Of a stretch of 64,000 nucleotides of DNA, positions 1 through 64,000 are shown piece by piece; positions within the stretch are counted from its first letter, which is position 1, and each line of letters begins with the position of its first letter. The DNA lies in assembly GCA_019118345.1 (NCBI GenBank), contig DWZD01000040.1, positions 124,001-188,000 of the forward strand, in the 5' to 3' direction. Source of the DNA: Candidatus Desulfovibrio intestinavium. GTDB taxonomy: Bacteria; Desulfobacterota; Desulfovibrionia; Desulfovibrionales; Desulfovibrionaceae. Under the pieces are notes generated by a model that did not search any database, was not told the origin of the DNA, and worked only from the letters and a program-made list of their open reading frames with translations. The translations under genes were made by a program, and so were the position numbers.

Positions 1-502
1 GTCCTGGACCAAGCGCGTGAACAAGGCCGAGGACGTGGTGGCCCCCGGAGATACGGTGTCCGTGAAGATCAAGGACGTCAATCCCGAAACCCGCCGCATC
101 TCCCTGAGCCTGCGTGATGCCGAGGGCGACCCGTGGCAGGATGCCGCCGCCCGCTTTGCCGTGGGCACGCTGGTGGAAGGCACGGTGGAAAGCCAGAGCA
201 AGTTCGGCGTGTTCGTCACGCTGGCCCCGGGCATCACGGGCCTGCTGCCGGCCGGCGTCATCAAGAATGCCAAGAAAAGCGAATTCACGAGCCTCGACAA
301 GGGCGATACGGTGAAGCTGGTTGTGCAAAATCTGGACATTGCCGCCCGCCGCATCAGCCTGGCCCCCGAAGGCGTGGAAGTGAGCGAAAAGAGCCGCGAC
401 AACGACTGGAAGCAGCATGCCACGGCGGGCAGCACGCCTCAGGGCGCTGGCATGGGGATTATGGCACAGGCTTTGCAAAAGGCTCTGCAAAAGAAAGCCT
501 AA
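1..502 (+). CDS. rpsA: 30S ribosomal protein S1-like, C-terminal part (partial)
   Basis: The window opens inside this gene; the reading frame is open from base 2 and ends with TAA at 500-502. What remains is the end of one S1 RNA-binding (OB-fold) domain, reading SWTKRVNKAEDVV and then DVNPETRRISLSLRD, followed by a complete S1 domain with KFGVFVTLAPGITGLLP and LDIAARRISLAPEGVEV. It closes with a short hydrophilic tail rich in Gln and Lys. S1 helps the ribosome bind mRNA with weak Shine-Dalgarno sequences. At least two consecutive S1 repeats fit RpsA; a smaller multi-S1 protein cannot be excluded because the N-terminus is missing. Its stop codon is part of the ribosome site (TAAGGAG) of the downstream protease gene. 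Confidence 0.85.
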   Translation, partial: SWTKRVNKAEDVVAPGDTVSVKIKDVNPETRRISLSLRDAEGDPWQDAAARFAVGTLVEGTVESQSKFGVFVTLAPGITGLLPAGVIKNAKKSEFTSLDKGDTVKLVVQNLDIAARRISLAPEGVEVSEKSRDNDWKQHATAGSTPQGAGMGIMAQALQKALQKKA

Positions 503-512
503 GGAGATTCCC

Positions 513-1946
513 ATGCGAATCAGAAAACATCTTGTACTGGCCTTGGCCGCCCTGTTCATGATGAGCGGTCTGGCACAGGCGGCGTCCCTGCCCGATTTCA
601 GCGAGCTGGCCGCCAAATGCGGCCCGGCGGTGGTCAACATCGGCACCGAACGCACCGCGCAGGGCGGCGGCCCCGAGGAATTTTTCGGGGAAATGTTCCG
701 CAACATGCCTCCGGGCTTCGGGCAGTTCTTCGATCAGTTCGGCATGGGCGGGCCGCGCGGCGGCAAACGCATGCCGCAGAAAAAGCAGAAATCCCTCGGC
801 TCCGGCTTCATCATCTCGGCTGACGGCTACATCGTCACCAACAACCATGTGGTGGCCGATGCCGACGTGATCCATGTGACCCTTGACGAAAGCAACGGCA
901 AGGCCACGCCGCTGGAGGCCAAGCTCATCGGCGCCGATGAGGAAACGGATCTTGCCCTGCTCAAGGTGGAGGCCAAGAAGGATCTGCCCTTCCTCAAGTT
1001 CGGCAATTCCGACGCGCTCAAGGTGGGCGAATGGCTCATGGCCATCGGCAATCCCTTCGGTCTTGACCATACGGTGACCTCCGGCATCCTTTCCGCCAAG
1101 GGACGCAACATCCGTTCCGGGCCGTTCGACAACTTCCTGCAGACGGATTGTTCCATCAATCCCGGCAATTCCGGCGGGCCGCTGCTGAACATGGACGGCG
1201 ACGTCATCGGCATCAATACCGCCATCATCGCCAGCGGACAGGGCATCGGCTTTGCCATTCCCAGCAACATGGCCGCCAATATCATCGAACAGATCAAGAG
1301 CGGCAAGAAGGTCAGCCGCGGCTGGATCGGCGTGACCATTCAGGATGTGGATGAAGCCATGGCCAAGGCCATCGGCATGGAAATGCCCCACGGCGCGCTG
1401 GTGGCCAGCACGCTGGACGGCGAACCCGCGGCCAGGGCCGGCATCGAGGCCGGCGACGTCATCGTGAGCGTGGACGGCGAGAACATTGCCGATTCCTCCG
1501 CGCTCCTGCGGGCCATTGCCGCCAAGAAGCCCGGCAATGTGGTCAAGCTGGGCATCTGGCGCAACGGCAAGGAACAGACGATGTCCGTCACGCTGGGCGA
1601 ACGCCAGAACGCCCAGAGCGCCACGCCCGGCAAGGAAGACAGAAAGCAGGACGAAGGTCTGCTGGGCCTGACCGTGCGTGCCCTCAAGCCCGAGGAACGG
1701 CAGGAAATGGATATTGCCGACAAGGAAGGCATCCTCGTGCTGGACGTGAATCCTGACAAGGCCGCCGCCGAAGCCGATATCCGCCCCGGCGACGTCATCC
1801 TGCGCGCGGATCGCACGCCGGTCAACACGCCCGAGGCGCTCTCGAAGATCGTCAAGGAAGTGGGCGTGAAGCGCGGGGCCATCATGCTGCAGGTTCTGCG
1901 GCGCGGTGATACGCTCTTCAAGGCCATTACGCTCGAAAAGAAGTAG
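513..1946 (+). CDS. degP: DegP/HtrA family periplasmic serine protease
   Basis: 477 residues. A signal peptide (about residues 1-23, ending AQA) sends it to the periplasm, where the family degrades or refolds misfolded envelope proteins. The trypsin-like domain carries the full triad: H112 in TNNHVV, D146 in ETDLALLK, and S220 in NPGNSGGPL. Two PDZ domains follow (about 250-350 and 385-475; the second begins GLLGLTVRAL), giving the usual DegP length and order. The N-terminal loop has a Met/Gly/Phe-rich insert (MPPGFGQFFDQFGMGGPRGG) like the LA loop of the family. I chose the ATG at 513 because AAGGAG lies 7 bases upstream and the signal peptide starts there; the open frame extends further upstream into the S1 gene. 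It is probably cotranscribed with S1 (10 nt gap). Confidence 0.95.
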   Translation: MRIRKHLVLALAALFMMSGLAQAASLPDFSELAAKCGPAVVNIGTERTAQGGGPEEFFGEMFRNMPPGFGQFFDQFGMGGPRGGKRMPQKKQKSLGSGFIISADGYIVTNNHVVADADVIHVTLDESNGKATPLEAKLIGADEETDLALLKVEAKKDLPFLKFGNSDALKVGEWLMAIGNPFGLDHTVTSGILSAKGRNIRSGPFDNFLQTDCSINPGNSGGPLLNMDGDVIGINTAIIASGQGIGFAIPSNMAANIIEQIKSGKKVSRGWIGVTIQDVDEAMAKAIGMEMPHGALVASTLDGEPAARAGIEAGDVIVSVDGENIADSSALLRAIAAKKPGNVVKLGIWRNGKEQTMSVTLGERQNAQSATPGKEDRKQDEGLLGLTVRALKPEERQEMDIADKEGILVLDVNPDKAAAEADIRPGDVILRADRTPVNTPEALSKIVKEVGVKRGAIMLQVLRRGDTLFKAITLEKK

Positions 1947-1973
1947 ACGCGGCCCAGGCTGCGCACAAAAACC

Positions 1974-2000
1974 AAAAGGAGGCTTCGGCCTCCTTTTTTT
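1974..2000 (+). terminator. Rho-independent terminator after degP
   Basis: AGGAGGC, a TTCG tetraloop, GCCTCCT and then a run of T. It ends the S1-degP transcript. Confidence 0.92.
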
Positions 2001-2138
2001 GTTGCTGCCGGAAGCGGAAGCACACGGCAGGCGTGTCTGCCCCTCCCGGCCCGGCAGGCCGGGTCATGCCGGTCGCGGACGGTTGCGTCCGCCCAACGGG
2101 CGGGCTATACTGATTATTCCGCCAAAGGAGGAATCACC

Positions 2139-3785
2139 ATGTCCCTGCATCCCCACGCCGGGCAACTGCCCACGCCTGACATGCTGACCGATGTGCCCAC
2201 CCTGGTCAGTGCCTACTATACCGACTTTCCCAGCCCGACCGAACCCTCCCAGCGGGTCAGCTTCGGCACCTCAGGGCACCGGGGGTCATCGCTTGACTGC
2301 AGCTTCAACGAGGAACACATTTACGCCATTGCCCAGGCCGTGTGCGACTACCGGGCCAGCCACGGCATCAAGGGGCCGCTTTTTCTCGGCGGCGACAGCC
2401 ACGCCCTTTCCTGTCCGGCCTTCCGTTCGGCGCTGGAAGTGCTGGTGGCCAACGGCGTGCATGTCTTCATGGCGCCCGAAGGGGAATATACGGCCACCCC
2501 GGTCATCTCGCATGCCATTCTGAGCTGGAACGCTGAGCATACGGGCAGCGCGCAGGCTGACGGCATCATCATCACGCCCTCGCACAATCCGCCGCGCGAC
2601 GGGGGCTTCAAATACAATCCGCCCCACGGCGGCCCGGCGGAAACCGAGGTCACCAGCTGGATTGAGCGCCGCGCCAATGAGCACCTGGAAACCAGCAACC
2701 GCGCCGTGCAGATCATGCACTATCGGGCGGCCAGGCAGGCCGCGCAGGTCAAGGTCTATGACTTCACCAGCCGTTATGTGGACGATCTGGCTGACGTGCT
2801 GAACATGGAGGCCATTGCGGCCTCGGGCCTTTCGCTGGGGGTTGATCCGCTGGGCGGGGCAAGCCTGCCCCTCTGGGAACCCATTGCCCACAAATACGGC
2901 CTTGCGCTCACCGTGGTCAACACGGAGGTGGATCCCTCCTTCCGCTTCGTGCCCTGCGACAAGGACGGCAAGATTCGCATGGACTGCTCGTCCCCCTATG
3001 CCATGAGCCGATTGCTGGGGCTGCGCGACCGCTTTGACCTGGCCTTTGCCTGCGACCCGGATGCCGACCGCCACGGCATCGTCACGCGCAGCGAACTCAT
3101 GAATCCCAATCATTTCCTGTCCGCGGCAAGCTGGTATCTCTTCCGCAGCCGGACACAGTGGGGCAAGGGCTGCGGCATCGGCAAGACGCTCGTGACCAGC
3201 GCCATGCTGGACAGGGTGGGGGAGGAACTCGGTCGCCCGGTGGTGGAAGTGCCCGTGGGCTTCAAGTGGTTTGTGCCCTATCTTTACAGCGGCCGCTGCG
3301 CCTTCGGCTGCGAGGAAAGCGCCGGCGCGTCCTTCCTCACCCGGGACGGCCGTCCGTGGAGCACGGACAAGGACGGCCCGCTGCTCTGCCTGCTGGCAGC
3401 GGAAATGATGGCCAGCGAAGGCAAGTCCCCCTCTGAGATTTATGCCGGTCTCACGGAACGTCACGGCGCGCCCCGCTACCAGCGCCTTGACGCGCCCGCC
3501 GACGACCGGGTGCGGCGTCTGCTCAAGGGGCTTGACGCGGCGCACATCGATCTGCGCGAACTGGCCGGGGATCCCGTGGAGAGCGTCATCACCCGCGCGC
3601 CCGGCAACGACGCCCCCATCGGCGGCGTCAAAATCACGAGCAGGCGCGGCTGGTTTGCCGTGCGCCCCTCGGGCACGGAACCCATCTGCAAGGTCTACAC
3701 GGAGAGTTTCGGCGACGAGGAGCACTTGCGCCGCCTGCAAAAGGACGCCATCGACTTTCTGGATCGCCTGCTGCAAAATGCCTGA
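2139..3785 (+). CDS. pgm: Alpha-D-glucose phosphoglucomutase
   Basis: 548 residues, the full length of the Pgm family. It interconverts glucose-1-phosphate and glucose-6-phosphate in the cytoplasm, linking glycolysis to glycogen and surface polysaccharide precursors. Visible motifs: RVSFGTSGHRG near the N-terminus; the phosphoserine loop TPSHNPP with S148; the Mg-binding loop DPDADRHG (D306, D308, D310); the sugar-specificity loop GCEESAGASF; and the phosphate-binding loop RPSGTEPICK near the C-terminus. GCEESAG and the length favour phosphoglucomutase over phosphomannomutase or GlmM. The start has AAAGGAGG 8-10 bases upstream. It stands alone between two terminators. Confidence 0.95.
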   Translation: MSLHPHAGQLPTPDMLTDVPTLVSAYYTDFPSPTEPSQRVSFGTSGHRGSSLDCSFNEEHIYAIAQAVCDYRASHGIKGPLFLGGDSHALSCPAFRSALEVLVANGVHVFMAPEGEYTATPVISHAILSWNAEHTGSAQADGIIITPSHNPPRDGGFKYNPPHGGPAETEVTSWIERRANEHLETSNRAVQIMHYRAARQAAQVKVYDFTSRYVDDLADVLNMEAIAASGLSLGVDPLGGASLPLWEPIAHKYGLALTVVNTEVDPSFRFVPCDKDGKIRMDCSSPYAMSRLLGLRDRFDLAFACDPDADRHGIVTRSELMNPNHFLSAASWYLFRSRTQWGKGCGIGKTLVTSAMLDRVGEELGRPVVEVPVGFKWFVPYLYSGRCAFGCEESAGASFLTRDGRPWSTDKDGPLLCLLAAEMMASEGKSPSEIYAGLTERHGAPRYQRLDAPADDRVRRLLKGLDAAHIDLRELAGDPVESVITRAPGNDAPIGGVKITSRRGWFAVRPSGTEPICKVYTESFGDEEHLRRLQKDAIDFLDRLLQNA

Positions 3786-3801
3786 TGCCCGCAGGACTGA
3801 G

Positions 3802-3832
3802 AAGGGGCCGCTCCACGGGGCGGCCTCTTTTC
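3802..3832 (+). terminator. Rho-independent terminator after pgm
   Basis: GGGGCCGC and GCGGCCTC form a stem with one G-T pair, followed by TTTT. On the minus strand there is no T-tract, so it serves only pgm. Confidence 0.7.
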
Positions 3833-3869
3833 CATGCACTCACTAACGGCCCGGCGGCTCGCTGCCGCC

Positions 3870-5267
3870 TCAGCGCCCCTTCACGGCCTGCCGCAGGGCG
3901 GCAAGCTCAGCCTCCCGCAGCGGACGGCAGCGGCCCGGCGGCAAATCCCCCAGTTGCAACGGGCCAATGGCCACACGCCGCAATCTCAGGATGGTCAGAT
4001 CCAGATCACGGCACATGCGCCGGATCTGCCGGTTGACGCCCTGACGCAGCACCATGCGCAACAGCGTACAGCCCGATGCCATGCTGCGCGCCGTGACCTC
4101 CACCGGCCGCAGAACGTCGCCCTCGGCCAGCCGCATGCCGGAACGCATGATCTGCAGCGCCTTCTGCGACACGATGTTGCGAACAATCACCTCATAGCAT
4201 TTGGGCAGATGGTGCCGGGGATGCATGAGGCGTTGCGACAGCTGACCGTCATTGGTCAGCAGGATAAGCCCCTCGGAAAAATAGTCCAGCCGCCCCACCG
4301 GAAAAAGGCGCGTATCCGCATACTCGGCGGGCAGAAGCGTGAGGACGGTCGGTCGTCCGTCAGGATCGGCCGCCGTACTGACCACCTGCACCGGCTTGTG
4401 CAGCATGAGGTACAGCTTGCGCTGCGAGCCGGGCAGGGGAGCGCCGTCAACGGCAATGCTGTCCTCGGGCAAAACGCGCCGCCCGGCATGGGTTTCCACA
4501 ACGCCATTCACGCTCACCCGACCGGCAAAAATGAGTTCGTCCGCCTTCCGCCGGGAGCAGAAACCGCATTCCGCAATGGCCCTGTTCAAACGTTGTCCCG
4601 ACGGATCAGGTGACGGCACGGCCTCAGCCGGAGGAGGGGAGGGCAGGCGCGGACTGCGCTGCCAGGCCCGCAACTCGTCCCGCGCAGCCGGCCGCCCAGC
4701 GGCCGCGAACGGCGTGCCGCCGGATGACGCATCTTCCATGCCGGCCTCGGGCAGGCGCGTCGCGCTTTCCGCCCGTCGCCCGCTGCAGGAAGTTTTGGCG
4801 CCGTGCCGGCCAGCGGCGTCCGTATTCGCACGCCCATCGCCTGCGGCACGCCGATTTTTCATCCGGCCCTGAGCGTATGGTTGCCGCTGCCCGCCGGCGC
4901 GGTCATGCGGTCGCGACGCATCGGCCTCGCCACCTGACGAGCCTGCCTTCACAAGCGTGGCATACCATGCGCCATCGCCCTGATGCGCGGCCTGCACATC
5001 GCCGCCACGGTGCCGCGGCAGATCGCCGTGCCAGCCCTTGGCAGCGTTTCGCGGAACAGGTTTCGCGGGGCTGCCGCCCAGCTGCGGCTCGCGGGCCGCC
5101 GCAGGCCGTACATCCTGCTGACCGGCGGCGGGAAAAGGCCTTTCTTCAGACCCGGCATCAATCAACGCAGCATCAGCAGGCCATTCCGCAGGACTGCCCG
5201 CCGCACGGGACGCAGCCCGCACAGCGGCTCTGCGGCCATGACGAGAACATTTGACGAAAGGCGACAT
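3870..5267 (-). CDS. RluB/RsuA-family rRNA pseudouridine synthase with long N-terminal extension
   Basis: The C-terminal half (about residues 230-465) is an S4 RNA-binding domain (GQRLNRAIAECGFCSRRKAD) followed by a pseudouridine synthase domain with the catalytic-loop motif GRLDYFSEGLILLTNDG, whose Asp is the nucleophile, and the C-terminal NRQIRRM motif. The family modifies one uridine in 16S or 23S rRNA; RluB, RluE or RsuA specificity cannot be assigned by eye. The first 230 residues are low complexity (Ala, Gly, Arg, Pro) with no recognisable domain. Start is uncertain: the ATG at 5267 has GAGG nearby; an ATG at 4862 (MKNRRAAG) would remove 135 residues. Convergent with pgm. Confidence 0.8.
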   Translation of the reverse strand: MSPFVKCSRHGRRAAVRAASRAAGSPAEWPADAALIDAGSEERPFPAAGQQDVRPAAAREPQLGGSPAKPVPRNAAKGWHGDLPRHRGGDVQAAHQGDGAWYATLVKAGSSGGEADASRPHDRAGGQRQPYAQGRMKNRRAAGDGRANTDAAGRHGAKTSCSGRRAESATRLPEAGMEDASSGGTPFAAAGRPAARDELRAWQRSPRLPSPPPAEAVPSPDPSGQRLNRAIAECGFCSRRKADELIFAGRVSVNGVVETHAGRRVLPEDSIAVDGAPLPGSQRKLYLMLHKPVQVVSTAADPDGRPTVLTLLPAEYADTRLFPVGRLDYFSEGLILLTNDGQLSQRLMHPRHHLPKCYEVIVRNIVSQKALQIMRSGMRLAEGDVLRPVEVTARSMASGCTLLRMVLRQGVNRQIRRMCRDLDLTILRLRRVAIGPLQLGDLPPGRCRPLREAELAALRQAVKGR

Positions 5268-6165
5268 CGGCTACCTCAAAATACAATCGCTCAACAAAAC
5301 CCAAATGGCTCATTGTCACGGAAACAAGCGCCATGATGTTTGCCCAACTTGGCGCACAGGTCAAGAAAAGGCACGCAACTCGTTGCGGTCTGCCGCCGCA
5401 CGGACGGCAACCGCCGGAATGGCATGCACGGCAACCGACAAGTCGCACGGGGGTGCTCACGCGGCCACAAAAGCCGCACTTGCCGGGGCCGTCCTTGAGG
5501 CAGCTCGAAGCCCCAACCACGCAACCGTCGCACAACCAATCAGGGACAGATGCGCGAAAGCTGCGGCGGAGCAGAGGAAGGGCAAAAGCCTCAGATGCAA
5601 TACATGGTATTTTCAGTAAATTTTGGCATAAAAGTTTACATAATTATCATTATGAGACAAAAAGAAATATGGTTCATCCCCCCCCTCAATCCCGCACAAC
5701 GGCAAAACGACCGTGCACCGAAAACCGCGGCGCGAAGACATCTGGAGCCGACAGGAACTGTCATGAACCGCAGGAACAGCTCAACGCAACAACGCCAACG
5801 AAGCCGGCGGCCCGCAGATGGCACGACGGTTGTGCGCCGCCGTCCGTGACTTGGGCAAAATCACCACCACAGGTCGGGCGTGATGGGCAAGGCACGCAAG
5901 CGGCCTGACGCAACCATACGGCACCGCGCCTGCCCGAAACCTTCTGCAAACTTGTGTCCCCTGCCGGCATGTTGCCCCACGACTGCCAGCGCATATTGTA
6001 CAACACAAACAATAGTTTTTATACAACTGCTAGAAAGGCATGATAAATACAGTTTTCATTGCTATACTATACAGTTTTCTCAAATCTATTTAACAGCAGA
6101 CTTGACGAAACCGTTGTTGTATGCATACTGTGCCTGCCTGTTCTCAGTAACCCCCTGTTGTGCCC
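5268..6165. other. 0.9-kb region without a convincing gene
   Basis: It separates the divergent pseudouridine synthase and the orphan gene at 6166. Composition shifts from GC-rich to AT-rich at 5600-5680 and 5990-6120. On the minus strand at 5290-5540 pieces of good codon usage occur in more than one frame, including Cys-rich stretches (CGFCGR, CRACH), as in a decayed gene. An AT-rich palindrome-like stretch at 5639-5656 resembles a weak Fur box. No complete gene could be supported. Confidence 0.5.
6047..6079. repeat. Direct repeat ATACAGTTTTC, two copies 22 bp apart
   Basis: Exact 11-bp copies at 6047-6057 and 6069-6079 flank a TATACT hexamer at 6063-6068, about 90 bp before the gene at 6166. 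The spacing of about two helical turns suggests an operator; this is inference. Confidence 0.45.
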
Positions 6166-6705
6166 ATGAACGAATCCTCTGCCCTTTCCCCTGCCCGCAG
6201 CAAGGAACTGCGCAACCGCCATCCGCTGTATCGCCGGCTTTCGGGAGAAAGTGTCTGGCTGTTTCTTGAGGAACTCGGTCTGGATGACGCGCAGTGCGAA
6301 GCCTTCATGGACGCTTTTTTCCGGCAGATGGCAGCGGTGCTGAGCGTGATGGACAGGCTGGAAAATCGATCGGATCTGATCGGCGTGGTGGACGGTCAGC
6401 CTCTGTCCGGCTGCTCATGCGCCGGACGGCAAGGCTGCCGGCTTGCCTGGCCGCCGGACAGGCCCGGTGCGCCCCTTCCGCCTTACGGCGTGGGCTGTCC
6501 GCTGCATGTGCGGGTGTTGCCGCAGGACATGGCTGCCCTGCCCCGCGCTCAAACCATGTCGAATGCCCTGCCCCCGGAGGGCGCTCCTGCACGGTCGTCC
6601 CCTTTTGCGGACATCCTCTGTCCTGAACTGGCGGCATCCCCCCATGCGGCTTTGCCGCACTACCTTGCGCAGCTTGCCGCTCTGGGCACGGATGAAAAAA
6701 AGTAA
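6166..6705 (+). CDS. Hypothetical protein with cysteine cluster
   Basis: 179 residues, family not recognised. The first 65 residues look helical and globular (SVWLFLEELGLDDAQCEAFM), then a Cys-rich stretch (GCSCAGRQGCR, GVGCPLHVR) and a Pro/Ala-rich tail ending in a short helix and DEKK. There is no signal peptide or membrane segment, so it is probably cytoplasmic. The Cys pattern could bind metal but fits no motif I know. I prefer the ATG at 6166 to the GTG at 6160; no strong ribosome site is visible for either. It sits just upstream of rpmB, which has its own promoter. The AT-rich region in front carries repeats and may regulate it. Confidence 0.6.
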   Translation: MNESSALSPARSKELRNRHPLYRRLSGESVWLFLEELGLDDAQCEAFMDAFFRQMAAVLSVMDRLENRSDLIGVVDGQPLSGCSCAGRQGCRLAWPPDRPGAPLPPYGVGCPLHVRVLPQDMAALPRAQTMSNALPPEGAPARSSPFADILCPELAASPHAALPHYLAQLAALGTDEKK

Positions 6706-6722
6706 GTCCCCGTAAAATATTC

Positions 6723-6751
6723 TTGCCTTTTTTCCCGCATTCGCCTATATA
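6723..6751 (+). promoter_or_regulatory. Sigma-70 promoter of rpmB
   Basis: TTGCCT (6723-6728), exactly 17 bases, then TATATA (6746-6751). Transcription would start near 6758, giving a leader of about 100 nt before rpmB. Confidence 0.75.
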
Positions 6752-6859
6752 CACCCCTTGCGTGGTCATGGTTTTCCCGTTGCGCCATGTCCGCGCCTGA
6801 GGACACGATCAGCACACCGTTTGCAACTTCAGTTTTCTTCTGCATATACGGAGGACACC

Positions 6860-7075
6860 ATGAGCAAAGAATGCGCTTTCTGCGGCAAAAAGCCCCAGGT
6901 TGGCAATCTTGTGAGCCATTCCAACATCAAGACCAAGCGCCGCTTCAATCCCAATCTGCAGCGCGTGCGCCATCAGTACGCTGACGGCACGGTGTGCACC
7001 CTTTCCGTGTGCACCCGCTGCATCCGTTCCGGCAAGGTGATCAAGCCGGTGGTCAGCAAGAAGGCCGACGCCTAG
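6860..7075 (+). CDS. rpmB: 50S ribosomal protein L28
   Basis: 71 residues, normal L28 length. It begins [16 protein letters not shown], contains [16 protein letters not shown] and ends in a Lys-rich tail. C5/C8 and C51/C54 (CTRC) are two CxxC pairs, marking the zinc-binding form of L28. A good ribosome site (CGGAGG) lies 6 bases before the ATG. It is a single-gene transcript with its own promoter and terminator. A rpmG partner is not adjacent. Confidence 0.97.
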
Positions 7076-7094
7076 TTTTCCGCTGTAGACGTTT

Positions 7095-7124
7095 CCCCCG
7101 GCAGCAATGCCGGGGTTTTTTTTT
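7095..7124 (+). terminator. Rho-independent terminator after rpmB
   Basis: CCCCGGCA, loop GCAA, TGCCGGGG and a run of T: a strong terminator. It lies immediately before the annotated start of the rhomboid gene. Confidence 0.95.
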
Positions 7125-7126
7125 GC

Positions 7127-8116
7127 ATGGCCCGCCTGCCCTCTTCGCCGCCTTCCCCACGCCTCTGCCGCATCCGGCGCTTTCGCCTGCGTCGCCGTCC
7201 ATCGATCCTGCCGCCTTACTGGTGTCGCCTGACGCCGCCTTCCGGTTTTGACACTCTGCTGCACAAACGCGAATGGGAACTGGTGTTCAGTGCGCGCGGC
7301 ATTCCCTACCGTTTCGACAAGTTTGCCGGCAGGGAACATCTGTACGTCCCGCCGCTGCTGGCCGACGTGGCCCTCCACGAACTTCAGGCCGTTGCCCGTG
7401 AGCAACGACGCCCCCCGGAAGCGCCCCCGCCGCCACCCCAGCCCCATGCCGGATGGGCGGCCCTTTTGCCTCTCTTTCTCGTCATCTGGCATGGCTGGCG
7501 CGAAGGCTGGTGGCCCTGCCCCATTCTGCGGCCCTCTCCCGCAGACTGGTGCGATCTGGGGGGACTCTCCAGCGTCCGCATCGCCGAGCATGGAGAATGG
7601 TACCGTGTCGTCACCGCGCTTACGCTGCACAACGACACGCCGCACCTGTGGGGCAATGTCCTGTTCACCCTGATTTTTCTGCCCATTCTGGCCCGAACCA
7701 TCGGCGTGGGGCGCGCGCTCTGGCTTTGCCTGCTGGGCGGCAGTCTGGGCAATCTGCTCGATTACCTCTTTCGTACGCATGCCTTTGCCAGTGTGGGCTT
7801 TTCCACGGCCTTCTTTGCGGTGATCGGCATCAATTACGGCATGTACACCATCCAGAAGGGAAAAAAGTCTCTCATTACGTTGGGTGCTGGTCTGGGCATA
7901 CTCGCCATGCTGGGAACCGGCAATGAGGACGTTGATTACCTTGCCCATTGCTGCGGCTTTGGCGTGGGCTTCCTGCTGGGTCTGATGGAAGGCCGGCAAC
8001 GCCGAAACCCCTCGAAATACGCTTTGCCGCAATGGCTGTTTGCCGGTCTCGCGGCCCTTCTGCTGCTGCTGGCCTGGTGGATGGCCTTCGGGGGCGTTCT
8101 CGTGCTAGCAGCATAA
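7127..8116 (+). CDS. Rhomboid family intramembrane serine protease
   Basis: Up to 329 residues with about six or seven membrane segments after residue 110. Rhomboids cleave membrane proteins within the bilayer. The catalytic Ser is S226 in GFSTAFF (the family norm is GxSG) and the catalytic His is H274 in YLAHCCGFGVGFLLG. HNDTPHLWGN (residues 168-177) matches the conserved His/Asn oxyanion region. Residues 45-95 form a soluble cytosolic domain and are followed by a Pro-rich linker. The first 40 residues are Arg/Pro-rich and have no ribosome site before the ATG, which directly follows the rpmB terminator, so the true start may lie further in; no better in-frame ATG exists before residue 50. 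Confidence 0.85.
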   Translation: MARLPSSPPSPRLCRIRRFRLRRRPSILPPYWCRLTPPSGFDTLLHKREWELVFSARGIPYRFDKFAGREHLYVPPLLADVALHELQAVAREQRRPPEAPPPPPQPHAGWAALLPLFLVIWHGWREGWWPCPILRPSPADWCDLGGLSSVRIAEHGEWYRVVTALTLHNDTPHLWGNVLFTLIFLPILARTIGVGRALWLCLLGGSLGNLLDYLFRTHAFASVGFSTAFFAVIGINYGMYTIQKGKKSLITLGAGLGILAMLGTGNEDVDYLAHCCGFGVGFLLGLMEGRQRRNPSKYALPQWLFAGLAALLLLLAWWMAFGGVLVLAA

Positions 8117-8132
8117 CTCCTTGTCGCCGCAT

Positions 8133-8175
8133 GAAAAAAGGCCTCCCCGCCGGGAGGGGGAGGCCTTTTTTCATG
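8133..8175. terminator. Bidirectional terminator between rhomboid gene and ppaC
   Basis: An almost perfect inverted repeat, AAAAAAGGCCTCCCC and GGGGAGGCCTTTTTT, with T-tracts on both strands. It serves both converging genes. Confidence 0.95.
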
Positions 8176-8201
8176 TTCTGTCAACACACGGCGCAGCAAA
8201 C

Positions 8202-9119
8202 TTATTTGAAAGCCTTTTCAAAATTGGGCACGACCTGCTTCTTGCGGCTCATGACGCCGTCCAGCCAGACGCTGTCGCCCGTGGCCTTGACCCCGAAAGC
8301 CTTTTCCACCACGGACGGATCATCGGAAACCAGCAGCATTTCCGAGCCTTCCTTCATGATGTCGGTCAGCAGCAGGAAGACGCTGTGCCGCCCTTCAGCC
8401 TTGACGCGGGCAATCTCCTGCTTGAGGCCGTCCTTGACCCCGTCCAGCAGCGAAAGGTCAACCACTTCCAGCTGACCGATGCCGACCTTGTGGCCGTTCA
8501 TGTCAAAATCCTTGTAGTCGCGGAACACCAGATCCCGCATGTCGGCGCCGTCCACGGCGCTCTTGACCTTGAACATTTCCATGCCCAGGGCCATGACATC
8601 GTCCACACCGGCAATGCGGGCCAACTTTTCCACGGCCTTCTTGTCCGCATCGGTACAGGTGGGCGACTTGAACATGACCGTATCCGACAGAATGGCGCAA
8701 AGCATGCCCCCCGCAATGGCGCGGGGAATCTCGATGCCATAGAAGTCATACATGCTGGTCAGCACCGTATTGGTGCAGCCCACGGGCCAGATCCAGGCTT
8801 CCAGCGGCAGGGAGGTGGTGATGTCGCCGAGCTTGTGATGATCCACAATGCCCAGCACCGTGGCGCTGTCCATGCCCTCGGGGGCTTGCGCCAGATCGGA
8901 ATAATCCACCAGATAGAGTTCCCGTCCGGCGACCGTCTCCACAATCTGCGGCGCGCTCAGGCCGAAACGTTCCAGCACGAAGGCCGTCTCCGGCGCGGGT
9001 TTGCCCTGCGCGGCGGGAACAACGTCAACGCCCCGCTTGGCATAGAGATCAGCGGCGGCAATGGCGGAAATGATGCTGTCGGTATCAGGATGCTTGTGAC
9101 CAAGAACATAGGCGGACAT
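8202..9119 (-). CDS. ppaC: Manganese-dependent inorganic pyrophosphatase (family II, DHH)
   Basis: 305 residues. Hydrolyses pyrophosphate to phosphate in the cytoplasm; in a sulfate reducer this pulls the ATP sulfurylase reaction forward. Metal-binding motifs are clear: GHKHPDTDS at residues 7-15, DYSD, the DHH signature VDHHKLGD, and SDTVMFKSPT. The C-terminal DHHA2 domain carries SRKKQVVP for substrate binding. The length is typical of family II without CBS inserts. The ATG at 9119 has AAGGAG upstream; the open frame continues upstream but without family similarity. A UUCG hairpin sits just before the ribosome site. Confidence 0.95.
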   Translation of the reverse strand: MSAYVLGHKHPDTDSIISAIAAADLYAKRGVDVVPAAQGKPAPETAFVLERFGLSAPQIVETVAGRELYLVDYSDLAQAPEGMDSATVLGIVDHHKLGDITTSLPLEAWIWPVGCTNTVLTSMYDFYGIEIPRAIAGGMLCAILSDTVMFKSPTCTDADKKAVEKLARIAGVDDVMALGMEMFKVKSAVDGADMRDLVFRDYKDFDMNGHKVGIGQLEVVDLSLLDGVKDGLKQEIARVKAEGRHSVFLLLTDIMKEGSEMLLVSDDPSVVEKAFGVKATGDSVWLDGVMSRKKQVVPNFEKAFK

Positions 9120-9134
9120 GATGACTCCTTGCAG

Positions 9135-9152
9135 CGCTGTCCGAAGACAGCG
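9135..9152 (-). promoter_or_regulatory. UUCG-tetraloop hairpin in the ppaC leader
   Basis: On the ppaC strand this reads CGCTGTC, TTCG, GACAGCG: a 7-bp perfect stem with the very stable UUCG loop, ending four bases before the AAGGAG ribosome site. No T-tract follows, so it is not a terminator. It may stabilise the mRNA end or affect initiation. Confidence 0.6.
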
Positions 9153-9261
9153 ATATGGGTGGTATGCGGCGGACAGCGTTCCGTGCCCGTCCCACGTCTT
9201 TGCAATATTTTGGCGCGGATTGCAAATCCCCGCGTTTTCCGATGCATCCCGGGCAAGGAGC

Positions 9262-10437
9262 TTACGATGCCCTGCCCCGTTTGCCCCCACTCCGCTTCGC
9301 AGGCGCGAGGGGAACTGCCCGCTCAGGGGCCTTGTCTTCACCCGCAGCAGACTCCTCCGCCCCGGGTGCCGCCGCTTCCCCGTGTTCTTCGCTGCCGGCG
9401 GCATGTTTCGCCGGCTGGGCCTTGGGGTGGGCTGCGTCATACACATGCAGCAGGTGTTCCAGGCTGACCTGCGTATACCGCTGGGTGGTGGTCAGCCGCT
9501 TGTGCCCCAGCAATTCCTGCACGCTGCGCAAGTCCGCCCCGGCATCCAGAAGGTGGGTGGCAAAGGAATGGCGCAGGGCATGGGGGGAAAAACGCCCGGA
9601 CAAGCCCGCCAGACCGGCCAGCCGCTCCATGATGCGCGCCGCTTCCCGACGCTGCAGACGCCTGCCGCGCACCCCCACGAACAGGGCATGCTCGCCATTG
9701 GCCGCCAGCAGGGCGCGATCCGCCAGCCAGTCCCGCAAGGCGCTCAAACAGGTGTCGGACAGGGGAGCCATGCGCTCCCGACCGCCCTTGCCCATGACCC
9801 GCACCACCCCGGCCGCTGCCTGTACGTCGTCCACATCAAGTCCCAGGGCTTCGGAAATGCGCAGTCCCGAACCATACAGCAGTTCGGCCAGCGCCCTGTC
9901 CCGCGAATGGCGCAAGGGGTCGGACGCCGTTTTTTCCTCAGCGTCCAGCACGGCAAAGACCTCATCCACATTGAGCACACGCGGCTGGTAGATCTCCTGC
10001 CGGGGATTGCGCACGGATTTTGCCACGTTTTCCCTGACCAGCCGCGCGCGCAGGGCATATTGAAAGAAACTCCGCACAGCGGCCAGCTTGCGGGACATGG
10101 AGGACTTGGCCTCGCCCTGGCGGAAGAGCTCCGCCAGAAAGGCCTGAACATCCCGCCGGTCAATATCGTCCGGTTGGCCGAGATCCCGCCCGCGGCCCGC
10201 GAGAAAGACGGCAAATTGCCGCAAATCCGCCCCATAGGCCCGCACGGTGGCTGCCGAAAGGCCCCGCTGCATTTCCAGCCAGCTTTCATGCGCTTCCAGC
10301 AGGGCAAGCGCCTGCCGGCCGACTTCGCGTCCGACAGCCTCCCGGGAGAGTGCCTGCCCCATGCCCGCGGGCGCAAGCCGCTCCTCCCGCCGCCCCCGGC
10401 GCGGCCCGCAACGTGCATCAGCCCTGCGCCCGCTCAT
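9262..10437 (-). CDS. Xer-family tyrosine recombinase (XerC/XerD-like)
   Basis: 391 residues. Xer recombinases resolve chromosome dimers at dif during division. An N-terminal SAM-like core-binding domain (about 42-140) precedes the catalytic domain with all key residues: R193 in GSGLRISEAL, K217 in VMGKGGRER, H286 and R289 in HALRHSFATHLL, H312 in LLGHKRLTTTQ and the nucleophile Y321. This set and LLGH.RLTTTQRYTQ are typical of chromosomal Xer proteins rather than phage integrases. About 60 residues of Ala/Glu/Lys-rich low complexity follow the core, longer than E. coli XerC. The start overlaps the dprA stop (ATGA), so translation is probably coupled. Confidence 0.9.
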   Translation of the reverse strand: MSGRRADARCGPRRGRREERLAPAGMGQALSREAVGREVGRQALALLEAHESWLEMQRGLSAATVRAYGADLRQFAVFLAGRGRDLGQPDDIDRRDVQAFLAELFRQGEAKSSMSRKLAAVRSFFQYALRARLVRENVAKSVRNPRQEIYQPRVLNVDEVFAVLDAEEKTASDPLRHSRDRALAELLYGSGLRISEALGLDVDDVQAAAGVVRVMGKGGRERMAPLSDTCLSALRDWLADRALLAANGEHALFVGVRGRRLQRREAARIMERLAGLAGLSGRFSPHALRHSFATHLLDAGADLRSVQELLGHKRLTTTQRYTQVSLEHLLHVYDAAHPKAQPAKHAAGSEEHGEAAAPGAEESAAGEDKAPERAVPLAPAKRSGGKRGRAS

Positions 10438-11780
10438 GCCGAAACCTCATAGCGCGCACCGGGCAGACGGCGAATCTGTCCGGCAAGTTCCAGCCGCAAC
10501 AGCAAAGGGGCCAGCGCCGCCGGAGTCAGTTGCAGCCCCGCGGCGAGATCGTCCACATGCTGCGGTGCGGCCTGCAACAGCCCCACCAGCGCCGCCGCAT
10601 CGCCGGAAAGATGCGCCGCAGCCGGAGACGGCGCGGAGGCGGCATTGGCCGGGGCCGCCCTCTCCTCGACCGCGGCACCGACCGTGACGGCGGCTGGACG
10701 CGACATCCCGGCAGCCGCGCCGCCAGCAGGCGGGGCAGCGGCAGCCGTCCGGGAGGCAACCGGCGTCCGCCCGGCCTGATCCTGCGGCCCGGACGCCTCT
10801 TCCGCCGCCAGCATGGCTTCCTCATCCAGCATCGTCCGCTCAATGCCATAGGGCCGCAGGCGATCCTGCAAGTCCCGCAAAATATCCTCGGCGCTGAAGA
10901 CGGGGTGCGCCCCCTGCCGAATCAGCTCCTGCGCGCCGCCGCAATGCCTGTCCAGCGCCGGGCCGGGTACGGCGTACACTTCCCGATTCTGCTCCAGTGC
11001 CGTGCGCGCGGTGATGAGACTGCCGGAGCGGGCGGCGGCCTCCACCACCAGAATCCCCAGGGACAGGCCGCTGATAATGCGGTTGCGAATCGGAAAGTGC
11101 TCGGGCAAAGGCGGCGTGCCCGGGGCAAATTCCGACAGCAGCAGCCCATGCTGCCGCATCCGTTCAAACAGGTTGGCGTTGCAGCGAGGATACGTCCTGT
11201 CGATGCCCGTTCCCAGCACGCCGATGCTGCGGCCAATCTCGCCCAGCGCGGCGGAATGGGCGTGCGCATCCACCCCTTGCGCCATGCCCGACACGATGAC
11301 GATGCCGCAGGCGGCAAGGCAGCGCGCCATGTGCGCAGCCACCCGGCAACCTTCCGGCGAAGCCCTGCGCGCCCCGACGACGGCCAGGGCAGGCGCTCGC
11401 AAGAGTCTCACATCCCCGAGGCAGTACAACAGAGCGGGCGCATCGACCAGGCTTTTGAGACAGGCGGGAAAGAGCGGATTGCTCCAGAGAAGAATGCCGC
11501 ACGAGAGCTGCCGCACGGCATCCCATTCACGTCGGGCCGTGGTTCGCCACGATCCCGAGGCCATATTCGTTGCCAGCGGCGAGTCCATGCCCGAGGAACG
11601 CCAGTGTTCAAGTTGCTGCAAGGCCGCAAAGGCGTTGCCGAAACGCTGCAGCAGACTGGCCTGAGTTCTCGGCCCCAGCCCGCGGCAATGACGCAAGGCG
11701 AGGCTGGCCCAGAATTCCTTGCGGCCAGCCTCGTCCAAATCCTGCCACGTCGGGCAGTGCGCTGATGCGGATGATATCAA
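10434..11780 (-). CDS. dprA: DNA-processing protein DprA
   Basis: 448 residues. DprA binds incoming single-stranded DNA and loads RecA in natural transformation; many non-competent bacteria keep it. The N-terminal part looks helix-hairpin-helix-like (CRGLGPRTQASLLQRFG). The Rossmann-like domain has the signatures VVGARRAS, GIVIVSGMAQGVDAHAH, GVLGTGIDRTYP, SEFAPGTPPLPEHFPIRNRI and SGSLITA. An Ala-rich linker leads to a C-terminal winged-helix domain (about 385-445). The only plausible start is a TTG at 11780, 11 bases after the previous gene's stop with a weak ribosome site, so the start is uncertain. It lies between the CpoB-like gene and the Xer gene in one transcription unit. Confidence 0.93.
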   Translation of the reverse strand: MISSASAHCPTWQDLDEAGRKEFWASLALRHCRGLGPRTQASLLQRFGNAFAALQQLEHWRSSGMDSPLATNMASGSWRTTARREWDAVRQLSCGILLWSNPLFPACLKSLVDAPALLYCLGDVRLLRAPALAVVGARRASPEGCRVAAHMARCLAACGIVIVSGMAQGVDAHAHSAALGEIGRSIGVLGTGIDRTYPRCNANLFERMRQHGLLLSEFAPGTPPLPEHFPIRNRIISGLSLGILVVEAAARSGSLITARTALEQNREVYAVPGPALDRHCGGAQELIRQGAHPVFSAEDILRDLQDRLRPYGIERTMLDEEAMLAAEEASGPQDQAGRTPVASRTAAAAPPAGGAAAGMSRPAAVTVGAAVEERAAPANAASAPSPAAAHLSGDAAALVGLLQAAPQHVDDLAAGLQLTPAALAPLLLRLELAGQIRRLPGARYEVSA

Positions 11781-11791
11781 GTTTTGCTCTG

Positions 11792-12928
11792 CTAGCGACC
11801 GATCCCGCTGGTACGGATCTTTCCGGCCGCTTCCGAATTGGGGAACTGTGCCAGAACCTGCTGATACTGCTGTCGGGCGCCCTGCTGATCGCCAAGGCGG
11901 CTCATGGTCATGCCGGCCTTGAGCATGGCATCGGCGCTCTTGTGGTGTGCGGGATAGCGTGAGCTGACCACCTGGAACTGGCCCAGCGCCTCGCGGAACT
12001 TGCCCTGCGAATACAGGGCTTCGCCAATCCAGTATTCGGCATTGGGCGCCAGCTTGCCCTGCGGATACTGCTGCAGGAACTGACGGAAACGCTGAATCCC
12101 CTCTTCGGTGCGACCGCTGCGCACGACCTGCAAGGCCGCCTGATATTCGGCATTTTCCGTTCGCGGCGAAGCGGACTGGGCAGGCCCGGCGGGAAGCGAG
12201 GGATAGGACTGGGGCTGCACGGCCGGAACGGCGCTGGCCGGCGACCCCTGAGCGGGCAGGGGCGCGCCGCTCATACTGGGCAATTGCGGCACGGGCACAT
12301 TGGCATCTCCCTTGCGGGAAGCCGGCGTGCCGGGCGTGGCGGACGACGGCGTGGACGCCGGCTGCTTGTCAGCCGGAGTGACTGCGGGAGCTGCCGCCGG
12401 GGGCGGTGTGATGGCGGGCATGGCTGCCGGAGGCATGCCAAGCTGGGAGGCGTCAGCGGGCGCCTGAGGTGCGGAAGGCGCGGGCGATGCCGGGGCAGCC
12501 GGAGCGGCTGAACGACGCTGTGCCGCAGGCTTGGCTGCCGGCTTGGAACCGGGGAAAGCCGTCGGCTTGGCGGAAGGATCTATCTTGCGCGATGCGGGAG
12601 CTGCGGCCTTGCTGTTGTCCTGCGGCTGCGGCGCCGGCTGCGCGGGTTCCCCACCGGGATTTTTCAGCTCGCTGGGCGTGGGATTATAGACGGGAATCGC
12701 CACCATGGACGTTTTGCCGCCGCGACGGGTACGCACTTCATAGGTCGTTTCGCTCAGAGTGGTGAGGCGCCGATCCAGTGAATCCATGCGCTGTTCCAGC
12801 TGGGAAATACGCTGCGCGTTTTCCAGCACCCCGGTTCGATTCTGCACGGTGGCATCTTCCAACTGCCGATAACCGCACCCGCTGGCCGTCACCAGGCACA
12901 GCAATGACAACAGTGTCAATTTATTCAT
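11792..12928 (-). CDS. CpoB/YbgF-like TPR lipoprotein (Tol-Pal associated type)
   Basis: 378 residues. A short signal with lipobox TASGC makes C18 the lipidation site. A coiled coil follows (about 25-62, NAQRISQLEQRMDSLDRRL), as in the trimerisation domain of YbgF/CpoB, then about 200 residues of Pro/Ala/Ser-rich linker and three C-terminal TPR repeats (about 255-375, EYQAALQVVRSGRTEEGIQRF). In E. coli CpoB coordinates outer-membrane constriction with peptidoglycan synthesis. The lipid anchor and very long linker differ from E. coli CpoB, which is a soluble periplasmic protein. No tol or pal genes are adjacent. AAGGA lies 5 bases before the ATG. Confidence 0.75.
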   Translation of the reverse strand: MNKLTLLSLLCLVTASGCGYRQLEDATVQNRTGVLENAQRISQLEQRMDSLDRRLTTLSETTYEVRTRRGGKTSMVAIPVYNPTPSELKNPGGEPAQPAPQPQDNSKAAAPASRKIDPSAKPTAFPGSKPAAKPAAQRRSAAPAAPASPAPSAPQAPADASQLGMPPAAMPAITPPPAAAPAVTPADKQPASTPSSATPGTPASRKGDANVPVPQLPSMSGAPLPAQGSPASAVPAVQPQSYPSLPAGPAQSASPRTENAEYQAALQVVRSGRTEEGIQRFRQFLQQYPQGKLAPNAEYWIGEALYSQGKFREALGQFQVVSSRYPAHHKSADAMLKAGMTMSRLGDQQGARQQYQQVLAQFPNSEAAGKIRTSGIGR

Positions 12929-13249
12929 TTTTCCTTCGCTCCTCTTCATCAGGAAAAACTCGAAATTAATGTGAAACATGAAGAACTCTCTGCCCTTCAA
13001 GATATTCTTCCTGTAAAAAATAAAGAACTTCGCCCGTCAAGGCAAGTCCAGAATGTCCACTCTTCCGCATTTTCCTGAAAAAAACGCTGCGCCGGACAAA
13101 GTTGGACAAGGCCGCATTCTTGACTTGCGGCCATGCGTTTTTTCAGGCACAAGATTCCTGCGTTTGCGCGCGTTCCGCGCGGCCTTGCGGCCGACATGAC
13201 AGGGGGCAGGCTCTCCCCTTTCACCTTTAGCTCGAGAGAAGGCGGTGGC
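12929..13249. other. Divergent intergenic region
   Basis: Between the divergent CpoB-like lipoprotein and the membrane-protein gene. It is AT-rich at 12950-13030 and holds TTGAC-like hexamers on both strands (13034-13039 on minus, 13117-13122 on plus), but none has a convincing -10 partner at 16-18 bases. The open frame of the plus-strand gene extends back to 13133 without a ribosome site. Confidence 0.4.
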
Positions 13250-14206
13250 ATGCAGGACTTTCTCGCCCATAATCCCGTATTGCAGTCTGTGCTGGACATG
13301 ACGGTCATCGCTGTTCCGCTGGCAGTCCTCTTTGCCTTCTGCGGCATGAACATCCTGTGCGTCACGGGCGAAATCCTCTCCCTGCGCCGCCGTCGCGCCT
13401 TTTACGGAAAATGCGCCCTGCAGCTGGCCCTGCTCGGGCAGGGGCTTGGCTGGGCCCTGCTGGTAGGGGGGCGCGTCTGGCTCCACTTTATGGAAAAGGG
13501 CCTGCCCGAGCAGAACTTCCTGACTTCGGTGCATGAAGCCTGTTGGATGGTGCTGGGCCTTGCCGTCATTTTCAGCTGCATCTATTTTATGCTGTGGAAA
13601 ACGCTGGCTCAGCAGTTTCCCCTTGTCCATATCGGCCTCGGCATGGTGAGCGCCCTGCAAGGCGTGCTGTCCCTGCTGCTGGTGCTGGCCGGCATGCGCC
13701 TCAGCGCCATTATCAACATGCCGCTTGACAAGGAGACGACCATTGTGCCGGGCGATGTGCTGCTGCCCGTCTGGGGCACGGATTACGCCACGACCCTCTG
13801 CTATGCTCCCCTGCTCCTGCTGGGCATGCCTGCCGCTTTTGCCTGCGTCTGGCTGCTGATGCGGCGCAAGCGGGACGATTACGGTCGCGATCATTACAAT
13901 GTGGTATTGCCGTGGTGCGCCTGCTGGGCGCGCAATGCCTGGGGGCTGATCTGGCTTTTGCTGCTGGTCTTCAGCGGCCTGGAAGTCTATGGGCGGCTGC
14001 AGGCGGGCAGCCTTGCCGCTGCGGATGGCGTCACGGCCGGCATCCGCGTCCTGCTCTGGCTCATCCCCCCCCTGCTCTGGCTCATGGCAACGCGCAGCGC
14101 AACCCCCATGCGCCACAAGGCCGGGCTTGTGCTGGCCCTGCTCATCAGTTGCGCCTTCATGCTGCCCTGCTTCATGGGACTGACAAGCTGGACGCCCCAG
14201 CCCTGA
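13250..14206 (+). CDS. Multi-spanning membrane protein of unknown function
   Basis: 318 residues with about eight predicted membrane segments (roughly 16-38, 54-76, 95-117, 126-147, 183-205, 229-247, 262-281 and 292-311). It has short loops and positively charged cytoplasmic stretches (SLRRRRAF, LMRRKRDDYGRDHY). Several His, Trp and Tyr residues lie in or near the membrane (HEACWMVL, FPLVHIGLGM), but I see no heme, quinone or transporter signature that names a family. I chose the ATG at 13250 because GAAGG lies upstream and the protein becomes hydrophobic soon after; the longer frame from 13133 adds an Arg-rich unlikely N-terminus. Confidence 0.7.
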   Translation: MQDFLAHNPVLQSVLDMTVIAVPLAVLFAFCGMNILCVTGEILSLRRRRAFYGKCALQLALLGQGLGWALLVGGRVWLHFMEKGLPEQNFLTSVHEACWMVLGLAVIFSCIYFMLWKTLAQQFPLVHIGLGMVSALQGVLSLLLVLAGMRLSAIINMPLDKETTIVPGDVLLPVWGTDYATTLCYAPLLLLGMPAAFACVWLLMRRKRDDYGRDHYNVVLPWCACWARNAWGLIWLLLLVFSGLEVYGRLQAGSLAAADGVTAGIRVLLWLIPPLLWLMATRSATPMRHKAGLVLALLISCAFMLPCFMGLTSWTPQP

Positions 14207-14656
14207 CGGGCGTCAAACGACAGCGGGACGTCGCCGTTTGCCGGGGGAAGAGCCGTGCGGTTCTTCCCCCGATTGCGTTCCGGGCCGCATTGACAACGCG
14301 GCCTTCCGCCTGGGCGAAGGATCGCATGGCGCAACACGCCCTTCCGCGAATCTGCCGGCATGCAAGCATCTGCCGGCATGGCAGAAAGGAGGCCTTCTGG
14401 TTCCGCACCGCCCGCGCCGGCAGATGCGGGCCTCCCGCACATGCGCCGCGGCACAAACCGTTTTCAGGCCTTCGACCGGCACGCCCCCGGGCTGGGGCCA
14501 TACGGCCCCCCATGCCGGGTCAGCAGGCTGGGCCTTGTCCCGCAAGCTCCCAGCCCTTGGCGGCCTGACCCAGACCGCGCATCCACACGATCTTCGGGCG
14601 CAAAAAAACCCGGCGCAGGAACGCCGGGTCGCAACCATCGCAGATGCCGCACCGTC
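14207..14656. other. Intergenic region with a repeated 13-mer
   Basis: No gene seen between the convergent membrane-protein and TPR genes. ATCTGCCGGCATG occurs exactly at 14350-14362 and 14368-14380, and its first ten bases occur inverted at 14416-14425, so a long-range hairpin can form. A minus-strand terminator closes the region. Confidence 0.45.
14602..14630 (-). terminator. Rho-independent terminator of the receiver/TPR gene
   Basis: On the minus strand, ACCCGGCG, short loop, CGCCGGGT and seven T, starting about 26 bases after the stop. Confidence 0.85.
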
Positions 14657-16042
14657 TCAGGAGGCCGCGCCGCTTTCCGCTGCCTTGAGCTGAGCCAGCA
14701 GCTTCTTGGCCGGTTCGTAATCCGGATCCAGTTCCAGAGAAATTTCCGCCGCCTGCCGGGCCTTGTCCTTGCTGTAGCCGAAGGAGAGCACCTGCGCCAT
14801 ATTGTAGGCCACCACGGGCGAGGTGCGCGGCAGGCTGGAATTGAGGGCAAGGGCCTTGAGCATGAAACGATTGGCATTTTCATACTCCTTGCCTTCGGCA
14901 TGGGCCATAGCGATATTGTAAAAGAGTTCGCTGGAATTGGGGGCAATCTGCAGGGCGCGCTTGTATTCCACAATGGCGTCCAGCCAGCGTCCCTGCTTGC
15001 GCAGGCAGATGCCCAGCTGATTGAACGTGGTCAAATCGTCGGCCGTCAGATCCTTTCCCTTGAGTTCAAGGCATTTGCGCAAATATTTTTCGGCCTGCGC
15101 GGGATCCTTTTCCTGCAGGGACATGGCGATCTTTTCCGACATGAGCGCCACCTGCTGCATGGCGTTCTTGTAGGCGCGGTTCACGGCCCCGTCAAAAAGT
15201 TTCTTGGCCTCGTCCATATTGCCCATTTCCATCTGCAGCTCGGCCATTTCCACCTTGCGCTGCGCATTCATGGGCGAAAGCTCGTCCAGCCGCTTGAGAT
15301 ACTCAAGCTGCATATCCGTCTTGCCGTCCTCCTTGGCAAGATCCACCAATTTCTGCAGGGGTTCAAGATAGTCCTGCGAATACTTGCAGGCCCGTTCGTA
15401 GGCAATTTGCGCCTTGTCCCTGCTGCCGGAGACGCGCAGGGCATCCCCCAGCACCACATACCCCGAGGCGCTGTCCGGCTTGACCTTGAGCACCCCCTGC
15501 GTGATCTTGATGGCCTCGCTGCCCACATTGCGGACAACGAACTTGCGGGCCTTGTCCAGCAACTGCCGGATGACGCTCGGCTCGCGCAGGGTGATTGCCA
15601 TCTTGTCGATGAGGTCAATACTGCTGATGGGCTTGAGAATGAAATTGTCCGCGCCGGATTCGTAGAGGAGCATGATGCGCGCCTTTTCCGACGAGGTCGT
15701 CATGGCAAAGATGCGCAAATCGGGAAAGCTCTCCTTGAACTGCCGTACCATGAAACTGGTTTCGCCGGAACCGCTCATGACGCTTTCAATGAAGAGCGCC
15801 GGACGTTTGCCGGCAGCAAAGGAATCCGTAATGGCCTTGAGCAGGCGGCTCGGATCCGGCACGAACACCACCAGTTCTGCGGCGGGCAAAGCCATCTCCT
15901 TGACCGTGGCGCGCAGAAGACTCAGAATGGTCGGATCATCCGACAGGCAGAGCAGCTGCCCGTGCCGCTTGGTGAAGTATTCGCGGATAATCGTTTTTTG
16001 CTTGTTTTGTTTCTGTTTTGCCTGAAAATCTGCAAAAGCCAT
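14657..16042 (-). CDS. Receiver-like (pseudo-response regulator) and TPR protein
   Basis: 461 residues, no signal peptide. Residues about 28-150 resemble a CheY-like receiver: acidic pair SDD (34-36), TTSSEKARIM after strand 4, and the conserved Lys in FILKPIS (K137). The expected phospho-acceptor Asp after strand 3 is replaced by Glu (ALFIESVMSG, E86). The rest is a TPR array (about 165-455), e.g. GRWLDAIVEYKRALQIAPN and NSSELFYNIAMAHAEGKEY. Such proteins act as scaffolds in signalling; with Glu the receiver is probably locked or read by binding only. The ATG at 16042 has GGAG upstream. Monocistronic, with its own terminator. The partner is unknown. Confidence 0.8.
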   Translation of the reverse strand: MAFADFQAKQKQNKQKTIIREYFTKRHGQLLCLSDDPTILSLLRATVKEMALPAAELVVFVPDPSRLLKAITDSFAAGKRPALFIESVMSGSGETSFMVRQFKESFPDLRIFAMTTSSEKARIMLLYESGADNFILKPISSIDLIDKMAITLREPSVIRQLLDKARKFVVRNVGSEAIKITQGVLKVKPDSASGYVVLGDALRVSGSRDKAQIAYERACKYSQDYLEPLQKLVDLAKEDGKTDMQLEYLKRLDELSPMNAQRKVEMAELQMEMGNMDEAKKLFDGAVNRAYKNAMQQVALMSEKIAMSLQEKDPAQAEKYLRKCLELKGKDLTADDLTTFNQLGICLRKQGRWLDAIVEYKRALQIAPNSSELFYNIAMAHAEGKEYENANRFMLKALALNSSLPRTSPVVAYNMAQVLSFGYSKDKARQAAEISLELDPDYEPAKKLLAQLKAAESGAAS

Positions 16043-16481
16043 TCTTTGCTCCAACGTGCATGGATTATATCCGACCCCAGCTCCGCACCACGACACGACA
16101 TGTCGCGGCAGAAGCAGCATGCATGGCATGGGCCGCACCGCCCGGTACGCCGTCAGGGCGGCAGCCCGTCCCCCGGCAGCCGGATCCTGTGCATTCCGCC
16201 CCTGATGCCGGCTCCATCTGGCGCTGCGGCCGCCCCGCGGGCGAAGCCTTTTTCGTGAGAAGGGGCAAGGGCACGGCGGCGCATGCTCCGTTTCCCGCTG
16301 CAGAGGCAGCCTGCCCAACCGTCAAAAAAAGGGGAGACGCCTCCCCTTTTTCCCACACGCCGTACCGCGCATTCATCGTGCCGGGGAAAAGCCCCTTCCG
16401 CAAGCGAAATGCGGAAGCGGCATGCCTTCCCCTGAGCATGATCGGACGGGATGCGCTGGCTACCGCGAAAGCCGTGCCCTT
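16043..16481. other. Intergenic region with terminator and hairpins
   Basis: No gene supported. It holds the terminator at 16324-16352 and a perfect 8-bp hairpin, CTTCCGCA/TGCGGAAG, at 16395-16417. The outer bases GGGGAA and TTCCCC could extend that hairpin. Confidence 0.5.
16324..16352. terminator. Bidirectional-type terminator
   Basis: AAAAAGGGGAG, loop ACGC, CTCCCCTTTTT. T-tracts exist on both strands; the likely user is the minus-strand gene ending at 16482. Confidence 0.85.
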
Positions 16482-16877
16482 TCAGGCCTGGAGGGACAAA
16501 CCTCCTTGCGCGGACTGAGCACAGATCTGACTGTACCCACCACCCCGCAGCATCGATTTTCCTCCGGACATGGCGCTGTTGAAAAACTGCATTTCACTTT
16601 CGTTCAGATACTTCCGAGCCGTATACAGGTCAAAGAAGTTCTTTTCTTCCTGACTGAGTACGGCAGACGGATCCTCTGACACCATCCCCTGTTCCAACGA
16701 CTGGACACTGCCGGCTCCCATGACCGCGATGCCGCGGGAATCTGCCTTTCCCGTCACCGGCTGATCAAGCTTGGCCTCAAGCGTTTGTGCGAATGAGCTG
16801 CCCCCCGCAGCCTGCCGCAGACGTGCTGCCTCTGAAAGCGACAGAGGCCGGGCCATGCCCAAGCTGTTGATGTTCAT
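16482..16877 (-). CDS. Small hypothetical protein
   Basis: 131 residues, family not recognised. The N-terminal 70 residues look disordered (SLSEAARLRQAAGGSSFAQTL), the middle forms a likely helical pair (LSQEEKNFFDLYTARKYL, NESEMQFFNSAMSGGKSML) and the tail is Gly/Gln-rich. No signal peptide or membrane segment is present. The helical part loosely recalls small flagellar rod-associated proteins, but the resemblance is too weak for a name. A strong ribosome site (GGGAGGGAG) precedes the ATG. The gene is isolated, has its own terminator, and is preceded by a markedly AT-rich region with repeated motifs, which suggests separate regulation. Confidence 0.75.
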   Translation of the reverse strand: MNINSLGMARPLSLSEAARLRQAAGGSSFAQTLEAKLDQPVTGKADSRGIAVMGAGSVQSLEQGMVSEDPSAVLSQEEKNFFDLYTARKYLNESEMQFFNSAMSGGKSMLRGGGYSQICAQSAQGGLSLQA

Positions 16878-17238
16878 AACTCCCTCCCATAAGAGTTTCT
16901 TACACCTTACGCAGTTTTGCGGAAAATGACCAGCAAAGGCATTTTTTTAATATATTCAACATATTAAAAAAAATATTCCGCGATACGCGCAAGGAACACT
17001 CCTATTTTATTCAACATTATCAACATATTAAAACTTTATAGCTTGTCTAGAAATTTTTTAAAATTTTCTTTTCTTTCTTCTGACGCGGGCATTTTCTTTG
17101 AAAAAAAATGTGTCCGACCTCGGGCATCGCCCGCCGCGCCCACCGCTGGCCCTCCGGATCGACACGGCTGTTGCGGCCTGCGGGGCTTTCTCCGCGTCTC
17201 CCCGTTCGCCAGCGCCAGCTCCGGGGGAGAGAAGCGCC
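16878..17238 (-). promoter_or_regulatory. AT-rich upstream region of the gene at 16482-16877
   Basis: About 200 bp (16940-17110) is very AT-rich in an otherwise GC-rich genome. On the minus strand TTGCGC, 18 bases, TTTAAT (about 16990 to 16948) is a possible promoter. Repeated TCAACATATTA elements lie in it. The rest, 17110-17238, is GC-rich and shows no gene. Confidence 0.4.
16955..17033. repeat. Repeated TTCAACATATTAAAA-type motif
   Basis: TTCAACATATTAAAA at 16955-16969, TCAACATATTAAAA at 17020-17033, and a partial TTCAACATTA at about 17010-17019. The two full copies are about 65 bp apart, near six helical turns. They could be sites for an AT-binding regulator. Confidence 0.5.
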
Positions 17239-18483
17239 CTACTCGCCCCGGTACTGACGCCGCCACTCGTCAAGAAAAAGCAGCGCGGTCTCGGTTTCGC
17301 TCAGGGCGCCGCTCTGCTGCCGCAGCCGATACATCACATCTTCAAAGGAAGCCCCCGCGCCCAGTTCCAGCCGGGACAACAGCTCCCACAGGGGGGGCGC
17401 AATCTCCGGGCCGGGCGTTTCGGCCTGCCACGGGCCGCATTGCTCGGCGGCATAGTCAAGCAGCTGTTGCATGCGCTGCTCATAGGTATGGTCGGCCAGC
17501 ACCCGCGCACGGGCGCGCCGGCAGTAGGCGGCCCGTTCTTCGGGGTGCGCCAGAAAATAATCGATCAGGCGGTGCATTTCCGCCTCGCTGTCAAAGCAGG
17601 CCAGTTCGTCCTCGGCAAAAAGCTCCGGCAGCAGGCTGCGCCTGTCCACCAGCTGAAAGGCGTTCATGGCGGCCAGCTCAAAGGTGCGCGGATTGACAAA
17701 ATCCCCGTGACTGATCAGCGAATCCGTCCGCAGGCTGGAATGCAGGTTGAGGTTGATGCGCGTGGCATTGTAGATGCGCACGCTTTCTTCCTCGCCGATG
17801 CGCTGTCCCTGCCGCTGGATGCAGGGCGCAAGCAGGCTTTCCCCTTCCCAGTCCGATCCCCAGATCTTGAAATTGCGTCCGACAAGCTGCCGGAAGGCCA
17901 GACGCCGATTGGGATAACCCGCACCCAGAAAGCCGATGTCGGCCCCGAACTCCCGTTCTTCCTCGGGCGAGAGCGCAAGCGGCTTGTGAAAATCCGGCAG
18001 GGCCGCCAGCGGCAGATACGGGGCATGCGGCTGGCCGATGGCCGCCAGCTTTTCGGCAAAGGGGCTTTTCTGGATGACGGCAAACACATCATACAGCGGG
18101 GCATAGGTCTGCCAATAGTCAAAAACCTGCCAGTCCTCCACAAACCACATGGCCGTGCGGACGCCGGCCTTGCGCAGTTTCTGCAGGCTCAGGCGGTTGA
18201 GGGGAGCCTGGGCCAGGGCCAGCACAAGGGCCGGCTCAAAGCTCTCCACCTGTGCCATGATGCCCTGATTGAGCACCTGCAAAAAGCCGTTTTCCAGCGG
18301 GCCAAGCCGTGATGGCGAAAGTTCCAGCCGTTTGAGGCCGGTAAAGGCGGAATGGAACACGGGCGCGTCAAAGACGCGAACCGTATGCCCCAGATGGCGC
18401 AGGGCAGCGGCGCAATAGCGGCCGATGGGCAGGGAGCCGCCGTACATGGGCAGAACCACGAGAATGCGCAGGGCGGGTGTCAT
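17239..18483 (-). CDS. CgeB-like family glycosyltransferase
   Basis: 414 residues, cytoplasmic. It opens with a GT-B Rossmann start (RILVVLPMYGGSLPIGRY) and contains FVEDWQVFDYW, DIGFLGAGYPNRR, FKIWGSDWEG, INLNLH, and FVNPRTFELAAMNAFQLVD, the set seen in CgeB/DUF3880-type glycosyltransferases; NPRTFELAA is the usual sugar-nucleotide site. An acceptor cannot be read from the sequence; surface polysaccharide or protein glycosylation are likely. The start at 18483 has GGAGGT upstream and lies one base after the stop of the upstream heptosyltransferase-like gene, so both are probably translated from one mRNA. Confidence 0.8.
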   Translation of the reverse strand: MTPALRILVVLPMYGGSLPIGRYCAAALRHLGHTVRVFDAPVFHSAFTGLKRLELSPSRLGPLENGFLQVLNQGIMAQVESFEPALVLALAQAPLNRLSLQKLRKAGVRTAMWFVEDWQVFDYWQTYAPLYDVFAVIQKSPFAEKLAAIGQPHAPYLPLAALPDFHKPLALSPEEEREFGADIGFLGAGYPNRRLAFRQLVGRNFKIWGSDWEGESLLAPCIQRQGQRIGEEESVRIYNATRINLNLHSSLRTDSLISHGDFVNPRTFELAAMNAFQLVDRRSLLPELFAEDELACFDSEAEMHRLIDYFLAHPEERAAYCRRARARVLADHTYEQRMQQLLDYAAEQCGPWQAETPGPEIAPPLWELLSRLELGAGASFEDVMYRLRQQSGALSETETALLFLDEWRRQYRGE

Positions 18484-18484
18484 T

Positions 18485-19753
18485 TCAGCAATACCTCCGG
18501 GGCGGCAACATCCAGTCACTGTCGGCACGCAGCCAGCGGCGCGCGCTTTCCTCGGCTTCCGCCTCAAGGGGCGAAGCGGCCTGCGCATCCGCTGCCGCAA
18601 AGGCGGCGGCAACATTCGTCTGGCTGGCCAGTTCCCGCCGGATGGCGCGGCGCAGCCCGCCCTGGCGATCCTGACCGGCCACTAGCCGCAGGACGCCGCC
18701 CAACGCATCCAGATCGCTGGCCCAGCCCTGCAGGCCACGGGGCAGGCGCGCGCTGGCCCGGCCTTCGATGAGGGCGGACAGGGCGCCCAACAGCCCTTCT
18801 TCCTCAAAGGGGCGCAAACAGCGCACCCCGAATGCGCAGGGAGCCGATTCCAGACAGGGCAGGCAGGACAGGCCGTCCGCCTGAATGATGGTATGCCCGA
18901 GTCCATACGGCCCGGTTTCGTGGGCAAAGGCCGAGGAAAGGAAAAAGGCCAGCACCGGCACGCCCAGAGCAGCAGCCAGATGCATGATGCCCGTATCGGG
19001 CGTCAGCAGCCGATCCAGCCCGCGCACGGCTTCCACCAGCGCGGGCAAATCCGTTTTTCCGCTCAGATCTTCCACATGATCATGCATACGCCCGGGCAAT
19101 TCGCGCAGCAGACGCCTCGCAGCGGCTTGCTCCCGTGCGGAACCCAACAGCCGCACGCGCGGCCCGCCCATGAGATCATGCACTGTCCGCACGATGCGGG
19201 CCAGCAGGGGCACTGGCAGGGAACGCCGCGATTCCCGCCCGGCCAGCACCACGCCAAGGCCCTCCCCGCCTCCCCGTGCCGGAGGATTGACCGCTTCCGG
19301 CGGCAGGGGATCAGGGACAAAGTAGCCCCAATAGTCCACCAGATTGAGACTGCCGCAGGCCCGATGGGCGGTCAGGCGAAAGGCGCGCCGCGCCCAGGGG
19401 GATCGCTCAGGCCCCCCGGGGCCGGGCCGGTACCCGTGCACCCGTTCCGGCGGAAAGAGACGACAGAGGCTCGTCCCGGCCGAGGAATAGTTGCCGTTGT
19501 AGACGGCCGAAAAATCCAGCTCATGCCAGAGGTGCAGCACCTTGCTGACTTCCTGAGCGGCTCGGGCGGCATCCGCCGTGTAGAACGGCAGGGCATGCAC
19601 ATGGGCAAAGGGATAGAGTACGCGGGCCAGCGGCGCAAGGCCCGCGTCCACGGCCAGATGCGTTTCGCCGCGCCCGGCCAGGCTCAGCAGCAGACGGCGC
19701 GTCTGGACAAGATCGCCCAGACGGGCGGACTGGATCACAAGCTGTCGGAACAT
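18485..19753 (-). CDS. Glycosyltransferase family 9 (heptosyltransferase-like)
   Basis: 422 residues. GT9 enzymes add heptose or related sugars to the lipopolysaccharide core at the inner membrane. It starts FRQLVIQSARLGDLVQTRRLLLSL, the GT9 N-terminal pattern, and has the C-terminal nucleotide-sugar motif LLTPDTGIMHLAAALGVPVL followed by ETGPYG and a Cys-containing SCLPCLESAPCAFGVRCL segment common in the family. The last 80 residues after the GT core are Ala/Arg-rich and unassigned. The ATG at 19753 has AAGGAA upstream. It is divergent from the tetrapyrrole operon. Confidence 0.85.
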   Translation of the reverse strand: MFRQLVIQSARLGDLVQTRRLLLSLAGRGETHLAVDAGLAPLARVLYPFAHVHALPFYTADAARAAQEVSKVLHLWHELDFSAVYNGNYSSAGTSLCRLFPPERVHGYRPGPGGPERSPWARRAFRLTAHRACGSLNLVDYWGYFVPDPLPPEAVNPPARGGGEGLGVVLAGRESRRSLPVPLLARIVRTVHDLMGGPRVRLLGSAREQAAARRLLRELPGRMHDHVEDLSGKTDLPALVEAVRGLDRLLTPDTGIMHLAAALGVPVLAFFLSSAFAHETGPYGLGHTIIQADGLSCLPCLESAPCAFGVRCLRPFEEEGLLGALSALIEGRASARLPRGLQGWASDLDALGGVLRLVAGQDRQGGLRRAIRRELASQTNVAAAFAAADAQAASPLEAEAEESARRWLRADSDWMLPPRRYC

Positions 19754-19851
19754 GCGGGATTCCTTGGGGACAATGGACGCAACCGGGGCCACGGCACGAA
19801 AAAAATAGCCCAAGCCGTGCGGCGAGGCAAGAAAAGCCTGCGGCTTTCCTC

Positions 19852-19879
19852 TTGCGCGTGCCGTCGGCTTGCGTATACT
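19852..19879 (+). promoter_or_regulatory. Promoter of the tetrapyrrole operon
   Basis: TTGCGC (19852-19857), 16 bases, TATACT (19874-19879). The predicted start, about 19886, leaves only about 9 bases before the ATG at 19895, so the first gene would have a very short leader. Confidence 0.6.
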
Positions 19880-19894
19880 GCCGCTGGGAAAGCT

Positions 19895-20575
19895 ATGAAA
19901 TCCGACCTCTATCCTTTGTTTCTGAACCTGCGCGATGCCCGCTGCCTGGTGGCCGGGCTTGGCGAGGTGGGCCGCCGCAAGCTGCAAAGCCTGCTGGACG
20001 CCCGCGCGGGCGAGGTGCTGGTGCGGGATGTGGCCGCGCCCCCCCCGGAAGCGGAAGCCCTGCTGGCCGCGCCGCAGGTGCGCTTTGCGCGTCGCCCCTG
20101 CTCGCCTGAGGATGTGCGCGGCTGCCGTCTGGTCTTTGCGGCCACGGGCGACCGTGCTGAGAATGCCCGCTTGGCCGCGCTCTGCCGGGCCGAGGGCATC
20201 CTCTGCAACTGTGTGGACGCCCCGGAAGCGGGCAGCTTCATCGTTCCGGCGCTGGCGCGGCAGGGCGACCTCATGCTGGCGCTCTCCACCGGCGGAGCCA
20301 GTCCGGCCCTTGCGCGCCGCTGGCGGCGCGAGCTGGAGGACTGGCTGAGTCCGCGCGTGCGCATGGCCCGCCTCATGGGGCGCATTCGGCCCTGTGTGCT
20401 TGCCTTGTCCCACGACTCGGGGCAAAATAGACAATTGTTCCGCACGCTGGCGGAATCCCCCTTGCAACACTGGTTGCAGCACGGCGACAACGCGGCCTGC
20501 CATGCTTATCTCGCGCAGACCCTGCCGCCCGAGCTGCACGCCCGTATCGCGGAGTTTTTGCATGATCTCGCCTGA
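19895..20575 (+). CDS. Precorrin-2 dehydrogenase / sirohydrochlorin ferrochelatase-like (Met8/CysG-N type)
   Basis: 226 residues. Oxidises precorrin-2 with NAD and may insert iron, leading to siroheme, which sulfite reductase needs and which also feeds the siroheme-dependent heme route of sulfate reducers. It has an NAD-binding start (YPLFLNLRDARCLVAGLGEVGRRKL), LVFAATGDRAENARLAALCR, the conserved NCVDAPEAGSFIVPAL and ALSTGGASPALARR. No methyltransferase domain is fused, so SUMT must be elsewhere. It is the first gene of the operon with hemX-like, hemA and tilS and overlaps the next by 14 nt. Confidence 0.88.
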   Translation: MKSDLYPLFLNLRDARCLVAGLGEVGRRKLQSLLDARAGEVLVRDVAAPPPEAEALLAAPQVRFARRPCSPEDVRGCRLVFAATGDRAENARLAALCRAEGILCNCVDAPEAGSFIVPALARQGDLMLALSTGGASPALARRWRRELEDWLSPRVRMARLMGRIRPCVLALSHDSGQNRQLFRTLAESPLQHWLQHGDNAACHAYLAQTLPPELHARIAEFLHDLA

Positions 20576-21389
20576 ATTTTCCACCCTGCTGACCCTGTGC
20601 CTCTACGGGGCGGCCAGCATTGCCGGCATGAGCGGCATGATGCTGCGCAGTGCGCTGCTGCGCCGGGCCGGCTGCTGGCTGGCCGGTTTCGGCTTTCTTG
20701 TCCAGACGCTCATGCTGGCGCTGGGTTTCCATTCCTCCCTGCCGGACGGCCTCAGCCTGGGGGCCTACCTGCAAATGCTGGCCTGGTTCGTCCTGCTGTG
20801 CGGCCTGATTTCCCTCCTGCGCTTCCGGCAGGAGGCCATGCTCCTGCTGGCCTCGCCGCTGGCGCTCATCCTCTTCATCATGTCCGCGCCCTACCTCACG
20901 GCCGTGATCCGGATCCCGCGCCAGCTCAGCGCCCCCTTTTTCACCCTGCACATCGGCGCGCTCTTTCTCAGTCTGGGCCTGCTGACCCTGGCCTTTGCCG
21001 CGGGCGGCATCTTTCTCTTTCTCGAGGGGCGCATCAAGAGCAAGCAGGCCATGAAGGGCTTTTGGCAGGATATGCCCGCCCTCTCCCTGCTGGACAGGGT
21101 CAATGCCTTGGTGGTGATGACGGCCTTTCCGCTCTATACCCTGGGCATCGTGGCCGGGCTTTTCTGGGGCAAGTCCGTTTACGGGGCCACCTTCAACGGC
21201 GATCCCAAGGAAGTCATCAGCCTCGTGGTCTGGCTGCTGCTGGCCGTGCTCTTTCATAACCGTCTGGCGCGGGGCTGGCGGGGCCGCAAGCCCGCCCGCC
21301 TGACGGTACTCATCTTTGTGCTGTGCCTTTTTTCCTTCATCGTGGTGAACACCTTTATGGAAACGCACCACGCCTTCATCAGAGGCTGA
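20562..21389 (+). CDS. HemX/CcsA-like cytochrome c assembly family membrane protein
   Basis: 275 residues, about eight membrane segments, of the CcmC/CcsA/HemX superfamily that handles heme or modulates glutamyl-tRNA reductase. Conserved-looking His in membrane regions (FFTLHIGALFLSLGLL, LFHNRLARGWRG) and the loop FWGKSVYGATFNGDP, a short version of the Trp-rich loop, are visible. Its position between Met8-like and hemA favours a HemX role over cytochrome c maturation; no CcsB partner is nearby. The start overlaps the previous gene by 14 nt, with GGAG 7 bases upstream. Confidence 0.85.
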   Translation: MISPEFSTLLTLCLYGAASIAGMSGMMLRSALLRRAGCWLAGFGFLVQTLMLALGFHSSLPDGLSLGAYLQMLAWFVLLCGLISLLRFRQEAMLLLASPLALILFIMSAPYLTAVIRIPRQLSAPFFTLHIGALFLSLGLLTLAFAAGGIFLFLEGRIKSKQAMKGFWQDMPALSLLDRVNALVVMTAFPLYTLGIVAGLFWGKSVYGATFNGDPKEVISLVVWLLLAVLFHNRLARGWRGRKPARLTVLIFVLCLFSFIVVNTFMETHHAFIRG

Positions 21390-21398
21390 TTTACGACC

Positions 21399-22700
21399 AT
21401 GAATTGCGACCTTGTACTCGTGGGACTCAATCACCGCACGGCGGGCGTCGATGTGCGCGAACGCTTTGCCCTGGTCAATCACTGCTCGCCGGAAAGCTGG
21501 GCCGTCCCCTGCGAAGGCGCCGTCAGCGAGGCCATGATCCTTTCCACCTGCAACCGCGTGGAACTGCTGGCCGCAGGGCATGGGGCGGTTTCCGAACGCC
21601 TTTTGAGCGACTGGGCGCGTACCTGCAAGGCAGCGGTGGACGATCTGCGCCCCTATGTCTATATTTATGAGGGAGCTGAGGCCGTGCGGCACCTCTTCAC
21701 CGTGGCCTCCAGCCTGGATTCCATGGTGCTGGGCGAACCGCAGATTCTGGGCCAGCTCAAGACGGCCTATCGCAAGGCCTCAGCCTGCCACGCCACGGGA
21801 CTCATCCTCAACCGCCTGTTGCACAAGGCCTTTTCCGTGGCCAAGCGCGTCCGCACGGAAACCGCCGTGGCCTCCAGCGCCGTGTCCATCAGCTACGCGG
21901 CGGTGGAGCTGGCCAAGCGCATTTTCGGGGACATGCCCTCCCACCGGGCCATGCTGCTGGGCGCCGGGGAAATGGCCGAACTGGCCGCCACACACCTCCT
22001 GCAGGCGGGCATTGCGGAAATTCTCGTGGTCAACCGCACCCTGTCGCGCGGGGAGGAGCTGGCCCGGCAATTCAACGGGCGGGCCATTGCTTTCGAGTCC
22101 ATCGCCGCCCATCTGGTGGATGTGGACATCATCATTGCCTCCACCGGTTCGCCGGAACCGGTCATCCGCGCCCGCGACATCCGCACCGTCCTCAAGGCCC
22201 GCAAGAACCGGCCCATGTTCTTCATCGACATTGCCGTGCCCCGCGACATTGATCCCGACGTCAACGGACTGGACAACGTCTATCTGTACGATATCGACGA
22301 TCTCAAGGAAGTGGTCGAGGAAAACCTCGCCACCCGCCGCGACGAGGCCCGCAAGGCCGCCGAGATCGTGGATGAGGAGATGCGCTATTTCAGCCAATGG
22401 GTGCAGAGCCTGGACATGCAGCCCACCATCGTGGATCTCATCCAGCGCGGCGAACGCCTTGCCGGGGAGGAGGCCGCCCGAACCCTCAAGCGCCTGGGGC
22501 CGGTATCCGACGAGGTGCGCGAGGCCCTGGAAGTCATGGCGCAGGCCCTGGTGCGCAAGATGAACCACGACCCCATCATGTTTCTCAAGGAGGGCGCCGG
22601 TTCGCACGAAAACAGCGCCTCGCGCATCAGCCTCATGCGGCGCATCTTCAATCTGGACAGCGGCACCTGTAGCCGCGCCGCATCACGGGGAAAGCCATGA
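21399..22700 (+). CDS. hemA: Glutamyl-tRNA reductase
   Basis: 433 residues, usual length. Reduces glutamyl-tRNA to glutamate-1-semialdehyde, the first step of tetrapyrrole synthesis. It has the N-terminal VGLNHRTAGVDVRE, the catalytic Cys C51 in STCNRVE, EPQILGQLK, an NADP domain with MLLGAGEMAELAA, and the C-terminal dimerisation helix region. Flux is likely controlled here for both siroheme and heme. It overlaps the next small gene by 4 nt (ATGA). Confidence 0.97.
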   Translation: MNCDLVLVGLNHRTAGVDVRERFALVNHCSPESWAVPCEGAVSEAMILSTCNRVELLAAGHGAVSERLLSDWARTCKAAVDDLRPYVYIYEGAEAVRHLFTVASSLDSMVLGEPQILGQLKTAYRKASACHATGLILNRLLHKAFSVAKRVRTETAVASSAVSISYAAVELAKRIFGDMPSHRAMLLGAGEMAELAATHLLQAGIAEILVVNRTLSRGEELARQFNGRAIAFESIAAHLVDVDIIIASTGSPEPVIRARDIRTVLKARKNRPMFFIDIAVPRDIDPDVNGLDNVYLYDIDDLKEVVEENLATRRDEARKAAEIVDEEMRYFSQWVQSLDMQPTIVDLIQRGERLAGEEAARTLKRLGPVSDEVREALEVMAQALVRKMNHDPIMFLKEGAGSHENSASRISLMRRIFNLDSGTCSRAASRGKP

Positions 22701-23035
22701 TGCGCGTCTACCTCGCCGAAGATCTGCCGCCGGAATGCTGCCGCCGCCTGACGGCCTTTTTGCGGGAAAGGAACTACGCCTCAGCCGTCGATGGCCTGTA
22801 CTGGCTGCCCGTACCCGAGAGCCTGTGGACGCCCCTGCAACGCGAGCACGCCGCCCGTTGCGGCCCCTATGCGGTTTCGCTGGAAATCGGGGAGGACTTC
22901 CTGCGGCTGGAACTGCTGGTGCGCGCCCGCAACCGCCTGCACTGCGCCTGCATCGAACCGGCGGACAGCCCCACGCGGCAGGCCCTCATTGACCGTCTGG
23001 AAGAACTGATCGCCCAATGTGACCTGCCCCACTAA
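22697..23035 (+). CDS. Small conserved-looking hypothetical protein in the hemA operon
   Basis: 112 residues, no signal peptide or membrane segment, family not recognised. The sequence looks like a compact alpha/beta fold (MMRVYLAEDLPPECCRRL, YAVSLEIGEDFLRLELLVRA, RQALIDRLEELIAQCDLPH) and has five Cys. The ATGA overlap with hemA argues for translational coupling and a real gene. A second ATG at 22700 is equally possible as start. A role tied to tetrapyrrole synthesis or HemA control is only a guess from position. Confidence 0.75.
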   Translation: MMRVYLAEDLPPECCRRLTAFLRERNYASAVDGLYWLPVPESLWTPLQREHAARCGPYAVSLEIGEDFLRLELLVRARNRLHCACIEPADSPTRQALIDRLEELIAQCDLPH

Positions 23036-23095
23036 GCCGCTTGCGCGGGAAGCCCTGTCCCCCAGTTCTTCCCTGCGGCACATCGCCTCCCGCCC

Positions 23096-24226
23096 ATGAA
23101 GAACGCCGCCATGACGCCGGACAACCCTGCCCCGTTCCCCGCGCCGCCCCGTTCCCTCAAGGAACTTTCCCCCGCTGTGGCCCGCCATTGCCTGCGTCTG
23201 GAACGCGCCCTGCTCGCGCACGGGCTTTGCCGCGGGCACGGGCTGCTGCTGGCCGTTTCCGGCGGTGCGGACTCCACCGCCCTGGCCGTTCTGCTCTCCC
23301 TGCTGGCGGCCCGGCAGGGCTGGCGGCTGCATGCCTGCGTCATCCATCATGGCCTGCGCCCGGAAGCGGACGCCGAATGCGGCCATGTGCAAGGCCTCTG
23401 CGCCGCGCTCGGCATGGCCTGCCATGTGCGTCACGCTCCGGTCAGGGAGCTGGCCCGCAAGGCCGGAACCGGTCTGGAAGAAAGCGCCCGCGCCGCCCGC
23501 TATGCCCTGCTGGAGGACGTGCGGCAGCTCACGGACTGTCAATGGATTCTCACCGGGCATCAGCGCGAGGATCTCTGTGAGGATCAGCTCATGCGGCTTG
23601 TGCGCGGCACGGGCTGGCCCGCCCTGGGCGGCATGGTCGATTGCGATCCCCAGCGCCGCCTGCTGCGACCCCTGCTCCATGTATCGGGCAGGACGCTCCG
23701 CCAATGGCTGACCCAGTGGCGCATTCCGTGGTGCGAGGACAGCTCCAATGCCGATGCCGCCTTTTTGCGCAATCGCCTGCGCCATGACCTGCTGCCCCGC
23801 CTGGAAGCGGAAAACCCCGCCTACGGGGAAAACGCCTCCCGCCTCTGGCGGCTGGCGCAGGTGGATGCCGCCTACTGGGAACAGACGCTCGATGCCGCCC
23901 TTGCCGTCAGCCCGTGGCAGATGGGCGGCGGCGTCATCACCCTCCCCCGCGATCTGCTCCGGCAGCAGCCCGCCGCCGTGCGCCTGCGCCTCTACCTGCG
24001 CGCCCTGCGCCTGCTGAACCGGCAGCACGGCGGGCAGGCACGCGCCGAACGCCTGCTGGCGCTGGATGCCGCCTGGCAGGCCGGTCGCGGCAATACCCGC
24101 TTCCAGTTTCCCGGCGGCCTCATGGCCACCCTGCGCGCCGGGGCCGTCACCTTTGCGCATGCCGCAGACGACGAAGGGGCATCACCCCCGGCTGAGGACA
24201 GCGGCCTGCCCTCCCGCCGCGGGTGA
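23096..24226 (+). CDS. tilS: tRNA(Ile)-lysidine synthetase
   Basis: 376 residues. Modifies C34 of tRNA-Ile(CAU) to lysidine so that it reads AUA and is charged with isoleucine. The ATP pyrophosphatase P-loop is SGGADS (55-60); HHGLRPEAD, GTGLEESARAARYALL, TGHQREDLCEDQLMRLVRGTG and the downstream LRPLL...WCEDSSN..FLRNRLRHDLLP regions follow the family closely. The large C-terminal domain of E. coli TilS is reduced. The start may be 23096 or the ATG at 23111; neither has a clear ribosome site. The stop codon lies inside the terminator stem. Confidence 0.93.
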   Translation: MKNAAMTPDNPAPFPAPPRSLKELSPAVARHCLRLERALLAHGLCRGHGLLLAVSGGADSTALAVLLSLLAARQGWRLHACVIHHGLRPEADAECGHVQGLCAALGMACHVRHAPVRELARKAGTGLEESARAARYALLEDVRQLTDCQWILTGHQREDLCEDQLMRLVRGTGWPALGGMVDCDPQRRLLRPLLHVSGRTLRQWLTQWRIPWCEDSSNADAAFLRNRLRHDLLPRLEAENPAYGENASRLWRLAQVDAAYWEQTLDAALAVSPWQMGGGVITLPRDLLRQQPAAVRLRLYLRALRLLNRQHGGQARAERLLALDAAWQAGRGNTRFQFPGGLMATLRAGAVTFAHAADDEGASPPAEDSGLPSRRG

Positions 24227-24237
24227 TGCCCCCGTTT
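24176..24237 (+). terminator. Terminator overlapping the end of tilS
   Basis: A perfect 12-bp inverted repeat GGGGCATCACCC (24176-24187) and GGGTGATGCCCC (24221-24232), with a 33-nt loop, followed by CGTTTTT. The TGA of tilS (24224-24226) is within the 3' arm, so the last tilS codons double as terminator. Confidence 0.7.
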
Positions 24238-24262
24238 TTCCGCAACAATCGTCCGATGAGCC

Positions 24263-26167
24263 TCAGGCGTGCAGGGCCTCGCGCACGGCCCGGGCCAGCG
24301 AATCGGCATCCAGCCCCACCAGACGGCGCAATTCGGCCTGCGTGCCGTGTTCCACAAAGGCGTCGCCCAGCCCCAGACGGCGGATGCGCTGCCCGCGCAA
24401 GGCCCCCTTGTCGGAAAGCAGCTCCAGCACGGCGGAGGAGAAGCCCCCGGCGCGCACGCCCTCTTCCACCAGCACGAGCACGGAAAAGCGCGCGGCCAGA
24501 TCGAGCAGCTGGGCTTCGGGCAAGGGCTTGATCCACACGGCGTCAAACACTTCCACCTCAATGCCCTCGGCAGCAAGACTGTCTGCCGCCCGCAGGGCCG
24601 GATGGACGCAGCTGCCCACGGCGATGATGGCGGCATCCCTGCCCTGCCTGAGGCATTCCCCCTGTCCCAGGGGCAGGAGGGCGGGATCGCCTTCCAGCGG
24701 CACGCCCACGCCCGCGCCGCGCGGGATGCGCAGGGCGCAGGGGGCATCGAGAGAAAGGGCCGTGGCAAGGCAGTGACGCAGGCGGTTCTCGTCGCGGGGC
24801 GCCAGCACATGCATATTGGGAATATGGCGCAAATAGGCCATGTCGAACACGCCGTGATGGGTGGCCCCGTCCTCGCCTACCAGCCCGGCCCGGTCGATGC
24901 AAAAGGTCACGGGCAGTTTTTGCAGACAGACGTCATGCACAATCTGATCATAGGCCCGTTGCAGGAAGGTGGAATAGATGGCCACCACGGGCCGCAGCCC
25001 CTGACTGGCCATGCCTGCGGCAAAGGTGACGGCATGCTGCTCGCAGATGCCCACATCGGCGAAGCGGTCGGGGAAGCGGGTCTGAAAGAGCTGCGTGCCC
25101 GTGCCTTCGGGCATGGCGGCGGTAATGGCCATGATGCGCACATCCTTTTCGGCCAGCTCCACCAGCGTCTTGCCGAACACGCCGGTATAGGACGGCGCCG
25201 GCGCGGTGGCAGGGGGCACGGCCTTGCCCGTTTCCGGCAGGAAATGCCCCACGCCGTGATAGTGGGTGGGGTCCAGCTCCGCAGGCGTATAGCCCTTGCC
25301 CTTGCGGGTACGCACATGAAGCAGCACCGGGCCGTCCTCGACGCCGGCGGCCATTTCCAGATGGGTGCGCAGGGCCGGGAGATCGTGCCCGTCCACCGGC
25401 CCGATATAGGTGAAATGCAGGGCCTCGAACAGCATGCCGGGCGTGAAGAAGGATTTGAAACTCCATTCGCCGCGCATGGCATAGGTGGCAAGATGGTTGC
25501 CGATGCGCGGCACGGTGCGCAGGAAGGCAAGCACGTCCTTGCGCATCTGCCGCACCCAGCGCCGTGAAAGCGTACGGCTGAGGAAGCGGGAAAGCGCCCC
25601 CACATTGGGCGAGATGGAAATCTCGTTGTCGTTGAGCACCACAATGAGCCGCCGCCCCATGTGCCCGGCCAGATTGAGTCCCTCGAAGGCCTCGCCGCCG
25701 GTCAGGGAACCGTCGCCGATGACCGCCAGCACATGATGCTTCTGATGCTGGTAGTCGCGGGCCACGGCCATGCCGAGGGCCGCCGAGATGGAGGTGGAGG
25801 AATGGCCCACGCCGAAATGGTCATAGGGGCTTTCCTCGCGCCGGGGAAAGCCGGAGATGCCCCCCAGCTTGCGCAGGCTGTCGAAGGCGGCATGACGGCC
25901 GGTCAGGAGCTTGTAGGCATAGGACTGATGCCCCACATCCCAGACCAGCTTGTCCCGGCTCATGTCAAAGGTGGCCAGCAGGGCCAGGGTCAGTTCCACC
26001 ACGCCCAGCGAAGGCGCCAGATGGCCGCCGTTGCGGGCCACCACCTCGATGATGCGCCGGCGCAACTCGCCGCTCAGCTGTTGCAGCTGACTGTCCGTCA
26101 GATTCCCCACTTGCAGGGGATCGCTGATGCCGTCCAGCAGGGGTGTTGTGCTTTCCGTATCCATCAT
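24263..26167 (-). CDS. dxs: 1-deoxy-D-xylulose-5-phosphate synthase
   Basis: 634 residues, full length. Condenses pyruvate and glyceraldehyde-3-phosphate with thiamine diphosphate, the first and often rate-limiting step of the MEP pathway. Motifs: LVWDVGHQSYAYKLLTGR, FGVGHSSTSISAALGMA, the ThDP motif GDGSLTGGEAFEGLN with N in LNDNEISIS, and in the pyrimidine domain EGTGTQLF, RFADVGICEQHAVTFAAGMA and TFLQRAYDQIVHDV. It is the last gene of the ispG-to-dxs operon and its ATG overlaps the ispA stop by one base. Confidence 0.97.
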   Translation of the reverse strand: MMDTESTTPLLDGISDPLQVGNLTDSQLQQLSGELRRRIIEVVARNGGHLAPSLGVVELTLALLATFDMSRDKLVWDVGHQSYAYKLLTGRHAAFDSLRKLGGISGFPRREESPYDHFGVGHSSTSISAALGMAVARDYQHQKHHVLAVIGDGSLTGGEAFEGLNLAGHMGRRLIVVLNDNEISISPNVGALSRFLSRTLSRRWVRQMRKDVLAFLRTVPRIGNHLATYAMRGEWSFKSFFTPGMLFEALHFTYIGPVDGHDLPALRTHLEMAAGVEDGPVLLHVRTRKGKGYTPAELDPTHYHGVGHFLPETGKAVPPATAPAPSYTGVFGKTLVELAEKDVRIMAITAAMPEGTGTQLFQTRFPDRFADVGICEQHAVTFAAGMASQGLRPVVAIYSTFLQRAYDQIVHDVCLQKLPVTFCIDRAGLVGEDGATHHGVFDMAYLRHIPNMHVLAPRDENRLRHCLATALSLDAPCALRIPRGAGVGVPLEGDPALLPLGQGECLRQGRDAAIIAVGSCVHPALRAADSLAAEGIEVEVFDAVWIKPLPEAQLLDLAARFSVLVLVEEGVRAGGFSSAVLELLSDKGALRGQRIRRLGLGDAFVEHGTQAELRRLVGLDADSLARAVREALHA

Positions 26168-27057
26168 CAGGCCGTTCTGTTGACGGTGTAGTCCGCCAGC
26201 GCCGCGAGGAAGGCGGCTTCCCGCCCGTCAAAGCGAGCCAGGGCGGCCTGCGCGCTGTCGGCATAGCCGCGCGCCAGTTCTCGGCTTTTGTCCAGCCCCA
26301 CCAGTTTGGGATAGGTGTTCTTGCCCTGCTCCTCATCGCTGCCCGCAGGCTTGCCGAGGGTTTCGGTATCGGACACCACGTCAAGGATGTCGTCGGCAAT
26401 CTGGAAGGCCACGCCCAGCGCCGCGCCAAAGTCGCCAATGGCCTTGAGGGCGGCGGCATCGGCCCCGGCCAGCATGGCCCCGCAGACGCAGGAGGCGCGC
26501 AGGATGGCCCCGGTTTTCATGGCATGCATGAGGCGCAGCTGATCCAGGGTGATGGATTCCATGCCGGTGAAGATCATGTCCCATTCCTGACCGCCCACCA
26601 TGCCGGACGAACCCGCCGCCAGCGCAAATTCCCGCAGGGCGGCCAGCACGCAGGGCGCGGGCAGATCAAGACCGCTCATGACGAAAAAGGCGTCGGTGAG
26701 CAGGCCGTCGCCGGCCAGAATGGCCGTGGCCTCATCAAAGGCCTTGTGATTGGAGGGTTTGCCGCGCCGCAGGTCGTCATCATCCATGGCGGGCAAATCG
26801 TCATGGATCAGGGAATAGGTATGTACCATTTCAATGGCCCCGGCAAAGGGCAGCACCCGTTCCGGTTCCAGACCGCACATGGCCGCCGTGCTCATGCAGA
26901 GCACCGGGCGCAGGCGCTTGCCGCCCGCCTGCAGGCTGTAGAGCATGGAATCCCTGAGGCGCGGCGGCAGATCGCGGCCATCGAGACAGCCGGCAAGCCA
27001 GGCTTCCACCTGCGCGCCGCGTTCCTTGAGCAATTGTTTCATTTCCTGAGGCGTCAT
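26167..27057 (-). CDS. ispA: Farnesyl/geranylgeranyl diphosphate synthase
   Basis: 296 residues, typical short-chain prenyltransferase. It joins IPP units to DMAPP to form C15 (possibly C20) diphosphates for undecaprenyl and quinone side chains. The first Asp-rich motif is HDDLPAMDDDD (D86, D87, D92) and the second is QIADDILD (D222, D223, D226). GGKRLRPVL and KTGAILRASC are also conserved. Chain length cannot be read with certainty. It overlaps xseB by 4 nt and dxs by 1 nt. Confidence 0.95.
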   Translation of the reverse strand: MTPQEMKQLLKERGAQVEAWLAGCLDGRDLPPRLRDSMLYSLQAGGKRLRPVLCMSTAAMCGLEPERVLPFAGAIEMVHTYSLIHDDLPAMDDDDLRRGKPSNHKAFDEATAILAGDGLLTDAFFVMSGLDLPAPCVLAALREFALAAGSSGMVGGQEWDMIFTGMESITLDQLRLMHAMKTGAILRASCVCGAMLAGADAAALKAIGDFGAALGVAFQIADDILDVVSDTETLGKPAGSDEEQGKNTYPKLVGLDKSRELARGYADSAQAALARFDGREAAFLAALADYTVNRTA

Positions 27058-27323
27058 GCGTCATCCTCCTCATCCGGCAAGCTGCCGGACGCGGTATCCG
27101 TGAGAACCATCTCCCGTTCCTCGCCGTCCTGCCAGACGGTCAGCTGGTGGCGGGCCTTTTCCAGTTGTTCCCGGCACAGGCGCGAGCATTCCACGCCTTC
27201 CCTGTACAGGGCCATGCCCTCTTCCAGCGGCAGGCGGCCGTCTTCCAGGGCGTTGACAATGGCCTGCAGGCGTTCCATGCGGCCTTCAAAATCAGCCGGG
27301 ATCTTGTGATGGGAATTTTTCAT
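27054..27323 (-). CDS. xseB: Exodeoxyribonuclease VII small subunit
   Basis: 89 residues. The family core is FEGRMERLQAIVNALEDGRLPLEEGMALYREGVECSR, split here by position: DFEGRMERLQAIVNALEDG then LPLEEGMALYREG; an acidic tail follows. With XseA it forms exonuclease VII, which degrades single-stranded DNA from both ends. It sits between the M23 peptidase and ispA in the operon (ATGA overlap with ispA). The ribosome site is weak. Confidence 0.93.
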   Translation of the reverse strand: MKNSHHKIPADFEGRMERLQAIVNALEDGRLPLEEGMALYREGVECSRLCREQLEKARHQLTVWQDGEEREMVLTDTASGSLPDEEDDA

Positions 27324-27326
27324 GTA

Positions 27327-28310
27327 CTACTTCAACTTTTGACTGACAGCCGCCCCGGCAGCCTGAGCGGCGGCCTGAGGCGCGGCATCTTCCCCGGCGG
27401 CAAGCAGCGGCTCCACGTCCACGGATTGCCCCTGCACAATGAGCGAAAGATGCAGATGCGGCCCGGTGACACGGCCCGTAGCCCCGACCTTGCCGATAAT
27501 CTGCCCCTTGCGCACCTCCTGACCGTTCTGCACAAGTTGTTCGGACATGTGCAGGTAGGCGGTGAACACGCCCTGTCCGTGATCCAGATAGACGCTCTTG
27601 CCCGCGAAATAGAGGTCGTCGCAGAGCACCACGCGCCCGTCGGCACAGGCCTTGATGGGCGTTCCGGCAGCGCCGCGCAGGTCAAGCCCGCGGTGATAGC
27701 CGCGCGCCTGCCCGTTGAAGACGCGCTTGAGGCCGTAGAGGCTGGAAATGCCGCCGGGCACGGGGCGCGTCAGGGGCAGCGTCCAGAGCCGGTCGGGCGA
27801 ATAATGGGCCAGCGCCGCCCTGACCGTCTCCCTGTCCTTGCGGATGCGCTCCATGACCTTGGCGGGAGGATCGACATATTTCTTGTCCACGCTCAGCTTC
27901 TGTACCGGGCGCTTCTTGTCGAACAGGGCCACCGCCGCCTGCGGGGAACGCAGATTTTCCCCGGCGGCCGAGGCGGCGAGCGTCAGGCGCTTTTCCTTGG
28001 TTTCCAGCGGCACGGACAGCAGGATCACGGCCTGCCAGACCTGCCCCTGCGGGGTCATGACCGCTTCGGCCCGGGCGCGCCACGCTTTGCCGCGCCAGGA
28101 AAAGACCACTTCCCGCATGGGCGTGTCGGCCACGGCCAGCGCCAGAAAGGCGTCGCCGCGAGCCACCTGCTCCGGCACGTCGAGGCGCAATGTCCCCGCG
28201 CGCGCCGTCATGGCCCACAGCGAACAAAGACAGGCCGCAAGACAGCACAACGCAAGGCGCAAGGCTTTCCGGCGGAAAACTGGGCCGTTGGGGAGTGAAT
28301 GCAGGGCCAT
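27327..28310 (-). CDS. M23 (LytM) family peptidoglycan endopeptidase
   Basis: 327 residues. An uncleaved or cleaved N-terminal signal (about 12-38, LALCCLAACLCSLWAMTARAG) sends it to the periplasm. The middle domain (40-130) is beta-rich and the C-terminal LytM domain (about 175-300) has the zinc ligands H206 and D210 in YHRGLD and H285/H287 in GPHLHLSL, so it is likely an active endopeptidase rather than an EnvC-like activator. The tail is Ala-rich. The start at 28310 shares one base with the xseA stop (TAATG) and has GGAGG in front. It is inserted between xseA and xseB. Confidence 0.88.
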   Translation of the reverse strand: MALHSLPNGPVFRRKALRLALCCLAACLCSLWAMTARAGTLRLDVPEQVARGDAFLALAVADTPMREVVFSWRGKAWRARAEAVMTPQGQVWQAVILLSVPLETKEKRLTLAASAAGENLRSPQAAVALFDKKRPVQKLSVDKKYVDPPAKVMERIRKDRETVRAALAHYSPDRLWTLPLTRPVPGGISSLYGLKRVFNGQARGYHRGLDLRGAAGTPIKACADGRVVLCDDLYFAGKSVYLDHGQGVFTAYLHMSEQLVQNGQEVRKGQIIGKVGATGRVTGPHLHLSLIVQGQSVDVEPLLAAGEDAAPQAAAQAAGAAVSQKLK

Positions 28311-29803
28311 TACGAGCCTCCTTCGCCCTCCGCCGGTTCCGGCGGTCGGGGGTGAATCTGACAAACTGTAACGCCCAGCGCCCCATCCTGCAAGCGAATG
28401 CTGAGATCCTGTCCGCAGTGCGCCTGCCCCACGCTGTGCAGCAGTTCGCCTCCGGCAGCCTGCACAAGGGCATATCCGCGTTGCAGCGGCCCCAACGGAT
28501 CGTGGGCCGTCAGACGCAGGGCCAGCCGCGCCTGCCGTTCCTCAGCCCCGGCGACAAGCTGCCGTCCCGCCGCGTGCAGGCGGCGGGCCAAGGCGGTACG
28601 GGCCTGCCCCTGCCGGACAAGGAAGCGCGGCAGAGCCGCCCGCAGCCGGGCGTCCCATGCGGCGTGCTCCGCCTCCCGCAGGCTGAGCCGGGCGGGATGC
28701 CAGACCGCCTGCAGGGCCTGCGCCAGCGCCTTCACCCGAACGTCCCGATCATCCAGATAGTTGCGCAAGGCGCGCCGCAAATCCTCAGCCCGGCGTTGCC
28801 GGGTCGTTTCCAGCCGTTCCACCTGCCGTTGCGGCGTGTTGACGCGCAGGATGCGCATGAGATGCTCCAGCCGCAGGGCCAGCCGCTCCCCGTTCCGGCG
28901 CATGACCCGCCCGAGGGAAAGCTCAGCCTCATCCAGCCGCTGCAGCAATTCCTGCCGTGAGGGCCAAAGCAGCTGGGCCGCATGGGAGGGCGTGGCGGCC
29001 CGCACATCGGCGGTGAGATCGGCCAGGGTCACGTCCACCTCATGCCCGATGCCTGCCAGCACGGGCAGACGGGAATGAAAGATGGCCTCGGCCACTTCCT
29101 GTTCGTTGAAGGCCCAGAGATCCTCGAGGGAACCGCCGCCGCGCACAAGGACAATGACCTGCGGCCCGTCCGGGGCGGCGGCCTGCGCATTGGCCACGGC
29201 CAGCGCCCGGACAATGGCGGGCGCGGCTCCCTCCCCCTGCACGGGCACGGGAAAGAGCCGGATATGCGCGGCCTGTCCGCGTCCGGCGGCCAGCCGCCAG
29301 AAATCGTGAATGGCCGCGCCGTGCGGCGAGGTCAGCAGGGCCACGCGCGCGGGATTCCACGGCAGACGGCGCTTGCGCTCCTGCGCGAAGTAGCCGAGGG
29401 CCGCCAGCCGGCGCTTGCGCTCCTCAAAAGCCTGCGCCAGCCCGCCCCGCCCGGCGGCCTGCGCCAGTTCCACCACCAGCTGATACTGCCCGCGCGGGGC
29501 ATAGATGCCCACATGTCCGGCGCAGATGAGTTCCGTCCCTTCGCAAACAAGCTCTTCCGGGGCGGGAGGCGGGGTGGCAAAGACTTCTCCGGTGAGGGGG
29601 TCAAACGCGCCGCGCTGCCGCTGTTGCTGCCGGAACCACACGCACCGCAGCTGCGCGCCGGCATCCTTGAGCGTGAAATACAAATGCCCGGAAGCGGGGC
29701 GGGAGAGATCGCCCACCTCGCCCCGCACCCAGACAAAGGGAAAATGGCGCTCCACCATGCGCCTGAGCTGATCCGTCAACTGGCTGACGGATTGGATGCT
29801 CAT
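28310..29803 (-). CDS. xseA: Exodeoxyribonuclease VII large subunit
   Basis: 497 residues. An N-terminal OB-fold (SVSQLTDQLRRMVERHFPFVWVRGEVG, here given in two parts: residues 5-20 and FVWVRGEVG) precedes the catalytic core with VALLTSPHGAAIHDF, VIVLVRGGGSLEDLWAFN, PVLAGIGHEVDVTLADL and DVRAATPSHAAQL, the diagnostic order of XseA. A long helical region follows (330-440) and then the C-terminal DPLGPLQRGYALV segment. A GTG at 29815 with GGGAGGGG upstream is an alternative start. The gene follows proS by 49 nt. Confidence 0.95.
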   Translation of the reverse strand: MSIQSVSQLTDQLRRMVERHFPFVWVRGEVGDLSRPASGHLYFTLKDAGAQLRCVWFRQQQRQRGAFDPLTGEVFATPPPAPEELVCEGTELICAGHVGIYAPRGQYQLVVELAQAAGRGGLAQAFEERKRRLAALGYFAQERKRRLPWNPARVALLTSPHGAAIHDFWRLAAGRGQAAHIRLFPVPVQGEGAAPAIVRALAVANAQAAAPDGPQVIVLVRGGGSLEDLWAFNEQEVAEAIFHSRLPVLAGIGHEVDVTLADLTADVRAATPSHAAQLLWPSRQELLQRLDEAELSLGRVMRRNGERLALRLEHLMRILRVNTPQRQVERLETTRQRRAEDLRRALRNYLDDRDVRVKALAQALQAVWHPARLSLREAEHAAWDARLRAALPRFLVRQGQARTALARRLHAAGRQLVAGAEERQARLALRLTAHDPLGPLQRGYALVQAAGGELLHSVGQAHCGQDLSIRLQDGALGVTVCQIHPRPPEPAEGEGGS

Positions 29804-29852
29804 ATCCTCAGTCACGCCCCCTCCCCGGCCTGCGCGCGCCCGAGCAAGGGGA

Positions 29853-31583
29853 TCAGGCCATGCGGGCCTGCCAGCCCTGCCGCACGCCGTCCATCCAGGC
29901 GGACAGGGCCTCGGCCAGATTGTCCAGCGGCAGTTCGCCCTTTTCGCCGGTACGCCGATCCTTGCATTCCACGATGCCGCGACCCAAGCCCTTGCCGCCC
30001 ACAATGAGCTGCATGGGCGCGCCGATGAGGTCGGCATCCTTGAACTTGACGCCGGGCCGTTCCTCGCGGTCGTCCAGCAGGACGGACACGCCCTGCCCTT
30101 CCAGCAGATCATGGATTTCATCGGCCTTGGCGGCAATGTCCGCCTTGCCGGGATCGAGGTTGAGGAGAATGCACTGCACGGGCGCAATCTGCGGCGGGAA
30201 GATGATGCCGTTCTCGTCGTTGTTCTGCTCGATGGCCGCCGCCACCACGCGGGAAACGCCGATGCCGTAGCAGCCCATGATCATGACGCGCTCCTTGCCG
30301 TTCTCGTCAAGGAAGACGGCATGCATGGCGTCGCTGTACTTGGTGCCCAGCTTGAAGATGTGCCCCACCTCGATGCCCTTGGGCAGTTCGATGGGCGCGC
30401 CGCAGCGCGGGCAGCAATCCTCGGCGGTAATGGCCCGCAGGTCGGCATAGGCCGTCACCACGGCGTCGCGCGTCAAATCCACATGCCGCAGGTGGGCGTC
30501 CGGGGCATTGGCTCCCACCACATAATCCGTGCCGCCCTGCAGTTCCGCATCCGCATAGATGGGCACATCGAGGCCCACCGGCCCGGCAAAGCCCACCGGG
30601 GCACGGGTCAGGGCCTCCACCACCGGCGCGGCGGCCAGCTGCACGTCCTGGGCCTTGAGCAGATTCTTGAGCTTGATGTCGTTCACTTCGCGGTCGCCGC
30701 GCACCAGCACGGCCACATGCTTGCCGTCCACGGTAAAGAGCATGGTCTTGACCACGCGATCCGGCGTCACGCCCAGCATGGCGCTCACTTCCTCCACGCT
30801 GTGCGCGCCGGGCGTGGCCACCTGCTCGCGGGCCGGACAGGCCTCCGTGCAGGGCGTGCCCTTCCAGACCACTTCGGCCCGCTCCACGTTGGCGGCATAC
30901 TGACAGGCGGTGCAGGCGGCGATGGTATCCTCGCCGGTTTCGGCCAGCACCATGAACTCGTGCGAGAAACTGCCGCCGATGGAGCCGGTGTCCGCCTCCA
31001 CGGCCCGGAAACGCAGACCGAGGCGGCGGAAAATCCGCATGTAGGTTTCGTACATGATGGCGTAGCTGGCATCGGCCGCGGCATCGTCCACATCAAAGGA
31101 ATAACCGTCCTTCATGACGAATTCGCGTCCGCGCATGAGGCCGAAGCGGGGCCGGATCTCGTCGCGGAACTTGCTCTGGATCTGATAGAGCCGCACGGGC
31201 AGCTGCCGGTAGGAGCGCACTTCGCCGCGCACCAGATCGGTGATGACCTCCTCATGGGTGGGGCCGAGGCAATAATCGCGGTCGTTGCGATCCTTGAAGC
31301 GCAGCAGCTCCTTGCCGTAATGCTCCCAGCGGCCCGTCTCCTTCCAGAGATCGCCGGGAATGACCGAGGGCATGAGCAGTTCCTGAAAGCCGGCGGCATT
31401 CATTTCCTCGCGCACCACGCGGGCCACGTTGTCGATGGCCCGCAGGCCCAGCGGCAGATAAATGTAGACGCCGGAGGTCAGCTTGCGCACCATGCCCGCG
31501 CGCAGCAGAAGTTTGTGGCTTGCCACCTCGGCTTCGGCCGGGGTTTCCTTGAGCGTCGGAATATAGCAGGAGCTGAAACGCAT
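29853..31583 (-). CDS. proS: Prolyl-tRNA synthetase (bacterial type with editing domain)
   Basis: 576 residues, the length of bacterial ProRS. Class II motifs are clear: motif 1 around [16 protein letters not shown], motif 2 [21 protein letters not shown], motif 3 [18 protein letters not shown]. The insertion editing domain lies between motifs 2 and 3 (about 225-385, [20 protein letters not shown]), and the C-terminal anticodon-binding domain has [20 protein letters not shown]. Its ATG overlaps the ispG stop (TGATG). Confidence 0.97.
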
Positions 31584-32659
31584 CAGGCGGATTCCTTTTC
31601 CTTGAGCAGGAGTTGCAGTTCTTCGAGAAAGGCCGTCAGAAGGGCGTCCTGCCCCCTGACGGAACGTATGACCTGTCCCTTGCGGAAGATGATGCCCTTG
31701 TCCCGACCACCGGCCAGGCCGAGATCGGCCTCGCGGGCCTCGCCGGGGCCGTTGACCACACAGCCCATGACCGCCACCTTGATGTCGGCGGTCGATTCCG
31801 CAAGATGTTCCTCCACGGCGCGCGCCAGCCCGAAGAGGTCGATTTCCGTGCGGCCGCAGGTGGGGCAGGAAATGATTTCCGGCCCGCGCCGCCGCAGGCC
31901 GAGGGCGCGCAGGATTTCATAGGCCACGCTCACCTCTTCCACCGGATCGGCGGTCAGGGAAACGCGCAACGTGTCCCCGATGCCCTCATGCAGGAGGATG
32001 CCCAGCCCCACGGCCGACTTGACCGTGCCGCGCAAAAGGCCGCCCGCTTCGGTGATGCCGATATGCAGGGGATAATCGCAGGCTTCCGACAACAGGCGAT
32101 AGGCTTCCAGCGTGTCCGGCACCGAGGAGGATTTGAGGGAAATCTTGGTGTCGTAGAAGCCGCGCGCCTCCAGCAGGCGCACATGGCCGAGCGCGCTTTC
32201 CACCATCGCCTGCGGACACGGGCCGCCGTACTTGGCCAGCAGGCCCTTTTCCACTGAGCCGGAATTGACCCCCACCCGGATGACGGCCCCGTGCGCCCTG
32301 GCGGCATCCACCACGGCATCCACGTGGGCGCGCGGCCCGATGTTGCCGGGATTGATGCGCAAACCTTCAAGTCCTGCTTCAAGGGCAGCCAGCGCCAGCC
32401 GGTAGTCAAAATGAATGTCGGCAATGAGCGGTACCGGCGAAGCCTCCCGGATGGCCCGCAGGGCCGCGGCGGCCCTCTCGTCGGGCACGGCCAGCCGCAC
32501 GGCCTCGCAACCGCGCCGGGCAAGGGCGGCAATCTGGGCCAGCGTGGCCGCCACGTCGCGCGTGTCGGTATTGGTCATGCTCTGGACGGCAATGGGAGCA
32601 TCCCCGCCGATGGGCAGTCCCCCCAGACGCAGGGAACGGGTTTTTCGACGCCTGATCAT
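31583..32659 (-). CDS. ispG: 4-hydroxy-3-methylbut-2-enyl-diphosphate synthase
   Basis: 358 residues. A 4Fe-4S enzyme that makes HMBPP in the MEP pathway. TIM-barrel part: [37 protein letters not shown] and [12 protein letters not shown]; the cluster ligands are C265 and C268 in [10 protein letters not shown] and C300 in [10 protein letters not shown]. Starts at 32662 and 32659 are adjacent ATGs; GTGGAG fits the second better. It is the first gene of the seven-gene operon ending with dxs. Oxygen sensitivity of the cluster suits an anaerobe. Confidence 0.96.
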
Positions 32660-33067
32660 CATGTTCTCCACAAGGTTCCCCATCGCACGCGGGGGACGGC
32701 ACGGGAAAAAATGTCCCGTTGCAGGAGGGCTGATCGTCCTCGCCCCCGGGCAGCGCACAGGGCGCGCGTCACGTTGTATGCTATTTCGCCGCACAAGCCA
32801 AGGGCCGGAGCAGGGCTGGCGGCCATGCGGCTGCCGGGGTGGGGCGGCTTTCCCTTTATCAGCTTTTCCGCTATATAGTCCTTGTCTCAGCGGGAAAACG
32901 CCCGCGCCTGCCGCCCTCAGCCCGGCAATGCCGCGCGGAACGAAACTTGCATGTTTTCTGGCGCGGATCGCGGGCGGCAAAAGCGGCAGTGCCGTGCCGC
33001 TGCGCCCACTCAAGTTTTTTCCCGTCTTGCCGATACGATCCGCAAGAACATCACCTCCGAGGTGTCT
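32660..33067. other. Divergent intergenic region ispG / FlgO-like operon
   Basis: No gene supported. TATATA at 32872-32877 could be a -10 element for the plus-strand operon but its -35 (TTTCCC, 17 bases upstream) is weak. A small GC hairpin (GCGGG/CCCGC) follows at about 32890-32905. No clear promoter was found for ispG. Confidence 0.4.
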
Positions 33068-33769
33068 ATGCTCCACATGCGCCCCCTGTCAAAACCGCGT
33101 CTCCACCTGCTGCTTCTGCTGCTGGCGGCTGTCCTGCTCACGGCCTGCGGCGCCCGCTCTTCGGGCGCCAATGATCCCGATTATGTGGATGCGGTGGAAC
33201 TCAAGCTCAAATGCCGGGAACTGGCCGACCAGATGCTGGCAACCCTGCCCAACGAAGCCTTGCAGGGGGTTGTCGCCCTGCCGACCGCCTTTGTGGAAGA
33301 GAACAACCGCAGCGCCAGTTCGCCGCTGGGGCGTCTCATTTCCGAAGCCCTCATCTATGAATTCAACCAGCGCGGCTTTCCGGTGCAGGAATACCGCCTG
33401 GCGGGCAAGATCACCATCAGCGGCAACCGCAACGACCTGGCCTTCCTCAACAACGTGAGCATTCCGGTCGGCCAGAAATGGGCGGCCCTCATCGTGGGCA
33501 CCTATTATGTCGACAAGGACGCCACCTTCGTCAATGCCCGCCTTGTGCGCGCCACTGACGGGCTGGTGCTGCGCACCGGCCAGCTCGTGCTGGTCAATAC
33601 CGGCATCGTGCAGCGCATGTCCGAGGGGGATGCCGTCGCCTCGGCCAGGGCGGCCGCCGCTGCCGCGCCCAAGCCGCGCAAGTACGGGCAGAACGGCTAC
33701 TATCCGCCGCTGTATACCCCCGATTCCAGCTTGAGCAGCGGTTCGCTCACCATTCGACAGGGCAAGTGA
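33068..33769 (+). CDS. FlgO-domain lipoprotein
   Basis: 233 residues. A signal with lipobox LLTAC gives lipidated C27. The body (about 45-190) has the FlgO-type pattern: LADQMLATLP, LGRLISEALIYEFNQRGFPVQEYR, and WAALIVGTYYVDKDATFVNARLV with LVLRTGQLVLV. FlgO proteins are outer-membrane lipoproteins needed for flagellar stability in Vibrio; related proteins occur outside flagellar clusters. The tail is Ala/Pro/Tyr-rich. Chosen start has GAGG five bases upstream. First of three genes for exported proteins; no flagellar genes are nearby. Confidence 0.8.
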   Translation: MLHMRPLSKPRLHLLLLLLAAVLLTACGARSSGANDPDYVDAVELKLKCRELADQMLATLPNEALQGVVALPTAFVEENNRSASSPLGRLISEALIYEFNQRGFPVQEYRLAGKITISGNRNDLAFLNNVSIPVGQKWAALIVGTYYVDKDATFVNARLVRATDGLVLRTGQLVLVNTGIVQRMSEGDAVASARAAAAAAPKPRKYGQNGYYPPLYTPDSSLSSGSLTIRQGK

Positions 33770-33785
33770 GGCCCGGGAGAATCCC

Positions 33786-34082
33786 ATGACCACCAGCAAA
33801 AGAATCCTTACCGCCACGGCAGGCTACGGGCTGGCCTGCCTGCTGTTGCTTGCGCCCGTCATGCTGCCGGGCGTCTGTTCGGCAGCGCAGGCTTCGGGCA
33901 GCACCAATTCCCTGGCCAATCAATACCTGAAGGAAGCCCGAGCCTACCGCGAGGCCAGCCGCTTCGAGCTGGCGCGGCAAAGCTATGTGCAGGCCCTGTC
34001 CGTCTGCCAGAATCCCAAGCAATACGAAACCATCAAGCAGGAACTCAACGGCATTGAAATGCTGTTGCGCACCATGCGCTAG
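33786..34082 (+). CDS. Small exported TPR-like protein
   Basis: 98 residues. Signal peptide or membrane anchor at residues 9-33 (YGLACLLLLAPVMLPG), then a single TPR-like helix pair (NQYLKEARAYREASRFELAR, QSYVQALSVCQN) and a final helix. Family unknown. It lies 16 nt after the FlgO-like lipoprotein and 9 nt before the second FlgO-like gene, with GGGAG before its ATG. It may help assemble or anchor the FlgO-like proteins; this is inferred only from position. Confidence 0.75.
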   Translation: MTTSKRILTATAGYGLACLLLLAPVMLPGVCSAAQASGSTNSLANQYLKEARAYREASRFELARQSYVQALSVCQNPKQYETIKQELNGIEMLLRTMR

Positions 34083-34091
34083 GATATGGCC

Positions 34092-34715
34092 ATGAAACGT
34101 CTCTGCCTTCTCCTTCTCATGCTGGGCCTGAGCCTCCTGCCCCTGACGGCTGCCGCCTTTTTCGGCGGCAATGTGCCCTCGGCGGCGGACGACATTACCA
34201 AACAGCTCGACAAGCAGCTCATGATGCGCTACGCCGGGCGCGATCCCGGCATGACCAAGGCCAACCGCGAGGCCGTGGCCCGCGCCGGCATCATGATCCT
34301 GGGCACCTCACCGGCCAACATCAACGATCTGACCGAAAGCAGCCCCCTGGCCCGCCAGATGATGGAAGAAATTTCCCGCGGCCTCATCGAGAAGGGCTAC
34401 CGCTTCAAGGAACTGCGCACCGGCAGTTATGTCCGCTTTGACCGGGATTCCGGCGAATTTCTGCTGACCCGCGATGTCAAGAAGCTGGAAAGCCGCACCG
34501 CCAAGGGGCAGGCCGTCATGGCCGGCACCTATGTGGTCACCCGGGATCAGGTACGCTTCAGCATCCGTCTCATCCATATTCCGAGCAATGAAGTCATGGC
34601 CATGGGCACGGCCACCGTCCCCATTACCGACGACATCTATCCCCTGCTCAGGGATCCCTACAATCCCTCCCGCTCCAACAGCGGCGTACCGTCTTCCTAT
34701 ACCCGGCTGCAATAA
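34092..34715 (+). CDS. Second FlgO-domain exported protein
   Basis: 207 residues. A signal peptide (residues 1-22, ending AAA) leads to a periplasmic or outer-membrane location; there is no lipobox Cys. The FlgO-type core includes DITKQLDKQLMMRY, SSPLARQMMEEISRGLIEKG, YRFKELRTGSYVRFD, and VMAGTYVVTRDQVRFSIRLI, parallel to the lipoprotein two genes upstream, so the operon holds two paralogous domains. The ATG at 34092 has AGGA 7 bases upstream; an ATG at 34086 is closer to the previous stop but badly spaced. Confidence 0.8.
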   Translation: MKRLCLLLLMLGLSLLPLTAAAFFGGNVPSAADDITKQLDKQLMMRYAGRDPGMTKANREAVARAGIMILGTSPANINDLTESSPLARQMMEEISRGLIEKGYRFKELRTGSYVRFDRDSGEFLLTRDVKKLESRTAKGQAVMAGTYVVTRDQVRFSIRLIHIPSNEVMAMGTATVPITDDIYPLLRDPYNPSRSNSGVPSSYTRLQ

Positions 34716-34745
34716 CCCTTGCTCTCGGGCCGCTCTTTGACTATA

Positions 34746-34773
34746 AAATGCCCCGGCACGTCCGGGGCTTTTG
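34746..34773 (+). terminator. Rho-independent terminator after the FlgO-like operon
   Basis: GCCCCGG, loop CACGT, CCGGGGC and TTTT, 30 bases after the stop. Confidence 0.85.
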
Positions 34774-34818
34774 CTTGCCCCGTCCATTCACGCGGCACCC
34801 CCGCCACAAGGAGAACGC

Positions 34819-35919
34819 ATGGCTCTCAGCATCGGTATCGTCGGTTTGCCCAATGTGGGCAAGTCCACCCTGTTCAACGCCCTGACCAAGGCCCAGAACG
34901 CCCAGGCCGCCAATTATCCCTTCTGCACCATCGAACCCAACAAGGCCACGGTGGCCGTGCCGGATACGCGCGTGGACGCCCTGACCGCCAAGGCAAAGCC
35001 GAAAAAGACCATCCATGCCAGCGTGGACTTCATCGACATTGCCGGTCTGGTGCGCGGGGCCAGCAAGGGCGAAGGCCTGGGCAACCAGTTCCTGGCCAAT
35101 ATCCGGGAGTGCGCTGCCATTGTGGAGGTGGTGCGCTGCTTCGAGGACGAAAACATTACCCATGTGGACGGCACGGTCGATCCCCTGCGCGACATCGACA
35201 CCATCGAAACCGAACTCTTGCTCGCCGATATCCAGAGCGTGGAAAAGCGCTTGGAAAAATTGCAGAAGATGGCCAAGGGCAGCAAGGATGCCAAGGCCGC
35301 GGCGGAAATCATGCAGGATCTGCTGGCCGCCCTCAACGACGGCAAGGCCGCCTCGGCCTTCCCCCTGCCGGAAAACGAAGCCTTTTTGCAGTCCTGGCGG
35401 GAATTGGGCCTGCTCACCGCCAAGCCCGTCATCTACTGTGCCAATGTGGATGAAGGCGCCGTGGCCGAGGGCAATGCCCTCTCCGCTCGCGTCGAGGCGC
35501 TGGCCGCCGAACGCCATGCCGGTTTTGCCCGCATCTGCGCCAAGCTGGAAGAGGAACTGCAGGGCCTTGCCGCCGAGGAACAGGCGGAAATGCTCGCCTC
35601 CTACGGCATTGACGAAAGCGGCCTCGTGCGCATCATCCGCACCGGCTACGCCACCCTTGGCCTGTGCAGCTATTTTACCGCCGGGCCGGACGAAGTGCGC
35701 GCCTGGACCATCCGCAAGGGCTGGAAGGCCCCGCAGGCCGCAGGCGTCATCCATACGGACTTTGAACGCGGCTTCATCCGCGCCGAAGTCATCTCCTATG
35801 CCGATTACATGAGCCACGACAGCGAGGCCGCCTGCCGCGCCGACGGCGTGCTGCGCGTGGAAGGCAAGGAATATGTCGTGCAGGACGGCGATGTCATGCA
35901 CTTCCTCTTTAATGTATAG
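34819..35919 (+). CDS. ychF: Ribosome-binding ATPase YchF/OLA1
   Basis: 366 residues, full length. Obg-related P-loop protein that binds ribosomes and hydrolyses ATP. G1 is GLPNVGKST (residues 8-16), with NYPFCTIEPN after it, G3 DIAGLVRGASKGEGLGN, and the altered G4 (CANVDE in place of NKxD) that explains ATP preference. A coiled-coil region sits around 125-175 and the TGS domain at the C-terminus has RAWTIRKGWKAPQAAGVIH and ends MHFLFNV. AAGGAG lies 6 bases before the ATG. Confidence 0.97.
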   Translation: MALSIGIVGLPNVGKSTLFNALTKAQNAQAANYPFCTIEPNKATVAVPDTRVDALTAKAKPKKTIHASVDFIDIAGLVRGASKGEGLGNQFLANIRECAAIVEVVRCFEDENITHVDGTVDPLRDIDTIETELLLADIQSVEKRLEKLQKMAKGSKDAKAAAEIMQDLLAALNDGKAASAFPLPENEAFLQSWRELGLLTAKPVIYCANVDEGAVAEGNALSARVEALAAERHAGFARICAKLEEELQGLAAEEQAEMLASYGIDESGLVRIIRTGYATLGLCSYFTAGPDEVRAWTIRKGWKAPQAAGVIHTDFERGFIRAEVISYADYMSHDSEAACRADGVLRVEGKEYVVQDGDVMHFLFNV

Positions 35920-35987
35920 GATGAAGTTTCAGCCCGGACGGGCATGGCCTCGCAGCGCGCTCATGCCGTGATGCCGAACACGCTTTG

Positions 35988-36025
35988 GGAAAAGCCCCCT
36001 GCCCTGCCCGGGCGGGGGCTTTTCC
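35988..36025 (+). terminator. Terminator after ychF
   Basis: GGAAAAGCCCCC and GGGGGCTTTTCC form a perfect 12-bp stem with a 14-nt GC-rich loop and TTTT in the 3' arm; the A/T arms make it symmetric. Confidence 0.85.
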
Positions 36026-36228
36026 GCTTCCTGCGTCTGCCGTCTCTCCGCCAATGGGCGGCGATGCGCGCGTCGCCCGTGCGGCACATGAGCGCGTACC
36101 GCCGCAAACCGACGCCTGAAACGAAAACGGAGAAAACGCCGGTGGGCGAACATTCTCCTCAGAGATGCGGGCAACGGAACAGCCTTGGCGGTCGGGATGC
36201 CGCGTGAGGGCTTCAATAGCGCATTTCC

Positions 36229-36359
36229 GTTTGAAACGCTTTGCGTTTCAAACCATACGGCCTGGCATTTCGCGGAAAAAACGCGGTTTTTCCGCTCACT
36301 TTCGGCCGGGCGGCGTTGTGCCGCCGCCTCGCATTTTGCCTTTTTCAAAGGCAAAATGC
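36229..36359. repeat. Array of four consecutive hairpins
   Basis: Four inverted repeats in 131 bp: GTTTGAAACGC/GCGTTTCAAAC (36229-36253, 11 bp, loop TTT), GCGGAAAAA/TTTTTCCGC (36272-36295, 9 bp), GGCGGC/GCCGCC (36309-36325, 6 bp) and GCATTTTGCCTTT/AAAGGCAAAATGC (36331-36359, 13 bp, loop TTC). The last one contains the end of the membrane-protein gene on the minus strand. The layout resembles an intergenic repeat element; the 36026-36228 stretch beside it shows no gene. Confidence 0.75.
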
Positions 36360-37613
36360 TCTAGCCTGCTGCGTGTCGCTGAATATTCTCTCGGATTCCC
36401 AGGCCTCCTGCAGCCAAGCGCCCTCGAGCAGCAGCCAGGCCAGCAGAAAGATCGCCGTCAGCAGATACCGCCAGTTCCGCAGCGAGCGATCCTGAACAAC
36501 GGCAAGGAGCTTCTCCTCATGGCGCTTCTGCCATTGGCTTTGCGTCCTGTCCCGCTCCTGCACAAGCCGGGCAGCCAGTTCACTTTCACACGTCCGCAGA
36601 CGGTCTTCCAGCACCTCAGCGGACACCTTGCGTCGCAGAAAACCGACCAGAAGAACGACCGTCATGGCCACAAGGCTGTTGGCGGCTGCCGCAAGCCAGT
36701 ACGGTCTGGCAACACTGACGTCAAAGCCGGCAAGTTCAAGGGGCAGGGAAAGCAATGTCCATACGCCGCTCAGCAGCACGGCGCACAGCAGGCCGAAGCC
36801 GTATTCCAAGGCGAAATACCAGCCCAGGAGCAGCGCAGGCAACAGAAGAACAGGATTGCGGAAGGCCCGCACGATCCCGGCAATGCCGTGTTTCTCCCAG
36901 AACAGCGCGGACAGGCTATCGAAGCGAGCCTGAAGGGCAGCTTCCACCTCCTCCGTTTCCTGCGACATATCTCCACGGGAAAGGCGCTGGGCAAACCAGA
37001 ATACCGGCATGTCGAACATGATCGTCACGGCGACGGCCTGTATGGCCTTGGTTTCTCCAGCGGGGCCTTGTACGACGCTTTCCCGCAGACAGATGCCGAA
37101 GCCGTCCTTCTCCTTCCATGACGAGGAGCAGCCCAGCTTCTCGAACGCGCTTTGCAGAAAGTCTTTTCTGGATTCTTCCGCAGGCACAAGCCCCAGATAG
37201 CGTTCCGGCGACGCCAGAAGCGCGACAAGCCCCTCGTATGCCGCCTCTTCCGGCTTCGTATCCGCCCACGTCAAGGTCACGACCACGTCATCCGCCAGTC
37301 GCGTCAGAGGCTCCGGCGGCCTGAGTCCGTCCGGCGGAACAACGGCACGCCATGCAAGGCTCGCCCTGGAAGCGGCCGACAAGACGGCTTTTGCCCGCCT
37401 TTTTTCTTGCATGTCCTCCACGAGGCACTGCCGCAGGGTTTCCTGCCTGAGTTCCGCTTCCTCTTTTTCTTTGGCAAGCTCCCGTTCCGCCTGCGGCCCG
37501 CTGCGGGGCATGTCCATGCTTGCGGCCACAAGGCCAAGCACCGGAAGCGCCACGGACAGCACCACAACAAGCGGAAAACGCAGTATGAAAAAAGGAACAT
37601 GAACTATTCGCAT
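36345..37613 (-). CDS. Membrane protein of unknown function, tandem paralog A
   Basis: 422 residues; family not recognised. Segments in order: N-terminal membrane helix (about 9-30), charged coil, an extracytoplasmic-looking domain (about 65-200) with ADDVVVTLTWADTKPEEAAY and PERYLGLVP, then VFWFAQRLSRGD, three or four membrane helices (about 255-335) with NPVLLLPALLLGWYFALEYG and SVARPYWLAAAANSLV, a coiled coil (about 340-390) and a last membrane helix. It is clearly homologous to the gene upstream (37751-39079). The final residues (ARAFCL and stop) lie in a perfect hairpin, and the C-terminus is about nine residues shorter than in B. The start has GGGAGG upstream. Confidence 0.8.
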   Translation of the reverse strand: MRIVHVPFFILRFPLVVVLSVALPVLGLVAASMDMPRSGPQAERELAKEKEEAELRQETLRQCLVEDMQEKRRAKAVLSAASRASLAWRAVVPPDGLRPPEPLTRLADDVVVTLTWADTKPEEAAYEGLVALLASPERYLGLVPAEESRKDFLQSAFEKLGCSSSWKEKDGFGICLRESVVQGPAGETKAIQAVAVTIMFDMPVFWFAQRLSRGDMSQETEEVEAALQARFDSLSALFWEKHGIAGIVRAFRNPVLLLPALLLGWYFALEYGFGLLCAVLLSGVWTLLSLPLELAGFDVSVARPYWLAAAANSLVAMTVVLLVGFLRRKVSAEVLEDRLRTCESELAARLVQERDRTQSQWQKRHEEKLLAVVQDRSLRNWRYLLTAIFLLAWLLLEGAWLQEAWESERIFSDTQQARAFCL

Positions 37614-37750
37614 GCAAAGCCTCCCCCCAAAAAAGAGAAGTTCTCTCCCCCTCCTTTTGCGCGTCATGGCGGCATATGGGTGGAACATCCCGAAAAAGCA
37701 TGGCAAAATGCGAGGGAGCGGCCCCATATGGCCGCCCCCCAAAAGAACGC

Positions 37751-39079
37751 TCAATGCTCCCCTTCGACCCGCCGCGTAACGACTTTTTTCAGATACGAGA
37801 TTCCCTCGGTCTCCCTTATGAAGGCGTTTTCCCACCAGTACTGCTGGCGGTCTCCCTCATGCAGCAGCCAGCCCAGCAGCAGAAGCCCCAACATGAAATA
37901 GCCAAAGTTCCGCCTGCCACGATCCCGGATGTAGGCAATGCGCTTGTTTTCCCGCCGGTTATGGAATTCATGGCTCGGACTGCCTTCCTCGTGTTTCAGG
38001 CTTTCCCTTTCTCTCTCAAGGCGGGCGACCAGCGCGTCTTCACGCGCCCGCAAACGGGCTTCCAGCACCTTCTTCCCGGAAATTCTGCGCCGCAGAAAGG
38101 CCGCCGCCAGGACGGCCGTCAGGCAGACAAGGCTGTTGGCGCCCGCCGCAAGCAGGTACGGTCTGGCAACACTGACGGGAAATCCGGAAAAGTCCAGGCA
38201 CAACGAAAGAAACGTCCATACGGCGCTCAACTGCACGGCCCACAGAAACGCAAAGCCGCATTCCAGCGCAAAGCACCAGCCAATCAGCAGGGCGGGCAAC
38301 AGAAGAAAGGGGTTGGTGAAGGCCCGCCTGATCTCATTCCCGATATGTTTCAGCCAGAATTGCTCAACCAGCGGTTGAAACTGCTTGGACATCCCGGCCC
38401 GCAGCTCGCGCGCCTCCTCTTTTGCATCCCCACCGCGCGGCAGACGCTGGCCAAACCAGAATACCGGCACGTCATATATGACCGCCACGGTAAAGACCTG
38501 CAGGGCATCCCTCGCGCCCTGCGGCACCAATGCACGGCCTTTCCGCCAACAGGAATGATAGGAGGTGCCGTACAGAGACGACCAGTAGGGTTTTTCGCAC
38601 CTCATCTTGTCCAACACCGCGCGCGCAAATTCTTCCCGGGCATCTTGCGTGGGGACAAGCCCCACAAATCGCTCCGGCGGCGCGAAAAGCGTGACAAAGC
38701 CCTCATATGCCGCATCTTCCGGCTTGGTATCATCCCAGGCAAAGGCCATCACCACATCATCCGCCAGCCATTTCAGCGGCGCAGCCGGCGACAGACCGTC
38801 CGAGGGCGAAACGGCATGCCAGACAGGGTAGTTCGCATGGCTATATCTGGGGGGCTCGGACTTTTCCTTCCCCTCTTCCAGACATTGCCGTACGATGGCC
38901 TGCCTCTTCTCCATTTCCTGTGTTTCCCTGGCGCGCGAGGCCTCCGTTTGGTTCTCGCCGAACCAATTGCCACTCTTCAGCGGCAACACGGCAAAAGACA
39001 GCCCCTGCCACAGAAAAAACACCGCCACCACCATCGGCATACGCAGCCTGAAAAAGGGAATACGGGAGAGCAGCGGCAT
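37751..39079 (-). CDS. Membrane protein of unknown function, tandem paralog B
   Basis: 442 residues; same architecture as paralog A: N-terminal helix (about 10-30), soluble domain with ADDVVMAFAWDDTKPEDAAY and PERFVGLVP, then VFWFGQRLPRGGD, helices with NPFLLLPALLIGWCFALECG and SVARPYLLAAGANSLV, a coiled coil (ARLRAREDALVARLERERES) and a C-terminal helix followed by a basic tail. Identity to A by eye is highest in the membrane and coiled-coil parts, so they arose by duplication. No catalytic motif is evident. GGAGG precedes the ATG. 137 nt separate B from A, with a possible stem-loop but no clear T-tract, so the two may be one transcript. Confidence 0.8.
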   Translation of the reverse strand: MPLLSRIPFFRLRMPMVVAVFFLWQGLSFAVLPLKSGNWFGENQTEASRARETQEMEKRQAIVRQCLEEGKEKSEPPRYSHANYPVWHAVSPSDGLSPAAPLKWLADDVVMAFAWDDTKPEDAAYEGFVTLFAPPERFVGLVPTQDAREEFARAVLDKMRCEKPYWSSLYGTSYHSCWRKGRALVPQGARDALQVFTVAVIYDVPVFWFGQRLPRGGDAKEEARELRAGMSKQFQPLVEQFWLKHIGNEIRRAFTNPFLLLPALLIGWCFALECGFAFLWAVQLSAVWTFLSLCLDFSGFPVSVARPYLLAAGANSLVCLTAVLAAAFLRRRISGKKVLEARLRAREDALVARLERERESLKHEEGSPSHEFHNRRENKRIAYIRDRGRRNFGYFMLGLLLLGWLLHEGDRQQYWWENAFIRETEGISYLKKVVTRRVEGEH

Positions 39080-39128
39080 GCAACCTCCGAAAAAGTACAG
39101 CGGAGCACCACCACGAGACCGCATAACA

Positions 39129-39154
39129 ATGAGGAGAAGAAACCTTCTCCTCAT
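39129..39154. terminator. Hairpin between zinc-ribbon gene and paralog B
   Basis: ATGAGGAGAAG, loop AAAC, CTTCTCCTCAT: a perfect 11-bp stem just after the zinc-ribbon gene. Only a short broken T-tract follows, so terminator strength is doubtful. Confidence 0.45.
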
Positions 39155-39172
39155 GTTCGTCATCACAGCATA

Positions 39173-39997
39173 TTATTGGACAGCCGGCACGGACGGCGGG
39201 GCCTGCTGTGCGCCCGGAACCTGAGCAGGCGCCTGCTGGGCGGGAGCCGCCGGTGCGGCGGGGGCGGCGGGCATGCCGGGCTGGGGCGTGGCATCCTCCA
39301 CGCCCACGATACGCACGCCAAATTCGGCCACCTTCCCGCTCGGCACATAAAAGAGCACCATGAAGGGCACCTCGCCGCCCGGAGGCACATTGCCGTTGCG
39401 AATATAGATATCCGGGCTGCTCTGCAGGAAGGATTCCATTTCCTGCTCGCCCAGCACCTGCAGCTGGAACGGGGAAAGTTTCGCCCCGGCCAGCTGCTGC
39501 TTGACGACCAGCGGTTTCTTGTTCGCATCGTAAATGCCCGCCTCCACCCGGATAAGGGCCTTGGGCTGCGGAAATTCGTTGCGCACATCTCCCACAATGA
39601 CGCAGACCTCGCCGACCTTCTCATTCGAGACAAAGAACTGTCGTACATTGCGCATGGTCAGCATGGACACGCGCCGCGCCAATTCGTCATCGGACAAGGA
39701 GGCCTTCTTGTCGCCGGAGGGAAACTGGATATAGTACCAGTAGCCGGAACCGCCCAGCAGACCGAGAAAGATCAGCAGCCCGATCCAGAGCAGGATGGAC
39801 GAGCCTTTCTTTTCCTTGCGCGGCGCGGCGGCCTTGGCCGGAACCTTTTTCGGCGGGGCCTCGGTCGCGCCCTTCTGTTCGGGCAGCTGCAGGGCAAAGA
39901 CGTTCTTGCAGACCGAGCAGCGCAACTTGGCGCCGGCCTTGGCGAACTTGTCCGGCAGATTGAAACGGCTATGACAATGCGGGCATTGGATTTCCAT
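39173..39997 (-). CDS. Zinc-ribbon (MJ0042/DUF3426-type) membrane-anchored protein
   Basis: 274 residues. The N-terminus is a zinc ribbon with two CxxC pairs (IQCPHCHSRFNLPDKF, residues 4-19, and RCSVCKNVFAL). A Lys/Pro-rich linker, one membrane helix (about 67-90, ILLWIGLLIFLGLLGGSGYW) and an extracytoplasmic beta-rich domain follow (about 105-235, VCVIVGDVRNEFPQPKALIRV), typical of DUF3426. The tail is Ala/Pro/Gln-rich. Function is unknown; the layout suits a sensor or assembly factor. It lies 20 nt after hpt. Confidence 0.85.
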   Translation of the reverse strand: MEIQCPHCHSRFNLPDKFAKAGAKLRCSVCKNVFALQLPEQKGATEAPPKKVPAKAAAPRKEKKGSSILLWIGLLIFLGLLGGSGYWYYIQFPSGDKKASLSDDELARRVSMLTMRNVRQFFVSNEKVGEVCVIVGDVRNEFPQPKALIRVEAGIYDANKKPLVVKQQLAGAKLSPFQLQVLGEQEMESFLQSSPDIYIRNGNVPPGGEVPFMVLFYVPSGKVAEFGVRIVGVEDATPQPGMPAAPAAPAAPAQQAPAQVPGAQQAPPSVPAVQ

Positions 39998-40017
39998 GCG
40001 ATTACCTCGACACCGGA

Positions 40018-40539
40018 CTACACGGACAGCAGTTCATAGATGGACGGCAGGGAGCGGTAGCGCTCGGCATGATCCAGCCCATACCCCACAATAAAGCCGG
40101 AATCCAGCGAAAAGCCGGCAAAAGCCACCGGAACCTCCACTTCGCGGCGTTCGGTCTTGTTGACCAGAGCCGCCACCCGCACGCTGCGCGCGCCGCGACC
40201 GGTCAGCACATCCAGCAGAAAGCGCAGGGAATGCCCGGAATCCACCACATCTTCCACCACCAGCACATGCTTGCCGCGCACATCGCATTCCAGATCCTTG
40301 GTCAGCTTGACCTCACGACTGGAAACCGTGCCGAGGCCGTAGCTGGCAAGACGCACAAAATCCAGCTCCATGTCCTCGCGGCTGATGGCGCGCGTCAAAT
40401 CGCTGAAAAAATGCACCGCTCCCTTGAGCACGCATACGGCAACCAGAGGCTCCCCGGCATAGGCGGCGGAAATCTCCTCGCCCATTTCCGCCACACGCGC
40501 GGCAATATCCTCGGCGCTGAACAAGAGCTTGGCCGTCAT
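40018..40539 (-). CDS. hpt: Hypoxanthine phosphoribosyltransferase
   Basis: 173 residues. Converts hypoxanthine (and guanine) with PRPP to IMP/GMP in purine salvage. The PRPP loop is VLVVEDVVDSGHSL; GAVHFFSDLTRAI in the N-terminal half and the ending GLDHAERYRSLPSIYEL are typical of bacterial HPRT. It overlaps the upstream acetyltransferase gene by 4 nt. Confidence 0.93.
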   Translation of the reverse strand: MTAKLLFSAEDIAARVAEMGEEISAAYAGEPLVAVCVLKGAVHFFSDLTRAISREDMELDFVRLASYGLGTVSSREVKLTKDLECDVRGKHVLVVEDVVDSGHSLRFLLDVLTGRGARSVRVAALVNKTERREVEVPVAFAGFSLDSGFIVGYGLDHAERYRSLPSIYELLSV

Positions 40540-41021
40540 TCTTTCCTGCTCCCCAGATCTTTGAAAACCGCCGTTTCGTCACAGCAATCGGGATACTTGG
40601 CGCAGTGCACGCAATCCGACCAGATTTTCTGCGGCAAGGCCCCCTTGTCAATGATCTCGTAGCCGAGCCGGGAGAAGAACACCACCTGATAGGTCAGCGA
40701 AAAGACGCGGCGGATATGCAGAGCCTCGCAGTCGGACATGCAGGCTTCCACCACCTTGCGGCCAAGGCCGTGCCGCCGCAGCTCCTCACGCACCACAAGG
40801 GAACAGATTTCCCCCAGATCCTCCCAGACCGGGGCCAGGGCGCAGCAGGCCGCAATCCTGCCGTCCGGGGCCTCCACCACCCAGAAGTTGCGCACATGTC
40901 CGTACAGGAAAATGAGCGCGCGCGGCAGGAGCAGCCCCTTTTGCGCGCAATCCAGCAACAGGGCGTGCATGTCCTTCACGTCATCCATGTGCGCCTTGCG
41001 CACGGGCCAATCATACGCCAT
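40536..41021 (-). CDS. GNAT N-acetyltransferase, short ArgA-like
   Basis: 161 residues. A single GNAT domain: VRKAHMDDVKDMHALL, the acetyl-CoA loop in SLVVREELRRHGLGRKVV (R/Q-x-x-G-x-G/A pattern RRHGLG), and VFFSRLGYEIIDKGALP. PQKIWSDCVHCAKYPDCCDE near the C-terminus matches the short N-acetylglutamate synthases of Desulfovibrio-like bacteria and plant-type ArgA domains (KVW.DC..C). Likely the first step of arginine synthesis, but the operon contains no arg genes. Two nt after the thioredoxin-like gene. Confidence 0.8.
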   Translation of the reverse strand: MAYDWPVRKAHMDDVKDMHALLLDCAQKGLLLPRALIFLYGHVRNFWVVEAPDGRIAACCALAPVWEDLGEICSLVVREELRRHGLGRKVVEACMSDCEALHIRRVFSLTYQVVFFSRLGYEIIDKGALPQKIWSDCVHCAKYPDCCDETAVFKDLGSRKE

Positions 41022-41023
41022 GA

Positions 41024-41482
41024 CTAATCTTCCAAAAGTTTATCAAAAATTTCGACAAGATCCTTGTATTCCACCAAACCGGTACCCGCAAGGACGACCT
41101 TTCCCTTCCGGTCAAAGAAGACATTGAAGGGAATGCTGCTGATGCCGAAGGTGCGCGTCAGATCGCGCGTGGCCATGTAGACGGGATAGGTCACGCCGAG
41201 CTTTTGCAGAAAGGCGGGCACAGCGCTCTTGTCCTCATCCACGGACAGGCCGATGACGACGACGTTCTTGTTTTCATAGGCCTTGTGCACCTTCTGCAAG
41301 TCAGGGATTTCCATGCGGCAGGGCGGGCACCAGGTGGCAAAGAAGTTCAGCATGATGACTTTGCCCTGATGTTCCGCCACCAGTTTGTCCAGCCCCTTCT
41401 GGTCGAGGGTGTCCAGCGGAGCCGCGCCCGCCAGAGCCGGAAGCAGGAACACAAGAAGGAAGGCAAGAGAAAGGCGTTTCAT
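41024..41482 (-). CDS. TlpA-like thiol-disulfide oxidoreductase
   Basis: 152 residues. Signal peptide (1-20, ending AGAA) to the periplasm; thioredoxin fold with the redox pair in FFATWCPPCRMEIP, the TlpA/ResA-type GLSVDEDKSAVPAFLQKLGV insert, and the cis-Pro loop ISSIPFNVFFDRKGKV. Such proteins reduce cytochrome c apoproteins or other secreted thiols. No partner membrane reductase (CcdA/DsbD) is nearby. It follows metH by 3 nt, an uncommon pairing. Confidence 0.9.
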   Translation of the reverse strand: MKRLSLAFLLVFLLPALAGAAPLDTLDQKGLDKLVAEHQGKVIMLNFFATWCPPCRMEIPDLQKVHKAYENKNVVVIGLSVDEDKSAVPAFLQKLGVTYPVYMATRDLTRTFGISSIPFNVFFDRKGKVVLAGTGLVEYKDLVEIFDKLLED

Positions 41483-41485
41483 GAA

Positions 41486-43903
41486 TTACCCCTGACTGAT
41501 GAATTTTTTGGCCGCGCGCACCGCGCTCACGGCGTCCTCGCAATAGGCGTCCGCCCCGATGGCGTCGGCAAAGGCCTGCGTCACCGCCGCTCCGCCCACC
41601 ATGACCCTGATGGGGAGGTTCCGCTCCCTGACGGCGCGAATGGTGTCCTCCATCCGCACCATGGTCGTGGTCATCAAGGCCGACAGGCCGATGATAGCCG
41701 CCTTGTGTTCCAGAGCGCAAGCCACAATGGTTTCGGCGGGCACATCCTTTCCGGCGTCAACCACGTCAAAGCCGTGATTGCCCAGCAAGAGCGCCACGAT
41801 GTTCTTGCCGATGTCGTGAATGTCGCCCTCCACCGTGGCCACCACGATGACCGGGCGCTCTTCCGGGCCGCGGCTCTCTTCCAGCAGGGGCTTGAGTTCG
41901 GCAAAGGCGGCCTGCATGGTTTCGGCGGCGCGGATGAGCTGGGGCAAAAAGTATTCCCGGCGCTCGTAGCGGTTGCCCACCTCGGTTATGGCCGGAATGA
42001 GCACCTCGTTGACCAGCGCAAAGGGCTGCGCGCCCTTTTCCAGCTCCGCGCGCAGCAGCGGCAGGACATTTTCCCTGTCGCCCAGCAGGACGGCCTCGCC
42101 CAGCGTGCGGGCGCGCGTCGAGGCCTGCGCGCCGCCCGTCGTCTGCGGCGCGGTGGCCTTCCACTGGGCATAGCGGGCAATGAAGCCCGCCGCATGCGCG
42201 TCATGACCTCGCAGCACATTAAGGGCATCAAAGGCTTCATGCAAGCGCGCGGCGGAAGGGTTGGCAATGCAGGAGCTGAGACCGGCCCCGGCCCCCATGC
42301 AGAGGAAGGAGGCATTGAGCAGATCCCGGGCGGGCAGGCCGAAGGAAAGGTTGGAAAGGCCGAGGGTGGTAGGCAGGCCCTGTTCGCGGCACCAGCGGAT
42401 CATGTCCAGACAGGCCAGCGCCCCTTCCGGCTTGGAGGAAACCGCCAGCGCGAGAATGTCCACCAGCATGAGACGGCGCGGAATGCGCAGGGCCTCGGCC
42501 TCGAGCAGCAGCTTTTCCAGGATGGCGATGCGCTCGGCGGCGCTCACGGGCAGTTCGGCCCCCTTGAGGGGCAGGAGAATGAAGGGCGCGCCGTAATCCC
42601 GGCACAGCGGCCCCAGCGTTTCCATGCGCCCGCTCTCCCCGCTCACGGAATTGACCAGACAGGAACCCGGACAATAGGGCAGGGCCGCCGCAATGGCCTC
42701 GGCATTGGAGGAGTCCAGCGAGAGCGGCGTCAACACCCGCCCCACGAGGCGGCGCGTCAGCTCGGGCAGAAGCTGCTTCTCGTCCACGAGGGAGGCCCCC
42801 ACATTCACATCCAGCACCTGCGCGCCCGCGGCGATCTGCTCGTCGGCAAAGCGCAGGGCCTCATCAAACTGCCCGGCCTGCAGCTGGGCGGTGAGTTCCT
42901 TCTTGCCCGTGGGATTGATGCGCTCGCCGATGATGACGAAGGGCGCGTCCGGGGCAAAGCGCACCAGCTGCGAACGGCTGGTCAGGCACATGCCGCGAGG
43001 GGCGGGAGCCGAACCTGCGGAACGCAGTTCCACCCGGTCAAGGGCCTGACGCAGGGCCGCCATGTGCTGCGGCGTCGTGCCGCAGCAGCCGCCCAGCACC
43101 CGCGCGCCCAGCGCGGCAAAGTGCGCCGTCTTTGCGGCAAATTCCTCAGGCCCCAGCGGAAAGACGGTCACGCCGTCGCGCAGTTCCGGCAGGCCGGCAT
43201 TGGGTTCGACCATGACCGGGCAGGCGCAGACCTCCAGAAGCTCGCGCACCACGGGCAGCATCTGATCCGGGCCGAGGCTGCAATTGGTTCCCACCACATC
43301 CACGCCCAGATTCTGCATGGTTTCGGCAAAGATGGTCGGCGAGGAACCGGTGAGGCTCACCCCCTGTTCAAAGGTCATGGAGACCATGACCGGCAGATCG
43401 CAGACCTGCCGCGCGGCCACCACGGCGGCCCGGGCTTCGGCCAGATCGAACTGCGTTTCCACCAGCAAAAGATCGCAGCCCCCGGCAACGAGACCGCGAA
43501 TCTGGGCGGCAAAGGCCGCTATGAGATCCGCCGGCTCCATGTCGCCCAGCGGGCTGGCAAAGTGCCCTGTGGGGCCGATGTTGCCCGCCACGAACACCTT
43601 GCGGGAAGCGCGGGCCGCGGCGGCCCGGGCCGTCTCGACCATGCGGCGGCTGAAATCATGAACGTCCAGCCCGGCGGGCAGCTTGCAGGGATTGCCGCCA
43701 AAGGTGCAGGACGTGATGATGTCCACCCCGGTATCCACATAGGCGGCATGAATGCCCTGCAGGATGTCGGGACGCTGCATGCAGAATTCCTCGGGGCTGA
43801 CGCCGAGGGGCAATCCGGCGGCCTGAAGCATGGTACCCATGGCCCCATCGAGCATGAGCGGACGTTTTTCCCTGATGCGGGCCAGAAACGGCGATACTGA
43901 CAT
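41486..43903 (-). CDS. metH: Cobalamin-dependent methionine synthase lacking the reactivation domain
   Basis: 805 residues. Transfers methyl from methyltetrahydrofolate through B12 to homocysteine. In order: homocysteine-binding barrel (1-290) with the zinc Cys in GTNCSLGPDQ and GGCCGTTPQH; folate barrel (about 315-570) with FVIIGERINPTGKKELTAQL and QVLDVNVGASLVD; B12 cap and binding domain (about 600-805) with GDIHDIGKNIVALLLG, H696 being the lower cobalt ligand. The protein stops right after the Rossmann domain, so the C-terminal AdoMet-dependent reactivation domain of E. coli MetH (about 1230 residues) is absent. AAGGA precedes the ATG. First gene of a minus-strand run. Confidence 0.95.
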   Translation of the reverse strand: MSVSPFLARIREKRPLMLDGAMGTMLQAAGLPLGVSPEEFCMQRPDILQGIHAAYVDTGVDIITSCTFGGNPCKLPAGLDVHDFSRRMVETARAAAARASRKVFVAGNIGPTGHFASPLGDMEPADLIAAFAAQIRGLVAGGCDLLLVETQFDLAEARAAVVAARQVCDLPVMVSMTFEQGVSLTGSSPTIFAETMQNLGVDVVGTNCSLGPDQMLPVVRELLEVCACPVMVEPNAGLPELRDGVTVFPLGPEEFAAKTAHFAALGARVLGGCCGTTPQHMAALRQALDRVELRSAGSAPAPRGMCLTSRSQLVRFAPDAPFVIIGERINPTGKKELTAQLQAGQFDEALRFADEQIAAGAQVLDVNVGASLVDEKQLLPELTRRLVGRVLTPLSLDSSNAEAIAAALPYCPGSCLVNSVSGESGRMETLGPLCRDYGAPFILLPLKGAELPVSAAERIAILEKLLLEAEALRIPRRLMLVDILALAVSSKPEGALACLDMIRWCREQGLPTTLGLSNLSFGLPARDLLNASFLCMGAGAGLSSCIANPSAARLHEAFDALNVLRGHDAHAAGFIARYAQWKATAPQTTGGAQASTRARTLGEAVLLGDRENVLPLLRAELEKGAQPFALVNEVLIPAITEVGNRYERREYFLPQLIRAAETMQAAFAELKPLLEESRGPEERPVIVVATVEGDIHDIGKNIVALLLGNHGFDVVDAGKDVPAETIVACALEHKAAIIGLSALMTTTMVRMEDTIRAVRERNLPIRVMVGGAAVTQAFADAIGADAYCEDAVSAVRAAKKFISQG

Positions 43904-43985
43904 GGCAAATCCTTTATGTGCTGGGCTGCAAAAAGTCACGACGCTCCGGGCATTTCCCCGGACAGGTTTTTATTACTGAAAAACA

Positions 43986-44012
43986 TTGAAAAGGACAAAC
44001 CAAAACTATAGG
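43986..44012 (+). promoter_or_regulatory. Possible promoter of the rpoH-like gene
   Basis: TTGAAA (43986-43991), 15 bases, TATAGG (44007-44012). The spacing is short, so this is tentative. A GC hairpin with TTTTT (about 43942-43970) lies just upstream. Confidence 0.35.
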
Positions 44013-44072
44013 ATTGCCTTTCCGGGAGCAAACCTCCCTCCTCGCAACGCCCCAACCTCCAAGACATCAGCC

Positions 44073-45263
44073 ATGCCAGACAAGGCCAAGACCGACGCCG
44101 GCGCCCCTGTGGCGAGCCGGCCCGAAGTGGAAATACTCTCTCCCCTGCCGGATGCCGGGCGCGCATCCCGTTCAGGCGCACGGGCAACGGGCGCTTCCGA
44201 AAAAAAGCTGCCCTCGGGCGCCGTGGTCGAGGCCGGGCAGCCGGATGAGGGGACGGAACCGGACGACGATCTGGAGCACGGCGAACCGGATGCCGATGCC
44301 CTCGATACCGACACCTATGACGACGATCCGCTCTTTCTGACCGAAGCCACGCACGACGACGAGTCCCTGCCCGCACCGTCCGAAAGCCGCCTGCCCGTGC
44401 AGGCGGGCAGCCGGGACAGCCTGCACCTCTACCTGCGGGAGATCAGCCGCTTTCCCCTGCTCAAGCCCGAGGAGGAGCATGAACTGGCCCTGCGCGTCCG
44501 GGACAACAACGATCCCGATGCCGCCTTCCGGCTGGTTTCCTCCCATTTGCGGCTTGTGGTACGCATTGCCATGGACTTTCAGCGCCGCTGGATGCAGAAC
44601 GTGCTCGATCTCGTGCAGGAAGGCAATGTGGGCCTCATGCGCGCGGTCAACAAGTTCGATCCCGACAAGGGCATCAAGTTCTCCTATTATGCCTCCTTCT
44701 GGATCAAGGCCTACATCCTCAAGTTCATCATGGACAACTGGCGCATGGTCAAGATCGGCACCACCCAGGTGCAGCGCAAGCTGTTCTACAATCTCAACCG
44801 GGAGCGCCAGAAGCTCATTGCCCAGGGCTTTGACCCGGATGCGGCCATGCTGTCCGAACGTCTGGGCGTCAGCGAGGATCAGATCAACGAGATGGATCAG
44901 CGCCTTGCCGCCAACGATCTGTCGCTCAACGCCCAGGTGGGCGACGATCCGGGCGGGGCCACCCGCATGGACTTTCTCCCCGCTCTCGGCCCCGGCATCG
45001 AGGACGATCTCGCCGGCAGCGAAATGGCCGGCATCGTGCGGGACAAGATCAGGACGCTGCTGCCCTCCCTCAACGAGAAGGAACTCTACATTCTCCAGAA
45101 TCGCCTGCTCACGGACGATCCCGTTACCTTGCGCGAGATCGGCGAACGGTATAACGTGACCCGCGAGCGTGTCCGCCAGCTGGAGGCACGCCTGCTGGAA
45201 AAAATCCGTCGGCATATCGCGGGCGACGTCAAGGACTTTTCAGACGAATGGATCCAATCCTAG
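44073..45263 (+). CDS. rpoH: RpoH-family (sigma-32-like) RNA polymerase sigma factor
   Basis: 396 residues. Directs RNA polymerase to heat-shock promoters. Sigma region 1.2/2 is LHLYLREISRFPLLKPEEEH, region 2 has DLVQEGNVGLMRAVNKFDP and FSYYASFWIKAYI, the RpoH-box-like QRKLFYN is at 234-240, and region 4 ends VTRERVRQLEARLLEKIRRH. The N-terminal ~110 residues are an acidic, disordered extension (TEPDDDLEHGEPDADALD) not found in E. coli RpoH. I chose the ATG at 44073; a TTG at 43986 coincides with the likely -35 box. The next gene starts directly after the stop. Confidence 0.88.
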   Translation: MPDKAKTDAGAPVASRPEVEILSPLPDAGRASRSGARATGASEKKLPSGAVVEAGQPDEGTEPDDDLEHGEPDADALDTDTYDDDPLFLTEATHDDESLPAPSESRLPVQAGSRDSLHLYLREISRFPLLKPEEEHELALRVRDNNDPDAAFRLVSSHLRLVVRIAMDFQRRWMQNVLDLVQEGNVGLMRAVNKFDPDKGIKFSYYASFWIKAYILKFIMDNWRMVKIGTTQVQRKLFYNLNRERQKLIAQGFDPDAAMLSERLGVSEDQINEMDQRLAANDLSLNAQVGDDPGGATRMDFLPALGPGIEDDLAGSEMAGIVRDKIRTLLPSLNEKELYILQNRLLTDDPVTLREIGERYNVTRERVRQLEARLLEKIRRHIAGDVKDFSDEWIQS

Positions 45264-46991
45264 ATGAAACGCGCTAATTCTCTCCTGCTGTGCGCCGCGC
45301 TGGTGGGCGGCATGTTTCCCTTCTCCCTGCTGGGGTGCGGCGGCTGTGCCAACCAGAACGGCGCTGCCGCCCCGGCCAGCCGGGAGACCGACGCCATTCA
45401 GCGTCCCCCTGCCGACACCCTTTCGGCCGAGGCGCAGGATACCTTTGCCTATCTCGTCTTCATGCAGGCCATGAGCAAGGACAACGAGGAGGAACTCATC
45501 GAGAACGTGGGCCTGCTCAAGAGCAGCCGCGTTCCCGCCAGCGTCTGGCTGGACGGCGCCGTCTGGCTGCTCAGCCGCAAATCGGGCCATGTGCTGCCCT
45601 TCCTTGAGGATGCCCTGCAGGCCCACCCCGGGGATCTCTCCCTGACCATGCTCTATGCCGAAACGCTGGCCGACCGCAATATGACGGACAAGGCCCTGGC
45701 CGTCATGCAGACCTACATTGCCGCCCACCCCGACGAAATTGACGCGCAGGTGGAACTGGCCCTGCTGCTTGTCAAGGCCGGGCGCTTCGACGAGGCCGAC
45801 GCCCGCCTCAATGCCCTGCCCGAAAAGGCGCGCACCCCGCTTGTGGATTACAGCCATGCCCGCGCCCTGTCCGGCATGGGCCGCAAGGAGGAAGCCATCG
45901 TCAGGCTGAAGCGCGCCGTCAAAGAAATGCCCAACTTTGTGGAAGCCCTGGGCGAGCTGGCCTTTCTGCACGAGCAGCGCGGCGAATGGAAGGAAGCCCG
46001 CGCCATTTATGAACGCCTCATGGAGCTGGACGTTTCCCCGCAGGAGGTGACGGAGCGGCTCATCAACCTTTCCCTGCAGCTCAACCAGCCGGACATGGCC
46101 CTCAGATACCTGAAGAAGGGGCCGGACACCCTGGCCGTCAAGCTGACGGCGGCGCGCCTCTTCATGGAGGCGCGGCATTATCTGCAGGCTGAAACCCTCC
46201 TGCAACAGGTGGCCGAAAGCGAGGACGCCCCGCCGGAAGTCTTCCTCCTGCTGGCGGATCTGGCCTATCAGCAGCGTCGCGACGTTTCGCAGGCTCTGGG
46301 CTGGCTCAACCGCGTCCCGGCCGACGGGGACGCCGCCCCGCGCGGCGCGCTCCTGCGCGTCCAGATCATTGCCGAAACCGGCCGGAACGAGGATGCCCTG
46401 CGTCTGGTGCAGGAAGGGCGCAACCATTATGCGGACATGCCGGAGTTCTATTCGCTGGAAGCCCGCATTCTCGTGCGCCTGGAGCGCAAGAAGGAGGCCC
46501 TGAACATCATCCGTGACGGCCTCAGGACATGGCCCGCCGACGAGGATCTCTCCTTCCTGCTGGGCAGCCTGCTGGACGACATGGGCGACAAGGAGGGTGC
46601 CCTCAAGGCCATGGAAGTCCTGCTGGCCAATCATCCCAACAATGCGCAGGCTCTCAACTATGTCGGCTATTCCCTGGCCGAGAGCGAACGCGAGCTGGAT
46701 CGGGCCATTACCCTGCTGCGCAAGGCCGACAGCCTGGCCCCCAATCAATCCTATATCATTGACTCCCTGGCCTGGGCGCTCTACAAGGCCGGACAGCTGC
46801 CCGAAGCCCTGGAGCAGATCCGGCGCGCCGTCCGTACCGGGGACGTCATTGATCCCGCCATCTGGGAACATTACGGCGACATTGCCCTGTCCATGAACCT
46901 GAAGGACGAGGCCCGCAACGCCTATCTGAAAGCCCTTGAGCACAAACCCGCCAATGCCGACGCATTGCGGCAACGTCTGTCAACGCTATGA
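45264..46991 (+). CDS. TPR-repeat lipoprotein
   Basis: 575 residues. Lipobox SLLGC makes C25 the likely lipidated residue. The rest is a continuous TPR superhelix (about 95-570), e.g. NMTDKALAVMQTYIAAHPD, RKKEALNIIRDGLRTWPADE, ALNYVGYSLAESERELDRAI, DEARNAYLKALEHKPANADA. Proteins of this kind are common in Desulfovibrio operons and act as protein-interaction scaffolds at the outer membrane. The gene starts on the base after the sigma factor stop and overlaps the LolB-like gene by 4 nt, suggesting an envelope function co-regulated with the sigma factor. Confidence 0.88.
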   Translation: MKRANSLLLCAALVGGMFPFSLLGCGGCANQNGAAAPASRETDAIQRPPADTLSAEAQDTFAYLVFMQAMSKDNEEELIENVGLLKSSRVPASVWLDGAVWLLSRKSGHVLPFLEDALQAHPGDLSLTMLYAETLADRNMTDKALAVMQTYIAAHPDEIDAQVELALLLVKAGRFDEADARLNALPEKARTPLVDYSHARALSGMGRKEEAIVRLKRAVKEMPNFVEALGELAFLHEQRGEWKEARAIYERLMELDVSPQEVTERLINLSLQLNQPDMALRYLKKGPDTLAVKLTAARLFMEARHYLQAETLLQQVAESEDAPPEVFLLLADLAYQQRRDVSQALGWLNRVPADGDAAPRGALLRVQIIAETGRNEDALRLVQEGRNHYADMPEFYSLEARILVRLERKKEALNIIRDGLRTWPADEDLSFLLGSLLDDMGDKEGALKAMEVLLANHPNNAQALNYVGYSLAESERELDRAITLLRKADSLAPNQSYIIDSLAWALYKAGQLPEALEQIRRAVRTGDVIDPAIWEHYGDIALSMNLKDEARNAYLKALEHKPANADALRQRLSTL

Positions 46992-47791
46992 AACTGACCG
47001 CCCGCCTTGTCCTTCCCGTCTGCCTGTCCCTTTTGCTGGCGGCCTGCGCCGGCAAGGGCCGGGAAACGCCTCCACCCCTGGACAGCCCCGCAGCCGCCGC
47101 CCGCAGCGAAGCCCTCTGGCAGGCGCTCGAAGCGCAAAGCGCCCGGCACGCTGCCGCCCCCTGGCGCCTCAGCCTGAGCCTGCGCTTCGGCAGCGAAGGC
47201 AATACCCGCCGGGTCACGGCCCTGTTCTGGGGCAATGACGACAGTCACCTGCGCCTTGACGTCATGGCGGGCGTGGGCGCGGTCATTGCCAATATCGTGG
47301 AGGGCGAGCAGCGTTTCCTCGTCTACAGTCCGCGCGAAAACGTGGCCTATTTCCACGAGGGCAGCACCAAGCCCCTGCTCAAGGTGGGCGTGCCCGTGCC
47401 GCTGGCGCTGGCCGATCTGGCCGCCCTGCTCAACGGGCGCTACACGCGGGCCTTCGGCACGGGGCATACGCCCGTGGCCCCCGAGGGGGACGGCGCGGCA
47501 GCCTTCAGTCTGGACAAGCGCTTCGGCGGCGTGCTCACCGTGGACGAACAGGGCCTGCCCGTGCGCTGGACGGAAAACGGCGCCAAGGGCTGGGTCATGG
47601 GCATTCTGTATGATGATCAGGGCCTGCCCCGGCGTCTGGATCTCACCCATGCCGACGGCCAGAAGGCCATTGTGCTGGTCAAGCAGCGCGACAGCGTGAA
47701 GGATCCCTTCTCCCCGGATCAGCTTGCCCTCACCCTGCCGGAAGACACGCCCCTGCTGCCCATTTCGCGCTATCGCGCCCCGGCGGAATAG
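46988..47791 (+). CDS. LolB-like/DUF4292-type lipoprotein
   Basis: 267 residues. Lipobox LLAAC gives lipidated C20. The mature protein is beta-rich with the pattern of LolB-like lipoproteins: WRLSLSLRFGSEGNTRRVTA, LFWGNDDSHLRLDVMAGVGA, VEGEQRFLVYSPRENVAYF, ADLAALLNGRY, and LPRRLDLTHADGQKAIV. LolB accepts lipoproteins from LolA and inserts them in the outer membrane. Similarity is at fold level, so this may instead be a DUF4292 relative. It is coupled to the TPR lipoprotein gene (ATGA). Confidence 0.65.
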   Translation: MKLTARLVLPVCLSLLLAACAGKGRETPPPLDSPAAAARSEALWQALEAQSARHAAAPWRLSLSLRFGSEGNTRRVTALFWGNDDSHLRLDVMAGVGAVIANIVEGEQRFLVYSPRENVAYFHEGSTKPLLKVGVPVPLALADLAALLNGRYTRAFGTGHTPVAPEGDGAAAFSLDKRFGGVLTVDEQGLPVRWTENGAKGWVMGILYDDQGLPRRLDLTHADGQKAIVLVKQRDSVKDPFSPDQLALTLPEDTPLLPISRYRAPAE

Positions 47792-47814
47792 CCCGCCCAT
47801 CCCAAGGAGAACCG

Positions 47815-48255
47815 ATGGAAACCCTGCACATCGCCTGCGATCACGCCGGCCTCGAACTGAAGGAAACCCTCAAGACGGCGCTGGCCGCGCGCGGCTTCAA
47901 TCTTGTCGATCACGGCACCCGCAGCGCGGAAAGCTGCGACTATCCGCAGTACGCGCATGCCCTCTGCGCCGCCGTGGAAGCGGAAAACGGTCGCGGCATC
48001 CTCATCTGCGGCACGGGCATCGGCATGTCCATGGCCGCCAACCGCCACGCGGGCATCCGGGCCGCCCTCTGCACCACGGAGCTGCATGCCCGCCTCACCC
48101 GCCGGCACAACAACGCCAATGTGCTCTGTCTCGGCGCGCGCGTGACCGGCGTGGAGCTGGCCCTGGCCATCATGAACGCCTTTCTGGATACGGACTTTGA
48201 AGGCGGCCGCCACCAGCGCCGCATTGATCAGCTCAACCCGCAGCCCGCACGGTAA
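47815..48255 (+). CDS. rpiB: Ribose-5-phosphate isomerase B
   Basis: 146 residues, LacAB/RpiB family. Interconverts ribose-5-phosphate and ribulose-5-phosphate. Motifs: IACDHAGLELKETL, VDHGTRSAESCDYPQYA, the catalytic Cys and phosphate region LICGTGIGMSMAANR, ALCTTELHARLTRRHNNANV and LCLGARVTG. AAGGAG is placed 5 bases before the ATG. It is six bases from cysS. Ribose-5-phosphate is the precursor for prs further down the same run. Confidence 0.95.
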   Translation: METLHIACDHAGLELKETLKTALAARGFNLVDHGTRSAESCDYPQYAHALCAAVEAENGRGILICGTGIGMSMAANRHAGIRAALCTTELHARLTRRHNNANVLCLGARVTGVELALAIMNAFLDTDFEGGRHQRRIDQLNPQPAR

Positions 48256-48261
48256 GTCATC

Positions 48262-49713
48262 ATGCAGCTTTACAATACCCTGACCCGCAAAAAGGAAACC
48301 TTCACCCCCCTGCGCCCCGGCAGGGTCAACATGTACGTCTGCGGCATTACCGCCTATGATTACTGCCATATCGGGCACGCCCGCTCGGCCATCGTCTTTG
48401 ACCTGCTGGTGCGCCACCTGCGCGCGCAGGGGCTTGAGGTGACCTTTGTCCGCAACTTCACGGACGTGGACGACAAGATCATCCGCCGCGCCAATGAGGA
48501 AAACCGCGACTGGAAGGAAGTGGCCGAAACCTATATCCGCGCCTTCCACGAGGATATGGATCGCCTCAACGTCCTGCGCGCGGATCACGAACCCCGGGCC
48601 ACGGATTACATCGCGGAAATGCAGGCCATCTGCACCGCCCTCATCGAGCAGGGCAAGGCCTATGCCACCCCGTCGGGGGATGTCTATTTCCGGGTGCGGG
48701 CCTATCCGCCCTACGGCAAGCTGTCCGGCCGCAGTCTGGACGATCTGCTGGCCGGGGCGCGCGTGGCCCCGGGCGAGGAAAAGGAAGACCCGCTGGATTT
48801 CGCCCTCTGGAAGGCCGCCAAGCCCGGCGAACCCTTCTGGGAAAGCCCGTGGGGCAAGGGCCGCCCCGGCTGGCACATCGAATGCTCGGCCATGAGCAAA
48901 CCCTATCTGCCGCTGGACATTCACGGCGGCGGACAGGATCTTGTCTTCCCCCACCATGAAAATGAAATCGCCCAGACCGAAGCCTGCTGCGGCTGCGAGC
49001 TGGCGCATTTCTGGGTGCATAACGGCTTTGTGCAGATCAATGCCGAGAAGATGTCCAAATCCCTGGGCAACTTCAAGACCATCCGCGACATTCTGGACGG
49101 CTACCTGCCGGAAACCCTGCGCTTCTTCCTGCTGGGCAAGCAGTACCGCAGCCCCATCGACTTCAGCCCCGAGGCCATGGACGAGGCCGAACGCGCCCTG
49201 CAGCGGGTCTATGAATGCCTGCGTGAGGTTCATGCGGCCCGCGAACGTGCCAACTGGAAGAAAATCGCCCTGCCCGCCGATGTGGCCCGGGAGTGGGATG
49301 ACCTCGGGCCTTCCGTGAGCCATGCGCTGGACGACGATCTGAACAGCGCGCAGGCCTTCGGGCACATCTTCACCCAGGTCAGACTGGTCAACCGTCTGCT
49401 GGAAGACAAGAGCCTGCGGGCCGGCGACGGCGCCAAGGCCCTGTTTGACGACTTCCTGGCCCGCGCTGCGGACTGGAACGCCCGCCTCGGCCTGTTCGGA
49501 CAGGATCCCGCCGCCTTCCTGACCGCCATGCGCGATCAGAAGGCCCGGCGCAGGCAGCTTGACACGGCACAGGTGGAAACCCTCATGGAACAGCGGGCCG
49601 AGGCCCGCCGCAACAAGGATTTTGCCCGTTCCGACGCCCTGCGCGACGAACTGGCCGCCCTTGGCGTGCTGGTGCGCGACACCCCGCAGGGCCAGCAGTG
49701 GGATCTGGCCTGA
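48262..49713 (+). CDS. cysS: Cysteinyl-tRNA synthetase
   Basis: 483 residues. Class I enzyme with the HIGH-like motif [15 protein letters not shown], the zinc-site Cys in [20 protein letters not shown] and [20 protein letters not shown], and the KMSKS motif [10 protein letters not shown]-terminal DALR-type and anticodon parts follow, with [20 protein letters not shown] near the end, the family signature. Six bases from rpiB. Confidence 0.97.
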
Positions 49714-49753
49714 GAGCGTGCAAAACTTCATGTATCACATTAAAGGAGGAGTC

Positions 49754-51163
49754 ATGCCGATGATCCTGTCCCGCTTCGGGCGGGGGCTGCGGGTGGCCCT
49801 CCTTGCCCTGCTCGCCCTGCAGCTGGCGGTCGGGCAGGCCCATGCCTTCTTTTTCGGGGGTGTTTCCCTCAAGGATGAGAAGGAAATGGGACACAAGTTC
49901 GACACCATGATCCGTTCCAACCTGATCATGGTGCAGGATCCCGAAGTGAGCCATTATGTGGAAAGTCTGGTGAGCCGGCTGGTCAAGGCCATTCCGCCCC
50001 AGCCCTTCACCTTCCGTTCCGGGGTCATCCTGCATCCGCAGCTCAACGCCTTTGCCGTGCCCGGCGGCTACGTCTATGTTTTCACGGGCCTGATCATGAA
50101 TCTCACCAACGAAAGCGAGCTGGCGGGCGTGCTGGCCCATGAGCTGGCCCATGTAACCCAGCGTCATGTGGCCAGCCGCCTGGAGCGCGCACAGGTGGTG
50201 AGCATCGCCTCGCTGCTGCTGGCCGTGGCCGGCATCGCGGCGGGCGGCTCGGGCGGCGGCGCGCTGGCCGTGGGCGCGCTGGGGGCCGGCCAGTCGGCCA
50301 TGCTCAACTACAGCCGCATGGATGAGAACGAAGCCGACCACATCGGTCTGCAATACCTCACCGCCGCGGGCTACCCGCCCGCGGGCATGGCGGGCGGCTT
50401 CAAGGTGCTGCGGCAGAAGAGCTGGATGAGCGGGGCCAGCGTGCCGGCCTACCTTTCCACCCATCCGGACATCGGCGACCGCATCAACGGCATCATGGCC
50501 CGCGTCACGGGCATGAAGGAATCCGTCCGCAACCGCAGCGTGAACAACAACCGCTTCCTGCGTGTGCAGACCCTGCTCTGGGGCCGCTACGGCGACGAAC
50601 AGGCCGCCCTGCATCGCTTCCGGGGCAAGGATGGGCTGTCGAGCATGGGGCGGGGCATGGTTCATGCCCGCCGCAACGACATTGTTGCGGCCACAAAAAG
50701 TTTTGACGAGGCCGTGGCCGCCTCCCCGCGCGATCCGCTCGTGCTGCGCGAAGCCGGAGCCTTCCATTACCGCAAGGGCGACATGGGCAAGGCCGAACGG
50801 CTGCTCACCGAGGCCATGCGCCTTGATCCCCGCGATTACATGGCCAGCTTCTTCTATGCCCGCCTGCTGGACGAGACGGAGCGGGCCGCACAGGCGGACC
50901 GCCATTACCGCGACGTGCTGCGGCAGGTGCCGGAAGAAGCCGATGTGCACGAGGCCTATGCCCGCTCGTTGGGGCGGGCGGGCCGCACCGGGGCCGCGTA
51001 CATCCACATGGCCTACAGCGCCATTTACGCCAACCGGCGCAAGCAGGCCAAGCGCTATGTGGAGGAGGCCCGCGCCAAGGCTCGCGGCGGGGCTGACGCG
51101 GCCCTGCTCAAGCGCCTGGAGAATGTCTACAAGGAACGCAAGGAAATGTGGGAAGACGACTGA
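49754..51163 (+). CDS. M48 family metallopeptidase with TPR domain (BepA-like)
   Basis: 469 residues. Signal peptide (about 1-28, VGQAHAF) to the periplasm. Zinc site [13 protein letters not shown] with H129, E130 and H133; the third ligand is in [14 protein letters not shown] Gly-rich hydrophobic stretch ([13 protein letters not shown]) lies between them, then TPRs from about 300 on ([18 protein letters not shown]). The layout matches BepA/YfgC, which degrades or assembles outer-membrane proteins such as LptD. AAAGGAGGAG precedes the ATG. The stop overlaps hslV by one base. Confidence 0.92.
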
Positions 51164-51696
51164 TGGAAACACATGCCACCACCATACTGGCCGTGCGCAA
51201 GAACGGCCTTGTGGCCCTGGCCGGCGACGGTCAGGTGACCCTGGGCCAATCCATGATCATGAAGCATTCGGCCCGCAAGCTGAGACGTCTGCATGACGGC
51301 AAGGTGCTGGCCGGCTTTGCCGGGGCCACGGCCGATGCCTTTACCCTCTTTGAACTTTTCGAGGCCAAGCTCAAGGAATTTCGCGGCAACCTCGTGCGCG
51401 CCGCCGTGGAAATGACCAAGGAATGGCGCAAGGACAAATACCTGCACAAGCTGGAAGCCATGCTCCTGCTGGCCGACGCCGAACACCTGCTCCTGCTTTC
51501 CGGCACGGGCGACGTCATCGAGCCTGATGACGACGTGGCGGCCATCGGCAGCGGCGGCCCCTATGCCCTTGCCGCCGCGCGCGCCCTGCTGCGCCACAGC
51601 GATCTGGAAGCGGCGGACATTGTGCGCGAGGCCATGCGCATTGCCGCGGAAATCTGCGTCTACACCAACGACAACATCATCGTGGAACAGCTCTGA
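51163..51696 (+). CDS. hslV: ATP-dependent protease subunit HslV
   Basis: 177 residues. Proteasome-like threonine peptidase; T6 ([15 protein letters not shown]) is the expected N-terminal nucleophile after removal of a five-residue leader. [52 protein letters not shown] and the ending NDNIIVEQL are family signatures. HslV needs the HslU ATPase, but no hslU gene is adjacent; ispE follows with a one-base overlap. The heat-shock-type sigma factor gene lies upstream on the same strand. Confidence 0.96.
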
Positions 51697-52655
51697 TGCC
51701 CGCCAGCGATCTCCCGCCGTCCTCGGCCGCAACCGCTCCGGGCGCCAGCCTGACCGCGGGCTGCAAGGTGAATCTGGGCCTGCGCATCACCGGCGTCCGG
51801 GCCGACGGTTACCATGAGCTGGACTCAGTCTTCGTGCCGCTGGCCGCGCCGAACGACCGGCTGGACATTGCCCCCCTGCCCGAGGCCGCGCCCGGCATCC
51901 GCGTGCGCTGCGATGCCGCCATTCTTGACCCGGCCCGCAATACGCTGACCAAAGCCTACGCGGCCTTTTGCCGGCTGGCCGCCGTACCGCCGCCCGCTCT
52001 GGAGGTACGGCTGCACAAGGGCATCCCCTCCGGCGCGGGCCTCGGGGGCGGCAGCAGCGACGCGGCCGCCCTGCTGCGCTGGCTCAACAGCGTTTCGCCC
52101 GCCCCTCTTGACGAAATGACGCTGGCCGCGGCGGCCCTGAGCGTGGGCGCGGATGTGCCTTTCTTTCTGTTGAACCGCCCCTGCCGGGTGCGCGGCATCG
52201 GGGAAATCATCGAACCGCTGGAGCTTGACCTGCCGGAAACGAGCCTTGTGCTTGTCTGCCCCGAGGAAAGCATCAGTACGCCCTGGGCCTATCGGGCCTA
52301 TGACGCACTTGCGGCGGAGAAAAAGCGCGAGCCTGCGCAGGGGGGCTTGACAACAAAAGAGATGCAGGATAATGGAACTGCTCTCTCGACCATGCCGGAT
52401 ACACGCGCAGCGGCCACGGCCTGCTTCCGTCGTCGCGACGCTCTTGTCATGCGCAATGATCTGGAAGAGGCCGTTGCCCGGCACCGTCCGATCATCGGCG
52501 CCGCCAGGCAGGCGCTGACGCGCTGCGGGGCATGGGCCGTTGTCATGAGCGGCAGCGGTTCTGCGGTTGTGGGGCTTGTGCCCGCCGCCAAGGCGGAAGC
52601 AGCTCATGCCGCACTGATGAGGGACGGTTGGCGCACATATGTGCAAACGCTCTGA
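51696..52655 (+). CDS. ispE: 4-diphosphocytidyl-2-C-methyl-D-erythritol kinase
   Basis: 319 residues, GHMP kinase. Phosphorylates CDP-ME in the MEP pathway. Motifs: KVNLGLRITGVRADGYHELD, the ATP loop LHKGIPSGAGLGGGSSDAAA, VGADVPFFLL, and GAWAVVMSGSGSAVVGLV. A small insert (about 208-240, KKREPAQGGLTTKEMQDNG) precedes the C-terminal part. It is the third MEP gene in the window, apart from ispG and dxs. No ribosome site; coupled to hslV (TGATG). The tRNA begins seven bases after its stop. Confidence 0.94.
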   Translation: MPASDLPPSSAATAPGASLTAGCKVNLGLRITGVRADGYHELDSVFVPLAAPNDRLDIAPLPEAAPGIRVRCDAAILDPARNTLTKAYAAFCRLAAVPPPALEVRLHKGIPSGAGLGGGSSDAAALLRWLNSVSPAPLDEMTLAAAALSVGADVPFFLLNRPCRVRGIGEIIEPLELDLPETSLVLVCPEESISTPWAYRAYDALAAEKKREPAQGGLTTKEMQDNGTALSTMPDTRAAATACFRRRDALVMRNDLEEAVARHRPIIGAARQALTRCGAWAVVMSGSGSAVVGLVPAAKAEAAHAALMRDGWRTYVQTL

Positions 52656-52662
52656 CACTTGC

Positions 52663-52737
52663 TGGGATGTCGCCAAGTGGTAAGGCAACGGGTTTTGGCT
52701 CCGTCACGCGAAGGTTCGAACCCTTCCATCCCAGCCA
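52663..52737 (+). tRNA. tRNA-Gln (anticodon TTG)
   Basis: 75 nt with encoded CCA. Acceptor TGGGATG/CATCCCA, anticodon arm ACGGG-TTTTGGC-TCCGT (one G-T pair) with anticodon TTG, and T arm GAAGG-TTCGAAC-CCTTC. It lies 7 nt after ispE and 30 nt before prs, on the same strand. Confidence 0.97.
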
Positions 52738-52767
52738 CACAACTTTACTCGGCGTAAAGGCACGCAG

Positions 52768-53721
52768 ATGATGTTCAGCGATCTGAAGATTGTCACGGGT
52801 TCGTCCAATCCCGAACTGGCCAAGGCCATTTGCAACCATCTGGGCTGTCAGCTCACCCCGACGCTCGCCACCACGTTCAGCGACGGCGAACTGCGCATCG
52901 AGATCGGCGACAATGTGCGCGGGGACGACGTTTTTGTGGTGCAGCCCACCTGTCCGCCCAGCGTCAACCGCAATTTCATGCAGCTCTGCCTCATGCTGGA
53001 TGCCCTCAAGCGGGCCAGCGCGGGGCGCATTACCGCCGTCATTCCCTACTATGCCTATGCCCGTCAGGATCGCAAGGTCAGCCCGCGCGCGCCCATCAGC
53101 GCCAAGATGGTGGCCGACTTCATCAGCACGGCCGGGGCCGAGCGCGTGGTGACCATCGACCTGCATGCCGGCCAGATTCAGGGATTTTTCGACTGCCCGG
53201 TGGACAATCTCTTTGCCACGCCCGTCATGATGGATCCCCTGCGCAAATACAGCGAAAATGACGACATCGTCATTGTTTCGCCCGATGCCGGCGGCGTGGA
53301 GCGCGCCCGCTCCTATGCCAAGCGCCTCAATGCCCCGCTGGCCATTGTGGACAAGCGCCGCGACAAGCCCAATCAGGCCCAGGCCATGCACGTCATCGGC
53401 GAGGTGGAAGGCAAGGTCGCCATCATTGTGGACGACATGATCGACACGGCAGGCACGCTCTGCGCCGGAGCCGAAGTGCTGCTCAAGTACGGCGCCTCCC
53501 GCATCATCGCCTGCGCCACCCATCCCGTGCTTTCCGGCCCGGCCATTGAGCGCATCAACAATACGGCAGCCCTGGATCGCGTCATCGTGACCGATACCAT
53601 CCCGCTGGGCGAAAAACTGGCGGCCTGTCCCAAGCTGGAAGTGGTGTCCGTGGCGGCGCTGCTGGGCAAAACCATTCACAACATCCATACCGGTTCCTCG
53701 GTAAGCGTGCTGTTCATCTAG
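52768..53721 (+). CDS. prs: Ribose-phosphate pyrophosphokinase
   Basis: 317 residues. Makes PRPP from ribose-5-phosphate and ATP for nucleotide, His and Trp synthesis. Motifs: FSDGELRIEIGDNVRGDDVF, QPTCPPSVNRNFM, YYAYARQDRKVSPRAPISAK, TIDLHAGQIQGFFDCPVDNL, and the PRPP loop IIVDDMIDTAGTL. Class I bacterial type. ATG at 52768 or 52771. It follows the tRNA closely and may depend on upstream transcription. Confidence 0.97.
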   Translation: MMFSDLKIVTGSSNPELAKAICNHLGCQLTPTLATTFSDGELRIEIGDNVRGDDVFVVQPTCPPSVNRNFMQLCLMLDALKRASAGRITAVIPYYAYARQDRKVSPRAPISAKMVADFISTAGAERVVTIDLHAGQIQGFFDCPVDNLFATPVMMDPLRKYSENDDIVIVSPDAGGVERARSYAKRLNAPLAIVDKRRDKPNQAQAMHVIGEVEGKVAIIVDDMIDTAGTLCAGAEVLLKYGASRIIACATHPVLSGPAIERINNTAALDRVIVTDTIPLGEKLAACPKLEVVSVAALLGKTIHNIHTGSSVSVLFI

Positions 53722-53803
53722 TGAATTGCGGGTGCCCTTGCCCCGTTTCATAAAAAATACGAATGTTTCCGCTTCGAAGCGGCAGACAGTGAAGGAGAAA
53801 GCA

Positions 53804-54406
53804 ATGAGCATTGAAAAGACGTTGAGCGTGCAGAAACGTGAAGAGAGCGGCAAGGGCCCGGCGGGTCGTACGCGCGCCCAGGGCCTCGTTCCCGGCGTGT
53901 TTTACGCTGCCGATGGCAAGAATATCGCTGTTCAGGTTCCTTCCCTGCCCGTGGAAAAGCTGTACGGCGAAATGGGCCGCACGTCCGTTTTCAACCTCGA
54001 AATCGACGACAAGGGCAGCAAGACCGTATACCCCGCCCTGTTCTGGCAGGTGCAGATGCACCCCTACAAGAAGGAATTTACCCACATCGACTTCTACGGC
54101 GTGGATCTTGACAAGGAAGTCAAGGTCGATGTGCCCGTGGAATATGTGGGCGTTTCCCGCGGCGTGAAGCTGGGCGGCATCATGGAAACCTACCGGGAAG
54201 TGGTGCGCCTCAGCGCCAAGCCCATGGACATGCCCGCCAAGATCACCATTGATGTGACCGATATGGACATCAACAGCAGCGTCACCATCGAGACCCTGCC
54301 CCTGCCCGCCAACGTGTCTGCCGTCTATGATCAGAATTACGCGCTGGTGAGCATCATCGACAAGTCCAAGGTCAAGGGCGACGACGCCGAAGGCGAAGAA
54401 GCCTAA
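53804..54406 (+). CDS. rplY: 50S ribosomal protein L25/Ctc
   Basis: 200 residues, the long Ctc form that binds 5S rRNA. The N-terminal L25 domain has SVQKREESGKGPAGRTRAQG, VPGVFYAADGKNIAV and MHPYKKEFTHIDFYGV; a beta-rich TL5 C-terminal domain follows with VPVEYVGVSRGVKLGG and the acidic tail DDAEGEEA. AAGGAG precedes the ATG. prs, rplY and (after a hydrolase) pth in this order are a common bacterial arrangement. Confidence 0.97.
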   Translation: MSIEKTLSVQKREESGKGPAGRTRAQGLVPGVFYAADGKNIAVQVPSLPVEKLYGEMGRTSVFNLEIDDKGSKTVYPALFWQVQMHPYKKEFTHIDFYGVDLDKEVKVDVPVEYVGVSRGVKLGGIMETYREVVRLSAKPMDMPAKITIDVTDMDINSSVTIETLPLPANVSAVYDQNYALVSIIDKSKVKGDDAEGEEA

Positions 54407-54427
54407 TCCTCCCCGCAGCGCCTTTTC

Positions 54428-54461
54428 GGGCCGGTTCCTTTTCGGGAATCGGCCCTTTTTC
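54428..54461 (+). terminator. Rho-independent terminator after rplY
   Basis: GGGCCGGTTCC and GGGAATCGGCCC pair with small mismatches, followed by TTTTT. It ends five bases before the next start codon. Confidence 0.85.
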
Positions 54462-54466
54462 CACTC

Positions 54467-55429
54467 ATGTCAGCCGCGCCTGTCCCCGCTGCCTTTGCTC
54501 CCGCCCCCGCCTCACCCCCTTTTCGGCGCATCCCGCTCGCATCGCGCCGCGAAGGCCCCCTGCTGGACTGGTGGGAGCGCCCGGGAGCGACAACCGTGCT
54601 GTTTCTGCCCGGCACCATGCTTTGCCCCCTGCAATACCGGTGCGTTCTGCAGGCCCTGTACGAACAGGGATTTTCCGTGGCGGCCCTGCATTTCAGCGCT
54701 CACGGCGCTTCCCGTCATGTCTGGCGGCTGCGGCTGCACGATCTGCTGCAGGATGCGCAGGCGGCTTCCCGCTGGCTGCATGCGCACGCGGGCGGGCCGA
54801 TTGTGCTCTGCGGTCACAGTCAGGGCGGCATTCTGACCCTGGCCCTGGCCTGCGGCGGAAGCTGCCCGCAGGGAGAGGCGTCCGTCGCCTTTGCCCCGCT
54901 TTCGGACATGGCCGCCTTTTTTGCCGTTTGCGCCGTCTTTCCCCAGCATGACGAGCTGCTCTCCCTGACCCGTTTTGCCCCGTTTGCCGGGCAGCGTGCC
55001 CGCCTTGCGCAGGCAGCTCGGGCGCTGGCCCATCGCCTGCCCGGCCTGCCGGTGCCCCTGCCCTGTTACCTTTCGCCATACCGCCTGCTGGCCGGCATGC
55101 AACGGCCTGACCTGCCCCTTGCCGGGCGCAGGCTCAGCTATCCGCTGGCCCTGCTGAGCGATTTGCTGGCCCTGCGCATCAGGGAAAGCACGACGCACCC
55201 CTTTTTCCTGCTGGGCGCGCGGGACGACGCCCTGTTCCGGCCCGCGCTGCTGGAACGAACGCTTGAACGGCTTGCCGCCCCGCGCAAAGAACTTTATCTT
55301 CTGCCCTCGGGCGGGCATATGCTGCTCATGCAGCGGGAATCGGCACAGGCCTGCGCCGCCTTTCTCGACCGGCGCTGCCGTGAGCTGGGCTTGCCCCACC
55401 ACGCCCTCCATCCTCTTGCCAAGGAATGA
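54467..55429 (+). CDS. Alpha/beta-hydrolase family protein
   Basis: 320 residues, cytoplasmic. The nucleophile elbow is CGHSQGGILTLALA, with FLPGTMLCPLQYR forming the oxyanion region, LLGARDDALFRP carrying the probable catalytic Asp and PSGGHMLLMQ the catalytic His. SFVALHFSAHGAS-like residues 65-85 match the strand-4 loop. Substrate unknown. It lies between rplY and pth; three bases separate it from pth. No ribosome site is seen before the ATG, which directly follows the rplY terminator. Confidence 0.8.
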   Translation: MSAAPVPAAFAPAPASPPFRRIPLASRREGPLLDWWERPGATTVLFLPGTMLCPLQYRCVLQALYEQGFSVAALHFSAHGASRHVWRLRLHDLLQDAQAASRWLHAHAGGPIVLCGHSQGGILTLALACGGSCPQGEASVAFAPLSDMAAFFAVCAVFPQHDELLSLTRFAPFAGQRARLAQAARALAHRLPGLPVPLPCYLSPYRLLAGMQRPDLPLAGRRLSYPLALLSDLLALRIRESTTHPFFLLGARDDALFRPALLERTLERLAAPRKELYLLPSGGHMLLMQRESAQACAAFLDRRCRELGLPHHALHPLAKE

Positions 55430-55432
55430 GTT

Positions 55433-56026
55433 ATGGACTTTTCCGGTGTCCTTGTCGGTCTGGGCAATCCCGGCCCCACCTATGACGGCACGCGTCACAA
55501 TTGCGGATTCGCCCTTGTGGAGCATCTGTTGCAAACCGTCCGGCGGGAAGGCGGCGAGGCGCAGGAAGTCAGCGGCAACAAATTTTCCTGCCATCTCTGG
55601 CGAGTACGCTCCTCCCTGCTCGGCGGCGTCTGGCTGGCGGCCATGCCCCAGACCTTCATGAACCTGAGCGGACAATGCGTGCAGCCCCTGCTGGCCTGGC
55701 ACAAGGTCAGCCCCGACAGGCTGCTGGTGGCCCACGACGAGCTGGATATTCCGCCGGGGGAACTGCGCTTCAAGCTCGGCGGCGGCAATGCCGGACACAA
55801 CGGCCTGAAATCCATCCAGCAGCAGCTGGGCACGCCGGATTTTTACCGCCTGCGCATCGGCATCGGTCGCCCGCCCGTGCGCGGAGACGTGAGCAACTGG
55901 GTGCTTGGCCGCCCCTCTCCTGAAGACGCCCCCCGCATCGAGGACGCCCTCGCCCGGGCCGTCAAGGTGGTCTGCGCCTTTGCCGACAAGGGGCTGGAAG
56001 CCGCGGTACGCGCCTGCCGCGCCTGA
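55433..56026 (+). CDS. pth: Peptidyl-tRNA hydrolase
   Basis: 197 residues. Frees tRNA from peptidyl-tRNA dropped by stalled ribosomes. LVGLGNPGPTYDGTRHNCGF contains catalytic H22; N77 in MPQTFMNLSG and D102 in LVAHDELDIPPG complete the site, and FKLGGGNAGHNGLKSIQQ binds the substrate end. AAGGA lies upstream of the ATG. Confidence 0.96.
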   Translation: MDFSGVLVGLGNPGPTYDGTRHNCGFALVEHLLQTVRREGGEAQEVSGNKFSCHLWRVRSSLLGGVWLAAMPQTFMNLSGQCVQPLLAWHKVSPDRLLVAHDELDIPPGELRFKLGGGNAGHNGLKSIQQQLGTPDFYRLRIGIGRPPVRGDVSNWVLGRPSPEDAPRIEDALARAVKVVCAFADKGLEAAVRACRA

Positions 56027-56378
56027 CGGGCGCCCGTTGCCGCCCGCCTCCTCTGCCCCTGCACCACAACACCTTGAGCCGGGGCACTCCGCCCCGCCCG
56101 TCCGTCGCATCTGCCCGGCAAGGCCATACCGTGCCCATACGCGGGCCGTATTGGCAGGCCGGGGGGAGGCCCGTCCGGCGGCTTTGGCAATTTTCGCCTG
56201 CCCCTCTGCCGCAGGCGTATCTTTCTTCTTGTCCAACCACATAGCATGATTATTCTTTCCCGCATATTGTACGCTTGTCATCTGCTGCATATCTTTCGTA
56301 ACAAAAATTTCCCGTCACGCATTATTGACATCAAGGATTATTCACAATAGTATGCCACCCTAAAAAAAAGGGGTTGAA
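56027..56378 (+). other. Intergenic region before tolC
   Basis: The first 180 bases are GC-rich with no gene; the last 150 (56235-56378) are AT-rich and hold the tolC promoter. The leader is short (about 19 nt) with AAGGGG as ribosome site. Confidence 0.6.
56325..56353 (+). promoter_or_regulatory. Sigma-70 promoter of the tolC gene
   Basis: A perfect TTGACA (56325-56330), 17 bases, TAGTAT (56348-56353). Predicted start about 56360. Confidence 0.8.
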
Positions 56379-57791
56379 ATGAAGTATCGGTTTTTCAAAT
56401 GCCTGGTAATGCTTGTCATGGCTTCGGCGGCATTCGGCCTTGGCGCCGGCATGGCCCATAGTCAAGAAAGGGGGAAAGCGAAAGGCCCGCTCCTGACCGT
56501 CAACGATACTGTCCGGGGCGTGCTGAAAAATCACCGCACGCTGATGAGCATCAAGGAAAACCGTACGGCCCTCGAGCACGAACTATCCAGGGCACGTGCG
56601 GGCTTCGGCCCTCGCGTGGACGTCGAGGGGAGCGCCGGCGTAGGCATCCTCAGCGACAACACCTCGCGCGGCATGAATCTGGACAACCAGATGCTGGGCG
56701 TCGGCAGCGTTTCTGCCAAACTCGTCCAGCCCATCTGGGACGGCTTTGCCACCCGCAGCCGGGTGCGCACCTCGCAGGCCACCCTGGATTCCGTCCGCCA
56801 CCGCGTCTTTGATACGGCAACAACGCTCAGCCTGGACGGCATCATTGCCCATATTGATCTCTTGCGCTGCCTCGAGCTGGTGCGGCTGGCCCGCGTCAAT
56901 GTGGAGCAGCATCAGTCCATTCTCGCGCAGGCGCGCGACCGGGTCGCCCTTGGGGCCGACACTCAGGCCGATGTGACCCAGGCGGAATCGCGTCTGCAGC
57001 GCGCCCTTTCCTCGCTGGCCGACGCGCAGGACAAGCTGCGGGTGGCCGCCGCCACCTACGCCCGCCTGACCGGCATTGATCCCGTGACCAGTCTGGAAAA
57101 GGTCGCCATGCCGCCGCACATGCCCAAAACCCCCGAAGAATTCCTCATGCTGGCCGAAAAGAACAATCCCAAGCTGGCCGCCTACCTGCAGGACATTCGT
57201 GCCGCCCGGGGCGAAAAGGAACTGGCCGAAGCCAACATGTACCCCTCGGTGCAGCTGGAAGCCGGCCCGGATTACAGCGACCGCGGCGGCAACCGCGAAC
57301 GCTGGGTCTACAGTTTTGACGTGCTGGGCACCGTGCGCTGGAACATCTTTAACAGCGGCGCCGACGTGGAAGGCATCCGCGCGGCCTCGGCCCGTGAACG
57401 GCAGGCCCGGCAAAACCTGTACGATTACATGGATACCCTGCGCCTGGACATGGAGTCCACCTGGAGCAACTATCAGGCTGCGCAGGAGCAGTACCGCCAT
57501 TACTCGGATGCCATGACGGCCAACCGGCAGACCCGTCAGGCCTATTACGAGCAGTTCCTGCTGGGCAGCCGCAGCCTGCTGGACGTGCTGGACTCGGAAA
57601 ACGAACTCTACAGCTCATCGACCTCGGCTGAAACCGCGCGCGGCAACATTCTTATCGGCGCCTACCGCCTCTATGCCCTTTCCGGAACGCTTCTGCCGCA
57701 CTTGAACATTCCGGCGGAACTGATTGCCGACGATCCCAAGACCGCTGCGCCGGTCAAGGGTGAAGAGTTTGATCTCGGCTGGTTCAAGTAG
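56379..57791 (+). CDS. TolC family outer-membrane efflux protein (LapE-like)
   Basis: 470 residues. Signal peptide (about 1-27, GLGAGMAHS) then two TolC repeats forming the outer-membrane barrel and periplasmic helical tunnel; helices such as LEHELSRARAGFGPRVDVEG, RVRTSQATLDSVRHRV and ARERQARQNLYDYMDTL are typical. YEQFLLGSRSLLDVLDSENE near the C-terminus is the family hallmark. With the ABC and HlyD genes downstream it forms a type I secretion system. It has its own strong promoter and lies 263 nt before the ABC gene; the gap has a GC-rich hairpin (57853-57872) but no T-tract. Confidence 0.93.
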   Translation: MKYRFFKCLVMLVMASAAFGLGAGMAHSQERGKAKGPLLTVNDTVRGVLKNHRTLMSIKENRTALEHELSRARAGFGPRVDVEGSAGVGILSDNTSRGMNLDNQMLGVGSVSAKLVQPIWDGFATRSRVRTSQATLDSVRHRVFDTATTLSLDGIIAHIDLLRCLELVRLARVNVEQHQSILAQARDRVALGADTQADVTQAESRLQRALSSLADAQDKLRVAAATYARLTGIDPVTSLEKVAMPPHMPKTPEEFLMLAEKNNPKLAAYLQDIRAARGEKELAEANMYPSVQLEAGPDYSDRGGNRERWVYSFDVLGTVRWNIFNSGADVEGIRAASARERQARQNLYDYMDTLRLDMESTWSNYQAAQEQYRHYSDAMTANRQTRQAYYEQFLLGSRSLLDVLDSENELYSSSTSAETARGNILIGAYRLYALSGTLLPHLNIPAELIADDPKTAAPVKGEEFDLGWFK

Positions 57792-58054
57792 CGGCCTGCG
57801 TCAGCCTGTCATGGCTGGTTCCGCGCTTGTTTCCGACCGAAGAAGATGGCGTGCGGGGGGGGCGTCCCCCGCCGTCAGGCAGTCCGGCACATGCTTAGTG
57901 CCGCGCCGTGCACCCAGACCGCCAATCCCGCTCCGAACCCACGGCATTGGCGTAGGCGGCAGCGCTTGTGCCCTCGCCGCCTGGGCCGGCATGCCGCGCC
58001 GCCACGCACGTCACCCTGCCACAGACACGCATGACCGCCGGGAAGGAGTCAGCC

Positions 58055-60322
58055 ATGCCGGAACCAGCTACTGAAAGCGCACAAACATGGGAACAGGGGG
58101 TTGATGGTCTGCGCCCTTCCGACGTTGACTTCATGCCGCCCCTGCTGCACAGCCTGGCCACGCTCTGCCGCCTTCGCAACAGGCATCTGTCGCCCCAGTA
58201 CCTGCTGGCCAACCTCTCGGGAAGCCGGGTTTCCGCACAGGCCTGCCTGCGCGTTGCCCGGCGGGCGGGTCTCGGCGGTTCCATTCTCTACCGGCCTCGT
58301 CTGGAGGAAATCTCCAATCTGACGCTGCCCTGCATGCTTCTGCTCGCTCATGACCGCAGCTGTGTGCTGACGCGGGTTTTTCGCAAGGACGTTGCCCCCG
58401 CTCCGGCGGAACAGACCGAGCACGACGCGACCGGCGAAAGCGCCACGACGGCCCGCTGGTTTGCCGAAGTCATCTTTCCCGAGTCCGGGGAAACGCCGCA
58501 GGAAGTGGCGCTGGAAACCCTGCAGGAAGAATATTCAGGCTACGCTCTTTACATTGCCGTATTGACCCGCCCGCAGCAGCATGTGGAAAAGCTGCGCCTG
58601 ATCCGGGGCAAGCGCTGGTTCTGGGATGTGCTGCGCTATTATGCCCCCATTTACCGGCATGTGGCGCTAGCCAGCGTCATCATCAATCTGGTGGCCGTGG
58701 CCAGCCCCCTCTTCGCCATGAACGTATATGATCGCGTGGTGCCCAACAATGCCATAGAAACGCTCTGGGTGCTGGCTTCCGGGGTGCTGATCATCTATCT
58801 TTTCGACTTTCTCCTGCGGACGCTGCGCACTCATTTTGTGGATGTGGCCGGTCGCAATGCGGATGTCGTGCTTTCCAGCCGGCTCATGGACAAGGTGCTG
58901 ACCATGCGTCTGGAAAACAAGCCCGAGTCCACGGGCGCACTGGTCAACAATCTGCGCGAGTTTGAACAGCTCAGGGAATTTTTCAGCTCATCGTCGCTGC
59001 TGGCCTGCATCGACGTGCCCTTCCTCATCATCTTCCTTCTGCTCATTGCCTTCATTGCCGGCCCCATGGTCTTGCTGCCGATGGCCGCCGTGCCCGCCCT
59101 CATTCTCTGGGGCATCTGCCTGCAGACCCTGGCCCGCCGTTGCGCGGAACAGACCTACAAGCAGAACATGCAGAAAAATGCCCTGCTGGTGGAGATGGTC
59201 AACGGACTCGAAACCATCAAGGCCTGTCAGGCGGAAAGCCGCATGCAGAAACTCTGGGAAGCCGTGGTCGGCCTTTCCGCCCGCTCCACGGCGGAATCCC
59301 GGCGCTATAACAGCCTTGCCGTTACCGGCTCCCTTTTTGTGACCCAGCTAGTCACCGTAGGCATGATCATCTGGGGCGTCTACCGCATTGCCGACGGCCT
59401 GATGACCATGGGAGCGCTCATCGGCTGCAATATCCTCGTGGGGCGTACCATGGCGCCCCTGATGCAGGTGGCTTCCCTGCTGACCCGCTTCCAGAATTCG
59501 CGCATGGCCCTGCAGGCCCTGGATCTGCTCATGGAACTGCCCTCAGAGAATCAGAGCGAGCAATCCAACATGGACTTCGGCGAGCTGGAGCCGTCCTTCA
59601 CCCTACGCGACGTTTCCTTCGCCTATCCCAACGCCATGCAGATGGCCGTGGAGGATGTCAATCTCGTCATCCGCCCGGGCGACCGCATCGGCATCATCGG
59701 CAGCATGGGTTCGGGCAAGAGCACCCTGGCCAAGCTGCTGACAGGCCTCTACCTGCCGCAGAAAGGCAGCATCAAATTCGGCAATGTGGATTTGCGCCAG
59801 CTGCCCACCACGGAGCTGCGCAGCCGGATCGGCGTGCTGCCGCAGGATGTGGTGCTCTTTTATGGAACCATCCGGGAAAATATCGTCCTGGGCGATCCCT
59901 CCATCAATGATCACATGGTATTCCGGGCAGCGGCCCTGGCCGGAATCATGGATTTTGTGCGCAACAATCCGGCGGGCTTCGGCGCGCAGGTGGGCGAACA
60001 GGGCAAGGCCCTTTCCGGCGGCCAGCGGCAGGCCGTGGCCCTGGCGCGTGCGCTGGTGCGTGACCCCGACGTGCTGGTGCTGGACGAACCGACCAGCAAC
60101 ATGGACACGGATTCGGAATTGCGCCTGCAACAACGCCTCATGCAGGCTTCCCGGGGACGCGTCCTCATCCTGGTGACCCATCGGCTCAGCATGTTGCGCA
60201 TGGTGGACAAGCTGCTGGTCATGGATCGCGGCCGGGTGCGGATGTTCGGCCCGCGTGACGCCATTCTCAAGCGCCTCAAGGACGAACAGGCGCAAAGGAG
60301 GGTCGCCCATGCCCAGGGATAA
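58055..60322 (+). CDS. LapB-type type I secretion ABC transporter
   Basis: 755 residues. N-terminal C39-like domain without the catalytic Cys (residues 20-150; LLHSLATLCRLRNRHLSPQY), which in this class binds the substrate rather than cutting it; membrane domain with six helices (about 200-460); and an ATPase with Walker A GSMGSGKS (549-556), signature ALSGGQRQAVALARAL and Walker B VLVLDEPTSNMD. Exporters like this secrete large RTX adhesins of the LapA type. AAGGAG precedes the ATG. It overlaps the HlyD gene by 14 nt. Confidence 0.92.
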   Translation: MPEPATESAQTWEQGVDGLRPSDVDFMPPLLHSLATLCRLRNRHLSPQYLLANLSGSRVSAQACLRVARRAGLGGSILYRPRLEEISNLTLPCMLLLAHDRSCVLTRVFRKDVAPAPAEQTEHDATGESATTARWFAEVIFPESGETPQEVALETLQEEYSGYALYIAVLTRPQQHVEKLRLIRGKRWFWDVLRYYAPIYRHVALASVIINLVAVASPLFAMNVYDRVVPNNAIETLWVLASGVLIIYLFDFLLRTLRTHFVDVAGRNADVVLSSRLMDKVLTMRLENKPESTGALVNNLREFEQLREFFSSSSLLACIDVPFLIIFLLLIAFIAGPMVLLPMAAVPALILWGICLQTLARRCAEQTYKQNMQKNALLVEMVNGLETIKACQAESRMQKLWEAVVGLSARSTAESRRYNSLAVTGSLFVTQLVTVGMIIWGVYRIADGLMTMGALIGCNILVGRTMAPLMQVASLLTRFQNSRMALQALDLLMELPSENQSEQSNMDFGELEPSFTLRDVSFAYPNAMQMAVEDVNLVIRPGDRIGIIGSMGSGKSTLAKLLTGLYLPQKGSIKFGNVDLRQLPTTELRSRIGVLPQDVVLFYGTIRENIVLGDPSINDHMVFRAAALAGIMDFVRNNPAGFGAQVGEQGKALSGGQRQAVALARALVRDPDVLVLDEPTSNMDTDSELRLQQRLMQASRGRVLILVTHRLSMLRMVDKLLVMDRGRVRMFGPRDAILKRLKDEQAQRRVAHAQG

Positions 60323-61979
60323 TGCACGCCCCGATGCGGGAAAGCCCGACAGGCCTTCCCCCGGGGACATCTTTGCCCCCATTCCCCTTGATCTCCTGCC
60401 GGGGGCGGACGAACCCGAAGAAAGGACGCGCCCGTCCCTGCTGCGCCGGTTCACGGCCTTTCTGAAACTGCTGTTCATAGGCGATGCCGGGCATGAACAG
60501 CAGCCGTCCAGCACGCTGGGTGAGCGCCTGAAGGAAGGATCCAGACGCATGGCGGCCTCGGGCCAGCGCATGAGCAAGAAGGAACTCTTTGCCGCGCTGG
60601 ATGCCCCGCTCAACGGACTGTCGCCGGATGACATCCAGTACGCCGGCGAGGTGGATGCGGCCATGTCCCGCCGCCCCACATTCAGCGCACGTGCCCTGTC
60701 CGTGGCCGTTGCCCTGCTGTTTGCGGTGCTGCTCGTCTGGGCGGCCGTTGCGTCGCTTGACGAGGTCACCCATGCCGAAGGTTCCGTGGTGGGTTCGCGC
60801 CGCACCCAGTCCATTTCCAATCTGGAAGGCGGCATCCTGCGGGCCATACTGGTCAATGAAGGCGACATTGTGGAAAAGGGGCAGATCATTGCCCAGCTGG
60901 AAAACGTCATGGCCGAGAGTTCCTACCGGGACGCCCTGTACAAGCTGGTGGAGCATCGCCTTGCCATTCTGCGCCTGGAAGCCATGCTGGAGGACGCCGA
61001 ACCCCAGTTCCCCAGCAATATTGCGGAATTTCTGAATCTATTACTGGGGGAAACGCCGGACGATCAACTGGCGACGCGCACCGCCCAAATTATCGAGGAT
61101 CAGCGCAATACCTGGAAGGCCCAGTCCTCCAAGTTCCAGTCCGAAATTGCCGTGCTGGAATCCCAGGTCGCCCAGCGCCAGCAGGAAGCGGCTGAGCAGC
61201 AGGCCCGCAAAACGCAGCTGGAAAGCAGCCTTGCGCTGGAGACGGAACAACGCAACACGGCCAAGCGTCTGCTGGATCGCAACAATTATTCCCGCATGGA
61301 TTATCTGGGGCTGGAACAGAAGGTCACCCAGACCGAAGGGGAAATCGCCATGCTGGCCGCCGCCATTCCCAAGACGCAGGCCATGCTGGAGGAAGCCCGC
61401 CTGCGCATCAACAGCCGCAAGGCCGAGGAACAGCTGACCATCAGTCAGGAAATCAACAAGCGGCGCACCGAGCTGGCCTCAGTGCGGGAAACGCTGACCG
61501 CCGGCGGCGACCGGGTCACCCGTACCGAGGTGCGCAGCCCGGTACGCGGCAGCATCAAGCAGATACTCATCAATACGGTGGGCGGCGTGGTCAAGCCGGG
61601 CGAAGCCATCATGGACATTGTGCCCATGGACGAAACCCTGCTCGTGGAGGCCCGGGTGCGCCCGCAGGATGTGGCTTTCCTGCGTCCCGGCCAGCCGGTC
61701 ATGATCAAGGTTTCGGCCTATGACTTTTCCATCTATGGCGGCCTTGCCGGCAAGCTGGAATCCATCAGCGCGGATACCATCGAGGACAAGAAGGGGGACT
61801 TTTACTATCTTGTCAAGGTGCGTACCCGTGAGACGACCATACGCCACAATGACGAAGTGCTGCCCATCATTCCGGGCATGCTTGTCATGGCCGACATCAT
61901 CATCGGCAAGAAAACCGTCCTTGACTATATTCTCAAGCCGGTCATGAAGGCCAAGCAAAACGCCATGCGAGAACGCTAG
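60309..61979 (+). CDS. HlyD-family membrane fusion protein (LapC-like)
   Basis: 556 residues. Bridges the ABC exporter and TolC in the periplasm. One membrane helix at 128-149 (SVAVALLFAVLLVWAAVASL); then a lipoyl-type half (SNLEGGILRAILVNEGDIV), a long coiled coil (about 200-410), the second half (VRSPVRGSIKQILINTVGG) and a C-terminal RPGQPVMIKVSAYDFSIYGG segment. The N-terminal cytoplasmic part (125 residues, acidic and Pro-rich, then helical) is much longer than in HlyD or LapC. AAAGGAGGG precedes the ATG. Confidence 0.92.
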   Translation: MPRDNARPDAGKPDRPSPGDIFAPIPLDLLPGADEPEERTRPSLLRRFTAFLKLLFIGDAGHEQQPSSTLGERLKEGSRRMAASGQRMSKKELFAALDAPLNGLSPDDIQYAGEVDAAMSRRPTFSARALSVAVALLFAVLLVWAAVASLDEVTHAEGSVVGSRRTQSISNLEGGILRAILVNEGDIVEKGQIIAQLENVMAESSYRDALYKLVEHRLAILRLEAMLEDAEPQFPSNIAEFLNLLLGETPDDQLATRTAQIIEDQRNTWKAQSSKFQSEIAVLESQVAQRQQEAAEQQARKTQLESSLALETEQRNTAKRLLDRNNYSRMDYLGLEQKVTQTEGEIAMLAAAIPKTQAMLEEARLRINSRKAEEQLTISQEINKRRTELASVRETLTAGGDRVTRTEVRSPVRGSIKQILINTVGGVVKPGEAIMDIVPMDETLLVEARVRPQDVAFLRPGQPVMIKVSAYDFSIYGGLAGKLESISADTIEDKKGDFYYLVKVRTRETTIRHNDEVLPIIPGMLVMADIIIGKKTVLDYILKPVMKAKQNAMRER

Positions 61980-62035
61980 GCCGGCCCTGCAACCGATCTC
62001 GCATCCGAATCGCGTTATCGCCACACGGAGAACCC

Positions 62036-64000
62036 ATGCGGAAATGGAGTTACCGACCCTTCCTGCCCCTGCTGCTCGCTCTGGGCGTCATGCTGCTCGT
62101 GCTTTACGGCCTCATGTTCAAACTGCGGGACGACGCCCGCGCGCAGGCGCTGGCCGAGGCCCGACAGCAGCTTGCTGCCCATGCCGCGGCGGGGCAGAGT
62201 CTGACGCGCTTCTGGCTGGACACGCGGCGCAATGCCGTCCAGGCCCTGATCCGGCAGGACAATCCGCGCCTGCTGGCGGCCCGGATCAAGGAGGCTGCCC
62301 TGCCCTCCCTGTTGATCCAGACCGTCGCCCGGGAAGCATGGCAGGGGGAAATCCGCAATCTTGCCGGACTGGCCGACGCACAGCAGCTGCAACAAATGCG
62401 GGCGCTGGCCCCGCTCATCAGCCAGTTCCAGCGCCGGCTTGCCGCCTTCCTGATCCAGCAGGATCTGGCAGGGGCGGCCCTGCTCGACCAGAATTTCACG
62501 CCCCTGATTCAGGCGGGGCAGGAATGCCTGCCCTCCCTGCAGCGCAACCTGCGCCAGCGGCATGAGCAAACGCCCCTGACGCTTATGCGCATCCTGCCCA
62601 TTCGCCTGCTGGACGACAGCATTCTCCTCGATATCGTTTACCCGCTCATGGATGCCGAAGACGCCTCGCCTGACAGAAAGGCGCTGGGCTACCTGTGGAT
62701 AACCTGCGACATTTCCTTTCTTCTGCAGGATTTGCAGAAGGCCGCCGGGCCGGATACCCGCAACATCCTCATGCGCCGGGAAGGCAATTCGGTGCAGACG
62801 GTCTACTGGACAACGCGCCCGGTCATGCGCGAAGGCGTCTGGCCTTCCGGCCTGGAAAAGGGGGAGCTTGTCGGCATCACGCTCAAGGACACCGACGAAG
62901 AACGGGAAATCGTGGCCATCGGCAAGCCTGTTCCCGAGAGCGACCTCTTTGCCGTGACGACCTGCGACAAGGCTGTTCTCTATCAGCAAAACGGCGGCCT
63001 GCACTGGCAGTATCTGGCCCTTGCCGGCGCCCTCTACCTTTGCCTGACCGTGGTGCTGCTGCTGATCTTCCGCTGGAACCTCACGCGAGAGTTCCGGCAG
63101 GAGCAGCAGGACATACGGCGGCTCTATACCCGGCTATCCCAGCAGCGCTTCTTGCTGGATACGGTCATCAGCGCCATGAATTCGGCACTGGTGCTCATTG
63201 ACAGCGAGCGCAGAATCGCCTTCGCCAATGCCGATTTTCTCCGCCTTGTCCAGCATGAGGGCGATATTCGCAACCTGCCGGTGCACCATCTTCCGGGTTT
63301 TCTGGCCCGCAGCCTGGAACTGCACGTGATGGGCGTGCTGGGTTCGGGGCAGGAAATGACGGATACCGAGGACATCATCATTGACGGGCAGTTGCGGCAT
63401 TATTATGTCCATTGTCTGCCCTACGAACTGGGAGAGAGCGAACTCCGCAGCGTGATCGTCGTCTACCGGGACGATACCGAGCGCGTGGAAGCCCAGAAGC
63501 GCGCCTCTGCCGCCCTGCAGCAATGCGTAAAAGCCTTCACCCATGCCGTGGAGGGGGTTGACCCCTACCTGCGCGGCCATTCCGGCAAGATGGCGGAATT
63601 GTCCCTGCAACTGCTGGCCTGGCTCGGCAAGGATGATCCGGACACGGTGGCCACCCTGCGCATTGCCGCCAGCCTCTCGCAGCTGGGCATGATCCGCCTG
63701 CCGCATAATCTGCTGACCAAGAGCGGCAAGCTCCTGCCGGAAGAACGCCGCCAGATGGAACGTCACGTGGAATATACCGCCGAGGCCATCAGCGGCCTCG
63801 ATTTCGGTTTGCCCGTTCAGGAAACCATCCTGCAGATGCACGAACGTCTGGACGGTTCCGGCTATCCCCGGCACCTTCAGGGCGACGCCATTCTGCCGCA
63901 GGCACGCATCCTGGCCGTGGCCAATACCTTCTGCGCCCTGGTGCGCCCCCGCTCCTACCGGACGCACTTCGAAGTGGGCGCGGCGCTGGCCATCCTGCGG
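62036..64000 (+). CDS. Membrane PAS protein with degenerate HD-GYP domain (partial, DvhD-like candidate)
   Basis: 655 residues in the window, no stop reached. Two membrane helices (about 8-28 and 326-346) flank a ~295-residue periplasmic domain, then a linker helix, a PAS-like domain (about 370-480) and an HD-GYP-like domain from about 500. The HD-GYP metal ligands are partly lost: H515 (RGHSGKM) and H577 remain, but the HD pair reads SLSQLG (S548, Q549), the HHE motif reads MHE (H602, E603) and the later Asp is N630 (AVANTF); DGSGYP is kept. It is probably not an active phosphodiesterase and may bind c-di-GMP. It starts 56 nt after the HlyD gene with CGGAG upstream. Confidence 0.85.
   Translation, partial: MRKWSYRPFLPLLLALGVMLLVLYGLMFKLRDDARAQALAEARQQLAAHAAAGQSLTRFWLDTRRNAVQALIRQDNPRLLAARIKEAALPSLLIQTVAREAWQGEIRNLAGLADAQQLQQMRALAPLISQFQRRLAAFLIQQDLAGAALLDQNFTPLIQAGQECLPSLQRNLRQRHEQTPLTLMRILPIRLLDDSILLDIVYPLMDAEDASPDRKALGYLWITCDISFLLQDLQKAAGPDTRNILMRREGNSVQTVYWTTRPVMREGVWPSGLEKGELVGITLKDTDEEREIVAIGKPVPESDLFAVTTCDKAVLYQQNGGLHWQYLALAGALYLCLTVVLLLIFRWNLTREFRQEQQDIRRLYTRLSQQRFLLDTVISAMNSALVLIDSERRIAFANADFLRLVQHEGDIRNLPVHHLPGFLARSLELHVMGVLGSGQEMTDTEDIIIDGQLRHYYVHCLPYELGESELRSVIVVYRDDTERVEAQKRASAALQQCVKAFTHAVEGVDPYLRGHSGKMAELSLQLLAWLGKDDPDTVATLRIAASLSQLGMIRLPHNLLTKSGKLLPEERRQMERHVEYTAEAISGLDFGLPVQETILQMHERLDGSGYPRHLQGDAILPQARILAVANTFCALVRPRSYRTHFEVGAALAILR

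Follow-up and report, generated by a model that had tools for sequence, protein, structure and literature searches.

RESULTS

An exporter locus ending in a degenerate HD-GYP gene

The window, meaning the whole 64,000-nucleotide stretch that we analyzed, corresponds to positions 124001-188000 of contig C24 in a 2.53-Mb genome of 54 contigs. Its distal part carries type I secretion genes followed by the gene that we call D1, in the order TolC, ABC, HlyD, D1 and all on the same strand, so that D1 does directly follow LapB- and HlyD-like genes, as an earlier note on this DNA had claimed.

56379..57791, plus strand: TolC-family outer-membrane channel in the LapE/DvhE position (TIGR01844, 227 bits, cut-off 225; Pfam OEP)
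57968..60322, plus strand: LapB/LssB-type type I secretion ABC permease/ATPase (TIGR03375, 855 bits, cut-off 693)
60255..61979, plus strand: HlyD-family adaptor in the LapC position (TIGR01843, 381 bits, cut-off 209)
62036..64000, plus strand: D1, putative DvhD-family receptor with dCache, PAS and degenerate HD-GYP domains (Pfam, PDB sequence match, predicted fold, residue mapping)
63536..64000, plus strand: degenerate HD-GYP domain of D1, from approximately residue 501 (Pfam HD_5, residues 503-654; mapping to DvhD)

The true start of the ABC gene is probably downstream of 57968, and that of the HlyD gene is probably later than the GTG at 60255, given that this GTG overlaps the ABC open reading frame (ORF) upstream. 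The D1 ORF opens with an ATG at 62036, preceded by GGAG and separated from the HlyD gene by 56 nt, and encodes 693 amino acids (aa), 655 of them in the window; the gene ends 117 nt past the window (L005:8117). A 481-aa ORF without visible relation lies 3' of D1 on the opposite strand. The ABC gene of the window was the only LssB-type match above the family cut-off in a scan of the genome. No LapG-like gene is found between HlyD and D1, in line with the earlier note, and the sole PF06035 match of the genome is on contig C17. Visual inspection of ORF lists for the 32 kb beyond the window, with minimum lengths of 150 and 200 aa, revealed neither a protease of this type nor a large adhesin.

D1 resembles the dead c-di-GMP receptor DvhD

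In D. vulgaris Hildenborough, the adhesin protease DvhG is under the control of DvhD (DVU1020, BfsD), a catalytically inactive c-di-GMP receptor (PMC13090378). In the DvhD metal site SQ replaces HD, and Met and Asn replace the double His; no hydrolysis was detected in vitro with any ion tested, and the protein binds c-di-GMP at ~0.1 uM and 3'3'-cGAMP at ~0.5 uM (PMC13090378). The best PDB sequence matches of D1 were the DvhD cytoplasmic constructs 9rc0 (E 1.3e-59) and 9rbz (2.8e-49), with other HD-GYP proteins far behind (5z7c, 8.2e-22; 4mcw, 2e-16). Pfam matches above cut-off comprised HD_5 (3.2e-38), which bears out the assignment of the C-terminal part to HD-GYP, and PAS_4 (3.6e-6). A LapD homologue was considered and rejected, given that Pfam finds only PAS and HD above cut-off, without HAMP, GGDEF or EAL.

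An AlphaFold2 model of D1 (654 residues, 30-row alignment, pLDDT 84.6, pTM 0.51) is predicted to run from a long N-terminal helix through an alpha/beta domain, a second long helix and a PAS domain to HD-GYP. The top five rows of a fold search with this model were DvhD chains (TMt 0.70 for 9rc0 and 0.73-0.76 for 9rbz), and 9rc2, the DvhD periplasmic domain, ranked ninth. The periplasmic dCache domain of D1 aligned with 9rc2 in Foldseek at TMt 0.69 and E 4.6e-8, with 13% identity. Identity of this domain to 10 other D1s, and likewise to 14 undivided-type DvhDs, is ~17%.

The residues that the earlier note read as signs of degeneracy, S548-Q549, M601 (in M-H-E) and N630, are all present, as is DGSGYP with Y610. 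By script mapping, the metal-site columns pair with DvhD as S548/Q549 with S559/Q560, M601 with M612, H602 with N613, and N630 with N641. Of the eight canonical c-di-GMP contacts of DvhD, five are identical in D1 (Y511=Y523, L566=L577, Y610=Y621, R639=R650 and Y641=Y652), two are conservative (R571 for K582 and L635 for M646), and one is changed (K657 for E668). At the bridging c-di-GMP site, D1 keeps the proline (P556=P567), and K520 and R569 are replaced by V508 and N558. This site does not appear to define the family, given that Lys is absent from the K520 column in all of 75 other DvhD-family rows (DvhD excluded; table computed before 26 distant loci were removed); in 12 rows this column is Arg, and 65/75 keep the proline at the P567 column. 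With a dead metal site, kept contacts and the folds of DvhD, D1 is most likely a c-di-GMP-binding switch of the DvhD family. Sequence and predicted fold, in both of which DvhD is the best match, thus support the earlier note, which saw in D1 a c-di-GMP receptor without catalytic activity, like the one in D. vulgaris and not related to LapD.

The protease, a second receptor and an adhesin lie elsewhere in the genome

The absence of any adhesin or LapG gene would have spoken against a Lap-like role for D1; the genome has one Peptidase_C93 gene and an RTX adhesin with PAAG. The protease gene, the only match to PF06035 (4.1e-19), lies directly ahead of another DvhD-family gene, D2, with a gap of 3 nt. 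A DCED stretch in its product fits, by eye, the catalytic Cys and calcium residues of DvhG, which are D316, C317 and E318 (PMC13090378).

L008:12198-14270, minus strand: D2, DvhD-family paralogue, 690 aa (best PDB match DvhD, 2.3e-44)
L017:11825-15712, contig C42: RTX adhesin, 1295-aa ORF (Big_9, VCBS, 5 RTX stretches)

The NCBIfam model retention_LapA had zero matches in the genome, and the adhesin was located via its RTX repeats. Its N-terminus contains a BapA-prefix-like region (weak, below cut-off) and the sequence LMPAAG. PAAG was present in 30/30 adhesin N-termini examined, the window genome's own included; of the 47 genomes with a match, 30 yielded N-terminus loci. Four genomes, those whose N-terminus is most similar (81-84%), have longer open frames at this position (1580 to 4651 aa), and repeats in the adhesin of the window genome could have been collapsed in the draft assembly. 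The ORF at L017:11825-15712 also has a run of near-identical DGDDDTPTPPDP units.

GGDEF matches above cut-off number 11 in this genome. At L018:6131-16011 on contig C28 there is another set of type I secretion genes (ABC, HlyD, TolC); the gene beside it on the opposite strand encodes a 1107-aa protein whose RTX-like matches stay below cut-off and which has no Pfam hit at E 0.01. This cluster was set aside as the exporter partner, its ATPase scoring 381 bits against the LssB cut-off of 693.

D1 and D2 arose by duplication

In the loci that we fetched, an uninterrupted HlyD-DvhG-DvhD run occurs in other Desulfovibrionaceae, Desulfomicrobium, Halodesulfovibrio and Alphaproteobacteria, and several loci have the order TolC-DvhG-DvhD. 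The arrangement of HlyD-D1 without DvhG, plus DvhG-D2 elsewhere, was found in the genus of the window and in G001 and G089. The two halves share one locus in Desulfovibrio sp. RGIG1974 (L107), G161, G162 and G203, and the exporter genes stand back to back with DvhG-D2 in G146, G011 and G167, with D1 absent there. In the alphaproteobacterial runs (L116-L159; Kiloniellaceae, Rhodospirillales and others), the Asp that is lost in Desulfovibrio receptors is often kept.

Before any tree was built, 35 of 102 rows (near-duplicates and distant rows) were dropped, and a further 26 distant loci were later removed ahead of a 147-row set, from which 49 rows were hand-picked for a careful tree. Support in this tree was 100/99 for D1 and 100/100 for D2; D1 grouped with the Bilophila-type HlyD-DvhG-DvhD row at 100/99, and all of these with D2 at 100/98. 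The D2 stem branch is long (0.95). An initial fasttree had drawn the long-branch alphaproteobacterial rows L160 and L162 into D1, a placement that was not retained. The tree places the D1/D2 duplication inside the Desulfovibrionaceae and before the origin of the genus, given that G001 and G089 have both copies. Among the D2-clade rows outside the genus (L085-L089, tabulated before the 26 distant loci were removed), both the GYP tyrosine and the Y523-equivalent are kept in 4/5, which dates the loss of the D2 tyrosines to a time after the duplication. The exception, L087, lost both, and D1 was not found in the genome with this altered D2.

The two receptors differ across the genus

We searched 79 genomes of the genus for the receptor at E 1e-30 or better and found it in 58. 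PF06035 was present in 56/58 receptor-bearing genomes and 0/21 of those without a receptor; the two exceptions, G149 and G182, are 63% and 74% complete. Among the 55 genomes with completeness of 90% or more and contamination of 5% or less, the receptor and PF06035 were each found in 41. Exactly one PF06035 match was present in 50/56 genomes, with two or three in G164, G172, G192, G194, G195 and G198. The adhesin N-terminus was found in 46/58 receptor-bearing genomes versus 1/21 without. ORFs or fragments with this retention-like adhesin N-terminus are numerous in some genomes, for example G199 (10), G163 (9), and G156 and G200 (8 each), against a single PF06035 match, and in such members of the genus many adhesins may depend on a single protease.

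For alignment and tree, we took the 104 genus receptor ORFs whose profile match extends to the HD-GYP end, comprising 47 D1 and 57 D2. D1 adjoins HlyD in 45/47 copies, the other two ending at the edge of the stretch read, and DvhG is beside none of the 45 copies with readable neighbors. D2 adjoins DvhG in 50/57 and HlyD in 0; the D2-type copies not beside DvhG are those of G149 (at a contig edge), G152, G158, G209, G212 and G217 and the second copy in G214. In G152, G158, G209, G212 and G217 the DvhG gene is apart on another contig, and neither receptor adjoins it.

The GYP tyrosine is present in 40/47 D1 copies versus 0/56 readable D2 copies (11 of these 56 being alignment gaps at that column), and the Y523-equivalent in 46/47 versus 8/57; on the tree these patterns need 2 and 4 changes, respectively, and so reflect few events rather than many independent ones. 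The R650-equivalent is kept in both (45/47 D1 and 57/57 D2), as is W60, a Trp at the start of the periplasmic domain (46/47 and 55/57). Identity of the HD-GYP domain within each clade is 0.69 for D2 (9 rows) and 0.70 for D1 (10 rows).

By genome, 38 of the 58 combine a D1 whose site is intact with a D2 whose site is altered. Ten have D2 only, among them G188, with a D1 fragment at a contig end, and G200, a single contig. In seven (G152, G158, G164, G172, G209, G212 and G217) both sites are altered and D1 has lost most c-di-GMP contacts; these eroded copies led us to drop the idea of a strictly invariant D1 site. Two genomes have D1 only in the loci read, with D2 cut by a contig end in G150, and one has two D2-type copies; the search settings of the census had missed D2 in eight genomes, and other such misses are possible. 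These eight (G176, G177, G180, G181, G183, G185, G186 and G187; L279-L285 and L287) were at one stage taken as D1 only, until D2 was found there beside DvhG. Their D2 leaves the PAS part of the profile unmatched, with Ala in place of the GYP tyrosine and Asn or Thr at the Y652-equivalent.

DISCUSSION

Two DvhD-type receptors with one protease

In this study, we find that the window's D1 has a paralogue, D2, beside the only DvhG-type protease gene of the genome. With a single DvhG, one exporter of the LapB type and an adhesin that has the cleavage motif, the simplest circuit is that of D. vulgaris, operating in trans. We consider it probable that the Dvh system of the genus is split, with D1 as the c-di-GMP reader that acts in trans on DvhG and D2 as a partner or holder of the protease. 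According to this model, a single ancestral receptor was duplicated; D1 would have stayed with the exporter with its messenger site mostly kept, and D2 would mostly have stayed with the protease. In the genus, the D2 site would then have been remodeled, losing the GYP Tyr and usually the Y523-equivalent while keeping the Arg650-equivalent. At high c-di-GMP, the D1 HD-GYP dimer would bind the messenger without cutting it and the stalk helices would splay, after which the periplasmic dCache domains of D1 would restrain DvhG in trans and the adhesin would remain plugged in TolC. At low c-di-GMP, DvhG would be free to cut at PAAG, and the adhesin would be shed. The input to D2, as partner or holder of DvhG, would be weaker or different. 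Given that the D1 site is mostly kept and the D2 site remodeled, c-di-GMP is most likely read by D1 rather than D2; D2 could still retain nucleotide binding, as its R650-equivalent is kept in 57/57 copies. A rather unlikely variant would make D2 the DvhG-binding half, lacking the c-di-GMP tyrosines, with D1 reading c-di-GMP and possibly a D1:D2 heterodimer relaying the signal to the protease. Several features weigh against the split model. The periplasmic domain through which the window's D1 would contact DvhG is very divergent (~17% identity), and the bridging-site columns K520 and R569 and the contact column E668 are replaced in D1. The six D2-type copies away from DvhG lower our confidence in the model, and in five of the seven genomes with both sites altered neither receptor adjoins the protease gene. 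The R650-equivalent kept in D2, the altered D2 of L087 with D1 not found in its genome, and the small number of tyrosine-loss events also count against it. The existence of 10 genomes with D2 only and 7 with both sites altered indicates that a D1 able to read c-di-GMP is not needed everywhere to retain the system.

We considered other accounts of the pair, the most serious being that both receptors restrain the one DvhG independently and D2 reads another signal, such as a different dinucleotide, a dCache ligand or a PAS input. We hold this to be possible but clearly less probable than the split system. In its favor, the D2 copies form long open frames, the R650-equivalent is retained in 57/57, their HD-GYP identity within the clade equals that of D1 (0.69 vs 0.70), 10 genomes have D2 only, and DvhD itself binds 3'3'-cGAMP at ~0.5 uM (PMC13090378). 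However, the residues that D2 has lost are ones that touch c-di-GMP in the DvhD crystal, and the PAS part that might supply an input is unmatched in 8 genus genomes; no alternative ligand of D2 is known to us. D2 could also be decaying, which would leave D1 as the sole working DvhD. The GYP Tyr is absent in all 56 readable genus copies of D2 (11 of them gaps at that column), and the unmatched PAS parts in those 8 genomes and the long D2 stem branch (0.95) would also fit decay, but the zero internal stops among the matches listed, the conserved Arg in 57/57 copies and the retention of D2 without D1 in 10 genomes make this improbable.

The position of D1, beside HlyD in 45/47 copies and beside DvhG in 0, together with the very divergent periplasmic domain of the window's D1, could also be read as a sign that D1 no longer acts on DvhG and instead controls the adjoining exporter, for example through gating of secretion by c-di-GMP. 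Against this stand the HlyD-DvhG-DvhD run of the nearest undivided relative (G073, Bilophila-type) and of the outgroups, and the retention of W60 in 46/47 D1 and 55/57 D2 copies. To our knowledge, no receptor of the DvhD kind gates secretion, and we regard such a role as quite unlikely. That D1 is an active HD-GYP phosphodiesterase near the secretion genes by chance is hardly credible: the HD_5 fold and DGSGYP are kept, but D1 carries the same substitutions as DvhD at the HD pair, at the first His of HHE and at the Asp position 630, and hydrolysis by DvhD was not seen whichever ion was supplied (PMC13090378).

Significance

Membership of D1 in the DvhD family is ordinary in itself. A 2024 PNAS paper reportedly reconstituted the D. 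vulgaris system, and both the receptor type and its role have already been published for that organism (PMC13090378; PMC11784015). The 2026 structure paper, which inspected the neighborhoods of 78 homologues, does not mention a paralog, "two DvhD" or a "second receptor" in its main text (PMC13090378). Our full-text literature searches, some of them covering the first 20 papers listed, found no published account of two DvhD-type receptors in one genome, and a duplication with unequal messenger sites appears to be undescribed within the literature searched. Such a duplication, which is spread through the genus and in which one copy mostly keeps and the other loses the contacts to the messenger, sets the sensing part apart from the protease-linked part, and the natural variants (D1 with D2, D2 only, and both eroded) allow tests of the coupling between receptor and protease. 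How DvhD restrains DvhG is described as "hitherto unknown" in the Fig. 9 legend of the structure paper, and the DvhD mutants reported there are R650A, Y652A/R653A, P567T, M646A and K520E, with a GYP Tyr mutant not seen among them (PMC13090378). The findings bear on surface attachment by gut and rumen members among the named relatives, and single-receptor models built on D. vulgaris should not be transferred unchanged to the window's genus, which named relatives in the same clades indicate to be Desulfovibrio.

Comparison with known systems

Active HD-GYP phosphodiesterases such as PmGH (4mcw, 4mdz) share with D1 the HD-GYP fold, the GYP Tyr and the Arg and Tyr of the nucleotide site, but their metal ligands are replaced in D1. 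Like LapD of Pseudomonas fluorescens, D1 would be a dead-enzyme membrane receptor that controls a LapG-type protease and thereby adhesin release; LapD is built from a LapD/MoxY periplasmic domain and HAMP-GGDEF-EAL (PMC13090378), whereas D1 has none of these and its predicted periplasmic fold is dCache-like. The closest counterpart is DvhD, with which D1 shares the dCache-PAS-HD-GYP order and folds, the change of HD to SQ, the Met and Asn, nearly all canonical contacts and a gene position after LapB/LapC-type exporter genes. D1 differs from DvhD in the replaced Lys and Arg of the bridging site and in a periplasmic domain only ~13% identical, and its locus differs from that of DvhD in that the DvhG gene is absent between HlyD and D1, with a second paralogue standing beside DvhG on another contig.
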